Source: a filamentous cyanobacterium ESFC-1 (GTDB lineage Bacteria > Cyanobacteriota > Cyanobacteriia > Cyanobacteriales > Spirulinaceae). From it: 64,000 nt of DNA. The DNA is taken from positions 4,825,186 to 4,889,185 of the forward strand of contig KB904821.1 in the NCBI GenBank assembly GCA_000380225.1, written 5' to 3'. The first letter of the stretch is position 1; every line of letters starts with the position of its first letter. The notes beneath the pieces are model-generated. The model saw nothing but the letters and a program-made list of their open reading frames with translations, made no database searches and was not told where the DNA came from. The translations under genes and the position numbers were made by a program. Below, in pieces: positions 1-64,000 of this stretch.

Positions 1-287
1 TTGTTTCCCAAGTTACTTAATTGTAAATTATATAGTATTTACAAATCGGATGTAAACATCCTAATCTCCTTCCTTGGTTCCACTAAGGGACGCACCAAAG
101 GAGGCTCTGTCTCGATTCTATAACAGAGATACTTTTGAGAAAAACCGCAATGTGAGTTTACGTCTCAAATAAGCAGCCATGCAAAAGTCTTTACCTATTT
201 ACTTTTGATGTATCCCTTACTGTATCAGGGTTTCAAAATTCGGTGAGGGGTAAATTATTCTGGATAGGTGCTTAAAAACACTATACG
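1..287. other. Intergenic, no gene recognised
   Basis: No open frame with family signatures and no RNA-like structure was recognised. It lies at the window edge, downstream of the minus-strand ABC permease, and could include the end of a gene outside the window. Confidence 0.4.
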
Positions 288-389
288 TTGTTAATTGTTA
301 ATTGTTAATTGTTAATTGTTAATTGTTAATTGTTAATTGTTAATTGTTAATTATTAATTATTAATTGTTAATTGTTAATTGTTAATTGT
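288..389. repeat. Heptanucleotide tandem array (TTGTTAA)n
   Basis: About 14 head-to-tail copies of TTGTTAA, with two copies changed to TTATTAA. This is a short tandemly repeated repetitive sequence of the kind common in filamentous cyanobacteria. It sits directly behind the stop codon of the ABC permease. The length probably varies by replication slippage. Confidence 0.9.
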
Positions 390-400
390 ACATTAAAAAA

Positions 401-1189
401 TCATGCTCCCATGCCGGAGTATTTTTTCAACCCTAGCCGCCATAACCAACGGTTTAAGACAAACACAATTAAACACCAACCTAAACTAATTAAAAAGCCT
501 CGTCCCAACTGGACTTCAAAACCCACTAAAATTGCAGAAGGAAAGTGAATCAGATAAGGAAAAGGAGTCCAAAGGGCAATTTCTCTAACCAAGGATGGAA
601 ACACGGACAACGGCGCAACCATACCCGATAGAAAGATATAAAACAAGTATAAAAACTGTTCAATCGCCGTGGCTCTTTCTGTCCAAAATGCCATCATTGC
701 GGCGGTATATTGCATCAAAAAACGCAGAATAAATGCGATCGCGATCGCGCCCATATAATATACAATTTGAGATAAGCTCGGCAACCAAGCAGCATCGGGA
801 TAAAGCCAGATAAATAAACCAATTAAGACAATAACAAAGGGAAAACGAGCAAATCTTTCCGAGACATGACGAGCGACATCGTGCCAAACGGGATCGATAG
901 GTTGCAGCAAACGAAAGGAAAGTTTACCTTCTAAAACATTGCGCTCAAAATCCCAAATTACCCAAACAATCGTGAATTGTCGCGTGAGAAAAACCGCCAA
1001 AAAATAACGGGCAAACTCCAAACTCGAAAGCCCAAAATTGCCACTTTCTGAGGCTTCAATCCAAACCCCCATTAAAATAATCGGGAGTGAGCCAGAAAGT
1101 ACCCAAAAAAACAATTCGGCTCGATATTCGACCATGTGAGCATAATACGTTGAGAAGAAAGTTGAGATTTGTTTGAATATCCAATTCAT
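401..1189 (-). CDS. ABC-2 type transporter permease
   Basis: Integral membrane subunit of an ABC exporter of the ABC-2 family (the DUF990-like type). About six hydrophobic segments are visible, with the soluble stretch EGKLSFRLLQPIDPVWHDV after the second; that arrangement and the length of about 262 residues fit the family. The longest frame begins at a TTG six codons upstream (1207), but the ATG at 1189 (MNWIFKQ) is the more natural start. No ATPase partner is in the window, so the substrate is unknown. The gene ends about 12 bp from a heptamer repeat array. Confidence 0.8.
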   Translation of the reverse strand: MNWIFKQISTFFSTYYAHMVEYRAELFFWVLSGSLPIILMGVWIEASESGNFGLSSLEFARYFLAVFLTRQFTIVWVIWDFERNVLEGKLSFRLLQPIDPVWHDVARHVSERFARFPFVIVLIGLFIWLYPDAAWLPSLSQIVYYMGAIAIAFILRFLMQYTAAMMAFWTERATAIEQFLYLFYIFLSGMVAPLSVFPSLVREIALWTPFPYLIHFPSAILVGFEVQLGRGFLISLGWCLIVFVLNRWLWRLGLKKYSGMGA

Positions 1190-1278
1190 GGCTTTAAAAT
1201 ATCTCAATGAAAAACCCAGTTTGGCTGAAACTGGGCTAATTTTAATTAAACTTAGAATTGATTAAAGGTAGGACGCAA

Positions 1279-1773
1279 TTAGAGATTGTCGAGAATCTTC
1301 TGCACGATATTCGTCCCACTCACCGCTTGCCAGCCAAACAAACCCACTAAGGCAATATTTAAGGTAATGTGGGTATAACGCGCCCACATTTTACCTTTTT
1401 GCATTAATGGGGACAAAGCCGCAGAAAGGGCAACTAAACCCGTCATGGTCAAGCCGACAATTAAGTGGGGCCCGACAAACAATTTGCCATTATTAATATA
1501 AGTAACGGCCATCCCGTTAATCGAACCTAGAACCAAAAAAGCGAGTAAAATTGCGCCAATATTGAAGTGACGGGTGTTAAAATTCTTTTTGACTAATTCT
1601 TTGCGCTCTTCTTTGTCAGCGTCGCGAGTGCGGCGAATTTGGAAACCTAAATACATCGCATAAAAGGACAATCCAAATAACACCCACATAAAAATAGGAT
1701 GGAGAAATTGCGAATAAGTTTTGACAGCTTCAGGAATTTCGAGATTCATTGTTAAATAAAGTGTACGAATCAT
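1279..1773 (-). CDS. DUF4079 membrane protein
   Basis: A 164-residue protein with four predicted membrane segments. It contains the FLHPIFMWVLFGLSFYAMYL start and a GPHLIVGLTMTGLVALSAAL segment, both typical of the cyanobacterial DUF4079 family, which resembles cytochrome-b561-like four-helix membrane proteins. A second ATG eight codons in (1749, MNLEIPEAV) is an equally possible start. The gene lies 72-90 bp upstream of the ABC permease on the same strand and may be co-transcribed with it. Function is unknown; a link to the photosynthetic or plasma membrane is only inference. Confidence 0.75.
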   Translation of the reverse strand: MIRTLYLTMNLEIPEAVKTYSQFLHPIFMWVLFGLSFYAMYLGFQIRRTRDADKEERKELVKKNFNTRHFNIGAILLAFLVLGSINGMAVTYINNGKLFVGPHLIVGLTMTGLVALSAALSPLMQKGKMWARYTHITLNIALVGLFGWQAVSGTNIVQKILDNL

Positions 1774-1950
1774 TCAGGGTCGCGATCAAACTTAACGTAA
1801 CATAAGTTTTGCTATTCTGGCCGTTGCTAATCTAACAGATTCGCTCATCATTGCGCGAGCAATCATGAGAGAAAAAGGAATATCCTCGCGTCTGGGGAAA
1901 GTTCATAAGATAATTAAGAGGGAATGATTTGAGACTGAGCAAAAATCAAG

Positions 1951-3324
1951 ATGGTTTCAGATGGGGATATGGCATTACTAAAAGCGGCTCGTACAGGCGA
2001 TCGCGAGACGGTAGAATCGGCTTTAAGTCGAGGTGTGGCTGTCGAGGGTAAAGATCGTCAGGGGATGACAGCATTGACGATCGCGGCACAACGGGGTTAT
2101 ATCGAAATTGTGCGATCGCTCCTCAATGCCGGGGCTAATGTTAATCATAAGTGCGATCGCTACGGGGTAACGGCGTTGATGTTGGCAGCGGCGGCGAATC
2201 AATCGGAGACGGTAAAGGTCTTAATTGCGGCAGGAGCAGACGTTAACGCGGTTAATGAGGACGGGACTCCGGCGATCGCGATCGCGGCTTATAAAGGCTA
2301 TTTAGGAGTGGTTAAAGCCTTGCTCGCGGCGGGGGCAAATCCCCAAATTAAAGACAAAGACGATGATACGGCGGTGTCTGTGGCGATTAAAGCCGGACAA
2401 GCTCAAATTGTCGCCGCTTTACAAGCCTATCCCCTCGACTCTCAGTTACGATGGGCTGCCATGAAAGAGGCGATCGCGACAGGACAACCCGACTGTTTAG
2501 CCGCCCTACAACCCACTGAAGCCGAAGTCAACGCGATCGCTCCCAACGGACAAACCTTACTCCTAGAGGCAATTTCTCGTCAAAACGTCGATTCTGTCCA
2601 AATTCTGCTTTCTGCCGGGGCCAAGCCCAATCTCAGCAACGCTGACGGCGAATTTCCCCTGATGTTGGCGGCGGCTAATGGCAACGTGGCGATTGTGGCG
2701 GCGTTGCTGGATGCGGGGGCAAATATCAACCAAACCGACGAAGACGGGGAAACCGCTTTACATTTTGCCACCGTCGAAGGCCATCTCGCGGTTGTGCGTT
2801 ATCTCCTCGATTATCAAGCCAACGTCGATCCCCGCAACCATTTGGGCGATACACCGTTGATTGTGGCAGCTTTACAGGGTTATGCCGAAATTGTCCAGCT
2901 TTTGCTGCAATATGGCGCACAAGTCAATGTGAGCAATGAAGGTGAAACGCCCCTCACCCTGGCTTTTTCTCAACAACATTTACCTGTCTTGGCTTTGTTA
3001 CTGCAAGCGGGGGCAGATGCCAATGCTCGCACACCTTCAGGAAAAACAATGTTAATGGTGGCTTGCGATCGCGGCCAAGTCCAGTTAGTGCAATCTCTCA
3101 TTCAAGCCGGGGCAGATGTCAATTTGCGAGACAAAACCAACGCAACGGCCTTGATGTGGGCGGCTCATCGCGGTCATAATGAGGTGATTCAACTACTCTT
3201 AGCCACAGGACAAGTCGATCTCAACGCTCGCAATCAGGGCGGCTATACGGCTTTAAAATTGGCACAATACAACGATTATGCCGACACGGTGATGCAACTC
3301 CAGCAAGCGGGGGCAACTGAGTGA
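1951..3324 (+). CDS. Ankyrin-repeat protein
   Basis: A 457-residue protein made almost wholly of about 13 ankyrin repeats of about 33 residues each (G-TAL--AA--G---IV--LL--GA-VN pattern), starting near residue 8 and running to the C-terminus. No signal peptide, membrane segment or attached enzymatic domain is visible. Ankyrin stacks are protein-binding scaffolds, so a cytoplasmic protein-protein role is likely; the partner cannot be read from the sequence. Several HIP1 octamers lie inside the gene, so it shares the host's sequence style and is probably long resident. A rho-independent terminator follows directly. Confidence 0.9.
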   Translation: MVSDGDMALLKAARTGDRETVESALSRGVAVEGKDRQGMTALTIAAQRGYIEIVRSLLNAGANVNHKCDRYGVTALMLAAAANQSETVKVLIAAGADVNAVNEDGTPAIAIAAYKGYLGVVKALLAAGANPQIKDKDDDTAVSVAIKAGQAQIVAALQAYPLDSQLRWAAMKEAIATGQPDCLAALQPTEAEVNAIAPNGQTLLLEAISRQNVDSVQILLSAGAKPNLSNADGEFPLMLAAANGNVAIVAALLDAGANINQTDEDGETALHFATVEGHLAVVRYLLDYQANVDPRNHLGDTPLIVAALQGYAEIVQLLLQYGAQVNVSNEGETPLTLAFSQQHLPVLALLLQAGADANARTPSGKTMLMVACDRGQVQLVQSLIQAGADVNLRDKTNATALMWAAHRGHNEVIQLLLATGQVDLNARNQGGYTALKLAQYNDYADTVMQLQQAGATE

Positions 3325-3342
3325 CAAGAAATGTCCCCAATT

Positions 3343-3389
3343 AAAAAGCCCTTGGGAGTCTTGCCGTGTTTCGACCCCAAAGGCTTTTT
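3343..3389 (+). terminator. Terminator of the ankyrin gene
   Basis: AAAAGCC-C-TTGGG pairs with CCCAA-A-GGCTTTT around a loop of about 18 nt and ends in a T run. It starts 19 bp behind the ankyrin stop codon. Confidence 0.7.
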
Positions 3390-3479
3390 GCTCATTAATT
3401 CCTCACACACGACTGTATTATGGTCTTTTCGCGATCGCACTGTTCCGCATAGGGTGACAGTTTTAGAATTGACACCCTG

Positions 3480-3558
3480 TTTGGTCATTTGTCATTTGTC
3501 ATTTGTCATTTGTTATTGGTTGTTGGTAACTGGTAACTGGTCAATGGTCACTGGTCAC
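3480..3558. repeat. Short tandem repeats (GTCATTT and GGTAACT types)
   Basis: Three to four copies of GTCATTT run into copies of GGTAACT/GGTCACT. The arrangement is typical of cyanobacterial slippage repeats. No coding potential. Confidence 0.8.
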
Positions 3559-3589
3559 TAAAAAAACTGATGACTCTCCAGAAACTTAA

Positions 3590-3745
3590 TTTTACTTTTT
3601 GAGCCTGAAACCTTAGTATAGTCTGGCGTTGAGCCTTTTTATAGAGTCTACCCTCTAGCAAGAAGTTTCTGACCCCCTTTCTGGGGCTTGCATCCCACCT
3701 CCCCCCCGACTGCCGATTGCCGATTGCCGATTGCCCCTTAGAGGC
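3590..3745. repeat. Dispersed spacer repeat, copy 1
   Basis: Shares ordered blocks with 16300-16412 and 16480-16735: TTAATTTTACTTTTTGAG, CTTAGTATAGTCTGGCGTTG, GAGTCTACCCTCTAG, AAGTTTCTGACCCCCTTTCT, then CACCTCCCCCCCGA and GATTGCC heptamers. No open frame. Like copy 3, it lies behind the 3' end of a minus-strand gene. Confidence 0.75.
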
Positions 3746-3796
3746 TGTTGACTGATGACTGATAACTGAAAAAGCTGATGACTCTGATGACTGAAA

Positions 3797-4207
3797 TTAC
3801 CTAAACGCCTTAGCCTCCCTCACCCAAACCTGGACGCGATCGACAGGAGGGGTTAAATCTTTGCGTTGCATCATTGAGACATATAGGCGCGTAATCTGGC
3901 GATGGAGATGAGACGCGGGAGTTTGAGCGAGTTGGGCGCTGGAAATAATGCCACTGTGGAGGATAATGCCGCAATATTCGCAACCAACGCTTGGAATGCG
4001 GGCAAGATCGGCTAAGGCGATCCATTTACTGAGATATTGAGGATGGATTTGTAGTTGAGATGCGATCTCGTTTTTGGTTTGAGGAGTGCGAGTTTTTTGT
4101 AAGAGTTGTTGAGTAGTAGTGATACCAATTGATTGCAGGTTTTCGCGATCGCGATCGCTAATTCCTGGGAGTTTTTCAATTGGCCAATCGCAGCCTGGCT
4201 TGACCAT
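3797..4207 (-). CDS. DUF4332 domain protein
   Basis: A 136-residue protein matching DUF4332, a helix-hairpin-helix-like family frequent in cyanobacteria. It opens with WPIEKLPGISDRDRENLQSI, a classic HhH segment that usually contacts nucleic acid. A second similar helical segment follows (WIALADLARIPSVGCEYCGI), then a basic C-terminus. No catalytic motif is visible. The start ATG at 4207 precedes MVKPGCDWPI and has no close competitor. The gene stands alone, with repeat-rich spacers on both sides. DNA or RNA binding is inferred from the fold only. Confidence 0.75.
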   Translation of the reverse strand: MVKPGCDWPIEKLPGISDRDRENLQSIGITTTQQLLQKTRTPQTKNEIASQLQIHPQYLSKWIALADLARIPSVGCEYCGIILHSGIISSAQLAQTPASHLHRQITRLYVSMMQRKDLTPPVDRVQVWVREAKAFR

Positions 4208-4473
4208 TTTTGATCCTGGGGGTTATATCGCTAGAATACTGGCATATAGTAGTTAAATAAGAAATGTGAACCCTAAAACCTCGTTCCTAAGTTATACCTG
4301 GTAACAAAAAAACAAGGACAAAGCCATTGATTAGGACGATTTTATATTATTAAGAAAAACCTAGATTTGAGTTGACGTTCACAATGTAAATACTATATTA
4401 GCGGATAGAGTTAGCCAATTAACTAAAATATCCGCTTAAATGAAGAATAGAATGAAGCGCTTTTAGCTTAAAT

Positions 4474-5709
4474 ATGATAAGTATTCGGCATTGCTATCTC
4501 TGGGCGGTTGGGCTTTTGCTCTCAGGCTTAACGCTGTCTGGATGTGACTCATCCGCTACCGCCCCCTCAGATACAGCCTCCTCAAATACAGTGCCAGATG
4601 CAGTATCTTCAGAAGCTGCACCCGCAGAATCGACCGAACCCCTTGCACAAACTCCCACACCCCAGGCCGTCACCCTTGTAGAATCACTAGAGCATCCCTG
4701 GGGACTCACCTGGCTACCCGACGGCACTCTGCTAGTCACCGAGAGACCCGGACGACTCCGCATTATCCGGGACGGAGTGCTAGAGCCAACCCCTGTGAGC
4801 GGTCTGCCCGATGTATTCAGTCGAGGACAGGGTGGCCTGATGGATGTTTCTGTTCATCCCCAGTTTGCTGAAAATCAGTGGGTATATTTTACCTACGCTG
4901 ATGGTACTGGCTCGGCCAATCGTACACAGGTGGCTCGCGCTCAGTTTGACGGCAGTGCTTTATCGAATTGGCAGGTGATTTTTGAAGTAAATCGGACAAA
5001 AGAAGGAACTCAGCACTTCGGCTCTCGTTTGGCCTGGATGCCAGACGGCACTTTGTTGGTTTCGATTGGGGATGGGGGCAATCCACCGATTACTCTGGAT
5101 GGCGAACTAATACGTCATCAAGCCCAAAATTTAAGCAGTCATTTAGGCTCATTAATTCGGCTCAATGATGATGGCTCAGTCCCTGATGATAATCCTTTTG
5201 TCGATACACCGGGGGCAGACCCCACCATTTGGAGCTACGGTCATCGCAACATTCAAGGGTTAGCCCTTGATTCGCTCACCGGTCAGGTATGGGCCACAGA
5301 ACATGGTTCTCGCGGCGGTGATGAGCTAAACCGCATCGACAAGAGTGAAAACTACGGTTGGCCGCTGGTGACCCATAGCCGCGAGTATTCGGGTGGCGAG
5401 ATTTCATCGGAGCGATCGCGCCCCGGTATGGTAGACCCCTTAATCGTTTGGACACCTGCTATTGCGCCTTCTGGACTGACAGTATATCGAGGTGACCGAG
5501 TACCTCAGTGGCAAGGGGACTTGTTTGCTGGTGGCCTTGTCTCGCAATCGATTCAGCAAATTCGGCTAGATGACTCAGGCGCTGTCTTGGGCCAAACCCC
5601 TATCAACATTGGGCAGCGAGTGCGGGAAGTCGCCCAAGGCCCAGACGGATTTATCTATGTCTTGACGGATGAATCTAATGGTCGTTTGGTACGCTTAGAA
5701 CCTGGCTAA
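4474..5709 (+). CDS. PQQ-dependent sugar dehydrogenase-like lipoprotein
   Basis: A 411-residue six-bladed beta-propeller of the soluble aldose sugar dehydrogenase (YliI-like) family, which oxidises sugars in the periplasm using pyrroloquinoline quinone. A lipobox (LTLSGC, Cys near residue 24) ends the signal peptide and is followed by an Ala/Ser/Thr/Pro-rich linker to about residue 65. Propeller landmarks are LEHPWGLTWLPDGTLLVTER, QGGLMDVSVHPQF, YGHRNIQGLA and EHGSRGGDELN. Length and order agree with the family. The host may need to import PQQ, since no PQQ synthesis genes are nearby. It is flanked by spacers without partners, so it is probably monocistronic. Confidence 0.88.
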   Translation: MISIRHCYLWAVGLLLSGLTLSGCDSSATAPSDTASSNTVPDAVSSEAAPAESTEPLAQTPTPQAVTLVESLEHPWGLTWLPDGTLLVTERPGRLRIIRDGVLEPTPVSGLPDVFSRGQGGLMDVSVHPQFAENQWVYFTYADGTGSANRTQVARAQFDGSALSNWQVIFEVNRTKEGTQHFGSRLAWMPDGTLLVSIGDGGNPPITLDGELIRHQAQNLSSHLGSLIRLNDDGSVPDDNPFVDTPGADPTIWSYGHRNIQGLALDSLTGQVWATEHGSRGGDELNRIDKSENYGWPLVTHSREYSGGEISSERSRPGMVDPLIVWTPAIAPSGLTVYRGDRVPQWQGDLFAGGLVSQSIQQIRLDDSGAVLGQTPINIGQRVREVAQGPDGFIYVLTDESNGRLVRLEPG

Positions 5710-5799
5710 ACCAACCCACCGAATCGAGCAATTTTTCTGAATCAACGCCTCCGCAGAATGTTGAAAATGCCTGGGGAAAAGATGCCAATTCTAAGGCGA

Positions 5800-6090
5800 T
5801 TCTTCAGGAGGTAAATACACCACTGCGAAGTACTATAGGGTTTCTCCTTGGGCAACCGTATTCATTGGGGGGGAATACCCGCAAAACTGCCCAGGACTGA
5901 GATAAATAATCCGGCTTCAAGCTGACCGCTAATACTAAAAACTCGCCAATTTGAATCTAAATCTTTAAGCTGGAAAGAGGGGGAATCGCGATCGCCTTCG
6001 AGGACTTCAGTTAACGGTTGACTGTAACTTGGTTTGACGGGGAATAAAAGGAGGGTGGCGAAACACCGAGGCGATCGCGGCTTTTTTGAT
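5800..6090 (-). pseudogene. Decayed exported-protein remnant
   Basis: The 447-bp spacer between the sugar dehydrogenase and the sulfatase holds a minus-strand open stretch of about 75 codons (stop at 5862-5864) without an in-frame ATG. It reads FATLLLFPVKPSYSQ (like a signal-peptide end) and then DLDSNWRVFSISGQLEAGLF. Past the stop, another frame continues with NTVAQGETL, a stop, then YFAVVYLPP. From memory this layout resembles a family of small exported cyanobacterial proteins with a W-R-F-I core and a later G-E-T-Y-VAYRLPP segment. I read it as a frame-shifted, 5'-truncated relic. The family assignment is tentative. Confidence 0.4.
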
Positions 6091-6156
6091 TAAGTTTACG
6101 ATCAAAATTATTGAATTTTTTAGTTTGAAATTATCAGAGTTAATCATACCACAATT

Positions 6157-7605
6157 ATGTCTATTTATCAAAAACTCACTCGTCGTTCTTTTATCACAAC
6201 TTCATTAGCAACAAGTAGCTTAATTATTGCCAGTCAAGTATTAGCGCAAGCGGGTCAAAACACCCCACCACAACGCAATATTTTAATACTGATTTCTGAC
6301 GACCAAGGCATCGACCAAATTGGGTGTTATGGCAACCAAAAAGTAGCGACACCGAACTTAGATAACCTGGCAAAAAATGGAGTCCGATTTACCCAAGCTT
6401 TCACCCCTTCTGCGTCTTGTAGTGCCAGTCGCGGTAGTATTTTAACCGGGCTTTTTCCCCACCAAAATGGTCAATACGGCCATCAACATCGTCAGCATAA
6501 TTTTAGCTTGCATGAGTGGGTACAGCCCCTACCAATGTTGCTTAAAAATAGGGGTTATCAAACCGGGTTAATTGGTAAACTTCATGTTGGTGGAACTCCC
6601 GAACAATTACCCTTTGATTTTGTGGTTTATCGCGATGAATTGATGGTAAATCGGGATGTCCAGAAAATGGCGAATAAAGCCGGAGAATTTTTTAATTCTG
6701 ACTCATCCAAGCCCTTTTTCTTGCTTGTTGGTTATTCCGATCCCCATCGTTTAGGGGAAACCTTTGGCAATGAACCCAACTATCCCGGAGTTGAGTCTAA
6801 AAAGTATCAACCGGACGAAGTTGAGATTCCTTATTATGTGCCAGATATCCCAGAATCGCGAGCAGAAATGGCTGAAATGTACGAAGCGATCGCGCGATTA
6901 GATACCGGAATTGGTATGGTTATCGATCAGTTGAAAAAATCGGGAAGATACGAAGACACCTTAATTTTATATCTCACCGATAACGGCATTCCCTTTCCCG
7001 GTGCGAAGACTAATCTGTATAACCCTGGGTCAAATTTACCCCTGATTGCGTCTCATCCTAAACTGATTCAACCGAATCAAATCAACCGCAACTTAATTAG
7101 TTTTACCGACTTAGTTCCCACCCTGTTAGACTATACTAAAACTGACCCCCCCACCCATCAATTACCAGGGCGATCTTTTCTACCCATTATTAACACCGAA
7201 AAGTCGGCAGATTGGTCAGAAGCTTATGTGTCTCATGTCTTCCACGGTATCCACATGTATTATCCCATGCGGGGCGTTTGTACCGGGAAATATAAATACC
7301 TGAATAACCTATATGCCGATCTAAAATACCCCATTGCCCTCGATATTTTGCGATCGCCCACTTGGAACGGAATGTTAGAACGGAACTTAGATAAAGTCGG
7401 TTCGCGCCCTCTCGAAAACTATCTCCACCGACCTTCAGAGGAGCTATACGACCTGGAAAACGACCCCCAGGAGTTATTTAACCTCGCAGACGATCCTCGC
7501 TTCACAGACGTTTTAGAAACCCTGAGAAGCAAGGTTCAAAAAATGCGAGAAAGCACTAACGACCCGTGGCTAACGCAGGCTGCAAAACTTCGCCAGTTAA
7601 GCTAA
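6157..7605 (+). CDS. Tat-exported sulfatase family protein
   Basis: A 482-residue member of the sulfatase branch of the alkaline phosphatase superfamily. It has a twin-arginine signal (TRRSFITTS, Arg9-Arg10, cleavage near LAQA), so export folded is expected. [15 protein letters not shown] (Asp48-Asp49) supplies metal ligands, and [20 protein letters not shown] the later metal and substrate residues. The catalytic segment is Cys88-Ser-Ala-Ser-Arg92 followed by GSILTG; the usual signature is C-x-P-S-R, so the proline is replaced by alanine. Sulfatases of this type need Cys-to-formylglycine conversion. The last 50 bp overlap the convergent miaB gene. Confidence 0.87.
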
Positions 7606-8920
7606 ACGCCCGGACTTCGGTCACTTTGACTTGAACGATTTTGCCTCTGAATTCGTTGATATCTCCAGCAAAAAATGTCAGGCGATTACCGCGAGTCCGA
7701 CCCACCAGTTGGGAAGTATCTCTGGGGTTAATATCTTCGACCAGGACTTCTTCAATGCGGTTGAGATACCGTTGCGATCGCGCCATCGCCTTTACCGATA
7801 CTAACCGATTGAGACGTTGGAGGCGATCGCTTTTCACTTCCTCGCTGAGTTGACTCTCCCACAGGGCAGCAGGAGTCCCAGGCCGCGGTGAATAGGCCGC
7901 CGTATTTACCAGGTCAAAAGCCACATCTTCAACTAATTTCAGGGTATTTTCAAACTGTTCCTCGGTTTCCCCCGGAAAACCCACAATCGCATCGGCACTA
8001 ATCGCGGCATCGGGCATATACTCCCGAATCTTATCGATAATGCGGCGATACTTCTGATGAGTGTAACCCCGCGACATAGCTTTGAGTAACTCGTTATCCC
8101 CCGATTGGAAAGGAATGTGGAAATGTTCGCACACCTTCGGGAGTTCCTGGCAAGCCTTAATCAGCCGTTCGGTGAAATAGCGGGGGTGACTCGTCGCAAA
8201 GCGAATGCGCTCAATTCCCGGTACATCGTGGACGTAATACAGTAAATCCGTGAGGGTGTGTTGGTGTCGTCCCGAATCGGTCACACCGGGTAAATCGCGA
8301 CCGTAAGCGTCGATATTTTGCCCCAGTAGGGTCACTTCCTTATAACCCTGCTGTCCCAACATTTCCATTTCAGCCCGAATCGCCTCCGGGGTACGGGATT
8401 GTTCGACACCCCGCACATTCGGAACGACGCAATAGGTACAGCGTTCGTTACAGCCATAAATCACATTCACCCAAGCGGTGACGCTACTATCGCGACGGGG
8501 CTTAGTAATATCTTCTGCGATTTCAATTGGTTCAGTGGCTATCACTTGGCTGCCGTCGAATACCTGTTCGAGTAAATCCCCCAAGCGGTTCGCGTGTTGG
8601 GGCCCCATCACCAAATCCAACTCTGGGACGCGACGCAGCAGTTGTTCTCCTTCTTGCTGGGCCACACAACCGGCCACAATGAGCGTTAAATCCGGTTGTT
8701 CGTGTTTGCGCTTGGCTTGTCGTCCCAGATAAGAATAAACCTTTTGTTCGGCATTATCGCGAATGGTGCAGGTATTGTAGAGAATCACATCTGCTTGGTT
8801 GGGGTCTTCTGACCATTGCAACCCCATATCTTCGAGAATACCAGCCATACGCTCGGAGTCGGCTTTGTTCATCTGACAGCCGAAGGTGGTAATGTGATAG
8901 CGGCGGGATGTTGCGGTCAT
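7556..8920 (-). CDS. miaB: tRNA-2-methylthio-N6-dimethylallyladenosine synthase
   Basis: A 454-residue radical-SAM methylthiotransferase that adds the 2-methylthio group to i6A37 of tRNAs reading UNN codons. The N-terminal UPF0004 domain starts [18 protein letters not shown] and contributes three Cys for one 4Fe-4S cluster. The radical SAM motif is [17 protein letters not shown] (CxxxCxxC). A TRAM domain closes the protein ([20 protein letters not shown]). All expected motifs are present and the length is standard. The 3' end overlaps the convergent sulfatase gene by 50 bp. Confidence 0.97.
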
Positions 8921-9058
8921 GGTAATTTCAGGGGTGCGATCGCGTAAAACGTTTAAAAAGACTTGTTCTATCTTACAAGTTTCGTCACAGTTTCGTGGGC
9001 AGCTTTTTCAGTTATCGCCTCATCAGTCATCAGTTTTTGGGCAGTAGGCAATCGTTAT

Positions 9059-9082
9059 GTAGGGGCGGGGTTTCCCCGCCCA
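9059..9082. repeat. GGGGCGGGG-TTT-CCCCGCCC hairpin repeat
   Basis: A perfect GC hairpin (GGGCGGGG/CCCCGCCC around TTT). Relatives occur at 16611-16634, 36397-36415 and seven times in the 42811-43147 array. It is a small dispersed palindrome in an otherwise gene-free 8921-9516 spacer. Confidence 0.7.
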
Positions 9083-9118
9083 ATAACCAATAACTGGTGC
9101 GACCCCGCGCCGCCGAAA

Positions 9119-9169
9119 GCGTCGAGACCCCGCGCCGCCGAAAGGCGCAAGGGAATGCTCGACAAGACA
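9119..9169. repeat. 51-bp dispersed palindromic repeat, copy 1
   Basis: This unit begins GCGTCGAGACCCCGCG and ends GGGAATGCTCGACAAGACA. Near-identical 51-bp units lie at 36566-36616 and, inverted, at 45521-45571. The TCGAG/CTCGA arms can pair. Behind this copy a partial second unit (GGCGCAAGGGAACGCG) follows. Confidence 0.8.
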
Positions 9170-9384
9170 GGCGCAAGGGAACGCGCACCAGAAATAACCA
9201 ACAACCAACAACCAACAACAAAATTTGACAAACCCCCCTCAAATTACCGATAATAAAAAACTGCGTGTAAACCCAAGCTCGGATCGGGTAAACTCATCCC
9301 CCATCGATCCAAGAATGAGGATGAGAGCGTTATTAATCATTCGTCATTGATAAATACAAATGACTTAGGACTAATGACCAAGGA

Positions 9385-9512
9385 CAAAGCGACGGGAGAC
9401 CCGTTCTCCCAACTGTTCGCTGAGTAGGCAACATAGTCGCTTTCAGTAAATCGCTAACCAAAGCAGAAATCATCAGCATTTCAGCTACCCGTACGGCCCT
9501 TTTAGAGGATAA
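9385..9512 (+). promoter_or_regulatory. 5' leader of rplU (possible structured leader)
   Basis: The roughly 130 nt before rplU are free of slippage repeats and contain compact inverted repeats (for example GGGAGA-CCCGT-TCTCCC near 9400) and an AGAGGA ribosome-binding site about 8 nt before the ATG. Ribosomal protein L21 genes often carry regulatory leaders, so autoregulation is plausible, but no consensus could be checked. Confidence 0.3.
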
Positions 9513-9516
9513 ATCC

Positions 9517-9933
9517 ATGACCTATGCAATTATTGAAGCCGGGGGAAAACAACTCCGCGTTGAACCCGGTCGTTTTTATGACATCAACCTGCTACCCATT
9601 GAAGCCGAAGACGGCTACAGCATCGATAAAGTCTTACTGATCAGCAATGACGGCGATATTAGCGTCGGCCAGCCTTATGTGGCTAATGCTACCGTAGAAG
9701 GTCGCGTCCTGAGTCACCTTCGCGGTCGCAAAGTCATTGTGTACAAAATGCGTCCGAAGAAGAAAACCCGCAAAAAACGCGGTCATCGTCAAGAATTAAG
9801 CCGCTTGCTGATTACAGGGATTACCCTCAACGGGGAAACCATCGCAGCCGCAGACGAAGACGTAGAAGCCGCAGAAGTGGAAGTGATGGGAACCCCAGAA
9901 ACCGCAGAAACCACCGAAGCCGCCGCCGAATAA
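9517..9933 (+). CDS. rplU: 50S ribosomal protein L21
   Basis: A 138-residue L21 protein that binds 23S rRNA in the large subunit. It opens MTYAIIEAGGKQLRVEPGRF and carries the basic KMRPKKKTRKKRGHRQELSR segment that defines L21. Compared with the usual roughly 103 residues, it has an acidic, Ala/Glu-rich tail of about 35 residues, as seen in several cyanobacteria. A ribosome-binding AGAGGA precedes the ATG. rpmA follows after 76 bp on the same strand, the standard rplU-rpmA operon, closed by a terminator behind rpmA. Confidence 0.98.
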   Translation: MTYAIIEAGGKQLRVEPGRFYDINLLPIEAEDGYSIDKVLLISNDGDISVGQPYVANATVEGRVLSHLRGRKVIVYKMRPKKKTRKKRGHRQELSRLLITGITLNGETIAAADEDVEAAEVEVMGTPETAETTEAAAE

Positions 9934-10009
9934 GGTAATCTTCTTGTCCCCCACCGACGATAGGCAGGTTCTACAATAAACAAGTAATCCTACAGCACAG
10001 TAAAGAACA

Positions 10010-10267
10010 ATGGCTCACAAGAAAGGAACAGGTAGTACTCGTAACGGTCGCGACTCAAACGCCAAACGATTGGGTGTAAAACGCTACGGCGGTCAAGTCG
10101 TTGTGGCAGGTAATATTTTAGTGCGTCAACGGGGTACTAAAATTCATCCCGGTGTGAATGTTGGTCGCGGTAACGATGATACCTTATTCGCTTTAACCGA
10201 TGGTATCGTCACATTCGAGCGTCTTAATCGCTCTCGCCAAAAAGTTAGCATTTATCCGGCGGGTTAA
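10010..10267 (+). CDS. rpmA: 50S ribosomal protein L27
   Basis: An 85-residue L27 protein, whose N-terminus reaches the peptidyl transferase centre. It begins [20 protein letters not shown] and contains the conserved [20 protein letters not shown] segment. There is no N-terminal extension of the kind cleaved in Firmicutes, so no processing is expected. It is the second gene of the rplU-rpmA operon and is followed after about 75 bp by a strong terminator. Confidence 0.98.
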
Positions 10268-10341
10268 ATAGATTTTGCGGCGATAACTTTGCTAAGTTAG
10301 AGTCAATTAAATCTCTCCCCCTGTATTCATCAAGGTGCATC

Positions 10342-10376
10342 AAAGCACGCTCAATCATCGAGCGTGCTTTATTTTT
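10342..10376 (+). terminator. Terminator of rplU-rpmA
   Basis: AAAGCACGCTC pairs perfectly with GAGCGTGCTTT around a 7-nt loop and is followed by ATTTTT. It is one of the clearest intrinsic terminators in the window. Confidence 0.92.
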
Positions 10377-10484
10377 GCCGAACGTTACAAAACATTGAGA
10401 GGTGTTGCAATTTGTAGCTCTGGGGAAAGCGATCGCTCTACACTATTTTGAGCAACATCAAAAATATTGTTATAAAATCGTCCT

Positions 10485-11462
10485 ATGTTTCCAGTTCAGC
10501 GTCCCCGTCGTCTCCGTCAATCTGACCCGCTACGTCGGATGGTACGGGAAACCACTGTCACCGCCAACGATCTAATTTATCCCTTGTTTGCTGTTCCCGG
10601 TGAAGGAGTGGCCAAAGAAGTCACCTCAATGCCAGGAGTGTACCAACTCTCGGTTGATAAAATCGTCGAAGAAGCCAAGGAAGTGTATGACCTCGGCATT
10701 CCCGGTATTATTTTATTCGGCATTCCGGCAGATAAAGACAACGACGCAACCGGAGCTTGGCATGATTGCGGTATAGTCCAAAAAGCCGCTACTGCGGTGA
10801 AAGAGGCGGTTCCCGACTTGCTCGTTATTGCCGATACCTGTTTGTGCGAATATACCCCCCACGGTCATTGCGGCTACCTGGAAGTGGGGGATTTGACGGG
10901 TCGCGTGTTAAATGACCCGACGCTGGAGTTATTGAAGAAAACGGCGGTTTCTCAAGCGAAAGCGGGGGCAGATATTATCGCACCTTCGGGGATGATGGAT
11001 GGCTTTGTCACAGCGATTCGCGAAGCCTTAGACGAAGCAGGATTTAGCAATACGCCGATTTTGTCCTATGCCGCTAAGTATTCCTCGGCTTATTACGGCC
11101 CCTTCCGGGATGCCGCCGAATCTGCCCCTCAGTTTGGCGATCGCCGCACTTACCAGATGGACCCCGGAAATGCCCGCGAAGCCCTCAAGGAGGTCGAAAT
11201 AGATATCGCTGAGGGGGCAGATATGGTGATGGTTAAACCCGCTTTGGCCTATATGGACATTATTTGGCGCATTAAGGAAATGACCAACCTCCCCGTCGCG
11301 GCTTACAATGTCTCTGGGGAATATTCTATGGTCAAAGCCGCAGCCCTCAACGGTTGGGTGGACGAGCAGAAGATGGTAATGGAAACCCTGACGGCGTTTA
11401 AACGCTCTGGTGCCGATATTATTTTGACCTATCACGCGAAAGATGCGGTGCGTTGGATGTAG
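10485..11462 (+). CDS. hemB: Delta-aminolevulinic acid dehydratase (porphobilinogen synthase)
   Basis: A 325-residue enzyme that condenses two 5-aminolevulinate molecules to porphobilinogen, feeding heme, chlorophyll and bilin synthesis. Schiff-base lysines lie in [16 protein letters not shown] and [13 protein letters not shown]. The metal site reads [14 protein letters not shown], with three Cys, the zinc-binding form rather than the Asp-rich magnesium form of plants. The start [13 protein letters not shown] matches cyanobacterial HemB. It is monocistronic, with its own terminator 28 bp behind the stop. Confidence 0.97.
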
Positions 11463-11489
11463 GGCTAGGTTTATCGTTTAATTTGGTTT

Positions 11490-11524
11490 AAAAACCCCGG
11501 TTTTGTTGTCAAGCCGGGGTTTTG
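11490..11524 (+). terminator. Terminator of hemB
   Basis: AAAACCCCGG pairs with CCGGGGTTTT around a short loop (TTTTGTTGTCAAG). The stem is A/T-flanked on both sides, so it may work in both directions. Confidence 0.88.
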
Positions 11525-11550
11525 TGCTGCGATCAAAAACTTTCTCGATT

Positions 11551-11588
11551 TGACAACTCCCCGTCCTTAAGGAGCGGGGATTCTCGCT
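11551..11588 (-). mobile_element. Solo IS200/IS605-type right end
   Basis: Read on the minus strand, AATCCCCGCTCC-TTAA-GGACGGGGAGTTGTCAA closely matches the end of the TnpB element at 46823-46856 (AATCCCCGTCCGTTTACGGCGGGG followed by GATGTCAA). No transposase lies beside it. It abuts the point where the DUF1778 antitoxin frame breaks off, so it is read as the scar of an insertion that later lost its body. Confidence 0.65.
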
Positions 11589-11711
11589 TCATTGGGAGAG
11601 TCTAGCTGATACCGAAGCTGCTGCATCAATCAAGTCGCGCTGACTCGGCTTGACTTGAATGTTTAGGGACTCGATTTGTTTACTTTTCCCTGTTTTTTCT
11701 GGAATTGCCAT
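11589..11711 (-). pseudogene. Truncated DUF1778 (TacA-type) antitoxin
   Basis: This 40-codon frame (too short for ordinary calling) starts MAIPEKTGKSKQIESLNIQV and continues KPSQRDLIDAAASVSARLSQ before a TGA. The first 35 residues are the ribbon-helix-helix half of DUF1778 antitoxins, which normally go on with a SRSDFMLEAA-type helix and a toxin-blocking tail of about 50 residues. Here that part is replaced by the IS-type hairpin next to it. An upstream in-frame ATG exists at 11747. No GNAT toxin gene is adjacent. DNA binding may survive, but toxin neutralisation should not. Confidence 0.6.
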
Positions 11712-11824
11712 TCTGATGTTCTCTATCTGTACCCACGTTTTACCCATATTAATATTTTAGGGTGAGCGATCGCGCTTTTTTCCTCTAAACTTCAGATAAG
11801 TAATGGTAGTTTGAGGATAGTTTT

Positions 11825-13552
11825 ATGGCTGAGGGCGATCGCGATTGGATGGCTTTATCATCAAAAATTGAACAACTGGAAACGAAGCTTAACCAGTTGG
11901 CTAAATATAGCAAGAAAACGAGGCAAGAATTAGAGCAAGTTGTTGAAGCGATACAGACACAACAGCCAGGGGAAACGGAAACGCGACAAACCCAGGATAT
12001 TGAACCGACTCCCAGTTTATCGCCTCAACCTAATCCTACACCACAATCACCCCCAGAAAGCGAAGTTTCTGAAGATGAAACTCCAGCCAGTTTAACGGAT
12101 TTTGAGTTTCGCGTTGAACGGTTTTTGCTGTTAACAGGTTTTTATACGGATGAGATCGAAATAAGTCGCGATCGCGTCTATTCTGATGCGATATCGGCTG
12201 AGGTGTTTTTGGAACGTTATAACGGGGGCGATCGCGATTTTTCGAGTGTTAATTTAGCTGGAGTAGATTTAAGCAATCAAAAATTCCAAAAGGATTATGA
12301 CTTAAATTTGGATAACGCTAATTTAAGTTATGCCAAATTAAATCAAACTTATTTTGGTAAAACTAAATTCAATCAAGCTAACCTTAGAAAAGCTGAATTA
12401 TTGCAAGCCGCATTATCTTACGTTGAATTAGAGCAAGCTGATTTAACGGGTGCATCAATTCGTAAATCTAACTTGAGTGGTTCTAATCTCAGGAAAGCAA
12501 AGTTAGTAAAAGTTGATTTAGCAGAAGCACGATTAAGTAGTGTTGATTTTACTCAAGCAAATTTGAGTTTATCTAATTTGACAAGTACAGAAATGTATGA
12601 CGCTATTTGTGTATCTGCTCATTGTAATCATGTTAATTTTTCTAATTCAAAATTACAAAGAATTAATTTTAGCTACGCTAGTTTGATTAAGGCTGATTTT
12701 ACAAAAGCTGATTTATCCTTGAAATCTACTCTAACTCATGCCAAATTAGTATCGGCTAATTTTACTCAAGCGAATTTAAAAGAAGCAGATTTATCTTATG
12801 CTGATTTACGAAATGCTGACTTAACTAGAGCTAACTTATTTGGTGCTAATTTAGAAGGTGCAGATTTGACAGATGCTAACCTAAAATTCGCTTTGTATGA
12901 CCAGAATACTGTTTTTCCCGAAGGCTTCAATCCTAAACAAGCTGGTGCATATTTAATTGCACCCTACTCAAATTTAAACTATGCGGATTTGTCTCACGCA
13001 GATTTACAACGGGTTGATTTAACAGGTGCTAATTTAGTTGGTGCAAATTTAACTGAAGCTAATTTGGGTCAAGCTAAGTTAATTCAAGCTAATTTAAGCA
13101 GTACGAATTTAGAGAAAGCGAATTTATCTTCGAGTGTATTGACAGCTTCTTGTTTAGATGGAGCCAATTTAAACAATACTACACTTTACAATACACAGCT
13201 TGTTGCTGCTTCATTGATTCAGGTAAAATTAAATGGAATTAAAACAGATACACATACAAAATTTGATGGTGCTATTTGTCGAAAAGTTAACTTAGTAGGT
13301 TTAAATCTAGGAGGGACTTGGAGAGGGGTTGACTTTACAAATTCTCAATTGTGCGGTGTAAGTTTTAATGTCGAGGATATCAGTGGCGCGAATTTCACTG
13401 GTGCAGATTTACGCGGTGCATTTTTCCCTAGATTAAGAAACCTCGAAAATGCCAATTTTACTAATGCGAAAATTGCTGGAGTGCAGTGGAATGAAGCTAA
13501 ACTAAATGGTGCTATTATGCCAGATGGTACAAAGTACCAAGCTCAAACTTAA
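11825..13552 (+). CDS. Pentapeptide-repeat protein
   Basis: A 575-residue protein. Residues about 8-45 form a heptad-like helix (SKIEQLETKLNQLAKYSKKT), about 50-85 are a Gln/Pro/Glu-rich linker, and about 135 to the end carry dozens of A(D/N)LXX pentapeptides (for example ADLRNADLTRANLFGANLEG), which fold as a right-handed quadrilateral beta-helix. There is one interruption near 335-350 (QNTVFPEGFNPKQAGAYLI), often seen in cyanobacterial members. No signal peptide is visible, so it is probably cytoplasmic. The biochemical role of such proteins is mostly unknown. It converges on the Uma2 gene with a 4-bp overlap. Confidence 0.9.
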   Translation: MAEGDRDWMALSSKIEQLETKLNQLAKYSKKTRQELEQVVEAIQTQQPGETETRQTQDIEPTPSLSPQPNPTPQSPPESEVSEDETPASLTDFEFRVERFLLLTGFYTDEIEISRDRVYSDAISAEVFLERYNGGDRDFSSVNLAGVDLSNQKFQKDYDLNLDNANLSYAKLNQTYFGKTKFNQANLRKAELLQAALSYVELEQADLTGASIRKSNLSGSNLRKAKLVKVDLAEARLSSVDFTQANLSLSNLTSTEMYDAICVSAHCNHVNFSNSKLQRINFSYASLIKADFTKADLSLKSTLTHAKLVSANFTQANLKEADLSYADLRNADLTRANLFGANLEGADLTDANLKFALYDQNTVFPEGFNPKQAGAYLIAPYSNLNYADLSHADLQRVDLTGANLVGANLTEANLGQAKLIQANLSSTNLEKANLSSSVLTASCLDGANLNNTTLYNTQLVAASLIQVKLNGIKTDTHTKFDGAICRKVNLVGLNLGGTWRGVDFTNSQLCGVSFNVEDISGANFTGADLRGAFFPRLRNLENANFTNAKIAGVQWNEAKLNGAIMPDGTKYQAQT

Positions 13553-14106
13553 TCATCCAAACCGCGATAAATTTGGGCAATATCAAACATCAAATTAATA
13601 CTATTGAGGAAAACGCGATCGCGCACTTCATAAATTACCGTTTCCCAAGTCTGATTCGGAGTGCGACGACGACATTCGATGCGCTGAGAATCTTGAGAGA
13701 TTAATACATATTCTTCGAGGGATGCGAGTTTTTGATAATCGTTAAACTTCTCACCGCGATCGAAAGCTTGGGTACTAGCTGACAGCACTTCTACAATTAA
13801 TTTAGGATAGCGTTTAACGTAACGATCGCAACGATCGCGTGGATCGCAAGTTACAAAAGCATCAGGATAATAATAAAATTGTTCTTCATAATTAACCTTG
13901 ACACCACCCGAATAAAAACGACATTCAGAAGTGTCTCCGAAATGATTATCTATAATTTTAAGCAAATTAAAAGCAATGCGATCGCGGTTGTCTGTACCGC
14001 CAGTCATAGCGTACACTAAACCTTGGCGATATTCGTGACGAATTGGGTTTTGTCGTTCGATCGCGAGATATTCTTGGGGAGAAATGTAGTGAGGTACGGC
14101 GATCAT
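13549..14106 (-). CDS. Uma2 family endonuclease (DUF820)
   Basis: A 185-residue protein of the Uma2/DUF820 family, a PD-(D/E)xK-fold putative nuclease greatly expanded in cyanobacteria. Family features are ISPQEYLAIERQNPIRHEYR at the N-terminus, the catalytic-type YYPDAFVTCDP, LIVEVLSASTQAFDRGEK (the E-x-hydrophobic and trailing Lys), and the EEYVLISQDSQRIECRRR tail. All are present, so it looks intact. The family is thought to include transposon-derived nucleases, but its real substrate is not known. It is monocistronic and overlaps the convergent pentapeptide gene by 4 bp. Confidence 0.9.
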   Translation of the reverse strand: MIAVPHYISPQEYLAIERQNPIRHEYRQGLVYAMTGGTDNRDRIAFNLLKIIDNHFGDTSECRFYSGGVKVNYEEQFYYYPDAFVTCDPRDRCDRYVKRYPKLIVEVLSASTQAFDRGEKFNDYQKLASLEEYVLISQDSQRIECRRRTPNQTWETVIYEVRDRVFLNSINLMFDIAQIYRGLDD

Positions 14107-14170
14107 TGGATTTATAAAAAGGGAATCAAGTTATCTTGATTATAATTTGATATTAAGCTTAACCTGGAAC

Positions 14171-14689
14171 TCAAATCCAGCCTAGATTTTGAGCTAATTG
14201 AATTAAAAGCGGCTGCGCGATCGCGGGTTTTGCCGCAGTCATTAAAACGCCGGGATAAATGTTAGTATTCCAGACGGGATGGTGTAACACAAAACAGTCA
14301 TTCTCCGTGCGAGGAAAGCCCCGTAAAGCCGCGACAACCGCCGTATCGTTATGAGTCATGGTTCCCGGATGAGAAAGCCCCGGATAGCCCGTTTTTGGGT
14401 CGATGTAATCGCTGAAAAATCCGGCTTTTTGTAATAAAGAAACCGCTTCACTGCTAAAATTTATAAATCTTTCTCGTAATAAGTTTTTCTCGGCTTCGGT
14501 TTGGGGGGTTTGATTGTCGAGGGGAAAGCGGGATTGCTGTAACAGAAGGACAACCCAAACGTCAGAGGAGGGACAGTTGGGTAGAATCGCGTTTAGATTT
14601 TGAGCGACAAAAGAACTAGGACGATGACAAGAAAGTTCTATTCTCTGTCCTGAAGATAACCGAAACTGCGCGATCGCGAACAACTCCAA
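14171..14689 (-). CDS. CblD/MMADHC-like protein
   Basis: A 172-residue protein resembling the C-terminal domain of MMADHC (CblD), the vertebrate cobalamin-trafficking adaptor. The match rests on AGFFSDYIDPKTGYPGLSHP (compare GYWADFIDPSSG in the human protein) and the closing VLHHPVWNTNIYPGVLMTAA (compare IRHSLWGTHVVVGSIFTNA). Cyanobacterial genomes often carry this single-domain homologue, but its role in bacteria is not established; cobalamin handling is an inference. No signal peptide or membrane segment is visible. It stands alone between Uma2 and the GNAT gene. Confidence 0.7.
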   Translation of the reverse strand: MELFAIAQFRLSSGQRIELSCHRPSSFVAQNLNAILPNCPSSDVWVVLLLQQSRFPLDNQTPQTEAEKNLLRERFINFSSEAVSLLQKAGFFSDYIDPKTGYPGLSHPGTMTHNDTAVVAALRGFPRTENDCFVLHHPVWNTNIYPGVLMTAAKPAIAQPLLIQLAQNLGWI

Positions 14690-14915
14690 GGTTTATGTCT
14701 CCAAACTGCGATACGAAAAACTCAAAAATACAGACTGACTGACTTCAAGAATTGTAAGGATATCTTGACAAAAGAAACGCCAAAGGTCTTGCGTAATTTG
14801 TAAACCTCGTTACAATTTTAAATTGTGTGTTGTAAAAATTAAAAACGGCGGAAACTCGGACTCAGTATGATTTTGATTGCGATCGCGAGGTTAAAATTCC
14901 CCGATTAGCTTGACA

Positions 14916-15440
14916 ATGCACAAATTCCCCCTTCCACTTACTCAACATCGGGAAATACCACCAATGGACTGTAGTCATATCCAGTTTTGCACCGATAAAT
15001 CCAAAGTCGATCTGCACCAACTCTTATCTTTATATAAACTGGGGGCATTCTGGGCCCAAGAGCGAACCCTCGAAGACATGGAAATCGCGATCGCCAACAG
15101 CGAACCTGTGGTAACAATCTGGGATGGCGATCGCCTGATCGGGAGTGCCAGAGCTACCTCAGACGGCATTTATCGCGCTACAATTTGGGATGTAGTTGTT
15201 CACGCCGATTATCGCGGTTTGGGTCTCGGAACAAAGCTTGTCGAGACAATTATCAGCCATCCTTGCGTTAATCGAGTCGAACGGGTTTACCTCATGACCA
15301 CCCACCAACAAAGCTTTTATAACCGCATTGGCTTCGAGGACAACCAAACCACCACAATGGTATTGTACAATTCTCGCGATCGCCTGGTTAGCCCAGACCT
15401 GCATCCGTCGTCAGTGGAAGCAAACAGCATAGTCGGGTAA
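14916..15440 (+). CDS. GNAT family N-acetyltransferase
   Basis: An acetyl-CoA-dependent N-acetyltransferase. Motif A, the pyrophosphate-binding loop, reads VVHADYRGLGLGTKLVE, and a later motif B is YLMTTHQQSFYNRIGFE. The substrate cannot be told. The frame can be opened by a TTG at 14910; the ATG at 14916 or the internal ATG at 14964 (MDCSHIQF), where conservation with the family should begin, are better starts. The last 53 bp overlap the convergent histidine-kinase-like gene, so the C-terminal 17 residues here may be an add-on after the domain. Confidence 0.85.
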   Translation: MHKFPLPLTQHREIPPMDCSHIQFCTDKSKVDLHQLLSLYKLGAFWAQERTLEDMEIAIANSEPVVTIWDGDRLIGSARATSDGIYRATIWDVVVHADYRGLGLGTKLVETIISHPCVNRVERVYLMTTHQQSFYNRIGFEDNQTTTMVLYNSRDRLVSPDLHPSSVEANSIVG

Positions 15441-16209
15441 AGGGTTCGGCTTGACTCGCTTCAGCCGCAGACACGATTGTTAACTGACCCTTCATCAACT
15501 CCAGCAACGACTGACTCAGCAGTAAATTCATTCCGGGGGAAGGTGCATGATTGCTGCGATCGCTCACTTTCCCTTGCGCTTTAATCGCTGCGGGATTGGG
15601 GTCATCAATTTGATTTAATAAGTCTGTAGCCTCACTCCAAATTTGAAACGGCGATCGCAAATCGATTCTAATTTCAACGGTTTCTTGCTCAAAGTCAGGA
15701 CAAGCGGAAACCTCAATACTCCCTTCTTCGAGATACGCGATCGAAGTGTCCACCAACCCCACCAACACCTGTAACAACTTGCGGGGGTCAGCGATCGCAT
15801 AGACTTCCGAATCGGGTAAATTCACCGTAAAGGGAAAACCCCGATTTGCGGCCTGCATAAAGGTCAAATCCTCTAAACGGTCAAAGGTCTTACTGAGGGG
15901 AACCGCTTGTAGTTCTAACGGACTTGCACCATAATCCACCTTAGCCACATCGATAATGCGGTCGATCAGCTTAATTAACTTTAACGACGCTTGATGAGCT
16001 TGGTTAATAAATTCTCGTTCTTCTTCAGGACTGTCGCACAAATCCGACAAAATCAACTGGTGCAGACCGATTAAACTATTGAGGGGCGATCGCAACTCAT
16101 GGGAAGTTCGCGCTAAAAATCCCGCTTTATACTGGCTGGTTTGCAATGCAGTGTAATAATCCAGTCGCAGTTGTTGCAGTTCGTCTTTCAGATCATCAAT
16201 ATCGGTCAT
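15388..16209 (-). CDS. Degenerate sensor histidine kinase
   Basis: About 273 residues from MTDIDDLKDELQQL; an ATG eight codons upstream falls in a slippage repeat. A short coiled coil leads into an intact dimerisation/phosphoacceptor helix with the H-box FLARTSHELRSPLNSLIGL. The ATPase half is eroded: the N-box position reads VLVGLVDTSIAYLEEGS instead of N-L-x-x-N-A, no DxGxG motif can be found, and only a G2-like GMNLLLSQSLLELMKGQL remains. No sensor or membrane segment is present. It may be a phosphorylated partner or dimerisation module rather than a kinase. It overlaps the convergent GNAT gene by 53 bp. Confidence 0.8.
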   Translation of the reverse strand: MTDIDDLKDELQQLRLDYYTALQTSQYKAGFLARTSHELRSPLNSLIGLHQLILSDLCDSPEEEREFINQAHQASLKLIKLIDRIIDVAKVDYGASPLELQAVPLSKTFDRLEDLTFMQAANRGFPFTVNLPDSEVYAIADPRKLLQVLVGLVDTSIAYLEEGSIEVSACPDFEQETVEIRIDLRSPFQIWSEATDLLNQIDDPNPAAIKAQGKVSDRSNHAPSPGMNLLLSQSLLELMKGQLTIVSAAEASQAEPFTRLCCLLPLTTDAGLG

Positions 16210-16299
16210 AATTTGTCCTTTGTCATTTGTCACTTGTCCTTTGTTGTTGATGAGTTGATTATGAGTGATTTGTCACTCCCTAAAAACTCTGACGGGAAA

Positions 16300-16412
16300 C
16301 TTAAATCGGCTTTTTCGGACTGAAACTCTTGTCTAACATAGCTTTGAGCCTTGTTAAAAGTCTACCTCAACAGCCAAAGTTTCTGATTCCCTTTTTGTAA
16401 AACAAAACCTCC
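16300..16412. repeat. Dispersed spacer repeat, copy 2 (most diverged)
   Basis: Retains the block order of copies at 3590 and 16480 in decayed form: GACTGAAACTCTTGTCTAAC, TTGAGCCTTGTTAAAAGTCT, CAAAGTTTCTGATTCCCTTT and AAACCTCCCG. It sits directly upstream of the histidine-kinase-like gene. Confidence 0.55.
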
Positions 16413-16479
16413 CGCAAGACACAAACAACAAAAAAACAATAAATCATCGGAAAAACATTCCACCCAAGTCCTGTTAACT

Positions 16480-16735
16480 TTCTTTGAAACGTTAATTTTA
16501 CTTTTTGAGGAACCGAACCCTAGTATAGTCTAGTGTTGAGCCTTTTCTAGAGTCTGCCATCTAGGCCAAAGTTGGGATATCCCTTTCTGGGGTAAAATTC
16601 AACTCCCCCTTGAGCGGGGTTTCCCCGCCCCTACACGCCCACTGCCCTACAGCCAGAAGTTTCTGACCCCCTTTCTGGGGCAAAATCCCACCTCCCCCCC
16701 GATTGCCGACTGCCGATTGCCGATTGCCCCTTAAT
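16480..16735. repeat. Dispersed spacer repeat, copy 3 (with internal hairpin)
   Basis: Same blocks as the copy at 3590, including TTAATTTTACTTTTTGAG, CTAGTATAGTCTAGTGTTG, AAGTTTCTGACCCCCTTTCT and the closing GATTGCC heptamers. It is enlarged by a duplicated middle part and a GAGCGGGGTTTCCCCGCCCC hairpin unit near 16613. It lies directly behind the 3' end of the minus-strand tsaC gene. Confidence 0.75.
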
Positions 16736-16750
16736 CGCTGATAACTGGCT

Positions 16751-17329
16751 TCACTCCAAAACCACACTACCCTGTCGCAGAACCTCCCAACCCCTCTGTG
16801 TCCATTTCACGACGGTAGAGGGTAAACCACTCGCTTGAGGGGGTTTTGTGGTTTCTAGGGCTAAAACTGGGGGAAATGCCGTCGCGATCGCGGCCAGACT
16901 TTCGAGAGGGGGTTCCCCGGAACGATTGGCGCTCGTGGTAGCCAGAGGCCCGGTTTCTCGGAGAATGTCGCAGGCGATCGCGCAGTCGGGAACTCGCACT
17001 CCCAGGGTAGTCGGATCGCGGGGGTTCATCTGTCTGGGAACTCGCTCAGAGGCAGGTAAAACCAGCGTTAGCGCTCCCGGCCAGTATTTTTGAGCGATTT
17101 GTCGCCAGAGGTTGATTTCCTCCGTTGTACCCTGGATATACGGCGAGATTTGCTCGAAGGTTGCACCCATCAGAATCAACGGTTTATCAGGCGATCGCTG
17201 CTTGAGGGTAAAAATCAAATCCGACTGGGGAGGACGAACCGCTAAAGCCGGAACTGTATCCGTCGGAAAACTGACCACTTTCCCCGCGATCGCACCTTCA
17301 ATTAATGCAGCCTGAGCAACCAAAACCAT
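16751..17329 (-). CDS. tsaC: L-threonylcarbamoyladenylate synthase (TsaC/YrdC/Sua5)
   Basis: A 192-residue single-domain enzyme that makes threonylcarbamoyl-AMP from Thr, bicarbonate and ATP, the first step of the t6A37 tRNA modification. Hallmarks are VVSFPTDTVPALAVRPP, the K-x-R-x3-K nucleotide motif in TLKQRSPDKPLILM, and PLATTSANRSGEPP. The extra Sua5 domain is absent, so this is the short TsaC form. The start MVLVAQAALIEGAIAGK is the normal one. It probably stands alone; upstream on the same strand lies the PPC-domain gene, 21 bp away. Confidence 0.93.
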   Translation of the reverse strand: MVLVAQAALIEGAIAGKVVSFPTDTVPALAVRPPQSDLIFTLKQRSPDKPLILMGATFEQISPYIQGTTEEINLWRQIAQKYWPGALTLVLPASERVPRQMNPRDPTTLGVRVPDCAIACDILRETGPLATTSANRSGEPPLESLAAIATAFPPVLALETTKPPQASGLPSTVVKWTQRGWEVLRQGSVVLE

Positions 17330-17350
17330 AAACTTAAATTGTCTTTGTGT

Positions 17351-17962
17351 TTAGTTTTCTACTCGAATTGTAATCCTGTAATTGCCGCGATCGGCTTTAT
17401 CGTAACCATTCACCACCACGCGATACAACCCATCCCTGGGTAAGACAATTTCAGACAAAGCGGAATTAGTATTGTTTTGGGCGATATCATCATTTTCGTC
17501 GATAATATCTTGATTATCATCAATCAAAACCAAATAAGTATCAAATTCGCTGCTTTCAACCGCAATATTAACAATATTGCCGCTTTTCCCTTCAAAAGAA
17601 TAAATATCGTACAAACTGCCATCTTCAGGTAAAGTCATATCCCCATCACTGAGGGAACCTTCTTCGTCTAACACGAAAATCGGTTCGGCTTCGACTGGAG
17701 TTGTCGGTTCTTCTGCTTCAGTCGAACTCTCGTCGTCTGGAGTATCAGATGGAGTATCAGAGGAGTCTTCTTCATCTTCTGTTGGCGTTTCTGCGTCAGG
17801 AGATTCTGACGTATCTTCATCTTCAGTCGGCGTTTCTGTATCCGGGCTTTCTTCGGAGGTAGGACTGGGGGAAGGTTCGGGGGTTTGCGCTTCCACCGTT
17901 CCTGCCATTAAAGCCGAAGTTGATAAAATCAAGGCAAAGATAACAGTATTTTTAAAAAACAT
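17351..17962 (-). CDS. Exported PPC-domain protein with acidic linker
   Basis: An exported protein of about 203 residues. The start chosen (MFFKNTVIFALILSTSALM) gives a clean signal peptide cut near VEAQ; a longer in-frame start at 18025 adds 21 residues. After the signal comes a repetitive Glu/Asp/Ser/Thr/Pro linker (units such as ESPDAETPTEDE) of about 75 residues. A bacterial pre-peptidase C-terminal (PPC) beta-sandwich follows: LPEDGSLYDIYSFEGKSGNI, FDTYLVLIDDNQDIIDENDD and YRVVVNGYDKADRGNYRI. PPC domains usually ride on secreted enzymes; here the domain is alone. The Asp-rich loop suggests calcium binding. Confidence 0.85.
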   Translation of the reverse strand: MFFKNTVIFALILSTSALMAGTVEAQTPEPSPSPTSEESPDTETPTEDEDTSESPDAETPTEDEEDSSDTPSDTPDDESSTEAEEPTTPVEAEPIFVLDEEGSLSDGDMTLPEDGSLYDIYSFEGKSGNIVNIAVESSEFDTYLVLIDDNQDIIDENDDIAQNNTNSALSEIVLPRDGLYRVVVNGYDKADRGNYRITIRVEN

Positions 17963-18025
17963 AGCAAAAGCATCCACTAACGGCACGAAAACTCTCAAAT
18001 TTTTCCTCAGCCTTGCGTTCAGCAT

Positions 18026-18357
18026 CTAAGGAAGGTGGGAATGCGTAGACAACCCCAACGATTCAAGATGCCTGTTACTTCTAAATTGTTCCAGAAACTG
18101 GCGACTTTTCCTAAGCTATCCGTTGAGAATCCAGTCAAGCTTCTACTAACCCGACTTGTTTCTACGACTAGAACTTAGCCCCCACTATCCAACATCCTTG
18201 ATTTTAGCCCCGGTAAGCTCAGTGAATTTTCAGAAAATTATTGCTACCATAAGACATTAAAAAAGCAGTATCTTTACTCTCCGTGGGTTAAAAATCAACA
18301 AGATTGCCCCCTCAAGCTCCCCTGCTAACTGCGAAGTCTTCATTGTCTTAGAAGTTT
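18026..18357. other. Divergent promoter region, nothing else recognised
   Basis: 332 bp between the divergent PPC and glycosidase-like genes. No small open frame, repeat or structured RNA was recognised. It must hold both promoters. Confidence 0.5.
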
Positions 18358-20148
18358 ATGACACTTTCTACATTTGTGCATCGTTTTTCCAGATATATCG
18401 CCTTATTTTGTGTCACCAGTTCTCTCTTGATTACCTGGGGTTGTATCTCACCTTCTAATAGTCAAACTCTACCGAATTATAACTCTCCCATGGGGGGGAA
18501 TCTAGATTTTCCTGGGGATTGGTCAGAAGAATATCCCTTTATTGACTGGCTCAAAAATTCTCGGAATTGGATGGTGACTTGTCCGGGAGGTGATAATTCT
18601 TGTTTTCCTAATAATGAAAAACCTCAAGATAACGGGATAAGTTTACTTCAAATGGACGATCAAGGCTGGGTCAAATCATTACAAAGCAAACAAGACCCGA
18701 ATATTAGTTTTGCCAACGTAGAAACGTTTTTCATTTCCTTAGATGAAGAAAATCCCTTACCCGAAAAACGGTTTTATGTTTTTTATGAAGGAGAAGGAAC
18801 CCTAGACTACACCTTATCAGCCCAAAAAAACGAAGAACTCTCGCAACCGGGACGAGATGTGGTTGACATCACCGATAATAAAAGTTACGCGGTGCTGAAA
18901 ATTCGCGACACTGACCCGCAAAACACAGGCAATTATTTACGCAATATTCGCATTATTCGTGCCGATCATTTGGATGAGTATGAAGCGGGAGAAACCCTAT
19001 TTAATCCTGACTTTTTAAAACATATCGAAAACTATAAAGCCCTCCGTTTTATGGACTGGATGCTTACTAATAGTTCCGATGAAAAAGAATGGCGCGATCG
19101 CCCCAAACCCGACAATCAAGTTTCTTTGATCAGTCACTATATCCCCGGAAAAGGGAAAGTCAGTGGTTATCCGATTGAAATCATGGTGGCTTTAGCCAAT
19201 CGCATTCAAGCTTATCCTTGGTTTAATATTCCCCATGAAGCCACGGATGAATATATCCGCGAGTTTGCCAAATTAGTCAAAGCCGAACTCGACCCGGAAT
19301 TAAAAGTTTATGTGGAACATTCTAATGAGGTTTGGAATTGGGGCTTTCCCCAATCTCAATATGCTTTACAACAAGCCCGCGATCGCTGGGGAAAAGACGA
19401 AGATGGAGAATATTACGGCGACGGTTGGATGCAATATCATGGCATGAAAACCGCACAAATTTGTGAAGCCTGGAATCAAGAATTAGGAAGCGATCGCGTT
19501 GAGTGTGTTTTAGGCGTACAAACCGCTTGGCAAGGCTTAGAAGATTCGGCTTTAGATTGCCCGTTATACGTCGCCGAAGGTAACGATCCTTGCTGGCAAA
19601 GTGGTATTGATGCTTTAGGCGTTACGGGATACGTTAGCGGTTATTTACAGAAAGAAGAAAACATCGAATTAATCCAGTCTTGGCTCGATCGCGGCGATCG
19701 CGACTATGCTTTTGACCAGGCATTTCAACAACTTGAATTTGGCAATATTGAAGCCATCGAAGGCGGCTCCCAAAAGTTTAAAGACAGTGTAGCGACGGGT
19801 ACAGAAAACTTTAAATACTTTCAAAAGGTGGCAAAAGCCAAAGATATGGATGTGGTTTGGTATGAAGGCGGAACCCATTTCAATTCCTCGGGTAACGATC
19901 GCGTAGACCGCTTTTTAAAAGATATTGCCCAACACGAAAAAATGTATGATTTATACATGAAGCTTTTCGACACTTGGAAGGAAGCAGAGGGACAATTAAT
20001 CGTGATGTGGGGTGGAATTGGGGCAGATAGCGCTTGGACGTTTAAACATTCTCTCGATGATACGGATCATCCAAAATGGCGAGCCATGATGGATTTTATT
20101 GACCAAAATCCTTGTTGGTGGGACGGTTGTCGTCCAGGGGAATCTTAA
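18358..20148 (+). CDS. Exported glycoside-hydrolase-like (putative cellulose-binding) protein
   Basis: A 596-residue exported protein, probably a lipoprotein (hydrophobic SSLLITWGC, Cys near residue 29). A beta-rich N-terminal part ends near residue 200, followed by a segment with TIM-barrel features. VKVYVEHSNEVWNWGFPQSQY (around residue 324) looks like the Asn-Glu acid/base motif of clan GH-A glycosidases, and DVVWYEGGTHF (around 502) a candidate nucleophile strand. Relatives are sometimes annotated as cellulose-binding proteins. Substrate is unknown. It lies 111 bp upstream of the rhamnose genes on the same strand, which suggests trimming or binding of the exopolysaccharide made by this island. 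Confidence 0.72.
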   Translation: MTLSTFVHRFSRYIALFCVTSSLLITWGCISPSNSQTLPNYNSPMGGNLDFPGDWSEEYPFIDWLKNSRNWMVTCPGGDNSCFPNNEKPQDNGISLLQMDDQGWVKSLQSKQDPNISFANVETFFISLDEENPLPEKRFYVFYEGEGTLDYTLSAQKNEELSQPGRDVVDITDNKSYAVLKIRDTDPQNTGNYLRNIRIIRADHLDEYEAGETLFNPDFLKHIENYKALRFMDWMLTNSSDEKEWRDRPKPDNQVSLISHYIPGKGKVSGYPIEIMVALANRIQAYPWFNIPHEATDEYIREFAKLVKAELDPELKVYVEHSNEVWNWGFPQSQYALQQARDRWGKDEDGEYYGDGWMQYHGMKTAQICEAWNQELGSDRVECVLGVQTAWQGLEDSALDCPLYVAEGNDPCWQSGIDALGVTGYVSGYLQKEENIELIQSWLDRGDRDYAFDQAFQQLEFGNIEAIEGGSQKFKDSVATGTENFKYFQKVAKAKDMDVVWYEGGTHFNSSGNDRVDRFLKDIAQHEKMYDLYMKLFDTWKEAEGQLIVMWGGIGADSAWTFKHSLDDTDHPKWRAMMDFIDQNPCWWDGCRPGES

Positions 20149-20259
20149 TTTCTCCTAATGTGTCATTTTGAGCTTAAATGGTTCTACGGTGGGGTAGGGT
20201 TGAAAAAAATCCACCCCCATTTTTAACCTGCTGCCTGTTGATTGAATTGAAGTAACCCT

Positions 20260-20808
20260 ATGCAACTCATTCCCAACGAAATTCCTGATGTATTAACCAT
20301 CGAACCGCGCGTATTTGGAGACGATCGCGGTTTTTTCTTTGAAAGTTATAACGAAAAACAGTTTTGTGAAAAAGTCGGTCAAGATGTCCGCTTTGTTCAG
20401 GATAACCACTCGCGATCGCAACAGCACGTTTTACGGGGACTGCACTACCAAATCCAACAAACTCAAGGGAAATTAGTGCGGGTTATTCTGGGGGAAGTGT
20501 TTGATGTCGCGGTCGATATCCGCAAAAACTCCCCGACTTTCGGCCAATGGGTGGGGGAAGTCCTCAGCGCCGAAAACAAGCGCCAAATCTGGGTTCCCGC
20601 CGGATTTGCCCACGGCTTTTATGTCATGTCTCCGGTGGCCGAAGTCCTGTACAAAACCACCGATTTTTATGCCCCCCAACACGAGCGTAGCATTCGCTTC
20701 GATGACCCCGACCTCGCGATCGCGTGGCCCCTCGACGGTGCAACCCCCCTACTCTCGCAAAAAGACCAAGGGGGAGTGGCTTTCCAAGACGCAGAAGTTT
20801 TTGAGTAG
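20260..20808 (+). CDS. rfbC: dTDP-4-dehydrorhamnose 3,5-epimerase
   Basis: A 182-residue cupin enzyme (RmlC) that epimerises dTDP-4-keto-6-deoxyglucose at C3 and C5, the third step to dTDP-L-rhamnose. Family signatures are FGDDRGFFFESYNEKQF, the catalytic His in RGLHYQIQQTQGKLVRV and IWVPAGFAHGFYVMS. The length is standard. It is the first of four rhamnose genes (C-D-A-B), 59 bp ahead of rfbD, probably one operon. Confidence 0.97.
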   Translation: MQLIPNEIPDVLTIEPRVFGDDRGFFFESYNEKQFCEKVGQDVRFVQDNHSRSQQHVLRGLHYQIQQTQGKLVRVILGEVFDVAVDIRKNSPTFGQWVGEVLSAENKRQIWVPAGFAHGFYVMSPVAEVLYKTTDFYAPQHERSIRFDDPDLAIAWPLDGATPLLSQKDQGGVAFQDAEVFE

Positions 20809-20867
20809 TTTAATCAAAAAAGAAGCGCGATCGCGCCGACATCCAACGAAAATCCCAGGATTAGTTT

Positions 20868-21749
20868 ATGAAAATCTTACTCACCGGGGCCAGCGGCCAA
20901 CTCGGCCAAGACTTACAACGGCGTTTTGCCCTTGAAAATGCCGAAATTATCGCCCTAGAACGCCAAAAACTCGATATTACCCAACCCCAAGCCGTCCGAG
21001 ACGCGATCGCCCACCACCACCCCGACATCCTAATTAACGCCGGGGCCTACACCGCCGTAGACCAAGCCGAAAGCGAAGCCGATCTCGCCTATACCGCCAA
21101 CGCCACCGCCCCGAAAATCCTCGCAGAAGCCGCCGCCGAGGGAAACCTTACCTTCGTCCATATTTCCACGGATTACGTCTTTGACGGCAAGCAAAGCACC
21201 CCCTATCGCGAAACCGACCCCACCCACCCCATCGGCATTTACGGCAAAAGTAAACGAGACGGGGAAATCGCGATCGCCCAAGTCGCCCAAACCCGCGATC
21301 TCCGTTACTTTATCCTCCGCACCGCTTGGGTTTACGGCAGCTACGGTAAAGGCAACTTTGTTAAAACCATGCTGCGACTCGGCGCACAACGAGAAGAATT
21401 AAAAGTCGTGGCCGATCAAATCGGCACTCCCACCTGGACGTATGACCTTGCCGACGCGATCGCGCAACTCCTGATGACCCCAGATTGGACAAACGGCATC
21501 TATCACTTTACCAATAGCGGCGCAACCAGTTGGTATGACTTCGCGATCGCCATTTTTGAAGAAGCCCAAGCCCTCAAAATGCCCCTAGCCATTCAAAACG
21601 TCGTCCCCATCACCACCCCAGAATATCCCACCCCGGCTCAACGCCCCGCCTACTCAGTTTTATCCCATCAAAAAATTCGCCCCTTTTTAGCCTCTCCTCC
21701 TCCCCAATGGCGAGTTTCCTTGCGGCAAATGCTGGCACAATTGAGCTAA
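20868..21749 (+). CDS. rfbD: dTDP-4-dehydrorhamnose reductase
   Basis: A 293-residue short-chain dehydrogenase (RmlD) that reduces the 4-keto sugar to dTDP-L-rhamnose with NAD(P)H. The Rossmann motif is LLTGASGQLGQDL, the substrate/catalytic segment STDYVFDG, and YGKSKRDGE holds the active Tyr and Lys. The C-terminal part HFTNSGATSWYDFA is typical. It follows rfbC by 59 bp and precedes rfbA by 46 bp. Confidence 0.96.
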   Translation: MKILLTGASGQLGQDLQRRFALENAEIIALERQKLDITQPQAVRDAIAHHHPDILINAGAYTAVDQAESEADLAYTANATAPKILAEAAAEGNLTFVHISTDYVFDGKQSTPYRETDPTHPIGIYGKSKRDGEIAIAQVAQTRDLRYFILRTAWVYGSYGKGNFVKTMLRLGAQREELKVVADQIGTPTWTYDLADAIAQLLMTPDWTNGIYHFTNSGATSWYDFAIAIFEEAQALKMPLAIQNVVPITTPEYPTPAQRPAYSVLSHQKIRPFLASPPPQWRVSLRQMLAQLS

Positions 21750-21795
21750 CATCCTGGTAGCAAAAAGCGCGATCGTCCTAGAATTTTTTGGATTT

Positions 21796-22866
21796 ATGAA
21801 AGCAATTATCTTATCTGGCGGCAAAGGAACCCGTTTACGCCCTCTGACCTATACAGGAGCCAAACAGCTTGTTCCCGTGGCGAATAAGCCGATTTTATGG
21901 TACGGCATTGAGGCCATTGTAGCCGCCGGAATTACCGAAATTGGCATTATTATCAGCCCGGAAACAGGCGCAGAAATTAAAGAAAAAACCGGGGATGGTT
22001 CTCGCTTTGGAGCCAAAATTACTTACATCCTCCAAGAAAGCCCCGATGGCCTCGCCCATGCGGTCAAAATTGCCCAACCCTTTCTCGGAGACTCGCCTTT
22101 TTTAATGTATTTGGGCGACAACTTAATCGAAAATCAACTGAGCAACTACGTCGAAGAATTTAAAAACAAAGACCTCGATTCTTTGATCTTTTTATGTCAA
22201 GTACCCAATCCCACAGCATTTGGGGTTGCTCAAGTAGACGACAAGGGACGGGTACTCCAGTTAGTGGAAAAGCCCAAAAATCCCCCCTCTAACTTAGCCT
22301 TAGTCGGAATTTATTTGTTTCAGCCCGTGGTTCACCATGCCATCAACAGTATTAAACCCTCACCGCGCGGCGAACTAGAAATTACCGACGCAATTCAATA
22401 TTTAATCAACGACAAAAAAGCGGTTTCTGCTTGTCAGCTTGATGGTTGGTGGCTCGACACCGGAAAAAAAGACGACCTCCTCGAAGCCAATCGCATTATT
22501 CTCGATGCTTGTACCGATTGCCAAATTTTTGGGGCATTAGACGATAACAGTCAAGCCATTGGTCGGGTCAATATTGGCAAAAACTCTGAGATTGTGAACT
22601 GCACCATTCGCGGCCCTGTTATTATTGGCGAAAATTGTCATCTCGAAAATTCTTTTATCGGCCCCTACAGTAGCATTGCCGATGGGGTACGCTTAGTCGA
22701 GGCCGATCTCGAACATAGCGTGGTGTTGCAAGATGCCGAAGTTGTAGGCATCGAGCAACGCATTGTAGACAGTGTAATTGGTCAACGAGCGCATTTAGGA
22801 ATTGCGCCGAAGCGACCGAAAGCCCTGCGGTTTATGATTGGCGATGACAGCAAGATCGATTTATAG
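21796..22866 (+). CDS. rfbA: Glucose-1-phosphate thymidylyltransferase (long form)
   Basis: A 356-residue nucleotidyltransferase (RmlA) that forms dTDP-glucose from dTTP and glucose-1-phosphate. The active-site loop is LSGGKGTRLRPLTYTGAKQL, with MYLGDNL as the metal-binding Asp strand. Unlike the roughly 290-residue enterobacterial enzyme, it carries a C-terminal left-handed beta-helix of hexapeptide type (IGKNSEIVNCTIRGPVIIGE), the long form found in cyanobacteria, actinobacteria and archaea. rfbB starts 15 bp downstream. Confidence 0.95.
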   Translation: MKAIILSGGKGTRLRPLTYTGAKQLVPVANKPILWYGIEAIVAAGITEIGIIISPETGAEIKEKTGDGSRFGAKITYILQESPDGLAHAVKIAQPFLGDSPFLMYLGDNLIENQLSNYVEEFKNKDLDSLIFLCQVPNPTAFGVAQVDDKGRVLQLVEKPKNPPSNLALVGIYLFQPVVHHAINSIKPSPRGELEITDAIQYLINDKKAVSACQLDGWWLDTGKKDDLLEANRIILDACTDCQIFGALDDNSQAIGRVNIGKNSEIVNCTIRGPVIIGENCHLENSFIGPYSSIADGVRLVEADLEHSVVLQDAEVVGIEQRIVDSVIGQRAHLGIAPKRPKALRFMIGDDSKIDL

Positions 22867-22881
22867 GAGAAGTTAAAAATA

Positions 22882-23967
22882 ATGGTAGCTTCACAACGAT
22901 CTCCCCGGCGAATTTTGATTACCGGAGGGGCGGGTTTTATTGGCTCGAATTTCGTGCATCATTGGTGCAAGCAATACCCAGGCGATCGCGTGGTGGTTCT
23001 GGATGCCCTGACTTATGCCGGAAATCAGGCAAGTTTAGCCGATTTAGAAGATTTAGAGACGTTTCGCTTTGTGCAAGGAGATATAGGCGATCGCGCCCTC
23101 ATTGACACCCTACTCCCTGAAGAAAACATCGATACCATCGCCCATTTCGCCGCCGAATCCCATGTAGACCGCTCCATTCTCGGCCCCGATGCCTTTATTC
23201 AAACCAACATTGTCGGGACATTTACCTTACTTGAGGCCTTTCGTCAGCATTGGCTGAAACGGGATAAACCGGGGCGCGATCGCTTCCTCCACGTTTCCAC
23301 CGATGAAGTCTACGGCAGCCTCAACGCCGACGACCCCCCCTTTACCGAAACCACCCCCTACGCCCCCAATAGCCCTTATTCAGCCTCTAAAGCCAGCAGC
23401 GATCACCTCGCTCGCGCTTACTTCCACACCTACGACCTCCCGACCCTTATCACCAACTGCTCCAATAACTACGGGCCTTATCACTTCCCCGAAAAGCTCA
23501 TCCCCTTGATGTGCATCAACATCCTACTCGGTAAACCCCTCCCGGTTTATGGTGACGGTCAAAACATCCGAGATTGGCTCTATGTCGGGGATCACTGTCA
23601 AGCCCTCGACGTGGTGATTCACCAAGGCCTTCCCGGCCAAACCTATAACATCGGCGGCAATAACGAAGTCAAAAACATCGACTTAGTATATATGTTGTGC
23701 GACCTCATGGACGAGTTAGCCCCCGATCTCCCCATCCGTCCGGCGCGAGAACTCATTACCTTTGTTAAAGACCGTCCCGGCCACGACCGCCGCTACGCCA
23801 TCGACGCAACCAAAATCAGTACCGAATTAGGCTGGAATCCCCAAGAAACCGTTGCAGGTGGGTTGCGTCGCACCATCGAATGGTATCTGGCTCATCCCGA
23901 TTGGTGGCAACCTCTGTTGTCTGAAGAATATCAGAAATATTACCAGCAAATGTATCAAGGTGTATAA
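22882..23967 (+). CDS. rfbB: dTDP-glucose 4,6-dehydratase
   Basis: A 361-residue extended short-chain dehydrogenase (RmlB), the second enzyme of dTDP-rhamnose synthesis. The NAD site is [19 protein letters not shown], and [11 protein letters not shown] holds the catalytic Thr-Asp-Glu. [13 protein letters not shown] carries the Tyr-x3-Lys pair, and [16 protein letters not shown] is diagnostic. It starts 15 bp after rfbA with an AGGAGA ribosome-binding site and closes the four-gene set. Confidence 0.97.
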
Positions 23968-24205
23968 AATGCCGAGATGACTTGAAAATTCTTAACCTAA
24001 CCAAAGCTAAGAATTAATCAGGCGAGGGCAGACCCATAACCGTAAGCCTTGTGTTTAAAACATTAAGGACTGCCAACGCCTCATTAACTACTTTAAAGCC
24101 GCCGGAGTCCTCTTACCCCAGGAATTTTCCTGCGGTTATTTTCTTGACGGAGATTATCATTTTTGTCACACTCTTGATATATAACCTCATCACCAGGAAA
24201 AGTAT

Positions 24206-25363
24206 ATGCCGCAGCTTAAAGTTGGTTTTTTATCGTTTCATAACTATCTTGATAAAACTTCTTTTTCGGGTATTCCGTATTATATGCACCGAGCGCTCAG
24301 TGCCAGAGATATTGAATTAATCAATTTAGGGTTTCCTTATTCTCCAGAGGCTCTACACCGTAAAATCAAACACAAATTTAAAAATGCAATATCTAAACTG
24401 CAAGCATCAACGATGAGTATTTTTACCGACTCAACTCGCTTCAAAAATTTAGATACTAAAGTAGAACAACAACTCAAAAATAATCCTTGCCATGCCATCG
24501 TTGCGCCGGTTGCATCCTCAGAATTAAATTTTTTAGAAACTAATATCCCAATTATTTATATTTCTGATGCGACACCGTACTTAATCCATAAATATTACAA
24601 AATTCCCGAAACCCAAGAAGAATTTAATATTTACGAACAAAGAGAGTTAGTTGCCATTATCAAGTCAAAACTTCTCATTTATTCATCTCAATGGGCAGCG
24701 AACTCAGCTCTTGAACATTACAATGCCAAAGCAGAGCAAATCAAAATTATTCCTTTTGGAGCGAATTTAGATAGCGCTCCCGATGTTGCCGAGCTTCACA
24801 AGCGATGCCAGAATATGTCTCCTGTGCGTTTGCTGTTTGTGGGGGTCAATTGGCAACGGAAAGGAGGGATGATTGCTTATGAAACTTTATTATCGTTGTT
24901 AGACCGGGGTATTGATGCGGAATTAACAATTGTCGGTTGTAAGCCGCCAGATGGTATCCATCACGAACGTTTAAACGTGATTCCTTTTATTAACAAAAAT
25001 GTTCCTCAAGAATACGACCGCTTCAACCGCTTGTTTTTAGACTCTCACTTTTTTGTGCTACCCACTCGCGCTGATTGTTCGCCGATTGTAATTGGAGAAG
25101 CGAGCGCCTTTGGCTTACCTGCTGTTACGTCTGATGTTGGCGGTTTACCGGCCTTAATCGAAGAAGATAAAAATGGCTGTATTCTACCTTTTTCTGCCAC
25201 AGGAAAAGATTACGCCGACGCGATCGCGAATCAAATTAGCAGTCCTCAAAAATACGCCCAACTCGTCACCACCGCCCGACAAGAATACGAAACCCGCCTC
25301 AACTGGGATAGTTGGGCCGAAAAAGTCCATTCGGCCATCTTAGAAGTTGTGAATTCAAAGTAA
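24206..25363 (+). CDS. Glycosyltransferase family 4 protein
   Basis: A 385-residue GT-B-fold retaining glycosyltransferase. The N-terminal acceptor half is variable; the donor-binding half is clear from RLLFVGVNWQRKGGMIAYET (start of the C-terminal Rossmann domain) and the E-x7-E motif in PIVIGEASAFGLPAVTSDVG. No membrane segment or signal peptide, so it is probably a cytoplasmic enzyme working on lipid-linked intermediates. AGGAAA precedes the ATG at 24206. It lies 238 bp behind rfbB; a rhamnosyl donor is possible but unproven. Confidence 0.88.
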   Translation: MPQLKVGFLSFHNYLDKTSFSGIPYYMHRALSARDIELINLGFPYSPEALHRKIKHKFKNAISKLQASTMSIFTDSTRFKNLDTKVEQQLKNNPCHAIVAPVASSELNFLETNIPIIYISDATPYLIHKYYKIPETQEEFNIYEQRELVAIIKSKLLIYSSQWAANSALEHYNAKAEQIKIIPFGANLDSAPDVAELHKRCQNMSPVRLLFVGVNWQRKGGMIAYETLLSLLDRGIDAELTIVGCKPPDGIHHERLNVIPFINKNVPQEYDRFNRLFLDSHFFVLPTRADCSPIVIGEASAFGLPAVTSDVGGLPALIEEDKNGCILPFSATGKDYADAIANQISSPQKYAQLVTTARQEYETRLNWDSWAEKVHSAILEVVNSK

Positions 25364-25527
25364 ACTCATTCTTCCTAAAAAACTCACCGAAGCTTAAACT
25401 GTCGGTAAACAACCTCGCGCCTATTGCGCCCTTGGCTTTCAGTAGCCCTGGAGTTATCGTACAAGACAACAACTCGCCCGCCTCTAGGCTGGCTTACCAC
25501 GATGAAGGATTAGTGTAGCGTATTTTT
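25364..25527. other. Unexplained GC-rich spacer
   Basis: A segment at about 25390-25515 (CCTCGCGCCTATTGCGCCCT, CCCGCCTCTAGGCTGGCTTA) differs from the AT-rich spacers around it and contains short inverted repeats (CGCGCC-TATT-GCGCC, GCCTCTAGGC). It may be a small RNA or an IS remnant. No confident family. Plus-strand codons run on from the glycosyltransferase in another frame without a recognisable domain. Confidence 0.35.
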
Positions 25528-25558
25528 AAAAGTAAGGGGCATCGAACCCCTTACTTTT
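25528..25558. terminator. Strong hairpin terminator between convergent genes
   Basis: AAAAGTAAGGGG pairs perfectly with CCCCTTACTTTT around CATCGAA. The A/T-flanked symmetric stem can serve both the glycosyltransferase (plus) and the phosphodiesterase-like gene (minus). Confidence 0.85.
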
Positions 25559-25646
25559 AACTTCTATCCCTCCTCGCCCTAAAAGGGCAAGGACAACTCG
25601 CAAGATTTTCCGGTGAGTTTTCTTCTTGAGCAAGGTTGAGCGCTAA

Positions 25647-27314
25647 TTAAACAGACAAAGACTCCTGCTCTAAAATCGGTAACGGTTTGCCGTCAATGGT
25701 CTCTGGAATCGGCGCACCCATTAATTGCAAAATGGTTGGGGCAATATCCAAAGCGTGACCAATATATTCAGTGGTTTGGTTCGGCACAATTCCCGGCCCA
25801 TTCGCAATCATAAAACCTTGAGGACGATGGCTGCCTGCCCGATAATGGGGAACCGGGCCAATGCGACCCACATGGGGGCTTTCGACCACATCGGTCGCGT
25901 ATTCTTCTTGCCACACCACGGCAATATCAGCATCGGGTAACTTGGGATTGTTGTCGTGGGGGTCAGTCCGCATCCGCAGAATTTCTGTCGCCATCGGAAT
26001 GCCTGTCCGAGCGTCCTTAAGAGCCGCAATCTTCTCGATTAAGTCTTCGCAATAGGCATCGTACTCAGACGGCGACACAATCCCTTGGGGGTCGCGACCT
26101 TTGACGTTGACCCGGATATAACCCTCGGCGAAAGACGGCAGGGCAAACGCTTTCATCTGCGGCCATAAAGGCGAGTACCAGTGAGCCGCTTGTAAAGGTA
26201 CAACGGTCGTTTTCTTTAGCAATTGAAAGGGTGACATCAAGCCCGGTGCTTGGGGGGAGTCAATCAAAGATTCAACCCAGTTGAAAACCTTAGTCGGCAG
26301 TTCCCGACGTAAAAAGCGGCGTAGGGGATTTTTGTCATACTTGGTTGCCCAAACATGACGTTCCCAATAATTCCACTTCATCTTGGCGATCGGAGGCGGT
26401 AGGGGGGCCCCCACTTCCCCAGGGGCGATCGCGTACTGACCGGGGAAGTTCAAGCGATACAATAACTCAGGCAAGAACAACGTACTCGGTAAATCCATAC
26501 TATTGGGCCCCATACCATGAGCCGAGAAAACCACAATCCGGGCATTCTCTGGGGCTTTCGTCAGAATTTCCCCAATGGCGCGATCCATCTGCTCGAAGCT
26601 TTCGAGCATTGGGTCACGCTCAACTTCTTGACGGAGTGCTTCATACAAAGGATGTTCCGGTTGGCTGAGTTGCCAGAAATTATGACCTGCCGAATGCGCT
26701 TCGCCAAACACCGTCACAAACAAATCCCACGGTTCCCTTGATAAAAGGTCTTGGCAAATTGCCGAGCGTCGCTCGATCCCCACTTTAAGGCGATCGCGCA
26801 GCCGTAATGTTCCTTTAATATCCGGGCAAATAGCATAATCTTTGTGCAAGCCAGGATGTTCTCCGTGGCGCTCAATTAATTCAGGTAACAAGGTTTCGGG
26901 TAAAGAGCCACTGGGGACTTGCGGCGAATGCGCTCCCCAGGCTGATACCTGCGGCCCGTTGATTTTATCTGTGAGCCTGACTTGAGGCATATCAAAGGCA
27001 GCAACGCGGTAATCGGGCCCTAGAGCATAAAAGGGCAAAAATTCGTCGTACTCATAAGCGGTGCGAGCGCCCATGTCATAAGTATCGGCATTGTAGCGTA
27101 GCATCGACCAATAACCCGTTTTTGGCGGTCGGCAACCCGTCGCAAAAGTCGTCCAGGGGGTTTCGGCGCTAAAAGCAGTGTAATTTTTTAAACGGCCATA
27201 CATTCCTTGCTCGCGCAAGCGATTCATGGTTTTTAGATGACCTTGAGACATCCATTTTTCAATTACACTCGGTTCAGCAGCGTCTAAACCAATGGCAATA
27301 ACAGGCGTTTTCAT
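25647..27314 (-). CDS. Alkaline phosphatase-superfamily (type I phosphodiesterase-like) protein
   Basis: A protein of about 555 residues of the nucleotide pyrophosphatase/phosphodiesterase-like branch. PVIAIGLDAAEPSVIEKWM supplies the first metal Asp, and FSAETPWTTFATGCRPPKTG the nucleophile Thr region. GPVPHYRAGSHRPQGFMIA is the late metal His strand. The segment usually written S-D-H-G-M reads FSAHGMGPN, so an expected metal Asp is Ala. The frame opens earlier with TTG (27344), but the ATG at 27314 behind GAGGAAA is the better start. It is antisense to the polysaccharide genes around it. The substrate is unknown; a role in modifying glycan or lipid phosphates is inferred from context. Confidence 0.82.
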   Translation of the reverse strand: MKTPVIAIGLDAAEPSVIEKWMSQGHLKTMNRLREQGMYGRLKNYTAFSAETPWTTFATGCRPPKTGYWSMLRYNADTYDMGARTAYEYDEFLPFYALGPDYRVAAFDMPQVRLTDKINGPQVSAWGAHSPQVPSGSLPETLLPELIERHGEHPGLHKDYAICPDIKGTLRLRDRLKVGIERRSAICQDLLSREPWDLFVTVFGEAHSAGHNFWQLSQPEHPLYEALRQEVERDPMLESFEQMDRAIGEILTKAPENARIVVFSAHGMGPNSMDLPSTLFLPELLYRLNFPGQYAIAPGEVGAPLPPPIAKMKWNYWERHVWATKYDKNPLRRFLRRELPTKVFNWVESLIDSPQAPGLMSPFQLLKKTTVVPLQAAHWYSPLWPQMKAFALPSFAEGYIRVNVKGRDPQGIVSPSEYDAYCEDLIEKIAALKDARTGIPMATEILRMRTDPHDNNPKLPDADIAVVWQEEYATDVVESPHVGRIGPVPHYRAGSHRPQGFMIANGPGIVPNQTTEYIGHALDIAPTILQLMGAPIPETIDGKPLPILEQESLSV

Positions 27315-27831
27315 AGTCGTGTTTAGTTTCCTCGTTGATGACAATATTAGCGATTTCTAAAGATAAAGCTTGCTCTACTTTTGTAACACATTGTAATATC
27401 AACTGATTTCCATTGTGTAGGTTAAGCTTAAATGTCTAACTCAAAAATTAGACTTTCCATAACCCCCAAACCTCAAGTCAGAGTGATAACGAGACTGATT
27501 CCCAAATTAAAGAAGACCGAGCTTTTCCCCTAAATTTTGAGTTCCGTCGAGTTGGAGAGATAAGAATACCGAAAAAATGAATTTTTTGTTAAAAAGGGTT
27601 AATAACTAAACACGATTATATTTTCACTTTTTCCGAATGTAAAGCTTAAATGTGATTTTTTAAGTTGAGTTTTAGCATTCAGCCTTGACCAATGTCCTTT
27701 GAATCTATACTTCAGAAAAGGAAAATCCAGCCCAAACAGCCGAAAGTTGGGAAAATTCTCACGTCACATCGATGCTAAGTAGTAATGGCGATCGTGATGA
27801 AATGCTCTAAAAATAAAAGGAGGTTAAATTC
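27315..27831. other. Divergent promoter region, nothing else recognised
   Basis: 517 bp of AT-rich spacer between the phosphodiesterase-like gene and the family 2 glycosyltransferase. No repeat array, RNA or small coding frame was recognised. A conspicuous AAAGGAGG ribosome-binding site lies just ahead of the TTG start at 27832. Confidence 0.5.
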
Positions 27832-28848
27832 TTGAGTCGTTTAGGATTAGTCGCCATTGGTCGTAACGAAGGCGATCGCCTGCGTCAATGTTTACAATCC
27901 GGGCGCGATCGCGTGGCCACGGTGGTTTATGTAGACTCTGGCTCTACTGATGGTAGTGTCGAAATGGCGCGATCGCTCGGAGTTGAAGTCGTCGAACTCA
28001 ACCTTGATTTGCCCTTCACCGCCGCTCGGGCCCGCAACGCCGGATTTGAACGCTTGCTGCAACTTGCCCCCGATCTCGACTTTGTGCAGTTTGTCGATGG
28101 CGATTGTGAAGTCGTCGAAAATTGGCTTGAAACCGCCCAAGCTTACCTCGAAGCCCATCCTCAAATTGCCGTGGTTTGCGGTCGTCGTCGCGAACGTTTC
28201 CCCGACCAAACCCCCTACAACCGCTTGTGTGACATCGAGTGGGACACCCCCACAGGAGAAGCCAAAGCCTGCGGGGGAGATGCCATGATGCGCGTTGAAG
28301 CCGTCCAGCAAGTCGGCGGTTACAACCCCAACCTGATCGCCGGAGAAGAACCCGAACTCTGCGTGCGACTGCGACAACAAGGCTGGCAAGTGTGGCGGAT
28401 TGCTGCCGAAATGACCCGTCACGACGCGCAAATGACTCAATGGAGTCAATGGTGGAAACGCACCCAAAGAGCCGGCCACGCCTTTGCAGAGGGGGCATGG
28501 TTGCACGGTGCGCCCCCAGAACGCCACTGGGTTAAAGAAAGTCGAAGTATTTGGCTGTGGGGCGCTATCATTCCTTTAATCGCATTGAGTTTTGCTTGGC
28601 CGTCTCATGGGTGGAGTTTCTTGCTACTTCTGGGCTATCCCTTGTTAATTTATCGAGTGATGAAGGGCATGAACAAACCCGATTTAACCCCTCAAGCTGC
28701 CCGACTTTACGCAATATCTTGTGTGGTAGGCAAATTTCCCCAAGCCCTCGGTCAAATTCAATTTCATCTCAATCGCTTGCTGGGTCGGCAACAAGGTTTA
28801 ATTGAGTATAAAAGCGCTCAACCCCTTGAAGCAAATTCCCAAAAATAA
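27832..28848 (+). CDS. Glycosyltransferase family 2 protein
   Basis: A 338-residue GT-A-fold glycosyltransferase. LGLVAIGRNEGDRLRQCL opens the domain, VVYVDSGSTDGS is the first nucleotide-sugar Asp region, FVQFVDGDCEV the DxD metal site, and LIAGEEPELCVRLRQQGW the ED catalytic segment. Two or three hydrophobic helices near 240-275 (WLWGAIIPLIALSFAWP) anchor it to the membrane. It starts with TTG; the strong AAAGGAGG eight bases upstream decides this start. The next glycosyltransferase begins 6 bp after its stop, so both are one transcript. Confidence 0.92.
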   Translation: MSRLGLVAIGRNEGDRLRQCLQSGRDRVATVVYVDSGSTDGSVEMARSLGVEVVELNLDLPFTAARARNAGFERLLQLAPDLDFVQFVDGDCEVVENWLETAQAYLEAHPQIAVVCGRRRERFPDQTPYNRLCDIEWDTPTGEAKACGGDAMMRVEAVQQVGGYNPNLIAGEEPELCVRLRQQGWQVWRIAAEMTRHDAQMTQWSQWWKRTQRAGHAFAEGAWLHGAPPERHWVKESRSIWLWGAIIPLIALSFAWPSHGWSFLLLLGYPLLIYRVMKGMNKPDLTPQAARLYAISCVVGKFPQALGQIQFHLNRLLGRQQGLIEYKSAQPLEANSQK

Positions 28849-28853
28849 CTGTT

Positions 28854-30152
28854 ATGACGAAGGAAAAAATCATGGAAAACCAGCGACTTAAAGTTTTGAT
28901 GATTGTCGAACAGTGCAATCCTGAATGGCCTTCTGTTCCCCTGGTCGGCTACAACTTTTATCATCACATTAGCCAGGAAGCCGATGTTACTTTAGTGACT
29001 CACGAACGCAACCGCGAAGCTTTATCTAAAGTCGCTGGCGATCGCACCATTATTTATATTTCTGAAAGTTCTAATATCAAGAAATACTACAACCTGGTCG
29101 AAAAACTGGTTGCCAGAGGTAAGGTGATTTGGCCCCTTTATCATGCCTTGACTTATCCGATTTACGCCGAATTTAATCAAAAGGTTTACCAACAGTTTAG
29201 AAAACCGATTCAGCAAGGCAAATATGACCTGGTTCACGCTCTCACGCCGATGTTACCCCGCTATCCGGTGAAAACTGTGCGCTCCTGTGAAGTGGGTAAG
29301 ACTCCGTTTTTACTAGGGCCTATTAATGGCGGTGTTCCCTTTCCTCCAGGCTTCCGCGAAACCGCGAAAAAAGAAAATGCTAATCTCAACTTTTTACGGG
29401 CATTAGGGCGGTATCTCATCCCCGGTTATCGCGAAACTTATCAAACCGCCGATCGTATTTTATCCGGTTCGAGCTATACCTTAGAGTTGGTGAAAAACTT
29501 GTTTAAAATAGAGCGCGATCGCCTGGGCTTATTTTATGAAAACGGCATTCCCGAATCCTTTATTCAAACCGTACCCAAACCCCCTCAGAACGACTCGATC
29601 AAGCTTTTATTTGTCGGACGTTTAGTCCCTTATAAATGTGCCGATGTTGTCGTAAAAGCCATTAGTTTATTAAAACCCGAACTCCAAAACAAAATTAAGT
29701 TTACCATTGTCGGCAGTGGCGAAGAAAGCGAAAAACTTAAACAACAAGTCAAAGACTTAAAACTCGAAAATAGCGTCAAATTGACCGGACAAGTTAAGCA
29801 AGCTGAAACTTTACAATATTATCAAGATTCAGATATCTTTTGTTTCCCTTCAATCCGCGAATTTGGCGGGGCAGTCGTTCTCGAAGCCATGGCCAGTGGA
29901 TTACCTTGTATTGTGGCCAATAATGGCGGCATTGGGGAGTATGTCACCGACGATAACGGCTTTAAAATTGACCCCCTCTCGCGAGAATATTTAGTGAAAG
30001 AAATGGCGGACAAAATCGCAATTTTAGCGAACGATCCTCAACTGCGAGAGAAGATGTCAGCTCATGCAGTCGAACGAGCGAAAGCATTTGTCTGGCCGAA
30101 TAAAGCTCAACAAATGGTTAATATTTATCAGCAGCTTGTTAACCCCTCATAA
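28854..30152 (+). CDS. Glycosyltransferase family 4 protein
   Basis: A GT-B enzyme of about 430 residues. N-terminal half with LKVLMIVEQCNPEWPSVP; C-terminal donor domain with IKLLFVGRLVPYKCADVVV and the E-x7-E site in REFGGAVVLEAMASGLPCIV. Two in-frame ATGs are possible: 28854 and 28872 (MENQRLKVLM). The second has GAAGGAA seven bases ahead and is the likelier start. Cytoplasmic, translated right behind the family 2 glycosyltransferase. It probably adds a sugar to the same exopolysaccharide repeat unit. Confidence 0.92.
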   Translation: MTKEKIMENQRLKVLMIVEQCNPEWPSVPLVGYNFYHHISQEADVTLVTHERNREALSKVAGDRTIIYISESSNIKKYYNLVEKLVARGKVIWPLYHALTYPIYAEFNQKVYQQFRKPIQQGKYDLVHALTPMLPRYPVKTVRSCEVGKTPFLLGPINGGVPFPPGFRETAKKENANLNFLRALGRYLIPGYRETYQTADRILSGSSYTLELVKNLFKIERDRLGLFYENGIPESFIQTVPKPPQNDSIKLLFVGRLVPYKCADVVVKAISLLKPELQNKIKFTIVGSGEESEKLKQQVKDLKLENSVKLTGQVKQAETLQYYQDSDIFCFPSIREFGGAVVLEAMASGLPCIVANNGGIGEYVTDDNGFKIDPLSREYLVKEMADKIAILANDPQLREKMSAHAVERAKAFVWPNKAQQMVNIYQQLVNPS

Positions 30153-30269
30153 GCCGTTATAAATTCAGGTTAAGCCAGAATAACCCTGAATTTAGTTTTA
30201 CTAATCTTGCGATCGCATCTAGATCGCCACTCAGGTAACCCTATGATGATCGGGAATTTCTAAAAAGAT

Positions 30270-31913
30270 ATGCTATTCAATTCAGTCGAATTTATTTTCT
30301 TTCTAGCAATTACCTACTCGCTTTATCGAGTTTTGCCTTTTCGCGGACAAAACTGGATGCTGTTAGCCGCCAGTTATATTTTCTATGGCTGGTGGGAAAG
30401 CAATTTTTTATATCTAATTGTTTTATCAACAGTCATTGACTTTGGTTGTGGGTTAATGATTGAAATCGGTCAAATTTCTCGCTCGCATAGAGCTTTGGCT
30501 TCAGGATATTTATTGGTTGCTGCTTTTTTATTTGTGACGGCGCAGTGGAATGCTATCAGCTTTACTTCTGGTTTAGAAATAGACTGGAAAACCCTACTCG
30601 CTGGCTCTCAAATCGGCTGGCAAGTTTTTGGTGGTACACTTGTATTTGTCGTTGTTGCTAATCTTTTATACTCCTTTTTTACAACCTTAGAATCACCGAA
30701 ACGCCGTCAGTTATTTTTATGGATAAGTATTGGTACGAACCTCGGTATTTTAGGTTTCTTCAAATACTTTAATTTCTTTACAGACAGCCTAGAAGCAGCC
30801 GTTGGCTCTTTGGGAATTCCCCTAGGAAGCGTAGATTTAAATATTGTATTACCTGTGGGGATTTCTTTCTATACATTTCAGACGATGAGCTACACCATCG
30901 ATATCTATCGTGGTAAATTGCAAGCAACTCATCGCTTTTTTGATTTCGCTTTATTTGTCGCCTTTTTTCCACAATTGGTTGCCGGTCCGATTGAACGTGC
31001 TTCCGAGTTATTACCGCGATTATTAAAACCCCGAACAATTAGGTTGAATCAATCCTTAGATGGGGTATTCCTCATCTTATTTGGTTTATTCAAAAAAGTC
31101 GCAGTCGCTGATGGAGTAGCCATTTGTGTAGATGCAATTTATGAAACCCCAGGTATTGTCTCTTGGCTAGATATTGTTCTTGCCACCTTTTTCTTTGCCA
31201 TTCAAATTTACTGCGATTTCTCCGGTTATTCAGATACTGCTCGCGGTGTTGCCAAAATTTTAGGCATTGAACTGATGGTTAACTTCAACTTGCCTTACTT
31301 TGCCCGAAATCCCAGTGAATTTTGGCAACGCTGGCATATTAGCTTATCGACTTGGTTTCGAGATTACGTTTATATCCCTCTAGGTGGTAGTCGTAAAGGC
31401 AATCGTAGTACTTATGTTAACCTACTCAAAACCATGACCCTCAGTGGGTTATGGCATGGAGCCGGGTGGACTTTCGTGATTTGGGGGGGATACCATGGTC
31501 TGTTACTCTGTGTTTATCGCTTTGTAATTCCTAAATCTACTACGTCGGTCACAAACCAGAATGGGTCAGCAAAACTTAAATCCCTCGCTGCTATAGTTTT
31601 CACCTTCATTCTGGTTTCCTACGGCTGGTTGTGGTTCCGAGCCAACTCCATCGAACAAGCCATCGCCTTTACCCAGACTTTAATCTGGGATATCGGCAAT
31701 TTTTCGATGAGTTTACCCCGACCTACCTTGTCTGCGATCGCGGGTATGATGCTGCTGTTTGCGTATGAAATTCTGCAATACGCCACTGGAAAATCAAGAT
31801 TCAATGATGCCTATCCTCCCATACTCCGAGGGGCTTTCTACGCCGCCATCACGGTTGTCTTGATCATGGGAACCAGTAACGCACCGGCCCAATTTATTTA
31901 CTTCCAATTCTAA
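30270..31913 (+). CDS. MBOAT family O-acyltransferase (AlgI-like)
   Basis: A 547-residue polytopic protein of the membrane-bound O-acyltransferase family, AlgI branch, which passes acetyl groups across the membrane to a polysaccharide. Signatures are PVGISFYTFQTMSYTIDIYR, FFPQLVAGPIERASELLP, EFWQRWHISLSTWFRDYVY and TLSGLWHGAGWTFVIWGGYH with the catalytic His. About 11-12 membrane helices. Full length. Its 3' 480 bp exist a second time, decayed, at 32064-32704. The SGNH-type partner gene at 32732 is the probable periplasmic acetyl-transfer partner. Confidence 0.93.
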   Translation: MLFNSVEFIFFLAITYSLYRVLPFRGQNWMLLAASYIFYGWWESNFLYLIVLSTVIDFGCGLMIEIGQISRSHRALASGYLLVAAFLFVTAQWNAISFTSGLEIDWKTLLAGSQIGWQVFGGTLVFVVVANLLYSFFTTLESPKRRQLFLWISIGTNLGILGFFKYFNFFTDSLEAAVGSLGIPLGSVDLNIVLPVGISFYTFQTMSYTIDIYRGKLQATHRFFDFALFVAFFPQLVAGPIERASELLPRLLKPRTIRLNQSLDGVFLILFGLFKKVAVADGVAICVDAIYETPGIVSWLDIVLATFFFAIQIYCDFSGYSDTARGVAKILGIELMVNFNLPYFARNPSEFWQRWHISLSTWFRDYVYIPLGGSRKGNRSTYVNLLKTMTLSGLWHGAGWTFVIWGGYHGLLLCVYRFVIPKSTTSVTNQNGSAKLKSLAAIVFTFILVSYGWLWFRANSIEQAIAFTQTLIWDIGNFSMSLPRPTLSAIAGMMLLFAYEILQYATGKSRFNDAYPPILRGAFYAAITVVLIMGTSNAPAQFIYFQF

Positions 31914-31941
31914 AAAATGATGAAGAATTTGCCCAAGCGCT

Positions 31942-32063
31942 ATGAATAAGTTCATCCGTAAGTCAGTCAAAACCGGACTGTGGTTTATTTTTTTCTGAGT
32001 TTTGTTTAATATTGTTGCTAACTCCCTTTTTCCCTGTCCCTCCGACTCCCGTCAAACGTTCGT
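31942..32063 (+). pseudogene. Duplicated, broken start of the SGNH partner gene
   Basis: Nearly the same as 32732-32850: it opens MNKFIRKSVKTGLWFIFF, hits a TGA where the intact gene has a Leu codon, then continues VLFNIVANSLFPCPSDSRQT before the sequence jumps back into MBOAT DNA at 32064. It is the 5' end of the partner gene inside the first unit of a 633-bp tandem duplication, now without function. Confidence 0.88.
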
Positions 32064-32704
32064 ACCATGACCCTCAGTGGGTTATGGCATTGAGCCGGGT
32101 GGACTTTCGTGATTTGGGGGGGGGATACCATGGCTTGTTACTCTGTGTTGATCGCTTTGTAATTTCCTAATCAACTACGCCAGTCAAAAATCAGAATGGG
32201 TCAGCAAAACTTAAATCCCTCGCTGCTATAGTTTTCACCTTCATTCTGGTTTCCTACGGCGGGTTGTGGTTCCGAGCCAACTCCATCGAACAAGCCATCG
32301 CCTTTACCTAGACTTTAATCTGGGATATGGGCAATTTTTCAATGAGTTTACCCCGACCTACCTTGTCTGCGATCGCGGGTATGATGCTGCTGTTTGCGTA
32401 TGAAATTCTGCAATACGCGACTGGAAGATCAAAATTCTAATGATGCCTATCCCCCCATACTTCCAGGGATTATTCACTGAAAAAGGGAAAAAGCGAAAGT
32501 CGGGAACTTGTTGGAGATAGTGCAACAGACTGGTAGTCATGGCCAGAAAAGTACAGAGTCGCGATCGCCACTGTGATACTTTTTCTCTACATAATGAATA
32601 ATCCCTGCCCCATACTCCGAGGGGCTTTCTACGCCGCCATCACAATTGTTTTGATCGTGGGAACCCGTAACGCACCGGCCCAATTTATTTACTTCCAATT
32701 CTAA
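32064..32704 (+). pseudogene. Duplicated, broken 3' end of the MBOAT gene
   Basis: Starting at ACCATGACCCTCAGTGGG, this repeats 31431-31913 with substitutions, small indels and in-frame stops (for example TAG for the CAG in FTQTLIWD). A 144-bp mini-element interrupts it at 32464-32607. It still ends with the MBOAT stop codon, followed after 27 bp by the intact partner gene. Decay is clear, so the duplication is not recent. Confidence 0.9.
32464..32607 (-). mobile_element. 144-bp MITE derived from an ISAs1-family element
   Basis: Perfect 13-bp terminal inverted repeats, CAGGGATTATTCA. Inside, a minus-strand ATG at 32540 opens MTTSLLHYLQQVPDFR, the N-terminus of ISAs1-family transposases, fused directly to the far end (FFPFSVNNP). 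The flanks CCCCATACTTC and CCCCATACTCC form an 11-bp direct repeat with one mismatch, a likely target duplication. So this is an internally deleted, non-autonomous element. Confidence 0.8.
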
Positions 32705-32731
32705 AAATGATGAAGAATTTTCCCAAGCGCT

Positions 32732-33850
32732 ATGAATAATTTCATCCGTGAATCAGTCAAAACCGGAATTTGGTTTATTTTTTTCTTAGTTTTGTTTGAT
32801 GTTATTGCGAACTTCCTTTTTCCCTATCCCTCCGACCCCCGTCAAACGTCCGTTGGCAACTTAAATCAATATTTTGACTATGGACGCTCGATTGAAGACA
32901 AAATTTTGCGTAAAGTGGGTGAAACCAATGAAACCACTGATGAGCTTGCCCTAGCGGGTTGGATTGACCCACAACAATGGCAACGGCGATCCCTGCCGAC
33001 TCGTCCTGAATCAGAAGCTAACTTGCTCATGGCCACCTATGGGATGTCGTTTTCTAATGATGTCAGTCAAGAAGTCGCCAACCTCCAATCTGATATTACC
33101 CTGCGTTTAATTGCGGGGCCGGCAAGTCCAGCAAACCATTCCTTTGCTGCTTATAAAGCTGACCGAGACAATCACGAAGCGGACATTGTAATGTTGGGCA
33201 TATTAGCGTCGAGCGTCAAAGGTATGGCAGCGATGAGTAACATGACTTGGGGTTTTGAAGTCCCTGCCCCCGTGACCTACCCTCGTTACATAGTCGAAGC
33301 TGGAGAGTTGCAGAAAATCGCTCCCAAAATCAGTTCTATTGAGCAACTCCGCAACGCCAAGGAGAATTCTGGAAAATGGCAAGCTTTTGTGTCTCAACTC
33401 CAAGAATACGACCGCTTTTTCGATCCTTTCATGTTTGAACACAATATTCTGGATCGGTCTGCATTGGTGCGTTTGCTGCGTCGGTCTTATGGTCAAGCTC
33501 ATCAACGCCGTGTTGAAAGCCAGATTTACACTCCAGCAGGATTCAATACAGAGTCAGAAGAAATTCAAGCCTTGAAAATCATGGTTCAACAATTTGCAGC
33601 AACTGCTCGCGAAGACGGCAGATTGCCGATTGTTTTATTGTTAAACGATCAAGGCTACCAAGACCATCTTTTTCAAGTCCTCGAGCCCATTTTGGCCGAG
33701 CATGATATTCCTTATGTGAGTACCCACACGATCGCGCCAGCGACGGATGCCAGTAACTTTATCGGAGATGGGCATTTTACGAAAGCCGCAAATCGGGACA
33801 TTGCCCAAGAAGTGCTAGATGTCATTCATCAACATTTCGAGGCCAAGTAA
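32732..33850 (+). CDS. SGNH-type partner of the MBOAT acyltransferase (AlgX/AlgJ-like)
   Basis: A 372-residue protein with one N-terminal membrane anchor (FIFFLVLFDVIANFLF), so its bulk lies outside. SGNH-hydrolase-like blocks are ATYGMSFSNDV (nucleophile Ser), MLGILASSVKGMAAM and the C-terminal Asp-His block FIGDGHFTKAANRDIA. Such proteins accept acetyl from the AlgI-type MBOAT and place it on the polysaccharide. It lies downstream of the MBOAT gene, now separated by the duplication debris. Stop codons of this gene and of the M48-like gene on the other strand abut without a gap. Confidence 0.72.
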   Translation: MNNFIRESVKTGIWFIFFLVLFDVIANFLFPYPSDPRQTSVGNLNQYFDYGRSIEDKILRKVGETNETTDELALAGWIDPQQWQRRSLPTRPESEANLLMATYGMSFSNDVSQEVANLQSDITLRLIAGPASPANHSFAAYKADRDNHEADIVMLGILASSVKGMAAMSNMTWGFEVPAPVTYPRYIVEAGELQKIAPKISSIEQLRNAKENSGKWQAFVSQLQEYDRFFDPFMFEHNILDRSALVRLLRRSYGQAHQRRVESQIYTPAGFNTESEEIQALKIMVQQFAATAREDGRLPIVLLLNDQGYQDHLFQVLEPILAEHDIPYVSTHTIAPATDASNFIGDGHFTKAANRDIAQEVLDVIHQHFEAK

Positions 33851-36226
33851 TTACGCTTGCCAAATGGAGTAAGCCGCCCATAAAGCCGACGCGATCGCGA
33901 TTCCTGTAACCCAGACGGGATAACCGCTTTGTACTTTTTCTTGATTGTCTGAGGTGCGAATGGTATCCACATCAATCCAAGGGCTACTACTGCGCCGAAA
34001 CCAACCAATGATTGTCACATCTTGGTTAATTAATTGGTCGGGACGGGGATAAACGGGAATGTATTTTTGTAAGAAGGCTTCAAATTTGCGTAAGGATAAC
34101 TGACGACAAAGCCAGAGTAACGGCGTTTGGATGCCCCAAAACAGATTACCAAGGGGCCCCAATTTCGTGAAGAAATGCAGCTTAATGTCGCCGCTATCAG
34201 TTTGTAAAATCAAGTCCTGAATTAACCAATTACTAATCCCAGTCCGACCAATAAGTTTACCGGAAATGCGAATGCCTAAACTGCGTGGGGGAACAGATTT
34301 CGAGTTTGCCAGTAAATCTTGCAGTCGCGGTTCGTTGCGAGTGGGGGTAATGCGAATATCGGGGAAATAGCCGTTAATCCAAGCGATAATGCTGAGGCTA
34401 AATGCGCCCAAAATACAACCGCGCACAATCAAAGCATTGTTGGCGTTGTACAGCCAAATCACGCCGCTACCGCTTACCCAGATGCTCAATACATAGTCAT
34501 TGAGAAAGCCAGCGATCCAGAAAATGCCCCTGACGGCTAATCCCAAGAAGATCGCGGCTAAAACCGCACTTTGTAGGATAGGGAGTGCCTGGTAGCTGTT
34601 TTTAAGCTTGATCAGCTTTTCTTTGAAGGTACGGGCAGGCGGAATAACGGTGGGAAGATCGATTTCGGGGGACAGTTGCCAATAGTTAGCGTAACGGTTG
34701 AGGAGGTAAATGCGATCGCCCATAAGCGGATGAGAGTTGGTGAGGGCTAACCAATGGCGATAGGGGTTGGTGCATTCCCAAGCGAGAACTTCAGCAAAAG
34801 GGGTTTTGAGGGGAATGCTGCCTAAACTAATGGATTGACGATAACCGACGGGCATTAATAAATCAAAGCTTTCGAGGAGATAGCTGGTGTGTTGGCGAAA
34901 TTCGATGTTTTGAGCAATGCCCATGGTACTTTTGAGTAAGGCTCGCGTTAAACCGTTGGGATTGCCCATATATTGAGCAGCAAGGCGATCGCTATAGAAA
35001 TGCCGTTGTCGCGACACCCACAACAACACCACTCGCCACAACCAATACCAGGTATAAAACAACGCCATCGGGATTGAAAAGAAGCATTGCAGGGCAAAGG
35101 GTAAGGCTTGCCAGAGTTTGGCGTTGATTCGCTGGGGTGTTGGCAGATTGCTGAGTTTTTCCCTGATGCGATCGCTTCCTTGGGATAACAAGGCATAGAG
35201 GGTATAGGGAATTTGCAGTAATGCCGTGGCTGCCGACATCAACATAAAATCCCGATGAATAACTTGGGCGAGTTGACTGGCGATCAGAACCCCTAACTCG
35301 TCGTCTTCGAGGTGTTGTAGCAGCCCTTCACTGAGGATTAACCGGGCGTTGCGGGGAATATGACCATAAACAAAGATAATCGGCGCAGAAGTGGGGAGAA
35401 TGCCCAATTTCGGCGGCGGCATTTTCTTTTTCCGGGCGATTTGCTTGATCATTTTTTGAACCACCTGGGCAGCTTCGGGATGTTCGACTTTGAGACGAGA
35501 CACCGAAAACGGTTCGAGGTGATAAACCCACTTCAGCAGCAGATCGAGACACCAAGGAAAGACAATCAAAATAATGAGACAAGAAATCCCTAAAAATTGG
35601 GTCGGATCGCTATAAAATGGCTGAATTGGCTGTAATAAAGGCAAACGCAATAAAATTTCATTGAAGCCTTCTAGAGTCCATTCGACGCTAGTTTTGAGCA
35701 TCCAAAACAAAACGATCGCGCTGGCAATTTGCAACAGCCACAACCGCCCTAGCTTCGGGCGTTTCATCTTTTTCCAATTCTGGGCCCTTTCGGCATTGCG
35801 CCATTGTCGTCCCGGTACAAATACCGTTGTCCCTGCTTCGGAGGCTTCTTTTTCCAGGGGAATCAGGGCTTGGTCTTTGTTAAGAATCGTGGAATTGGCA
35901 GGAGATGGGGCTGGGGGGCGAGATTTCGCGGCAGGAATAATGCCTAAATCGTTAGCATCGGGGTAACGTTTGATTAGGTCTTCTAGGGTTTTTGCCGCCC
36001 AGTTGTTATCCTGGACTTCTAGCAAACGGTGACACAAAGCGATCGCGTCTCCGGGGCGATCGCATTTACAATAAGCCACTACCAAGGCTTGTTGCGATCG
36101 CGAGACAATATTTTCGTCTAACTCAACTTCGCACAGGGCTTCAAACTGCGCGATCGCTTCTTCGTAATTTCCAGCCCGTAATGCCGCTTCTCCGGCTTCA
36201 TAACTGGGTTCTGAAATTTTGGTCAT
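33851..36226 (-). CDS. M48-like (HtpX/Ste24-type) membrane protein, zinc site lost
   Basis: 791 residues: TPR-like helices (about 8-90), a Pro-rich linker, membrane helices near 160-230, then a domain laid out as an M48 metalloprotease (PKLGILPTSAPIIFVYGHIP, then a helix ending VIHRD), more membrane helices and a cytoplasmic tail with RHH-free beta segments. The zinc motif HELGH reads Ser317-Gln-Leu-Ala-Gln321, and the third ligand (E-x-x-A-D) reads HFYSD. So it is probably a proteolytically dead homologue with a scaffold or regulatory job. It starts MTKISEPSYEAG. It is long for the family because of the TPR and tail. Confidence 0.8.
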   Translation of the reverse strand: MTKISEPSYEAGEAALRAGNYEEAIAQFEALCEVELDENIVSRSQQALVVAYCKCDRPGDAIALCHRLLEVQDNNWAAKTLEDLIKRYPDANDLGIIPAAKSRPPAPSPANSTILNKDQALIPLEKEASEAGTTVFVPGRQWRNAERAQNWKKMKRPKLGRLWLLQIASAIVLFWMLKTSVEWTLEGFNEILLRLPLLQPIQPFYSDPTQFLGISCLIILIVFPWCLDLLLKWVYHLEPFSVSRLKVEHPEAAQVVQKMIKQIARKKKMPPPKLGILPTSAPIIFVYGHIPRNARLILSEGLLQHLEDDELGVLIASQLAQVIHRDFMLMSAATALLQIPYTLYALLSQGSDRIREKLSNLPTPQRINAKLWQALPFALQCFFSIPMALFYTWYWLWRVVLLWVSRQRHFYSDRLAAQYMGNPNGLTRALLKSTMGIAQNIEFRQHTSYLLESFDLLMPVGYRQSISLGSIPLKTPFAEVLAWECTNPYRHWLALTNSHPLMGDRIYLLNRYANYWQLSPEIDLPTVIPPARTFKEKLIKLKNSYQALPILQSAVLAAIFLGLAVRGIFWIAGFLNDYVLSIWVSGSGVIWLYNANNALIVRGCILGAFSLSIIAWINGYFPDIRITPTRNEPRLQDLLANSKSVPPRSLGIRISGKLIGRTGISNWLIQDLILQTDSGDIKLHFFTKLGPLGNLFWGIQTPLLWLCRQLSLRKFEAFLQKYIPVYPRPDQLINQDVTIIGWFRRSSSPWIDVDTIRTSDNQEKVQSGYPVWVTGIAIASALWAAYSIWQA

Positions 36227-36463
36227 TGACCCGACCCCCCAATTTCCTCTTTTCTCAAGATAAACGATGCGATCGCAGAATCGATCTTTTTTGCAATTAC
36301 TCCGAACGTTGGTACGAGGATTGATTGGTTATTTGTTGTTTGTTGTTTGTTTTTCTGATGTTACAGGGGATATTGTTCCCCAAAAAGAGACTTGTAGGGG
36401 CGGGGTTTCCACGCCCACACCTGTCAAGGTGCTAGACTTCGCTTGAGTTTTACTGGTTTGAGA

Positions 36464-36505
36464 GTGGGAGGAGGGGGAGGAGGGGGAGGAGGGGGAGGAG
36501 TGGGA
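36464..36505. repeat. GGAGGAGGG tandem repeat
   Basis: Four to five purine-rich GGAGGAGGG units, a slippage array. No gene. Confidence 0.85.
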
Positions 36506-36565
36506 AGAAATTAGCAATGACCAATGACCAATGACCAATTAAGGGATTCTGCCAACAACCAACAA

Positions 36566-36616
36566 GCGCCGAGACCCCGCGTCGCCGTAAGGCGCAAGGG
36601 AATGCTCGGCAAGACA
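36566..36616. repeat. 51-bp dispersed palindromic repeat, copy 2
   Basis: GCGCCGAGACCCCGCGTCGC to GGGAATGCTCGGCAAGACA. Matches 9119-9169 and, inverted, 45521-45571. Short heptamer arrays flank it on both sides. Confidence 0.85.
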
Positions 36617-36713
36617 CCAACAACCAACAACCAACAACCAACAACCAACAACTAACAACCAACAACCAACAACCAACAACCAACAACCAACAACCAACAA
36701 CCAACAACTAATG
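36617..36713. repeat. CCAACAA tandem array
   Basis: About 13 copies of the heptamer CCAACAA. The array runs into the 3' end of the SulP gene, whose last residues (ISH) and stop codon are formed by the array's edge. Confidence 0.9.
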
Positions 36714-38537
36714 ACTAATAATCGGCGTTTTCTCCGTTTCAGAAACCTCCGAAACTGTCCCGTATTGCTGTAAAACTTGGTCTTCGCACCAAGCCAAACC
36801 ACGGTTAAAATCCGAAAACTTTTTAATCTGGTCTGAAGATGGGTCGATGGCTTCTCCTTTGTGCAGTAGTTTTTCTAAATCCGCAGCCACCCCCGCAAAC
36901 ACTAAAGTAACTTGGTATTGTTGGGCTAACTTTTTGATTTTAGCTAAAGCCAAAACCGCAGAAGAATCGATGCTACTCACTAAATGAAAATCGAGGACAA
37001 TATACTCAAGTTGGCGCGTGGGGGTTTGTTGTAAGCGTTGGCGGACTTGTTCGAGCAAACTATTGGCACGACCAAAAAAGATAAAACCATGCAACTGTAG
37101 AATATAAATTAAATCGCCATAGGTTTGTAAAGTATTCTGGGATTCAGGACTGCGGGGTTGCAAACTGTGTTGATGACTGCCAGAAATTTCATTTTTAATC
37201 GCTTCAATCTGGCTATATTTAATCGTAAATAAAACTACCGAAATAGCTAGTCCTAAAAGTACCCCTTCAAGAAAGCCCCAAACATTAATCGCCACCGCGA
37301 TCGCGATTACCGTACCATAATCAGTTAGAGGCAGTTTAAAAAAGGATTTATATACCCATTGAATTAATAAATCAATACCAAGATAAAGCAACAAAGCCCC
37401 TAAAATCGGTTTAGGAAACAACGACAAAAACGAAGCCCCCAAAATCAAAACCGCCCCACAGGGAATCATTTTAAACACCCCGGCCAAACGGTGATTTGCC
37501 TCCATTTTATGGACTAAAATCGTGCTAGGCAGCGCTTGATTGCCTGCCATACCGCTTCCCAAACCAGAAACGAAGTTAGCCACCCCTACCGCCTGTAACT
37601 CGCGATTAAGGTCAATTTCGCGCTCGATGGCCAACTCAATGCCATTATTCGTCAGAACCAGAGACAGTAAACTAATAAACATCAAGGTGGCGATCGCCCC
37701 GGTTTGGTCAAAAATCACCAACCAATCAACGGCCATCCCATCGGAAAACTGCAACGGTTGCCATAAATTGCCTTGGGGAAACGGCCCCAGCAGCCATCCT
37801 TGCGTTCGGGCTGTGGTAATATCCGTGTGAGTTGCTAATAATATGCCGTAGAATAGGGCGATCGCGACCAACAAAATCCCCGGCATCACCCAATAATATT
37901 TATAACGCTTGGTCAAAATCAGCAGCGCGATCGCACCTCCCAACCCCGCTAACCAATGGCTGCTGTATTGCCAAGAAACCAAAGCCTGAAGATGCGCGAA
38001 ATCCAGAGAAATCTCCGTCATCACCTGCATACCGCCCCGAATCAGCAGCCAACCCGTCCCAGCCATAAAGCCCCCCACCACCGGATAGGGAATAAAACTC
38101 ACGGTTTTGCCGAGTTTAAAGTAGCCCAACAGCCACAAAAAGAGACCCGTACACAAAGACCCCAGGGCGATCGCGGCGATTACTGTGGCTAATAATACCT
38201 CTGGGGGTGAGTCTACCATCTGAGTCGCGATCGCGGCGGCCATCACCGCCAAAACCGCCGTTGGTGCAGCCAAAGGTGTCGCAATCATCCCCGGAATCGA
38301 ACTGCCCAACGCCACCACAATACTAATCGCGGCGGTGCTATAAATAGCCATCCCGACTCCTACATTGAGATAAGCCGTCAAACTCCCCGAAAAAATCAAC
38401 GCTGCATAAGAAATGCCGCGAATCACGCCGATAAACCCCGTAACCAACCCCGCCATTAAGCTTGCGAGTAAATTTTTCGGGACAAATTCCTCAGCGATTG
38501 GGGGAACAGGTAATTCAGAAATGGCAGGATATTTCAT
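36708..38537 (-). CDS. SulP family anion transporter with STAS domain
   Basis: A 609-residue SLC26/SulP transporter. A membrane domain of about 12-14 helices opens with SLMAGLVTGFIGVIRGISYA and includes SFIPYPVVGGFMAGTGWLLI and the GLGSGMAGNQALPSTI region. From about residue 450 a cytoplasmic STAS domain follows (YILQLHGFIFFGRANSLLEQ, then IVLDFHLVSSIDSSAVLAL). Related cyanobacterial proteins carry sulfate or bicarbonate; the ion cannot be assigned from sequence. Upstream and downstream are slippage repeats, so it is probably monocistronic. Confidence 0.92.
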   Translation of the reverse strand: MKYPAISELPVPPIAEEFVPKNLLASLMAGLVTGFIGVIRGISYAALIFSGSLTAYLNVGVGMAIYSTAAISIVVALGSSIPGMIATPLAAPTAVLAVMAAAIATQMVDSPPEVLLATVIAAIALGSLCTGLFLWLLGYFKLGKTVSFIPYPVVGGFMAGTGWLLIRGGMQVMTEISLDFAHLQALVSWQYSSHWLAGLGGAIALLILTKRYKYYWVMPGILLVAIALFYGILLATHTDITTARTQGWLLGPFPQGNLWQPLQFSDGMAVDWLVIFDQTGAIATLMFISLLSLVLTNNGIELAIEREIDLNRELQAVGVANFVSGLGSGMAGNQALPSTILVHKMEANHRLAGVFKMIPCGAVLILGASFLSLFPKPILGALLLYLGIDLLIQWVYKSFFKLPLTDYGTVIAIAVAINVWGFLEGVLLGLAISVVLFTIKYSQIEAIKNEISGSHQHSLQPRSPESQNTLQTYGDLIYILQLHGFIFFGRANSLLEQVRQRLQQTPTRQLEYIVLDFHLVSSIDSSAVLALAKIKKLAQQYQVTLVFAGVAADLEKLLHKGEAIDPSSDQIKKFSDFNRGLAWCEDQVLQQYGTVSEVSETEKTPIISH

Positions 38538-38544
38538 TTCAGTT

Positions 38545-38670
38545 ATCAGTTGTCAGTTGTCAGTTATCAGTTATCAGCGATCAATGCAGTCAAGTCGGTT
38601 CCTTGAAATTAGCAAGATTTTTCTTTTCAACGCTTGGCACAAATAACCAATGACCAATGACCAATGACTA
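38545..38670. repeat. CAGTTAT/CAATGAC short tandem repeats
   Basis: Five copies of CAGTT(A/G)T near 38545-38580 and three of CAATGAC near 38648-38668, in the spacer upstream of the SulP gene. They may sit within its promoter region. Confidence 0.75.
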
Positions 38671-38777
38671 TCCTCTCATTCCTAACCCAAAGAAGGGAAT
38701 AGCGATCGCGTAGATTTAATAGTTTTGTCAAATTTGGTTTACAAAAATTGTAAGCAACTTCAGTCTGTTGGGGTCAT

Positions 38778-39011
38778 TTACTCTAAAGGTTCAACCTGTA
38801 AAGTAAGGTCATATATCCCCACAACCAGGACGGAAGTCCCTGGGGCTAAGACTTCATCGGTTTGTTCGCAATAAGCCGGCCAAGTTGTACCTTGCCAGCG
38901 CACCCGACCGCTACGATGGGCAGAGATGGCGATTTCAACCCAAGCTGTGCGAGAACGTCGGGATAAAGTTTTCCCTTGAGTCAGTTGTTTCCAAGCGGGT
39001 AAGTGTTTCAT
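38778..39011 (-). CDS. Short NfeD-like protein
   Basis: A 77-residue protein whose last 45 residues follow the OB-fold C-terminal domain of NfeD proteins: GRVRWQGTTWPAYCEQTDEV then GTSVLVVGIYDLTLQVEPL. The membrane helices and ClpP-like part of full NfeD are missing, and a basic, amphipathic N-terminus replaces them. NfeD domains bind SPFH/stomatin proteins, but none is nearby. It starts MKHLPAWKQL at 39011. Small, probably intact as a stand-alone domain. Confidence 0.65.
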   Translation of the reverse strand: MKHLPAWKQLTQGKTLSRRSRTAWVEIAISAHRSGRVRWQGTTWPAYCEQTDEVLAPGTSVLVVGIYDLTLQVEPLE

Positions 39012-39044
39012 GGTTCGTGAAGTGTGAAGGGCGGTAGTGGACTG

Positions 39045-39160
39045 TTTCAGCTAAAATGAGGCTTTCATGTAGGGTGGGTTAGGCGGCTAAAACCGTTGCT
39101 ATGACTGTAATAGGCGCAATCCGCCGTAACCCACCGTTTAAGGTAAAGCAGTCCAATAGA
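39045..39160 (-). mobile_element. MITE-like element type A, copy 1
   Basis: Ends GTAGTGGACTGTTTCAGC/TAAAATGAGGCTT at the left, with long inverted arms GTAGGGTGGGTTAGGCGGC and GCCGTAACCCACC. The same arms recur near 45126-45338, 51655-51776 and 62308-62395. No coding capacity. Confidence 0.75.
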
Positions 39161-39196
39161 GGGCGATTAGTATCAATCACCCTCGGTTTTGGGGTT

Positions 39197-39325
39197 CTAT
39201 TCGGTCCAGATGTGGATCGCGATCGCGCCAGCTACCACAAGCCCTAAAATGGGATTGAAGCTAAACACACCGAGGATCGCAGCAGTGAGTTCTAAAGCAG
39301 TTTTGAAATCGTTGTTAATACGCAT
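39197..39325 (-). CDS. Small hydrophobic peptide, 42 residues
   Basis: An unlisted small frame: MRINNDFKTALELTAAILGV, then FSFNPILGLVVAGAIAIHIW, ending TE. GGAGG lies 9 nt before the chosen ATG (39325), while an ATG two codons earlier is too close to it. Two hydrophobic stretches suggest a membrane hairpin. HIP1-like GCGATCGCGATC lies inside. It is transcribed away from the conflict-type operon, sharing the intergenic region that carries the operator-like palindromes. It may be a hydrophobic effector or an unrelated small membrane protein. Function unknown. Confidence 0.55.
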   Translation of the reverse strand: MRINNDFKTALELTAAILGVFSFNPILGLVVAGAIAIHIWTE

Positions 39326-39445
39326 TGCCATTTACCTCCGAGATGAGTAAGTCAATAAAGGGCTGGATGGGTTGAGTTTTGGGGCTTAAAGTCACCTCGT
39401 CCATCAGCTATGAACCCAGATTAACCAGGTACAATCTGCTACCCT

Positions 39446-39557
39446 GGCGATGATCGACAGCGATGATCGACAATTTTTAAGACCAAGTTGGAAAGCTAGT
39501 TAAACCGCAGGTTTCGCCCAATACTGTAAAATGAGCCAAGACTGTCGATGATCGACA
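39446..39557. promoter_or_regulatory. Three operator-like palindromes upstream of the conflict operon
   Basis: A perfect 7-1-7 inverted repeat, TGTCGATGATCGACA, lies at 39543-39557, 36 bp ahead of the first gene. Two copies with a changed left arm, GGCGATGATCGACA (39446-39459) and AGCGATGATCGACA (39459-39472), stand 13 bp apart. They are probably bound by the HTH domain of the first operon protein or another repressor. Confidence 0.6.
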
Positions 39558-39593
39558 TAGCTCACCTAGTTCATCACTGATTGAGTTAACAGC

Positions 39594-40727
39594 GTGCCAA
39601 CTTCTGGGAAACCTGGGAAACAATATATTCTGACCCCGCAAGGCGATGCTAAATTGGAGCAGGGTCTAAAAACACTATTTGATAAATGTCCTAAGCAAAT
39701 AGAGGTAGCTGATTTTTGTGGTATTCATCGAACAACAATTGGTAGAATCCGTAAACATAAAAAACCTGTTAATCGCGGGTCTTTAAGTCAACTTTTTGAG
39801 GCGTTAGATAGAGAACTGATTAATCGATTTGGAGTCGGTTACTCTCAAAGACTAGGTATTGAAAATATAGCGTTAGAAGACCAAGATCATGAGTTATCTG
39901 CGTCTTCTTCCCAACATCAAACTACAACAGCTTCTTTATCTCAAGACTTATCAGAACTACTCTTTTTACTCAACTGTATTCAACAAGAAAATGCTTTCAG
40001 AGCAGCAAGAGCCACGGCTAATCCGGCAGGAACATTCTTAGTTCGCGCCAAAGATTTATCTTTGCAAAAATGGCTAGTTAACCGCTTAGTTCGTTTAGTG
40101 CCGGGATATGAGAATGCTTATTGTCAACCCTTCAACGTTTATTCTCCCCAAATTCGCTTAAATTTCAATCTTTTGTGGGAAAATTTAGCAGCAAACTTAA
40201 ATACCACAGCAACCATTGAAAATGTAGCTGAAGCTTTGATTGAACGCTATTGTCATCAAACTGTTATCTTAGTTTTGTATGGTGTACATAAACTACAAGA
40301 CCATCAAATTGCTGAATTTATACAGTTCTGGCAGCAGTTAGTTAAAGGTGTCCAAGAACGATATACTCGCGCTCGCCGTTCTCGTCTGATTTTATTTCTG
40401 GTTGAAGATACTGAGGAGCATAATTATTCCTTTGATTGTGTAGAATCCATTGATTATCAATGTTTAGAAAAGCCACTAAGACTATCACCTCTAGGTCAAA
40501 TTAGTAAAGCTGAGGCTTTGACTTGGTTTGATTTGGACGAAGTTTATAATCAGTTAGAAAAAATATTAAGCCAGGAACAAATTGATTTATTATTACAAGA
40601 TATTAGCGTCAATGACCCCAATATTAATCCAAATGAAGTATCAATATCATTAGATGAAATTTGTATGACTTGCGGACTAGAAAACGGCATTGCTGAAATC
40701 GAACAATACTGGGAATTAAGTGCATGA
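39594..40727 (+). CDS. HTH + inactive STAND-like protein of a conflict operon
   Basis: A 377-residue protein starting with GTG. Residues about 10-75 hold a basic helix-turn-helix-like segment (EVADFCGIHRTTIGRIRKHK). After a Ser/Thr/Gln linker, residues about 115-330 resemble a STAND NTPase core: a strand at the P-loop position (NPAGTFLVRAKDLSLQKWLV) that lacks G-x4-GK-S/T, and a Walker-B-like strand (TVILVLYGVHKLQDHQIAEF) with His for acidic residues. So it should not hydrolyse NTP. Such P-loop-less STAND modules occur in NTP-dependent conflict operons as sensors. It overlaps the MoxR gene by ATGA (4 bp). Confidence 0.65.
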   Translation: MPTSGKPGKQYILTPQGDAKLEQGLKTLFDKCPKQIEVADFCGIHRTTIGRIRKHKKPVNRGSLSQLFEALDRELINRFGVGYSQRLGIENIALEDQDHELSASSSQHQTTTASLSQDLSELLFLLNCIQQENAFRAARATANPAGTFLVRAKDLSLQKWLVNRLVRLVPGYENAYCQPFNVYSPQIRLNFNLLWENLAANLNTTATIENVAEALIERYCHQTVILVLYGVHKLQDHQIAEFIQFWQQLVKGVQERYTRARRSRLILFLVEDTEEHNYSFDCVESIDYQCLEKPLRLSPLGQISKAEALTWFDLDEVYNQLEKILSQEQIDLLLQDISVNDPNINPNEVSISLDEICMTCGLENGIAEIEQYWELSA

Positions 40728-41755
40728 GCGAACCCTTACGGTATGAAGGAAAGAGCGAATATCAACCCCAATCTGGCGAAAAAGATAGTAAAGGACAAAT
40801 TCTTTATCCTTATATTGCCAGTGAGGATTTAATCGAAGCCGTCAACTTAGCCATTGACTTGGGCTGTCCTTTACTTCTTGAAGGAGAACCCGGTTGTGGT
40901 AAAACTCGATTAGCCCGTGCGGTGGCTTATGAATTTGCTCAAAAGTATCTAAAACCCCAAGGAATCGAGAAAGAATGGCCTTATTTCCCCTGGCCAGTAC
41001 GTTCGGATACCATTGCTCGCGACGGGCTTTATACTTATGATGCCATTGGGCGTTTGCGGGATGCTCAAATGATTGGAATTAACACCGCAGAACTGAAACA
41101 ATATCTCAATTCTGAAGAAAAACCCCAAGAATTTGATAGGTTAATTAATCGTCTCAAAGATATTAAAAAATATCGACATTGGGGAGCATTAGGAGAAGCC
41201 TTACAACCCGAAAACCAGCATCGTCCTATTGTTTTAATCGATGAAATTGATAAAGCCGATGTAGATTTCCCCAATGACTTATTACAGGTTTTAGATGACT
41301 TGAGTTTTGATGTTCCTGAAACCGGAGAAGAAATCCAACGACCCAGCCATACCCCCATTGTTTTTGTTACCAGTAATCGCGAAAAACCCCTCCCCGATGC
41401 CTTTTTGCGACGGTGCATTTACTTCTATGTAGACTTCCCCAATGACGAACGCTTGTTTGATATTGCTGAAAAACGCTTTCCCAAGTGGTCAACCGAATAC
41501 GATGATGTCGTCGATGAAGCCATTAATCGCACCCTAGAAATTCGCGAACTCATCGAGGCTAAACCCAGTGGTAAACCCCCCGGAACCAGTGAATTTCTCA
41601 ACTTCCTGGGAACGCTATTAAATAAACCCGTAGGTGAAGCGATGCAGGATTTAAAGCAACTAGCACAACGAACGCCATTACTAGGGATTTTACTCAAAAG
41701 CAAAGCCGACCAAGACTTCTTTGCCGAAAACGACATCCTCGAAGACGATGAGTAA
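40724..41755 (+). CDS. MoxR family AAA+ ATPase
   Basis: A 343-residue MoxR-type AAA+ protein. Walker A is LLLEGEPGCGKTRLARAVA (Lys60-Thr61), Walker B PIVLIDEIDKADVDFPNDLL (around 168-187), sensor 1 IVFVTSNREKPLPDAF, and the Arg-finger region FLRRCIYFYVDFP. All catalytic residues are present. MoxR ATPases normally pair with vWA proteins to remodel or activate targets, and a vWA gene follows with an 8-bp overlap (ATGAGTAA). The N-terminal stretch RYEGKSEYQPQSGEKDSKG is typical of this subfamily. It is the probable motor of the operon. Confidence 0.92.
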   Translation: MSEPLRYEGKSEYQPQSGEKDSKGQILYPYIASEDLIEAVNLAIDLGCPLLLEGEPGCGKTRLARAVAYEFAQKYLKPQGIEKEWPYFPWPVRSDTIARDGLYTYDAIGRLRDAQMIGINTAELKQYLNSEEKPQEFDRLINRLKDIKKYRHWGALGEALQPENQHRPIVLIDEIDKADVDFPNDLLQVLDDLSFDVPETGEEIQRPSHTPIVFVTSNREKPLPDAFLRRCIYFYVDFPNDERLFDIAEKRFPKWSTEYDDVVDEAINRTLEIRELIEAKPSGKPPGTSEFLNFLGTLLNKPVGEAMQDLKQLAQRTPLLGILLKSKADQDFFAENDILEDDE

Positions 41756-42800
41756 ACCGCGTTTTTGGCAACTATTTACCTTGATGCGCGAAGCGGGTTT
41801 GGCGTTGACCCTAGACCAGTATGACTTGCTGCATCAAGCCAATGCCAAAGGCCATAACTTAGATGACCTCAACACCCTCAAACGCATTAGTCGCTTGTTG
41901 TGGGTCAAGCCCAGCGAAAACTACTCAGCCACAATCTTTGAACGGACTTTTGAGCAGTATATCCAGCTTCAGCCTCAACCCGAACCCCCTCCCAGAGAAG
42001 TCCCTTCATCCCCTTCTCCAAGGGACAACACCCTAACGCCTAAGCTGGAGGAAAAACCTCAACCTCAACCCCCCAGAGGAACGCCCAATGTTGACGAAAT
42101 CGAAACACCAAATCCCGTCAAGACGATTATTGGCGTAAAAAATAACACTCCCAATCGCCCCGATTACCGCCTCATCCCCACCCAATTCCCCGTAACCCCC
42201 GACGACCTCGAACACGCCTGGAAAGCCCTGCGTCGCCCCATACGAGAAGGCAGACGAGTCGAACTCGACCTCGACAAAACCCTGCGTCGTATCGAACAAG
42301 AAAGCATTTTCAGTGACTTGGTACTGCGTCCCGTCCGCAAACGCCGGGGAGAACTCTTGGTGTTAATCGACGACAACAACGCCATGCTGCCATTTATGCC
42401 CATGTTGCGCCCCTTGCTAGACAGCATCGAACAAGAACGCATTACCTTTGTACGCCTTTATCGCTTTACCCACTATCCCGACGATTACCTCTTTTCCTGG
42501 CAAAATCCCACCCAAGCCGAACCCATCGCGGATTTACTGCCCAAACTCCACCGCAATCGCACCCTAGCCCTCATTATCAGCGACGCAGGGGCAGCGACCA
42601 GAACTTATAACGCCGAACGAGTGAGAGGTATTAGTCAATTTCTTGATTGTTTGCGACCTAATATTTCCCGATGGCTGTGGTTGAATCCCTTACCGTCGTC
42701 ACGCTGGGAACAAACCAACGCCGCCATTATTGCTAACTTACCCGGAGGTCAAATGATTGAACTAGAACGCAGTCGCCTACAAACTGCCCTAAAGTTATGA
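41748..42800 (+). CDS. vWA-domain protein with degenerate MIDAS (SAV_2336-like)
   Basis: About 350 residues from MSKPRFWQLF; the ATG at 41748 overlaps the MoxR stop and is preferred over an earlier frame start at 41721. An N-terminal helical domain (residues 1-70, LMREAGLALTLDQYDLLHQA) resembles the domain first noted in SAV_2336 proteins. A Pro-rich linker follows, then a vWA domain from about 195. The MIDAS line, normally D-x-S-x-S, reads LLVLIDDNNAMLPFMP, so both Ser are changed. A later vWA strand is RTLALIISDAGAATRTYNAE. It is probably a protein-binding adaptor for the MoxR ATPase. Confidence 0.82.
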   Translation: MSKPRFWQLFTLMREAGLALTLDQYDLLHQANAKGHNLDDLNTLKRISRLLWVKPSENYSATIFERTFEQYIQLQPQPEPPPREVPSSPSPRDNTLTPKLEEKPQPQPPRGTPNVDEIETPNPVKTIIGVKNNTPNRPDYRLIPTQFPVTPDDLEHAWKALRRPIREGRRVELDLDKTLRRIEQESIFSDLVLRPVRKRRGELLVLIDDNNAMLPFMPMLRPLLDSIEQERITFVRLYRFTHYPDDYLFSWQNPTQAEPIADLLPKLHRNRTLALIISDAGAATRTYNAERVRGISQFLDCLRPNISRWLWLNPLPSSRWEQTNAAIIANLPGGQMIELERSRLQTALKL

Positions 42801-42810
42801 AGCTGTCCGA

Positions 42811-43147
42811 GTCAAACCCTCGTAGGGGCGAGGTTTCCTCGCCCAAAGTCATCATCCAAGTCAAACCCTCGTAGGGGCGAGGTTTCCTCGCCCAAGGTCA
42901 TCATCCAAGTCAAACCCTCGTAGGGGCGAGGTTTCCTCGCCCAAGGTCACCATCCAAGTCAAACCCTCGTAGGGGCGAGGTTTCCTCGCCCAAGGTCATC
43001 ATCCAAGTCAAACCCTCGTAGGGGCGAGGTTTCCTCGCCCAAGGTCACCATCCAAGTCAAACCCTCGTAGGGGCGAGGTTTCCTCGCCCAAGGTCACCAT
43101 CCAAGTCAAACCCTCGTAGGGGCGAGGTTTCCTCGCCCAAGGTCAAC
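42811..43147 (+). repeat. Seven tandem 49-bp hairpin repeats
   Basis: Units begin at 42811, 42860, 42909, 42958, 43007, 43056 and 43105, exactly 49 bp apart. Each holds the perfect stem GGGCGAGG-TTT-CCTCGCCC; units differ mainly at one base (ATCATCC versus ACCATCC). They lie between the vWA and FGE-like genes of one operon and would form seven consecutive RNA hairpins if transcribed. No spacers of unique sequence, so this is not a CRISPR array. Confidence 0.95.
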
Positions 43148-43195
43148 TTAAGGAATTGAGATTCGTTGATGTTATTAGACTTTGTATTAAAACCA

Positions 43196-43321
43196 GATTG
43201 GACTGGGAAACCCAGCCCCTACAGGAAACCCAGCCCCCGTAGGGTGGGCATCGCCCACCATCTTCAACGTGCGAGCCTTGGCACACAGGTAAAATTGGAC
43301 TGGGAAACCCAGCCCCTACAG
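43196..43321. repeat. TTGGACTGGGAAACCCAGCC hairpin repeats
   Basis: Two copies (43197 and 43293) of a unit with the stem CTGGG-AAA-CCCAG and tail CCCCTACAG, around GGTGGGCATCGCCCACC, another hairpin. Diverged single copies occur near 46903 and 62425. They fill the rest of the 550-bp gap inside the operon. Confidence 0.75.
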
Positions 43322-43359
43322 ATTTTGAATTGGTTATTGGTAATTGATAATTGTTCCCC

Positions 43360-44862
43360 ATGTCTACCGCTAGTCCCACCCAACCCGACTTAACCACACG
43401 CCGCGTTCAAGTTTTTGAACAACGCTACGGTAGCCAAGCCCTAGATTTAGCTTGTCACGCCGCTTTTCCCTTATCGCTAACCCCCGAACTGCTGTACTGT
43501 CTGCGAGAAAACTTCGTTAGCGAATGCCCTTGGTATGCCGTTGCGGATGTTTTGCTGTCGGGTTTGTGTAATACGGTGGTACATGACTTGTATGCCATGG
43601 AAGGCAAAACGCGGGATTCTCTTTTGCGCCGTCTCAAAAATCGCTTTGGGGAAAATCGTTTGTGGGAGTTAGCCGACTTCATGGAGGCTTATATCCAGTC
43701 TCGTTTGGGGATAGATGGCAAACAAGTCTGGGCTTTCGGCACAAAACCCCAATGGACGGCATTGGCTTGTCTGCGTCCTTCGGAAGCGAAAACGGCTATC
43801 GAACAAGCCCTCAGAGAAATTGCTAAAAGCGGCACAGCCGCAGAACGCTTACAACTGACTACCCTGGCGGAAACTTACGAAGATTTACTGGCGGAGGTGG
43901 GTTTTGAGCCGCTATTAATCCTGAATGAAATGGAGGAGGAAGGGGTAGAGGCATTCGCGAACAACCTACCCACCTTCAGCTTTGAAACTGTAACCGTCAA
44001 CCGCCGCGGCGAAATCATCGAGCGCCAAAGCCAAACCGCCCGCTACTACCGAGAAGACTTGGGGAAGGGAGTCAGCTTGGATATGGTGTATATACCGGGG
44101 GGAAGCTTCATGATGGGTGCACCAGAAGGGGAGAAGGAAAGCCCTAACGACGAACGCCCACAACACCAAGTCACCGTGCAACCCTTCTTTATGGGCAAAT
44201 ACGCCATCACTCAGGCGCAATGGCGAGCCGTGGCAGCATTACCCAAACTGCAACGAGACTTGAAGCCAGACCCGTCAAGGTTCAAAAGGGATAATCGACC
44301 CGTAGAAAAAGTAAATTGGTACGATGCGGTAGAATTTTGCGCTCGGTTGTCCGTAGCCACAGGGAGACAGTATGTTTTACCCAGCGAAGCCCAATGGGAA
44401 TATGCTTGTCGAGCCAATACAACAACGCCATTTCACTTTGGTGAAACCATAACAGCAGAAATCGCGAATTACAACGGTAACTACACCTACGCTGACGAGC
44501 CAAAAGGAGAGTGTCGAGCAGAAACAACCCCAGTGGGCAGTTTCCCCCCCAACAGCTTTGGCTTATACGATATGCACGGCAATGTCTGGGAATGCTGTGC
44601 CGACCCCTGGCATGATAATTATGAAAAAGCGCCTACGGATGGCAAAGTGTGGGATGAGGAGTGTAATGATAATCGTTATCAAAACTATGCAGAATATCTA
44701 ACTGATATGTTGAATAATAAATCAAATAAACTAATTCGCGGTGGTTCTTGGATTCACAATCCGAGGAACTGTCGTAGTGCGGACCGCAACCTCAACGATC
44801 CCGGCGATGCCGTCAGCGACTACGGTTTTCGGGTTGTTGGCGTTTCTCCGAGGACTCCCTAG
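43360..44862 (+). CDS. FGE-like (formylglycine-generating enzyme domain) protein
   Basis: About 500 residues from MSTASPTQPDL (a TTG three codons earlier also opens the frame). Residues 1-200 are helical, without a confident family. From about 237 a full FGE/SUMF1-type C-lectin-like domain follows: MVYIPGGSFMMGAPEGE, QWEYACRANTTTPFHFGETI, FGLYDMHGNVWECCADPW, RGGSWIHNPRNCRSADRN and DYGFRVV. In true FGE, two Cys activate oxygen in L-C-H-x-S-Y-C; here the first is His (about 465) and only the second (about 470) remains, so sulfatase activation is unlikely. In conflict operons this fold is read as a ligand-binding or effector part. Confidence 0.8.
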   Translation: MSTASPTQPDLTTRRVQVFEQRYGSQALDLACHAAFPLSLTPELLYCLRENFVSECPWYAVADVLLSGLCNTVVHDLYAMEGKTRDSLLRRLKNRFGENRLWELADFMEAYIQSRLGIDGKQVWAFGTKPQWTALACLRPSEAKTAIEQALREIAKSGTAAERLQLTTLAETYEDLLAEVGFEPLLILNEMEEEGVEAFANNLPTFSFETVTVNRRGEIIERQSQTARYYREDLGKGVSLDMVYIPGGSFMMGAPEGEKESPNDERPQHQVTVQPFFMGKYAITQAQWRAVAALPKLQRDLKPDPSRFKRDNRPVEKVNWYDAVEFCARLSVATGRQYVLPSEAQWEYACRANTTTPFHFGETITAEIANYNGNYTYADEPKGECRAETTPVGSFPPNSFGLYDMHGNVWECCADPWHDNYEKAPTDGKVWDEECNDNRYQNYAEYLTDMLNNKSNKLIRGGSWIHNPRNCRSADRNLNDPGDAVSDYGFRVVGVSPRTP

Positions 44863-45125
44863 CCCTTTGCTCTTTTGCCCTCTTGCCCTTTGCCGCCGCG
44901 AAGCGGCTGAAATTTCCCCTTCTCAGAACAAATGTACTACTTAAGGGCGCAAAAACAACCTTGAACGAACTACCAGTTATTCAAAAAACCTACGATAAAT
45001 CTATCGAGTCGAGGAGCGTAGTAAGCGATGCTGAAACATTCCTCGACTCAATCGTTGTTCACGGACTTAAAACCAGGAAGTGGGTGGTACGGAACTACAG
45101 CTTATGTTTTAGTCGCTGAACCCAT
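44863..45125. other. Spacer without recognised gene
   Basis: Short frames exist but none resembles a known protein. CCTCTTGCCCTTTGCC-type slippage repeats follow the FGE stop. The rest may be the debris of an old gene. Confidence 0.4.
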
Positions 45126-45338
45126 ACTGGCGCGAGACACATACGAGCGGTGGGTTACGGCGGATAGCGCTTATTACAGTCATAGCGGTTGTTTGAGCCG
45201 CCTAACCCACCCTACTGTCGTGACACATCTTAAATGGTGGGTTACGGCGGATAACTAGATTGCAGTCATAGCCTAGGTTTTAGCCGCCTAACCCACCCTA
45301 CGATAAAGCCTCATTCTAGCTGTGTCACGCCACTACTG
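45126..45338 (+). mobile_element. MITE-like element type A, two tandem copies
   Basis: Two head-to-tail units, each with GTGGGTTACGGCGGATA at one arm and GCCGCCTAACCCACCCTAC at the other. The second ends AAAGCCTCATTCTAGCTGTG-TCACGCCACTAC. Same family as 39045, 51655 and 62308. Confidence 0.75.
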
Positions 45339-45340
45339 CC

Positions 45341-45470
45341 GACTGGCGCGACACAGCTAAAAATGTGTATTAGTAGGGTGCTGTTAGCGTAGCGTAACGC
45401 ACCGAAATACAAGCATTTCAGAAGTATTAGCGATCGCATAACATAAATTAAGGTGTGTCACGACACTACT
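45341..45470 (-). mobile_element. MITE-like element type B, copy 1
   Basis: It carries the ends TGGCGCGACACAGCTAAAA and TTAAGGTGTGTCACGACACT around TAGCGTAGCGTAACGCACCG. It is an inverted relative of 62471-62600 and shares terminal sequence with type A but has a different core. It directly abuts the type A pair. Confidence 0.75.
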
Positions 45471-45504
45471 GGCTGGATAATACCCCTTCATCAAGAAAAA
45501 TTGG

Positions 45505-45590
45505 GTCTGAAACCCCGTCCTGTCTTGCCGAGCATTCCCTTGCGCCTTACGGCGGCGCGGGGGCTCGGCGCTTCAAGGACGGCTTTAGAC
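45505..45590 (+). mobile_element. TnpB-element left-end hairpin, split by a 51-bp repeat
   Basis: Outer arms GTCTGAAACCCCGTCC (45505-45520) and TTCAAGGACGGCTTTAGAC (45572-45590) would join into CCGTCC-TTCAA-GGACGG, a typical subterminal palindrome of IS200/IS605-type elements. Exactly 51 bp (45521-45571), an inverted copy of the repeat at 9119 and 36566, sits in the loop. Confidence 0.7.
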
Positions 45591-45642
45591 TTTAATCGTA
45601 ACACTCTACTACTTTTACAGAGATTAGGCTATAATGTAAAGC

Positions 45643-46815
45643 ATGGAAAAAGCTTATTCTTACCGTTTTTACCCAACTCCCGAGCAAGAGTCGCTTCTGC
45701 GGCGCACTTTGGGCTGTGTAAGATGGGTCTACAATAAAGCACTCCATGAACGAACTCAAGCTTGGTACGAAAGTCAACGTAGGATTGGGTATAGTCAAAC
45801 CTCCTCAATGCTAACCGCCTGGAAGAAAGAGGAAGAACTCGACTTTTTAAATGAAGTCAGTTGCGTCCCTTTACAACAGGGTTTAAGACATTTACAAACA
45901 GCTTTTAGCAATTTCTGGGCAGGACGCACTAAATACCCTAACTTCAAGAAAAAACACCAGGGAGGCAGTGCGGAGTTTAGCAAGTCGGCGTTTAAATACA
46001 GAAACGGTCAAATCTATTTAGCTAAGTGTAAAGAACCCTTAGATATTCGCTGGTCAAGACTAATCCCAGAAGGTTGCTCACCCAGTACCGTTACGGTTAG
46101 CTTACATCCTTCGGGACGTTGGCACATCTCAATCCGGTTTGATGACCCGACAATCAAACCTTTACCCGTAACCGATAAAGCCATCGGCATTGATTTAGGG
46201 ATTAATAGCTTAGTTACTACCAGTGATGGTAATAAAGTATCTAATCCCAAACATCTCAAAAAATACTACCGGAAACTCAGACGGGCGCACAAAAGCCTTT
46301 CTCGCAAAGAAAAAGGGTCAAAGAATCGGGAGAAAGCCCGCAGAAAGGTAGCCCGGATTCACGCCCAGATTACCGATACGCGAAAAGACCATTTACATAA
46401 GCTAACGACTCAACTCGTTCGTGAAAATCAAACGATTGTGGTTGAAGACTTAGCGGTAAAAAATATGGTTAAGAACTCCAAACTCGCACAAGTTATTGCG
46501 GATGCGAGTTGGGGTGAAATCACGCGACAACTTGCCTATAAATGTCGTTGGTACGGCAGAACCTATATCGAGATAGATAGATGGTTTCCTAGTTCCAAGC
46601 GATGTAGTAATTGTGGGCATATTGTCCAGAAAATGCCGTTAAATATCCGAGAATGGGATTGTCCTGAGTGCGGGACTTGCCATGACCGGGATATTAACGC
46701 CTCTAAGAACATTTTGGCTGCGGGACTCGCAGTGTCAGTCTGTGGAGCGAGTGTGAGACCCGAACAGAGTAAGTCTGTGAAGGCGACTGCTATGAAGCAG
46801 AAACCTAAATCGTGA
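45643..46815 (+). CDS. tnpB: TnpB (IS200/IS605 family OrfB), RNA-guided nuclease homologue
   Basis: A 390-residue TnpB of full length. The helix-turn-helix start YRFYPTPEQESLLRRTLGCV is typical. RuvC-like residues are all there: AIGIDLGINSLVTT (first Asp, about 184), TIVVEDLAVKNMV (Glu, about 267) and CHDRDINASKNI (last Asp, about 349). The zinc finger is CSNCGHIVQKMPLNIREWDC then PECG. TnpB proteins are guided by an RNA from the element's right end and cut DNA. No tnpA is adjacent, so the element is non-autonomous. TATAAT lies at 45630-45635, only 7 nt before the ATG, so the mRNA may be leaderless. Confidence 0.95.
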   Translation: MEKAYSYRFYPTPEQESLLRRTLGCVRWVYNKALHERTQAWYESQRRIGYSQTSSMLTAWKKEEELDFLNEVSCVPLQQGLRHLQTAFSNFWAGRTKYPNFKKKHQGGSAEFSKSAFKYRNGQIYLAKCKEPLDIRWSRLIPEGCSPSTVTVSLHPSGRWHISIRFDDPTIKPLPVTDKAIGIDLGINSLVTTSDGNKVSNPKHLKKYYRKLRRAHKSLSRKEKGSKNREKARRKVARIHAQITDTRKDHLHKLTTQLVRENQTIVVEDLAVKNMVKNSKLAQVIADASWGEITRQLAYKCRWYGRTYIEIDRWFPSSKRCSNCGHIVQKMPLNIREWDCPECGTCHDRDINASKNILAAGLAVSVCGASVRPEQSKSVKATAMKQKPKS

Positions 46816-46860
46816 GGTTTAGGAATCCCCGTCCGTTTACGGCGGGGAGGATGTCAACCA
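46816..46860 (+). mobile_element. Right end of the TnpB element (likely omega-RNA 3' end)
   Basis: GAATCCCCGTCCGTTTACGG-CGGGGAGGATGTCAA: a CCCCG(T)CCG/CGGCGGGG stem directly behind tnpB. The guide RNA of TnpB elements comes from this region and uses sequence just past the right end as guide. A solo relative lies at 11551-11588, and a more distant one at 61023-61050. Confidence 0.75.
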
Positions 46861-46965
46861 TATTCTCTGTTCTTCTTCACCCAAATCCACTTTTCAGAAC
46901 TTAGATTGGACTGGGAAAGGATCGCCCCTACGCAACTTCCCGTTGAAATTAGCACAAATCAGCCC

Positions 46966-46998
46966 AGAACCCCGGTTTTTTGGAAAAACCGGGGTTCT
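46966..46998. terminator. Bidirectional terminator
   Basis: AGAACCCCGGTTTTT pairs with AAAAACCGGGGTTCT around TGG. It lies between the TnpB element and the convergent O-antigen-ligase-like gene, 27 bp from the latter's stop. Confidence 0.88.
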
Positions 46999-47024
46999 AA
47001 GACTGCGTAGCATTTGGGTGGTGG

Positions 47025-48728
47025 TTATGATTCGGCTTGCCGTCGCGAAAAGTTCTGTCGTCGTCGCGGTTGGGGGGTGGTCGAAGGCTCTGGGGCGACT
47101 GAGGCAGGACGAGATTCCGGGCTATCCATATTGGTACTGTGGGCTTCGGTGCGAGGGGAAGTTGACTTGGTAAGGTTAGGCCCGGATTTGCTCTGGGTGG
47201 CTTGGGGTTGTTTGGGTTTCTTCTGGGGGAGGGCGGCGGCGGCGACAAATGCGCCTTGGGCTGGGCGTTGGGGTGAAGTCGCGGGGGTAAGGACTTCGGG
47301 AACTGAATCGGGAATTTGAGCAATGCGCCTCATTTTCGGCTCTACGACACTTTCTTGCTCAGAAGTGACCAAAGTTGCCAAACCCCCGGCAATCACCGTA
47401 TAAACGGGATTGGTCATGGCATTGAGCAAACAATCGACGACATATAGAGTCAAGCCCACGGTTAAAACTGCCGCCGGAGCCACTTTCGGACGATGCCAAG
47501 TCTTGGGGGGGTACATGGCACAAAAACGCACCACGGGAATCAACATCATGCTGGCCCAACTAAATAAGGCCACCGCCCCGTTAAAGCCAAATATAATGAT
47601 CCACAAACTATCGGTAACAGCTAATTGGCCGTTTGCTTTTCTGGCCTGATGTTTGCCCGAATCTCCCCAACCAAACAAGAGCTTTTTACGGCCTTGTGCG
47701 CTGAGTAGCTCTTCGTTACGAAAGCGATAGCGCAACGATGCAATCCGTTCTTCTCCAGTAAAAGACATAACTTGCAAAATGCTATCTGTCGGTGCAGTTC
47801 CGGTTATTCCCCCAATCAAATACATATAAATCGCCACGACCATCAACAACATTGGGATTGATGATTTATACCATTTAGCACCAAACAAAAGGCCAAAACC
47901 CGCAACCGCCAATAACCAAGCCCCCGTTGAGCGACAGTTAATAAACGTGAACGTCAGTAAAATGGCTAAGGGTTTAATCGGCATATTGGCTACTTTTTTC
48001 AGAGATTTTGTGACCCACAACCAAATCCCCGTCATGGTCGCCACCATCATCCAAGCCCCTACCATCAAACCATGCTGCATAAATAAAACGGGCCGCCATC
48101 CCCCAAAACGTCTCGCTTGCGTCCAGTCGGCAAACGCTGGGTAGCCATAAACCTTCTCGTGGGTCAGAGGACCCATACCAAATTCGACAAAAGCAAAGGG
48201 GATATAAGCCAAAGCCCCGACAAAAATGCCGATCGCCAATTTCCGAAAGCTTTTTAAATCGGTGAGGTAAATGCGACCGATTAAATAAGGCGCTCCCCAC
48301 TTGACGATTTGGTTAAAAGTGGGCGAAATGGGACTCAAGCCATTTTCAAGTTGCGAGAAAGCCGGACAAATTGCCAAAATTACCGCCGGAATATCAATCC
48401 AACTGGGAACGAAGGTAACTAAGCGGTCGAGGTCGAATAACAGAGTGCCGAGCAAAATGCCATAACAAGCTGCCGCCATTTTGTCGTAAACCGGAAGAGG
48501 ATCGAAAAAAATCTCATCCATGGGCAAAAATTGCCAAGCCGCAATCAAGCCAATAATCATGGCTCGTTGGGGGGGAAAGCGGACGAATAAAAATAAACAA
48601 ATCGGAATCCACAAATATAAAGCGACGGTGGCTTGGGGTGTTGTCCCTGTGACGGCTAGAGTGAGTTGTGGTGTTAGTCCCATAATCAAAAAAATTAGTT
48701 GGTGCGAGGGATTGGGCGAGTTGGGCAA
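47025..48728 (-). CDS. O-antigen ligase/polymerase-like membrane protein
   Basis: A 567-residue protein with about 12 hydrophobic helices and the Wzy_C-type layout: a long loop near 200-240 (WTQARRFGGWRPVLFMQHGL) that supplies the conserved His, and LLTFTFINCRSTGAWLLAVA. The periplasmic loop with GEERIASLRYRFRNEELL-type Arg and Glu residues is present. After the last helix a cytoplasmic tail of about 100 residues is Pro/Ala/Gln/Lys-rich and disordered. Such proteins join or polymerise lipid-linked glycans. The start MPNSPNPSHQL is likely, though MGLTPQLTL at residue 16 is possible. It is separate from, but may serve, the polysaccharide island at 18-34 kb. Confidence 0.75.
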   Translation of the reverse strand: MPNSPNPSHQLIFLIMGLTPQLTLAVTGTTPQATVALYLWIPICLFLFVRFPPQRAMIIGLIAAWQFLPMDEIFFDPLPVYDKMAAACYGILLGTLLFDLDRLVTFVPSWIDIPAVILAICPAFSQLENGLSPISPTFNQIVKWGAPYLIGRIYLTDLKSFRKLAIGIFVGALAYIPFAFVEFGMGPLTHEKVYGYPAFADWTQARRFGGWRPVLFMQHGLMVGAWMMVATMTGIWLWVTKSLKKVANMPIKPLAILLTFTFINCRSTGAWLLAVAGFGLLFGAKWYKSSIPMLLMVVAIYMYLIGGITGTAPTDSILQVMSFTGEERIASLRYRFRNEELLSAQGRKKLLFGWGDSGKHQARKANGQLAVTDSLWIIIFGFNGAVALFSWASMMLIPVVRFCAMYPPKTWHRPKVAPAAVLTVGLTLYVVDCLLNAMTNPVYTVIAGGLATLVTSEQESVVEPKMRRIAQIPDSVPEVLTPATSPQRPAQGAFVAAAALPQKKPKQPQATQSKSGPNLTKSTSPRTEAHSTNMDSPESRPASVAPEPSTTPQPRRRQNFSRRQAES

Positions 48729-48869
48729 GCTGTATCTTTTAAATTTTAGTCTTTCATTTTTTGAGATGACAGTGCGACCAATCTAGTTTTTCAGGGTAAC
48801 GTCTTGGCTCAGACGTTTTAGAATGGATAAAATTTGCAACAAAATCTTGTTTACATCAAAAATTTTTGT

Positions 48870-51554
48870 GTGAAAGTTAATCCTTCTCGTTCTACATTTG
48901 GTTTAAAGGTCGCGGATTTGTTTTCGTTTGAGTTGGATGAGTTCCAACAACAGGCGATCGCGGCTCTCAATGATAATCAGTCGGTGGTGGTTTGTGTGCC
49001 TACGGGGTCGGGGAAAACCCTGGTGGGAGAATATGCCATTCATCGCGCCCTGGCTCGCGGTAAGCGGGTGTTTTATACGACTCCCCTCAAGGCTCTGTCT
49101 AACCAGAAGTTCCGCGATTTTCGCTCTTTATTTGGCGAGGAACAGGTGGGCTTGCTCACGGGGGATGCGTCTCACCATCGCGATGCGCCGATTTTGGTGA
49201 TGACTACCGAGATTTTCCGTAATATGCTCTACGGTACGCCGATTGGTCAGGTGGGGACTTCTTTGACCCACGTTGAAGCGGTGGTGTTGGATGAATGCCA
49301 TTATATGAATGACCGCCAACGGGGTACGGTGTGGGAAGAGTCGATTGTGTACTGTCCCCCGGAGGTGCAGTTGGTGGCTCTTTCGGCGACCATTGCTAAT
49401 GCTGACCAACTCACGGATTGGATTAGCCAAGTCCACGGTAAAACCCAGTTAATTCAATCGAATTTTCGTCCGGTTCCCCTCGAATTTTACTTTAGTTCTC
49501 TCAAGGGCTTATTTCCGTTACTCAATTCTGAAAAAACGGCGATGGATGCCCAGTTGAAGAAGAATACTAAACGCCGCAACCCCAGACAGCGTTTACGTCG
49601 CGAACAATGCCCGGATATTCGCCAGGTGGTCGAACAACTGCGCGATCGCGATATGTTACCCGCGATTTATTTTATTTTCAGTCGTCGCGGTTGTGACCAA
49701 GCGGTGCGGAATATGAGCAAGGGGTTGTTGGTCAACGAGGAAGAACAAGCTCAACTCAAGGTTCGCATTGATGCCTTTCTCGAACGCAATCCCGACGCAG
49801 GACGCGCCGGACAGGTTGCGCCGTTGTATCGGGGGATTGCGGCTCACCACGCCGGGATTCTGCCTGCTTGGAAGGGCTTGGTCGAGGAGTTGTTTCAAGC
49901 GGGGTTGATTAAGGTGGTTTTTGCCACTGAAACCCTGGCCGCGGGCATTAATATGCCGGCCCGGACTACGGTGATTGCCTCGATTTCTAAACGCACCGAT
50001 CGCGGCCATCGTTTGCTCACGGCTTCGGAGTTTCTGCAAATGGCAGGTCGAGCCGGACGGCGGGGTATGGATCGAGTCGGTCATGTGGTATCGGTACAAA
50101 CGCCGTTTGAAGGGGCGAAGGATGTGGCCAGTTTGGCCCTGAAGCCCGCCGACCCCTTGGTGAGTCAGTTTACGCCGAATTATGGCATGGTGCTGAACTT
50201 GCTACAAACCCACAGTTTAGAAGAAGCGAGAAACCTATTAGAGCGCAGTTTTGCTCAATATATCGCGGCTTTACGCCTGGAACCGGAACGCAGCGCGATC
50301 GCGGAACTGACAACGGAATTGGCCAAACTGGATGTGGAACTGGCCGCCATTAATTCCGACCAATTTCGCCATTACGAAAAACTGCGGCAACGGTTAAAAG
50401 AAGAACGGCGCTTGCTCAAAACCCTGAAACAGCAAGCGGAAACCGCCCGCAAAAGTACGATCGCGGCGGCATTTTCCGGAGTTGAACCGGGTCAGGTCTT
50501 GTACCTCAAAGGTAAGCACATTCGCACCTCAGAGCCGATTCCTGCCGTGTTGTATTCCCAAGCCCCCGGTCGCGGTCAAAGGCCTTATTTAATCTGCTTA
50601 ACGGCGGATAATCGTTGGTTGGTGGTGGCGATCGCGGATGTGGCGGCCATTTCCCCCAATACCCTGTCGGCCCAAAAGTTAGAACCGTTGGTTCCCCCGG
50701 ACGATCTGCCCATTAGACTCAGTAAATACCGCAAAGGGGACGACACGAGTCAAAAAGTGGCGGCCAATATCCCCACCAATCTCGAAGCGGTTCCCCAAGC
50801 CGCCGAAGTCCTAGACCAACAAAAACGCCTTGAAGCGGTTGAAGCGAAACTCGACAACCATCCCCTGAAACAATGGGGCACACCAAGCAAGTTGATCAAA
50901 CGTCACAAACGCCGCGAGGCGTTACGGAGTCAACTCAACGGACGACAAACGTCTTATCGGGAACATCAGACCCACCATTGGCGCGAATTTGTGCATTTAA
51001 TCGAAATTTTGCAAACTTTTAATGCCCTCGACCGCTATACCCCGACTCCCCTCGGTCAAGCGGCGGCGGCCATTCGCGGCGATAATGAATTGTGGCTCGG
51101 TTTGGTGTTGCGCTCTGGGGTGCTAGAAACCCTCGATCCCCAGGATTTGGCGGCGGCGGTGTATACTCTCATTTCCGAACCCCCGCGCTCGGATAGCTGG
51201 ACGAACTATCCCCCGGCGATCGCGGCAGCCGAGGCGTTGGCCGAGTTGCACAGTTTACGCAGCGATCTGATTAAGTGTCAGTACAGTTATAAGATTGCTT
51301 TGCCGGTTTGGTTAGAGCCGGAAGTGATCGAGTTTACTGGGATTGTCGAGCAATGGGCGCTGGGGGTTGAGTGGACGGAATTATGCGAAAATACCAGCTT
51401 TGATGAGGGAGATTTGGTGCGGATTTTGCGCCGCACTGTCGATTTTCTCTCGCAAATTCCCCATGTTCCTTATATATCCGATACTCTGAAAAATAATGCG
51501 CGACGAGCGATTTATTTGATGGAGCGTTTCCCGGTGATTGAGTTAGTGGAGTAA
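48870..51554 (+). CDS. Ski2/Mtr4-like DExH RNA helicase
   Basis: A superfamily 2 helicase of about 894 residues. Motif I VPTGSGKTLVGEYAI, Ia TTPLKALSNQKF, II LDECHYM (DECH), III LVALSATIANA and VI QMAGRAGRRGMDR are all intact. A beta-barrel/coiled-coil insert near 480-620 and a C-terminal DSHCT-type helical domain (IVEQWALGVEWTELCENTSF) place it with Ski2/Mtr4 and plant ISE2, which unwind RNA for processing. The frame can be opened by TTG at 48834; GTG at 48870 (VKVNPSRSTFGLK) fits the family better. No exosome-like partner is adjacent. Confidence 0.92.
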   Translation: MKVNPSRSTFGLKVADLFSFELDEFQQQAIAALNDNQSVVVCVPTGSGKTLVGEYAIHRALARGKRVFYTTPLKALSNQKFRDFRSLFGEEQVGLLTGDASHHRDAPILVMTTEIFRNMLYGTPIGQVGTSLTHVEAVVLDECHYMNDRQRGTVWEESIVYCPPEVQLVALSATIANADQLTDWISQVHGKTQLIQSNFRPVPLEFYFSSLKGLFPLLNSEKTAMDAQLKKNTKRRNPRQRLRREQCPDIRQVVEQLRDRDMLPAIYFIFSRRGCDQAVRNMSKGLLVNEEEQAQLKVRIDAFLERNPDAGRAGQVAPLYRGIAAHHAGILPAWKGLVEELFQAGLIKVVFATETLAAGINMPARTTVIASISKRTDRGHRLLTASEFLQMAGRAGRRGMDRVGHVVSVQTPFEGAKDVASLALKPADPLVSQFTPNYGMVLNLLQTHSLEEARNLLERSFAQYIAALRLEPERSAIAELTTELAKLDVELAAINSDQFRHYEKLRQRLKEERRLLKTLKQQAETARKSTIAAAFSGVEPGQVLYLKGKHIRTSEPIPAVLYSQAPGRGQRPYLICLTADNRWLVVAIADVAAISPNTLSAQKLEPLVPPDDLPIRLSKYRKGDDTSQKVAANIPTNLEAVPQAAEVLDQQKRLEAVEAKLDNHPLKQWGTPSKLIKRHKRREALRSQLNGRQTSYREHQTHHWREFVHLIEILQTFNALDRYTPTPLGQAAAAIRGDNELWLGLVLRSGVLETLDPQDLAAAVYTLISEPPRSDSWTNYPPAIAAAEALAELHSLRSDLIKCQYSYKIALPVWLEPEVIEFTGIVEQWALGVEWTELCENTSFDEGDLVRILRRTVDFLSQIPHVPYISDTLKNNARRAIYLMERFPVIELVE

Positions 51555-51654
51555 TCCAAGCCACCAACGAGTTACCACGGGTAAGGTTATGGTATCAATG
51601 AGGGCGCGATCGCCCACCGGCCAACCTGTTGTTTCTAATTTGCCTGTACTGTCA

Positions 51655-51776
51655 CGAGTAGTGGCGCGACACATCTTAAACGGTGGGTTACGGCGGATTG
51701 CGCTTATTATAGTCATAGCCTAGATTTTAGCCGCCTAACCCACCCTACGTTAAAGCCTCATTTTAGCTGTGTCACG
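51655..51776 (+). mobile_element. MITE-like element type A, copy 4
   Basis: GTAGTGGCGCGACACATCTT at the left, GTGGGTTACGGCGGAT and GCCGCCTAACCCACCCTAC as inner arms, TTTTAGCTGTGTCACGAG at the right. The most complete copy of the family, in the 287-bp spacer behind the helicase gene. Confidence 0.8.
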
Positions 51777-51841
51777 AGCAGGGTTTGATAGGGGCGATCG
51801 CCTTCTGGGTTGGAGTGGCGATCGCCCTCTCACCATTGGAC

Positions 51842-52201
51842 TTAGAACCAGTCTGGATCGCTTTCGTTATGAAGCATCAGGACATAAGCTTCGTCGGGGA
51901 TATCGGCATCAGGAATGTCAGAACTCTGAAATAATAAAAAAGTCTGGGATTTTTGAACAGACAAGTTTTGACTTTCTTCTGGGAAAGTTTTACTCCCTTC
52001 CTTTCCTTTCCCATAGGTGCAATTAAGAATGCCGTTTCTAACCTTCCACAACTGGCAGGTCAACAAGTGTAATGATTTGTCAATGCTAGGCTCAAGTTTG
52101 GCGATTAACTCAAAAACCTGGAGAAACTCGCTATTTTCGGCTAACTTCTTAACTTGATCGGATAAATAAAGGTTGTCTTGATGCTTGTGGAACTTGGTCA
52201 C
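51842..52201 (-). CDS. Hypothetical protein, 119 residues
   Basis: Not recognised. It starts MTKFHKHQDNLYLSDQVKKL, is helical in the first 55 residues (VFELIAKLEPSIDKSLHLLT) with a CxxW-type centre (LTCQLWKVRNGILNC) and ends in an acidic tail (SDIPDADIPDEAYVLMLHNE). No signal or membrane segment. The sharing of strand and the 33-bp gap to the REC-GGDEF-EAL gene upstream suggest one transcript, so a role near c-di-GMP signalling is possible but unproven. Confidence 0.55.
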   Translation of the reverse strand: MTKFHKHQDNLYLSDQVKKLAENSEFLQVFELIAKLEPSIDKSLHLLTCQLWKVRNGILNCTYGKGKEGSKTFPEESQNLSVQKSQTFLLFQSSDIPDADIPDEAYVLMLHNESDPDWF

Positions 52202-52233
52202 TACGTTATCCTTTGGGTTTCTTTCTTTTGAGA

Positions 52234-54051
52234 CTACAACAAAGAGGGATTGTGGCTAACTAACTCGTTAGTGGCAGGTGTATCGAGAGGACGAGCGAAA
52301 TAAAAACCTTGGGCTTCTTCGCAACCGAGGGCTTGGAGTTGTTGGATTTGTTCGTAGGTGTCTACCCCTTCGGCGACAATGCTCATGCCCATTTGTCGCG
52401 CGAGGGTGACAATCGCTGCCACAATTTCGGGGCTTCGGGCTTCGGAGTCGAGACGACGCACAAAGGAACGGTCGATTTTGAGAGTATCGACGGGAAAGCG
52501 ATGGAGATAGCTGAGGGAGGAGTAGCCTGTACCAAAGTCATCTAAGCAGATTTGGATGTGGCGATCGCGCAGTTGTTGGAAAATATGCTGAACGGATTTA
52601 GTATTATCGAGAATGGCGCTTTCCGTAATTTCGAGTTTGAGGGCTTGCGGCGGTAGTTGAGTTTGGGCTAAAATCCGGTCGATTTGGTCGAGTAAGTCGG
52701 GCTGGCCAAATTGTCGGGCGGATAAGTTAACATTCACCGTGAGTTTGGGGTTGCGGTTTTGCCAGGAAGCCGCGAGGGAACAGGCTTCTTGTAATACCCA
52801 CTCCCCAATCGGAACGATCAATCCAGTTTCTTCGGCCACCGGAATAAAAGCATCCGGGGAAACCAAACCCCGTTGGGGTTGCTGCCAACGAATTAAGGCT
52901 TCAAAGCCGGAAACTTGGCCGTTGGTGAGGGAAATAATCGGTTGGTAATAAACCAGAAACTCTTGGCGGGAAATGGCGCGGCGTAAATCCGTTTCCAGTC
53001 GTAGCCGCACAATGGCTTCGGCGTGCATGGTGGGGTCAAACACCTGATAACGGGATTTCCCGGCGCGTTTGGCTCTGTACATGGCGGTGTCGGCATCTCG
53101 CAGCAAGTGTTCGGGCTTGCGGTAAGTTTCATCCATAAACACAATGCCGATGCTGACATCAATAAACACCTCAGCGCTATCAATGCTAAAAGGTTGCGTG
53201 AGTCGGTTGTGAATTTGGCGGGCAGTGGCGAGGGCGGTATCGTTGCGATCGAGGTGGTTGAGTAAAATGGTAAACTCATCCCCGCCTAACCGCGCTAAGG
53301 TATCGTGTTCTTTGAGACAACTTCTGAGGCGGTTGGCCACTCCGACCAAGAGGCGATCGCCCACTAAATGGCCAAAGGAATCGTTAATCAGTTTGAAGCG
53401 ATCGCAATCGAGAAATAAAATCGCAAAATGATGATTCTCGGTTTGAGCTTGGTTCATGGCTTGGGCCAGTTTTTCCATGAATAAGGCCCGATTAGCCAGT
53501 CCGGTTAATTCGTCGTGCAACGCCAAATATAACAACTGATCGTTAGCCGCTTGGAGTTCGGTGGTACGCTCGATCACGCGGCTTTCGAGTTCGGCGTTGA
53601 GTTGCCGGGTTTCGCTTTCGGCTTTTTGTAATAAATAGTTTTGCCGTTGCAAAGTGGCTTGTAAGCGGCGAATGGTCAGTTGATTTTCGATGCGAGCGAC
53701 AACTTCTTCAATTTGAAAAGGTTTGGTAATGTAGTCTACTCCCCCAACTTCAAACGCCCGCACTTTATCAAATACTTCAATCAACGAACTCAAGAAAATC
53801 ACCGGGATGGGACGGGTCACATCTTGCTCTTTGAGACGCTGACACACTTCATAGCCGTCTAAATCCGGCATTTTGATGTCGAGAAGAATCAAATCGGGGG
53901 GGTCTTCTGTTGCACCAATTAAAGCAACAGTCCCGTTAATGGCATTACGGACTTTATAGCCACGTTGATTCAAGGCTGTAGACAACAAGCGCAGATTTTC
54001 CGGCGTATCATCCACAATTAAGATGTTGGCCTTAGGTGGCACAGAGTCCAT
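52234..54051 (-). CDS. Response regulator with GGDEF and EAL domains
   Basis: A 605-residue cyclic-di-GMP enzyme. A REC domain (residues 8-125, ILIVDDTPENLRLL, phospho-Asp58 in LILLDIKMPDLDGYEV) is joined by a coiled coil (130-170) to a GGDEF domain whose active loop is intact (ARLGGDEFTILL), then an EAL domain with GFEALIRWQQP, KLEITESAI, CLDDFGTGYSSLSYL and LKIDRSFV. Both cyclase and phosphodiesterase signatures are complete, so net activity may switch with phosphorylation. It lies 97 bp downstream of the giant kinase gene on the same strand; that protein is a possible phospho-donor. Confidence 0.96.
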   Translation of the reverse strand: MDSVPPKANILIVDDTPENLRLLSTALNQRGYKVRNAINGTVALIGATEDPPDLILLDIKMPDLDGYEVCQRLKEQDVTRPIPVIFLSSLIEVFDKVRAFEVGGVDYITKPFQIEEVVARIENQLTIRRLQATLQRQNYLLQKAESETRQLNAELESRVIERTTELQAANDQLLYLALHDELTGLANRALFMEKLAQAMNQAQTENHHFAILFLDCDRFKLINDSFGHLVGDRLLVGVANRLRSCLKEHDTLARLGGDEFTILLNHLDRNDTALATARQIHNRLTQPFSIDSAEVFIDVSIGIVFMDETYRKPEHLLRDADTAMYRAKRAGKSRYQVFDPTMHAEAIVRLRLETDLRRAISRQEFLVYYQPIISLTNGQVSGFEALIRWQQPQRGLVSPDAFIPVAEETGLIVPIGEWVLQEACSLAASWQNRNPKLTVNVNLSARQFGQPDLLDQIDRILAQTQLPPQALKLEITESAILDNTKSVQHIFQQLRDRHIQICLDDFGTGYSSLSYLHRFPVDTLKIDRSFVRRLDSEARSPEIVAAIVTLARQMGMSIVAEGVDTYEQIQQLQALGCEEAQGFYFARPLDTPATNELVSHNPSLL

Positions 54052-54148
54052 AGCTTCATGATGGGTGATTGGACACGAAGGTTATTGAATGGGAGATCGC
54101 CCTCTAGCTTATCTCGATCGCTAACGTTTAGAGAACCCAATTCCTAAT

Positions 54149-57100
54149 TTATTCTGGGGAATCGGGGGCAGTTAAGCGCATGATGACATCAAAACGAAAT
54201 TGAGCCAGTAAGCCTTCGAGGGTTTGTTTCAGATTTTGATGTTGGGTGGGAATTTCTGTAAAAAGGGCTTGGCATTGTTCGTCATCAAGGCGACGCGCTG
54301 CTTGGTTGAGCCGTTCGATCCAAGCGGGCGGCATTACGGTTAAGGCTTCAGGAGTCAGACCCGAAACAGGCACAGAAGATGCAGTAGCACTTTTAGAACT
54401 ACTTTCATAAATGTAACTGATTCCCAAGTGTTGTGCGAGTTGCTCGAATATGACTTCGAGGCGAAAAGGTTTGCTGAGAAAGTCATCAAAGCCGTAAGCG
54501 AGGAGTTTTTGATGTTCTTGTTCTTGGAGGCTGGCGCTAATGGCGATGATTTGGGTGGGAGGGCGGTGTTTTGAAGTATTTTGCTCTTGGTTACGAATCG
54601 ATTGGGTTGCTTGATAACCGTCAAGCTCGTTCATTTGTAAGTCCATGCAAATCAAGTGAGGATGCCAGGTTTGCCACACTTCTAGGGCTTCAAAGCCGTT
54701 ACGCGCTTCGCGAACAACAAATCCCACTTGTTGCAAACATCGCAATAAAAATTGACGATTGGAGGCGGAGTCGTCGGCGACCAAGATGCGATATGGGGTG
54801 CGAGGAGCAGCAATACTGATGATTTTACCGCGATCGCCCCGCCTCGCGATCGCGCTTTCTTGGGTGGGAACCACAGGCAAAAAACAGTAAAAAGTCGTAC
54901 CGCGATTAACAACGGATGTGGCTTGCAGTCCGCCCCCCATCAACCGCGCAAATTGCCGACTGAGGCTGAGTCCCAAGCCCGTTCCGCTTTGTTTTTGCCG
55001 ACCGAGTTCGGTTTGCTCAAAGGGTGAAAATAAAATGGCAAGGTCGGCGGCGTTAATGCCAGGCCCGGTATCAGTTACCCTAAAGTCAAGGACGGTTGGG
55101 TTGTTATCTTGGGCTTGCACTCCGGCAATGAGTTCGACCGATCCGACTTCAGTAAATTTGATGGCATTGCCCAAAAGGTTAATCAGGATTTGGCGCAGTT
55201 TTTGGGCATCAACGAGGACGTAGCGGGGCAGTTGGGGCGATCGCGTCGCTTTCAAGGTTAATTGTTTCGCGGCGGCTTTGAGTTGAAACAAATCGACAAC
55301 CGCATCGAGTAAATGATGCAAATCAACCGGAGTCGGATTTACCGTCATTTTCCCGGTTTCGATTTTGGCCATATCCAAAACATCATCAATCAAAGAAAGT
55401 AAATGTTCGCCACTGCGGTTGATAATGCCGAGATATTCGGCGTGGACGAGGTTTTGCTGAGGTGAAATTTCGTTTTGCAGCAGTTGACTAAAGCCCAGAA
55501 TCGCGTTGAGAGGGGTGCGGAGTTCGTGACTCATGCGGTTGAGAAATTGGCTTTTGGCTTGGTTGGCTGCGTCGGCGGCTTCTTTGGCTTTTTGCAGTTC
55601 TTGTTCGACTTGTTTTTGGGCGGTGATGTCTAAATCAGTACCAATCAGCCTCACGACTTGCTGATTTTCAGCGCGAAAAGCTTGGCCGCGGGCCAAAATC
55701 CAGCGAATCGAGCCATCTTTGTGAAACATACGATGTTCGCAGATCAAAGCCGGAATTTTGCCCTCAACATGGGCAATAGCGAGATCGAAGACGTTTTGGC
55801 GGTCTTCCGGGTGTATATATTGTGACCAAACTTCGAGATCGTTGGGGATTTCTGCGTCGCTGTAGCCTAAGATGGCTTTGATATTGGGGTCGATGTAAAA
55901 TTCGTCGCCCTCTAGTTTCCACTCCCAAACCCCGGATTTAGCCGCTTGGGTGGCGAGTTCGTAGCGTTTTTGGCTTTTTTGCAATTCTTGTTCGATGCGT
56001 TTGCGCTCGGTAATATCGCGCCCCACGGCTTGATATTCGATGGGGTTTCCGGCAGCATCAAAGATGGCGCGATTGATCCATTGATACCAACGGGGGCGAT
56101 TGTTAATCGTAATCGCCTGTTCGTTACTGCATAAGGGGTTTTCGGGGGTGAGTTGGCGCAGATTTTCAATCAGGATTTGGCGATCGCGTCCGCTCAAAAA
56201 CGGGAAAAAGCTACGACCCAGTAGATTTTCTGGGGATTGTTGCAAAGAACGGCAATAAATGGCGTTCACAAAGGTTAAAGTACCATCAGCGCGAAAGCGA
56301 CAAATCAGTTCGGTTTGGTCTTCGACAATAGCCCGATAGCGAGATTCGCTGGTTTGCAGTTGCTCGGTGCGGTCGATCACTTGGGCTTCGAGTTGCTGTT
56401 TGGCTTGTTCGAGGTTGCGGTAGAGTTGGGCATTTTCGAGGGAAATCGCAGCTTGGGACATCAGCAGTTGTAGCACTTCGAGGCGATCGCGACTAAATGC
56501 CCCAGCCATCAAGCGATTTTCGAGATACAAAATCCCCACCAAACGACCGCGATCGATAATCGGCGTACAGAAAATAGATGGGGGTTGGAAGGTTTGCCAG
56601 TAAACATCTTGGGCAAAATTATCGGCAATCTCTCCGTCTTGCAGCACTAAGGTTTCTTGACAGCGAGCAACGTAGTGAATAATGGTTTTGGGCAGTTCTA
56701 AGTTGCTGAGGGTAGCGAGGGACAACCAGCAGGGAACGGAATTCTCGCGATCGCTACGACTGCGGGCGGCGGCGATTAAGTCATCGTCTTGACAGATAAT
56801 CAGATACCCGATTTGCGCCCCGGCATTTTCTACGGCAATTTCGAGCAGTTTGACCAAGAGTTTGTCGAGGACGATTTCGCTCGATAGGGCTTGGGAGGCT
56901 TTGAGAACGGTATTTAAGTCTAGGTTTTGCTGATTTTGCTGCTTTTGGGGCTTGGGGGTGGTTTTTTCTAAATCTTGGATAAAAAAGCGGTTAAATTGCT
57001 GTTCTAGGTCTCTAACTTTATTCACCGCCCCCCAGCGTTGGTAATAATACTGGCTTTCTTGAAAATAGGCTTTGGCAATAATCATTTTGCCAATTTCGCG

Positions 57101-60100
57101 ATAAAAACGGGCGGTGAGTTCGCAGATCAAGGCGCTTTCGTGGAGATACTGGTTATTTTTGCTTTCGGTGAGGGCGCGATCGTAAGCTTCGGCGGCTTCG
57201 TGGGGTTCTCCTAACACTCGATGAGATTCCGCCACAATTAAATCCAGTTTGTGTTGATAGTTCATGGGGGCGTGAGTTGCCCAATGTTGGAGTTTTTGGC
57301 GGCTTTGAGCAATCCGGGCCATCAGGTTGGCTTGTTCTGGGGGGGAAGCTTGGGGATATTTTCGCAACCGAACCAGGGCATCATACCAATAGTAAACGGC
57401 CACTAATGCCGATCCGGTCATGGCTTCGAGATACGTCGCAGCAATCTCGCTACTTTCGAGGGCGGCTTCGGTGCGGTCAAACCAATAGTTATAAATTAAC
57501 TGGTTGAGATGGAAGAAAAACAACCCGGTTTGAACGTTGGCAGCTTCGAGGGCGGCAAGGTGACTGGGGGTGTAAATCTCTCCGTGGATTAAATCAGTGG
57601 GGTCTGCGATATCTTCGCTGGTGAGGTTGAGAACCACTTGGGCGCATAAATCCAGCCAATTTTGAGCAAAGGTTTGATTGATTTTGCAGAGTTCTTCTTT
57701 AAAATAATCGATTTTCTCGCGGACGCGATCGAGGGGTTCTCCTACACAGAGTAGATAAGCGCAGTGGTACATGGCGGCATAACCCGCAAATTCAAAGTCG
57801 CCGTTTTCTACGCCAATGTGATAGCAGTCTTTTAATGCCGGGAGGCTTTGACGCAGATGCACTTTCCAAACATCGATTTGGTTTTTGATGGCAAAGAGGG
57901 TTCGGGCTAAAATGGCTTGCGCGTTGAGTTTTTGGGCGAGTTCGAGGGCAAATTGACCGATTTCATAGCCCCGATCGATTTCCCCCGTCACGCCACATAA
58001 AATCAAGCCATAAGCAGCATAGGCAAAGGGCGATAGGGGTGCGTTGCCATAAGCAATAGAGAGATTCACCATTTTGAGGACGGTGAAGGGAAATAACTCC
58101 GGTTGTGCCAAATAAGCCGCCGCGCAGATATTCGCTAATAATTCTAAGATGACTAAATGCTGGGTATCCGGTTGTCGGGGTCGTTCGAGTAGTTCGCGGT
58201 AGGATTGCGCTTGGATGTGTCGGGCAGTTTGGGCTAGGGCGGTTTCGAGGGCTTCTGGGGTGATGGGATGGGGAAAGGTGACTCCTAGGTTTTCGAGGGC
58301 AGCTAGGGCGATCGCGATCGCGTCTTGTAAATGACTTTGCGCGATCGCAGCACGAATCTGAATCTGCACCGCAGCGAGACGGTCTAATTCTGTCTCTGCG
58401 TATTGGAAAATCGGCTGCAAGCCTTTTGTAACTTCCTCGAAGTGACCCGATAGGGTGGCGGCTTCGCTGACGGCGAGATGGCTATTTAGGGCAAGGGGGT
58501 AACGATCTGGCCAATCGGCAGGAGTCAGTAGATTGCAGGCTTGACGGTAGTAAATCAAGGCGGATTCATAAGCGGCTTGGGCTTGGGCTTGTTGTCCGGC
58601 TTGATAGTTGCATTGCAAAATGACCAGTCTTTCGGCTTCGCTTGCGTTCCCGGCTAAACTGCAATTAAGGTGATAAACAATTTCAAACAGGCGATTGGGG
58701 TAATGTTGTTGTAATATCCGGCCTAACTGTCGATGTAATCGGGGTTTTTCGGCATCGGTCATCAGACAGTAGGCGGCTTGTTGGATGCGATCGTGGCTAA
58801 ATTGGTAGTCAGAGGCAGTTTGGCTTTCTAGACGGGGAATAATCAGGTGAGCGCGACCTAAATCGGCAAAATCGGCTTCTAAGGTTTGGGGAGGTTGATT
58901 CATAGCCAAGGCTACTAAATCTAAAGAGAAGGTCGTTCCCAAGGAAGCCGCAATTTTGAGGATGGTTTGGGCTTGAGAACTGAGGTTTTCGAGATTACTG
59001 AGGGTCAACTGTAAGACATTGTGGGCAATTTGGCTGGTTTTAATGGCTTCTAAATCCCATTGCCATTGATTTTGCCCGGATTGACGGGTTTCAAAAACTA
59101 AATCCCCTCGATCGTAGAGCGATCGCAAAAACTCTTTGACAAAAAAGGGATTTCCTTGGGTTTTATGATAAACAGCCGCAGCCAGTTCCGCCGCCGCCCC
59201 CGTCGCACAATCTAGGGTATCCTGAATTAACTGGCATAATGTCACTCTATTTAAGGTTTTTAAGGAAATATGAGTCGTGGCAGCATTCTGGTTTAAGGCT
59301 TTTAAGACTTGATACTCAGAACAATCCTCGTTCATTTCGTTGTCTCGATAAGCCCCAATGATTAACAAGCTGGTATTTTGGTTTTGGTGGGTTAAGGTGG
59401 CGATTAATTGCAAGGTGGGGACATCAGCCCATTGGAGATCGTCTAAGAAGAAAATTAGGGGATGTTCGGGTTGAGCAAATACTTCGATAAAATTTTGAAA
59501 CACCCAAACCAGACGGTTTTGTGCTTCTGCGGGGGGTAAATCAATCGCGGCGGGTTGCGTCCCCAAAATGAGTTCGAGTTTCGGGACTAATTCGATTAAA
59601 ACAGCAGTATTCGGCTTTAAAACGTCTAACAGTTTTTGTCGCCATTGTTGCAGATTTGTTTCACTTTCTGCTAGTAATTTATCAACTAAGTGATTAAGAG
59701 CTTGGCGTAAGGCGGAATAGGGAATTTTTTGTTTATATTGCTCGAATTTTCCCGTCGCTCTATAAATCTTAGAATTAGTAATCGAGGACAGAAAGCTGTT
59801 AACCAGTTGGGTTTTACCTACACCCGAATAGCCTGAAATCAAAATAAGTTGGCAACTTCCCGATGTTACTTTAGTAAAGGCAGTTTGTAGGGTTTCAAGT
59901 TCTTTTTCGCGCTCGTAAAGTTGCTGAGAAAATTCCACGCGATCGCGCCGGATTTCTTGTTCTAACGAAAAGTCACTAATTTTGCCTTGGGTTTGCAGTT
60001 GTTGATAACATCGTTCTAAATCTGTCTGCAAACTGACGGCTTTTTGATAGCGATCTTCAGGATTTTTAGCCATCAGTTTCAAAACGATTTTGCTTAAAAC

Positions 60101-60820
60101 CCAGGGAATACTCGGATCAATTGCTTGTAAAGAAACAGGCTGTTTGGCTAAATGGCAATGAACCCACTCCATCGCATCTTTTGCGGTGAAGGGGAGTCGA
60201 TTGGTAAATAATTGATAAAGGGTGACACCAAGGGCATAAAAGTCCGTTCGATCGTCAATTTCGCGGTTAATGCGTTGGGTTTGTTCGGGAGAAATATAAG
60301 CTAAATTGCCTTCAAGATAGGGGGGTGATGTTAGTCTAGGTTGCTTATTTATACCTTTTTGCCAACGGGCAATTTCAAAATCAATAATTTTTAATTGTTG
60401 CGTTTCAGGGGCATAAATAATATTTTTGGGACTAACATTTTGGTGAATTAAACCAACTTTGTGAACTTGAGCCAAGCTTTGGGCTATACCCATCGCGATC
60501 GCGACTTTCTCTAATAGCGAAAACTCTCGTTCCTGTAACCACTGTTCTAAACTTTTGCCCCCAATATCTTCTAAAACTAAAACAACCGTATTTTGATAAA
60601 AATGTAGATCGTAAGCTTCAATAATCCCCGTTTGATGGAGAGACGAGAGTAAATTATATTCCTTTTCATAAGAATTAATTTCAACCGGAGTCGGGTAGTC
60701 CCGATTTAACCCCTTCAGAATCACCTTAACGCGATCGCTCTCTCTTTCCCCGCGATAAACCACGGTGCGATCGTTACTATAAATACAGTCAAAAATCCGA
60801 TATCCCGGAATCGCTATCAT
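54149..60820 (-). CDS. Giant Ser/Thr kinase-like/hybrid histidine kinase
   Basis: A 2223-residue signalling protein of the HstK type. Domains in order: Ser/Thr kinase-like (8-270), AAA/STAND ATPase with ISGYSGVGKTQLVNSF (about 300-600), helical TPR-like region (600-1320), GAF (about 1340-1490), two PAS (about 1510-1750), HisKA with RMSHELRTPLNAILGFSQLL (His near 1763), HATPase (LINLLGNAIKFTEVG, VTDTGPGI, GTGLGLSLS) and REC (RILVADDSASNRQFL, Asp near 2060). In the N-terminal kinase the catalytic loop is His126-Gln-Asn128 instead of HRD, and DFG reads DFE. Lys36 and Asn133 are kept. So it is probably a pseudokinase head on an active histidine kinase. Confidence 0.93.
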   Translation of the reverse strand: MIAIPGYRIFDCIYSNDRTVVYRGERESDRVKVILKGLNRDYPTPVEINSYEKEYNLLSSLHQTGIIEAYDLHFYQNTVVLVLEDIGGKSLEQWLQEREFSLLEKVAIAMGIAQSLAQVHKVGLIHQNVSPKNIIYAPETQQLKIIDFEIARWQKGINKQPRLTSPPYLEGNLAYISPEQTQRINREIDDRTDFYALGVTLYQLFTNRLPFTAKDAMEWVHCHLAKQPVSLQAIDPSIPWVLSKIVLKLMAKNPEDRYQKAVSLQTDLERCYQQLQTQGKISDFSLEQEIRRDRVEFSQQLYEREKELETLQTAFTKVTSGSCQLILISGYSGVGKTQLVNSFLSSITNSKIYRATGKFEQYKQKIPYSALRQALNHLVDKLLAESETNLQQWRQKLLDVLKPNTAVLIELVPKLELILGTQPAAIDLPPAEAQNRLVWVFQNFIEVFAQPEHPLIFFLDDLQWADVPTLQLIATLTHQNQNTSLLIIGAYRDNEMNEDCSEYQVLKALNQNAATTHISLKTLNRVTLCQLIQDTLDCATGAAAELAAAVYHKTQGNPFFVKEFLRSLYDRGDLVFETRQSGQNQWQWDLEAIKTSQIAHNVLQLTLSNLENLSSQAQTILKIAASLGTTFSLDLVALAMNQPPQTLEADFADLGRAHLIIPRLESQTASDYQFSHDRIQQAAYCLMTDAEKPRLHRQLGRILQQHYPNRLFEIVYHLNCSLAGNASEAERLVILQCNYQAGQQAQAQAAYESALIYYRQACNLLTPADWPDRYPLALNSHLAVSEAATLSGHFEEVTKGLQPIFQYAETELDRLAAVQIQIRAAIAQSHLQDAIAIALAALENLGVTFPHPITPEALETALAQTARHIQAQSYRELLERPRQPDTQHLVILELLANICAAAYLAQPELFPFTVLKMVNLSIAYGNAPLSPFAYAAYGLILCGVTGEIDRGYEIGQFALELAQKLNAQAILARTLFAIKNQIDVWKVHLRQSLPALKDCYHIGVENGDFEFAGYAAMYHCAYLLCVGEPLDRVREKIDYFKEELCKINQTFAQNWLDLCAQVVLNLTSEDIADPTDLIHGEIYTPSHLAALEAANVQTGLFFFHLNQLIYNYWFDRTEAALESSEIAATYLEAMTGSALVAVYYWYDALVRLRKYPQASPPEQANLMARIAQSRQKLQHWATHAPMNYQHKLDLIVAESHRVLGEPHEAAEAYDRALTESKNNQYLHESALICELTARFYREIGKMIIAKAYFQESQYYYQRWGAVNKVRDLEQQFNRFFIQDLEKTTPKPQKQQNQQNLDLNTVLKASQALSSEIVLDKLLVKLLEIAVENAGAQIGYLIICQDDDLIAAARSRSDRENSVPCWLSLATLSNLELPKTIIHYVARCQETLVLQDGEIADNFAQDVYWQTFQPPSIFCTPIIDRGRLVGILYLENRLMAGAFSRDRLEVLQLLMSQAAISLENAQLYRNLEQAKQQLEAQVIDRTEQLQTSESRYRAIVEDQTELICRFRADGTLTFVNAIYCRSLQQSPENLLGRSFFPFLSGRDRQILIENLRQLTPENPLCSNEQAITINNRPRWYQWINRAIFDAAGNPIEYQAVGRDITERKRIEQELQKSQKRYELATQAAKSGVWEWKLEGDEFYIDPNIKAILGYSDAEIPNDLEVWSQYIHPEDRQNVFDLAIAHVEGKIPALICEHRMFHKDGSIRWILARGQAFRAENQQVVRLIGTDLDITAQKQVEQELQKAKEAADAANQAKSQFLNRMSHELRTPLNAILGFSQLLQNEISPQQNLVHAEYLGIINRSGEHLLSLIDDVLDMAKIETGKMTVNPTPVDLHHLLDAVVDLFQLKAAAKQLTLKATRSPQLPRYVLVDAQKLRQILINLLGNAIKFTEVGSVELIAGVQAQDNNPTVLDFRVTDTGPGINAADLAILFSPFEQTELGRQKQSGTGLGLSLSRQFARLMGGGLQATSVVNRGTTFYCFLPVVPTQESAIARRGDRGKIISIAAPRTPYRILVADDSASNRQFLLRCLQQVGFVVREARNGFEALEVWQTWHPHLICMDLQMNELDGYQATQSIRNQEQNTSKHRPPTQIIAISASLQEQEHQKLLAYGFDDFLSKPFRLEVIFEQLAQHLGISYIYESSSKSATASSVPVSGLTPEALTVMPPAWIERLNQAARRLDDEQCQALFTEIPTQHQNLKQTLEGLLAQFRFDVIMRLTAPDSPE

Positions 60821-61022
60821 GAGCTATCGTCCTGTCAACCAATCCCCTCAAGTTTACGTTATCATTCTCCTTGATTGATGGGACGCGATCGCTACATTTA
60901 TTATCAATGAGTTACATCCCCCACTCCTCTCGAACTTACCCTCAGCCCAAGGTGCTGACATTGTTTCTGAAATAAAATTCGGGTGTCCTGGGTAGGTACA
61001 AATAACAAATAACAAATGACGC

Positions 61023-61050
61023 GAAAGCCCCATCCGTTGAGGATGGGGAT
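61023..61050. terminator. CCCCATCC hairpin (terminator or IS-end relic)
   Basis: GCCCCATCC-GTTGA-GGATGGGG, 7 bp behind the stop of the DUF1517 gene on the minus strand. The layout also resembles right ends of TnpB elements, so it may be a relic that now works as a terminator. Confidence 0.55.
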
Positions 61051-61054
61051 AATC

Positions 61055-62143
61055 TTACAACTGCATCATCTCGGTATATTCCGTCAGCATTTCGTCATAG
61101 GTTAACGCCTCTGGTTTTTGTTGCGGAGTCCACAAAAGATAGAACGTCATCAAATAATCTGAACGCAAAGATGCCATCGTTTCTAAAGCCGTTTTTACCT
61201 CATCGTGGGAACGTACCGTGTCAAATAACGGCTGATCGTCTGCACTTCCTAACAGCAGCGTCACAACGATATGTAAACCAGAGTTATCTTCATCCGGTTT
61301 CGCGATCGCCCTGGTTTGCAAGTCTCCCCCGACATTAACCAGAGTTTCTTGACTAAATTTACTACGTTCTTGGAACTGTAGCTTATTAAATTTAGTTTCT
61401 GCGTCGGCAATATTGCAAGCTTCCGAACTTGAAGCCCCATGAGTCCAGTATTCCTCATGACGCAGCAGGGTTAATGCCGATTCTTGCAGCAGTTGAACCA
61501 AGCCCTCGTCGCTGTCGGTGTCTGCGTTGCGACTAATTTGAGAGAGTTCCGTTTGCAAGTTGTCCGCCGGGGCAATGAGGGCGACTTGTAGCTTGGATAT
61601 GGTCACAATATCATTATCTCGTTCTCGCGCCGCCGCCGCCACAGCCCCACTGCCTTCCCCTGACATTTTCATGAATTTATAGACGAACGCAAATATCGCC
61701 AGACCGAGTAAACCAAAGATAAATAAACCCACTGCTAAATTTATCCAGGGATTGCCCCCAGAACTACTCGTACCGTAGCTAGAACCGCGATTGTCGGGAA
61801 CAACAATCACCGAATTGCCACCAGAGTTGTTGCGACGACGATAACTGTCGTTGTTGGATGGGCTGGTATTGCGAGAGGGGCTGGTATTGCGAGAGGGGCT
61901 GGTGTTGCGAGAGGGGCTGGTATTGCGAGAAGGGCTGGTATTGCGAGAACCACTCGGAGGAGACGAACGTTTTTTGAACGAACCCCCTCCACTGCGGCCA
62001 CCACTTTTTCTCGCGTGGGCTTCGCTATCAAGGGTTAACCATTGGCCCTGTTGCGGGGTGAATTGTTTCACCTCAACGGTGTTAATTGCTGCGAAAGATA
62101 ATGCAGTTGCAAGTAAAAGATGATATTTGATTTTGGGTAACAT
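61055..62143 (-). CDS. DUF1517 membrane protein with RNTSPS repeats
   Basis: 362 residues: an N-terminal hydrophobic helix or signal (YHLLLATALSFAAINTVEV), a low-complexity basic linker with five RNTSPS hexapeptides from 18-bp tandem repeats (near residues 68-95), then a membrane helix (PWINLAVGLFIFGLLGLAIF) and a soluble DUF1517 domain of about 185 residues (VTISKLQVALIAPADNLQTE, LLRHEEYWTHGASSSE). DUF1517 is widespread in cyanobacteria and plastids with unknown function; the topology suggests a thylakoid or plasma membrane anchor. The repeat number may vary between strains. Confidence 0.85.
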   Translation of the reverse strand: MLPKIKYHLLLATALSFAAINTVEVKQFTPQQGQWLTLDSEAHARKSGGRSGGGSFKKRSSPPSGSRNTSPSRNTSPSRNTSPSRNTSPSRNTSPSNNDSYRRRNNSGGNSVIVVPDNRGSSYGTSSSGGNPWINLAVGLFIFGLLGLAIFAFVYKFMKMSGEGSGAVAAAARERDNDIVTISKLQVALIAPADNLQTELSQISRNADTDSDEGLVQLLQESALTLLRHEEYWTHGASSSEACNIADAETKFNKLQFQERSKFSQETLVNVGGDLQTRAIAKPDEDNSGLHIVVTLLLGSADDQPLFDTVRSHDEVKTALETMASLRSDYLMTFYLLWTPQQKPEALTYDEMLTEYTEMMQL

Positions 62144-62307
62144 AACTTTAAATTTGGGGTTGAAGTTTCAGGGGGTTTAGTGTTGAACCCATCCTGTACA
62201 GTTCCCCGATTATCGTTTTTTCTACCCTAACCTTTGAGTCAAACTCTGTCGAATCATATTCTGAGTTCAAAACCCTAGTTTTTGGCAAAAATTGGCAGTT
62301 TTCACGC

Positions 62308-62395
62308 CAGTAGGGTGGGTTAGGCGGCTAAAACTCATGCTATGACTGCAATCTAGCTCTCCGCCGTAACCCACCGTTTAAGATGTGTCGCAGCA
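62308..62395 (-). mobile_element. MITE-like element type A, copy 5 (partial)
   Basis: AGTAGGGTGGGTTAGGCGGC, then CCGCCGTAACCCACCGTTTA and AGATGTGTCGCAGC. The outer end is lost at the left. It lies in the 453-bp spacer between the DUF1517 gene and the next gene. Confidence 0.7.
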
Positions 62396-62470
62396 CAACT
62401 CTTCCCCCTCTCAATTCGGCAGAGATTGGACGGGGAAACCCTGCCCCTACGCGAAAAATTTTGTCAGGCA

Positions 62471-62600
62471 GTAGTGGCGCGACACACCTTAAATTGTGCG
62501 ATCGCCAAAACCTAAAATGCCTACATTTCGGTGCGTTACGCTTCGCGCTTCGTCACCCTATCCAAAGCCTCATTTTAGCTGTGTCGCGGCACGACACTAC
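62471..62600 (+). mobile_element. MITE-like element type B, copy 2
   Basis: 130 bp bounded by GTAGTGGCGCGACACA and, inverted, GTAGTGTCGTGCC-GCGACACA. The core contains TTTCGGTGCGTTACGC, shared (inverted) with 45341-45470. Its right edge supplies the TAG stop codon of the neighbouring coiled-coil gene. Confidence 0.8.
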
Positions 62601-63099
62601 TCTAAATAGTCCGTTTCCTCGTCACTTCCTTCTAGAATCAAAGTGTCCGAAATCGGATCGCTCGGCAAAGAATCATCCAGGATGGGGGAATCGTGGTCGG
62701 GAATAATCTCAAACGTCTCATCGTGAGGATTACTCGGACGATCTACCACCAAAAACCGTTGGGAATTAGTCTCGACTAATCCTACCGTTTGTTGAGCCGC
62801 GATCGCCTCTAGAATCTGCATACTTTGGGGCGACTCATCCACAAATTCTTCAGTAGACTGAAGATCGACAACCGCCTGAGCAAGGGCCGCCACTTGCTTG
62901 CTCAGGCGATCGACTTTCCCTCTAATGCCTCGAAACGCTCGCTGGTGATGTTTTCCTCTTGTAACGTCAAAAACTCCCGTAAAATCTCATTGAGGGCAAG
63001 GGAATCTTTGGTAATCCCCTGACGGCGTTTCCAGACTTCAAACTTGGCGTATAACTCCGGTAAAATATAGCCCTGAACCTTTGGACGTTGGGTTCCCAT
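62597..63099 (-). CDS. Ribbon-helix-helix/coiled-coil protein across a -1 frameshift
   Basis: The zero frame (62902-63099, 65 residues from MGTQRPKVQG; a TTG start lies at 63129) reads GYILPELYAKFEVWKRRQGI and ALNEILREFLTLQEEN, a CopG/RHH-like DNA-binding fold, then RFEALEGKSIA and a stop. Shifted by -1 at GGGAAAG, the same text goes on as EGK-VDRLSKQVAALAQAVVDL, a smooth coiled-coil heptad run, then an acidic tail to 62597. Together about 167 residues. Either a programmed frameshift or a broken gene. Its stop codon lies inside the MITE at 62471-62600, so the natural tail may be longer elsewhere. A GTG at 62893 is an unlikely separate start. Confidence 0.65.
62873..62920 (-). promoter_or_regulatory. 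Candidate -1 programmed frameshift signal
   Basis: Slippery heptamer G-GGA-AAG (62920-62914) in the correct X-XXY-YYZ phase, a 5-nt spacer, then a perfect 12-bp stem CGCCTGAGCAAG/CTTGCTCAGGCG with a 12-nt loop (62908-62873). The zero-frame TGA lies inside the stem. Confidence 0.5.
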
Positions 63100-63340
63100 A
63101 AGCACAAACTCTGAGTAATTCACTTTCAAATTACTGCTCTTGAGGGTCTCAGTCTGGAAATTTCCCTAAAAAGCGATCGCGAGTTAGAGCAACCGCCTGA
63201 GCAGTTAGGACAATAAATCTCTGCCTAAAAAATAAGCCCCTCTCCCGTGGGAAAGGGGTTGGGGTGAGGGCTAACAGCAAAAACGCCCTAACTATTGGTG
63301 TTTACTGCTACGATCGACCCAGAAATCTCACCCCAGACAA

Positions 63341-63850
63341 CTAGATATCCGTCTCACTCAACTCGCGAGTTATATGGTCAAACGGGCCATCAACAAAACT
63401 GGTATCTTCAATCCCTGACTCCATCGCCAGAATCTTGATTCCCTCTTTCATAATCTGAATCCCGCGTACCGTTGGTGCAATGGGAACACCCAAGGAATTG
63501 TAAGTTTCCCGCAATCCCTGTAACACTCGTTCGTCTAAAACATCATTATCCGCCGCCACCAAAGCATAACTGGCGTAGCGCAGATAATAATCCATATCTC
63601 GCAAACAAGCCGAATAACGCCGAGTGGTGTAAGCATTTCCCCCCGGACGCAGCAATTCGGGAACATCCTCAAATAACTGGGTTCCCGCCGTTTTGACAAT
63701 GGCCGCCGCATTGGCCGTAATCATTGTCGCCACCCTCACTCGGTTATTCCCCGACTCAAAATAAGCCTTGAGGTCATCCATGGCGTTGCGGTCTAGATAA
63801 CGACCTGCAACATCGTAGTTTCTAATTAAGCTTGTAATCGCGTCTTTCAT
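63341..63850 (-). CDS. apcF: Allophycocyanin beta-18 subunit
   Basis: A 169-residue phycobiliprotein of the phycobilisome core, where the beta-18 subunit replaces ApcB next to the core-membrane linker. It starts MKDAITSLIRNYDVAGRYLD, which separates ApcF from ApcB (SVINSSDVQGKYLD). The phycocyanobilin attachment Cys82 lies in RRYSACLRDMDYYLRYASYA, and Asn72 (PGGNAYTT) is the residue methylated in beta subunits. GLRETYNSLGVPIAPTVRGI is typical. The C-terminus (ILAMESGIEDTSFVDGPF...) is several residues unlike those I recall. No other apc gene is nearby, as is usual for apcF. Confidence 0.95.
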   Translation of the reverse strand: MKDAITSLIRNYDVAGRYLDRNAMDDLKAYFESGNNRVRVATMITANAAAIVKTAGTQLFEDVPELLRPGGNAYTTRRYSACLRDMDYYLRYASYALVAADNDVLDERVLQGLRETYNSLGVPIAPTVRGIQIMKEGIKILAMESGIEDTSFVDGPFDHITRELSETDI

Positions 63851-64000
63851 AAATAAATAGCGCTCTCAAACAACAACTGTTTGTGGACTAGGTTTTCGTG
63901 TTTGAAGCCCTAGCAATAGCTTTCCTCAACCATCATCCCATAACCCTCGCTCAATCGCCCTTGAATCTTAAAAAGCAACCTCGCGATCGCGCCTTTTTTG
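63851..64000 (-). promoter_or_regulatory. Upstream region of apcF
   Basis: 150 bp to the window edge without an open frame or repeat array; it holds the apcF promoter. One HIP1-type GCGATCGC lies near 63983. No specific light-responsive motif could be assigned. Confidence 0.35.

Follow-up and report, generated by a model that had tools for sequence, protein, structure and literature searches.

A 64,000-nt stretch of the filamentous cyanobacterium ESFC-1 (contig KB904821.1, positions 4,825,186 to 4,889,185; hereafter the window) holds a small gene whose reading frame is broken in two. We asked whether ribosomes cross this break by programmed -1 frameshifting, or whether it is a mutation or sequencing error in an otherwise ordinary gene. 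An earlier note, made from the letters of the window, had preferred the programmed reading. It described a slippery heptamer whose phase matches the zero frame and, after 5 nt of spacer, a hairpin of 12 bp with a loop of 12 nt; the zero-frame stop falls inside this hairpin. We confirmed these elements (coordinates in Table 1), together with its reading of the frames: the zero frame closes after EGKSIA, and the -1 frame stays open beyond it, giving a predicted read-through product of 167 aa. The full zero-frame sequence is MGTQRPKVQGYILPELYAKFEVWKRRQGITKDSLALNEILREFLTLQEENITSERFEALEGKSIA, ending at 62902 on the minus strand; an alternative TTG start at 63129 would yield a zero-frame product of 75 aa. 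The hairpin is a perfect inverted repeat, and its stem grows to 16 bp if G-U pairs are allowed, in which case it starts 1 nt past the heptamer. The source genome comprises 5.63 Mb in 3 contigs, and both its relatives and the ORFs of the window, such as one at 63341-63850 that we take to be ApcF-like, mark it as cyanobacterial.

Table 1. Features of the putative frameshift site in the window (positions counted from the first letter of the window).
Feature	Position	Strand	Details
Zero-frame ORF	62902..63099	minus	ATG at 63099, TGA 62904-62902; 65 aa, MGTQ...EALEGKSIA
Slippery heptamer	62914..62920	minus	G_GGA_AAG, in phase with the zero frame
Spacer	62909..62913	minus	5 nt, heptamer to perfect stem
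Putative stimulatory hairpin	62873..62908	minus	5' arm 62908-62897, loop 62896-62885, 3' arm 62884-62873
Zero-frame stop TGA	62902..62904	minus	within the 5' arm of the hairpin
-1 frame	62597..62920	minus	coiled coil GKVDRLSKQVAALAQ... and acidic tail; stop at 62599-62597

We considered how far such a site could arise by chance. Heptamers of the general slippery form occur 556 times per strand in the 64-kb window, in any phase, and because they are this common the heptamer alone is weak evidence; the case is carried by the hairpin and its conservation, and little by the heptamer itself. Perfect stems of at least 12 bp with a loop of 3-20 nt were found at three places in the window, the site hairpin being the third longest. 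A 91-nt region at the site folds at -37.4 kcal/mol (z -3.56), and 1 of 200 shuffles was equally good. The hairpin arm occurs at four places in the genome, two of which are the hairpin itself, and is thus no genomic repeat. An Rfam search of positions 60800-64000 gave no match.

The N-terminal domain and coiled coil belong to a large family, detected by protein profile in 76 of 388 genomes of the order. Our readings of homologues cover part of the places returned by two such profile searches. Among the first 29 homologue loci examined (L014-L043 minus L018), 28 continue past the junction in a single frame, one of these (L031) being open as far as its contig end. The exception, L021, comes from Symploca sp. 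SIO2C1, a member of a different family, and is 42% identical to the window protein; its zero frame ends in LRGKLSA, with an in-phase GGGAAAG, and GKVERLSEAVSALSQA follows in the -1 frame. The second search, in which 21 loci were read and several had been picked for short open frames, added L065 (zero frame ending ALEGK, -1 frame GKVDCLSQTILELREA) and L070 (LLMGKLMP, -1 frame GKINALSEKLEAFTQ). All three come from other families than the window's and were found by protein profile, with the RNA signal unused in the search. Each requires a -1 shift at the identical Gly-Lys codons and has GGGAAAG or GGGAAAA and a hairpin in the equal position. The earlier note had proposed just this comparison, expecting a programmed site to keep heptamer and hairpin in the same place, and in these independently found homologues they are there. 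A model search of 50 further homologue loci (most of them also read, two with an internal stop) left 48 without a match at E<=1, which supports programming over an indel; L074 matched at chance level, and the other match, L049, is a variant needing the same shift with A_AAG alone ahead of its hairpin. In 12 other genomes of the window's own family no convincing orthologue was found (best other E 0.054). The window copy is therefore known from a single genome, and it could be decaying.

We then compared the four query-family sequences (the window, L021, L065 and L070) in an ungapped MAFFT alignment that was not fitted to structure. Spacer, stem and loop lengths are common to all four; L070 has the heptamer GGGAAAA, the other three GGGAAAG. 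The differing arm sequences GCCTGAGCAAG, GCCTCTCTCAG and GCCCTGAGTGAA each lie opposite their own complement, the last with one mismatch; L021 has 9 of 12 positions paired in the alignment register, and its best fold contains a bulge. Overall 91.7% of cells are paired and 8 of the 12 pairs show changes on both sides. None of 500 shuffles reached any of the five covariation measures, and slid controls were 27-48% paired. A 30-locus alignment, which was fitted to the model, had compensatory changes at 9 of 12 pairs, again with 0 of 500 shuffles as good. Codon-position bias across the four sequences is weak (0.643/0.5/0.698), with 58 synonymous and 298 nonsynonymous differences.

To map how widely the arrangement recurs, we built a covariance model from the four sequences and applied it to 388 genomes of the order. 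It returned 45 places, 15 of which had no locus and lie outside the translation-based count. Besides the window's, 29 loci were read: 20 full cases, 2 variants, 6 matches without the coding arrangement (L105, L106, L107, L111, L114 and L117), and L096, a further case, its genome (G170) having the cassette by pattern. The total is 22 of 388 genomes with the window's included, two of them (with L095 and L115) having short zero frames. A second model, applied at class level to 388 genomes, returned 51 places, 21 of them outside our reading. Here the 29 loci read besides the window's gave 17 positives, defined by heptamer, stop and -1 continuation (and including L150, which has no 3' arm), 1 variant, and 11 matches without the coding arrangement (L146, L157, L158, L160 and L162-L168), for a total of 18 of 388 genomes, again counting the window's. 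Both model searches used strict filters, so these genome counts are minima.

A plain pattern (heptamer, spacing and GCCTGAG...CTCAGGC) was also run over one genome per species, 84,980 species and 257 Gb in all. It hit 22 places, 21 of them cyanobacterial (Microcoleus, Tychonema, Kamptonema, Lyngbya, Rhizonema, Symploca, Hydrococcus, Oscillatoriales and other cyanobacteria). At each of the 21 an open zero frame leads up to the heptamer in its phase and closes just after it, and the -1 frame continues for 22-225 aa; at one (L136) both frames are short (34 and 22 aa). The remaining place, L132 in a Calditrichaeota MAG, has a 13-aa zero frame and a -1 frame that reads as a ferredoxin-like protein, and we took it as chance. 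A similar pattern in 291 genomes gave 19 places in 12 genomes in the forward orientation and 0 when reversed. Judged by its sequence, the cassette recurs among cyanobacteria and is built and conserved like a programmed -1 frameshift signal. Microcoleus-type genomes (genus g10, e.g., L090 and L094) hold up to three copies each (G209, G280).

Searches of other kinds were negative. A stricter pattern had 0 matches in viral contigs, a phage tblastn gave no match, and a first contig scan with the fused protein gave no confirmed match. Several candidates were set aside: two viral matches (L044 and L045) are unrelated, L083 and L084 are different proteins, and L080 (G071) encodes a LRGKVESLSQQV coiled coil with its own ATG behind a purine-rich stretch.

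We merged 43 loci (40 plus L177, L178 and L180) into 41 distinct cases, dropping L135 and L177 as duplicates. Many of the 41 are close relatives, 18 having one common -1 tail, and most were partly selected by heptamer or signal through the model or pattern; the protein-found L021, L065, L070, L178 and L180 were not. The heptamer is in phase in all 41 (GGGAAAA in 22, GGGAAAG in 19), and the zero-frame stop falls at +9 nt after it in 29, +12 nt in 7 and +0 in 5, with no other position. All 38 distinct downstream 60-mers fold into a stem, which mostly starts at +6 or +7; the median z is -3.0 (weakest -1.0), against -1.15 for 40 upstream control stretches; most of these 60-mers were found by the model and were thereby selected for a stem. 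In the Microcoleus-type genes, differences per -1-frame codon position are 0.212/0.162/0.377. Third positions vary most, and selection for the -1 frame shows in this pattern.

We clustered the N-terminal parts (zero-frame proteins minus the last 20 residues where long enough, BLAST E 1e-4) and obtained 12 clusters, which may still include distant relatives of one another. Four of them have a single member each, whose zero frame is short or incomplete (L095, 17 codons; L115, 34; L145, 39; L130, 50), leaving 8 solid clusters. The -1 parts fall into 13 clusters, and the two sets cross: three solid N-terminal clusters share one -1 tail (..PADLLNQLKARRKKSKADLADMEAVLEIL), and five -1 clusters occur within the N-terminal cluster to which the window gene belongs (window, L021, L086, L087, L147 and L151). 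In one family (L148, L152, L153, L154, L156, L159 and L161) most members carry A-[LA]-W...PPASIP in the -1 part; this same group has a CPxC motif, perhaps a zinc ribbon, with a weak DZR match in L148.

Relatives with an unbroken frame allowed us to ask what the putative shift joins. The window's read-through protein aligns with seven single-frame homologues over residues 6-80, a span that includes the junction (residue 62), with an E of 1.1e-10 compared with 3.8e-6 for the zero frame alone. Single-frame relatives also exist for two further cassette proteins. A plasmid of Oscillatoria nigro-viridis PCC 7112 encodes a single-frame YWYGYRK protein that has kept GGGAAAG over an eroded stem (weak model match, 16.6 bits), and another PCC 7112 plasmid encodes, in a single frame, an RHH-like N-terminus with the tail that Microcoleus joins by shift. 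Within the YWYGYRK family the cassette is present in L178 and L180, both found by protein search; the L180 heptamer is accompanied by a largely different yet fully paired 10-bp stem. L179 (2504-2992), from Nostoc HK-01 and a relative of L109, has GGGAAAG and a TGA at +9 but no hairpin, no model match, and a -1 frame that does not go on as a coiled coil, and the shift looks lost there. As far as the reading frames tell, signal and predicted need for a shift go together across relatives, with gains and losses.

Five variants stand outside the 41: L110 (GGAAAAG), L116 (no clear heptamer), L155 (A_AAA_AAA), L049 (A_AAG only) and L150 (heptamer and frames kept, 3' arm absent). The hairpin and stop of L049 lie at 734-768 on the minus strand, in the same genome as L021, and make it a natural weak-site variant; its -1 frame encodes a C-terminal domain resembling other family members. 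At 127-984, L181 is a single-frame homologue retaining GGGAAAG at the site, where it is no longer needed.

We consider it very probable that the site is a programmed -1 ribosomal frameshift signal. In the mechanism we propose, ribosomes would read the N-terminal domain in the zero frame until GGA occupies the P site and AAG the A site, where they would be held by the hairpin starting about 5-6 nt downstream. A fraction would slip one base back (GGA to GGG, AAG to AAA) and read through the hairpin into the coiled coil and tail, and the remaining ribosomes would terminate at the TGA in the 5' arm. The gene would yield two proteins in a set ratio, one short and of DNA-binding type, the other longer, with the same N-terminus and an oligomerising tail. 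The sequences show how the site is built, that it is conserved, that its stem covaries and that the reading frame is under selection; we infer slippage, its efficiency and the roles of both products, the short form possibly being a regulator or a mixed-oligomer partner of the long form. In the portions of the literature cited here, G_GGA_AAG is described as highly shift-prone in E. coli (PMC5009743), and stimulatory structures generally begin 5-8 nt downstream (PMC4066793), a range within which the window's perfect stem, after 5 nt, falls.

The most direct competitor is that an ordinary gene has suffered a single-base indel or been misread in sequencing, and that the heptamer is the leftover of a one-base contraction in a short run. 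Most homologues do read uninterrupted, the window copy is known from one genome, and dropping one base from a Gly-Lys codon pair would be expected to yield such a heptamer. However, the identical break at identical codons recurs in diverged, separately assembled homologues and in other proteins, the signal is absent from the 48 homologue loci noted above, and an indel leaves the covarying hairpin unexplained. We regard this explanation as very unlikely, and for the cassette as a whole it is hardly tenable. Translational coupling, in which ribosomes would stop at the zero-frame TGA and re-initiate in the -1 frame to make two separate proteins, is very unlikely. Three plasmid records do annotate two adjacent or overlapping CDS, and a GTG or TTG lies 27 nt past the heptamer start in some cases, the window included, but in 14 of the 41 cases the -1 frame lacks any ATG, GTG or TTG between its upstream stop and 60 nt past the heptamer, and single-frame relatives have both halves joined.

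Restoration of the frame in the mRNA by transcriptional slippage, a known alternative described for A runs >7 in the portion of PMC3711429 cited, seems extremely improbable: the runs here are just GGGAAA or GGGAAAA, a shortness that speaks against slippage of the transcript, and the X_XXY_YYZ phase and conserved, spaced hairpin fit the ribosome. We give as slight a chance to the idea that the hairpin serves a DNA or RNA role (recombination site, terminator or antisense RNA), with the frame break only incidental to it. Terminators can take the form of perfect inverted repeats, and the opposite strand of the hairpin also gives a match to the second model (22.3 bits versus 53.4); against this stand the constant distance of the hairpin to an in-phase heptamer and stop, the lack of an Rfam match in the region searched, and an arm that is not a genomic repeat.

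Returning to the gene that would be recoded, we looked for the identity of its two parts. The window protein had no match in Pfam, NCBIfam or PHROG. A fold prediction for the zero-frame product was of low confidence (pLDDT 65), with helices at 14-27 and 35-46, and a PDB fold search gave no informative match. A ribbon-helix-helix (RHH) identity is plausible for the window's own N-terminal domain, the label resting on other cassette genes. In L152 the domain matches Pfam RHH_1 at 21.3 bits (cut-off 20.5); other cassette N-termini have sub-threshold matches to Arc, HicB, RelB or RHH_1, and PHROG matches to Arc-like or CopG-like repressors. The N-termini of L087, L112, L137, L151, L177, L124 and L021 had no RHH match in the Pfam and PHROG comparisons. 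Ten -1 products compared with Pfam matched no transposase family.

To our knowledge, only a short list of bacterial -1 frameshifting cases outside transposases and phages is known. The closest likeness is to IS3/IS911-type signals, in which a heptamer and stem-loop let a DNA-binding upstream ORF be produced either by itself or joined to a -1 ORF (PMC5009743, PMC4066793, in the parts cited). The upstream product of insertion sequences can by itself act as a regulator, according to the same part of PMC5009743. The cassette differs in its heptamer, G_GGA_AAR, and in its -1 part, where a coiled coil is followed by a variable tail and no transposase domain was found in the ten products. In dnaX, as outlined in part of PMC3711429, a heptamer and downstream hairpin likewise set a two-product ratio, but frameshifting in E. 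coli dnaX gives the shorter product, whereas in the cassette it would give the longer one. Programmed -1 frameshifting also occurs in the alpha-carboxysome of CO2-fixing bacteria (PMC5009743, same portion). Family searches showed no relation of cassette proteins to carboxysome proteins. The alpha-carboxysome frameshift protein is presumably CsoS2.

The predicted frameshift clusters of GeneTack rest on the same comparative type of evidence (PMC3711429, main text), and that main text does not contain the terms ribbon-helix, Nostoc, Anabaena or GGGAAA. TrcR of Anabaena PCC 7120 is likewise a cyanobacterial RHH regulator, but the part of its description cited here mentions no programmed frameshift (PMC10272220). 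Across titles and abstract starts of the open-access frameshifting and recoding literature, we found no description of the cassette among the matches listed. The class of mechanism is known, and the gene group and the recurrent cassette appear to be new.

Several cassette copies are plasmid-borne or have element genes nearby; others, including the window's, lie amid chromosomal genes. The cassette is present on MOBF plasmids of Tolypothrix PCC 7910 and Aulosira NIES-50, a DUF3854/DUF5906 protein is encoded upstream of a Tychonema copy, and the ATPase after L021 has a weak, below-cut-off CbiA/ParA match. ORFs downstream of the L126 copy are, we assume, XisH/XisI-like. By inspection, without a formal test, no neighbour gene common to the cassette loci was seen.

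These observations lead us to favour, with some reserve, a broader proposal that rests on the solid N-terminal clusters. The cassette may be a phylum-wide module, a G_GGA_AAR heptamer with a GCC-rich hairpin and a G-K-[V/I] sequence heading a coiled coil, which would have been combined with or exchanged among at least 8 different N-terminal domains (several RHH-like and DNA-binding), often on plasmids or integrated elements. It would fix the ratio of a short regulator to a coiled-coil-extended partner, and lineages would switch between frameshifted and single-frame versions. The earlier note was right in the core of its reading, and recurrence in other kinds of protein makes the finding larger than it had stated. 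That the cassette recurs in several regulator-like kinds of gene within a single phylum points to recoding as a routine route there to two forms of a DNA-binding protein, and natural frameshifted and single-frame versions of one protein make the purpose of the shift testable. At cassette genes the three plasmid records carry two neighbouring hypothetical proteins; gene finders split these genes, and the long form is therefore likely to be missing from protein databases.

We noted other repeats in the window. Longer perfect inverted repeats with short loops, perhaps terminators, occur at 46966-46998 (15 bp) and 25526-25560 (14 bp). A 14-nt direct repeat, CAACCGCCTGAGCA, at 62869-62882 in the region of the hairpin 3' arm and at 63190-63203 upstream of the gene may be chance. 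Immediately 3' of the gene, a 24-nt inverted repeat (62471-62494 and 62572-62595) is 83% complementary with its arms 77 nt apart. Finally, five 50-nt copies at 18-nt spacing (61845-61966) lie within a 362-aa ORF on the minus strand (61055-62143) and encode a repeated SPSRNT.
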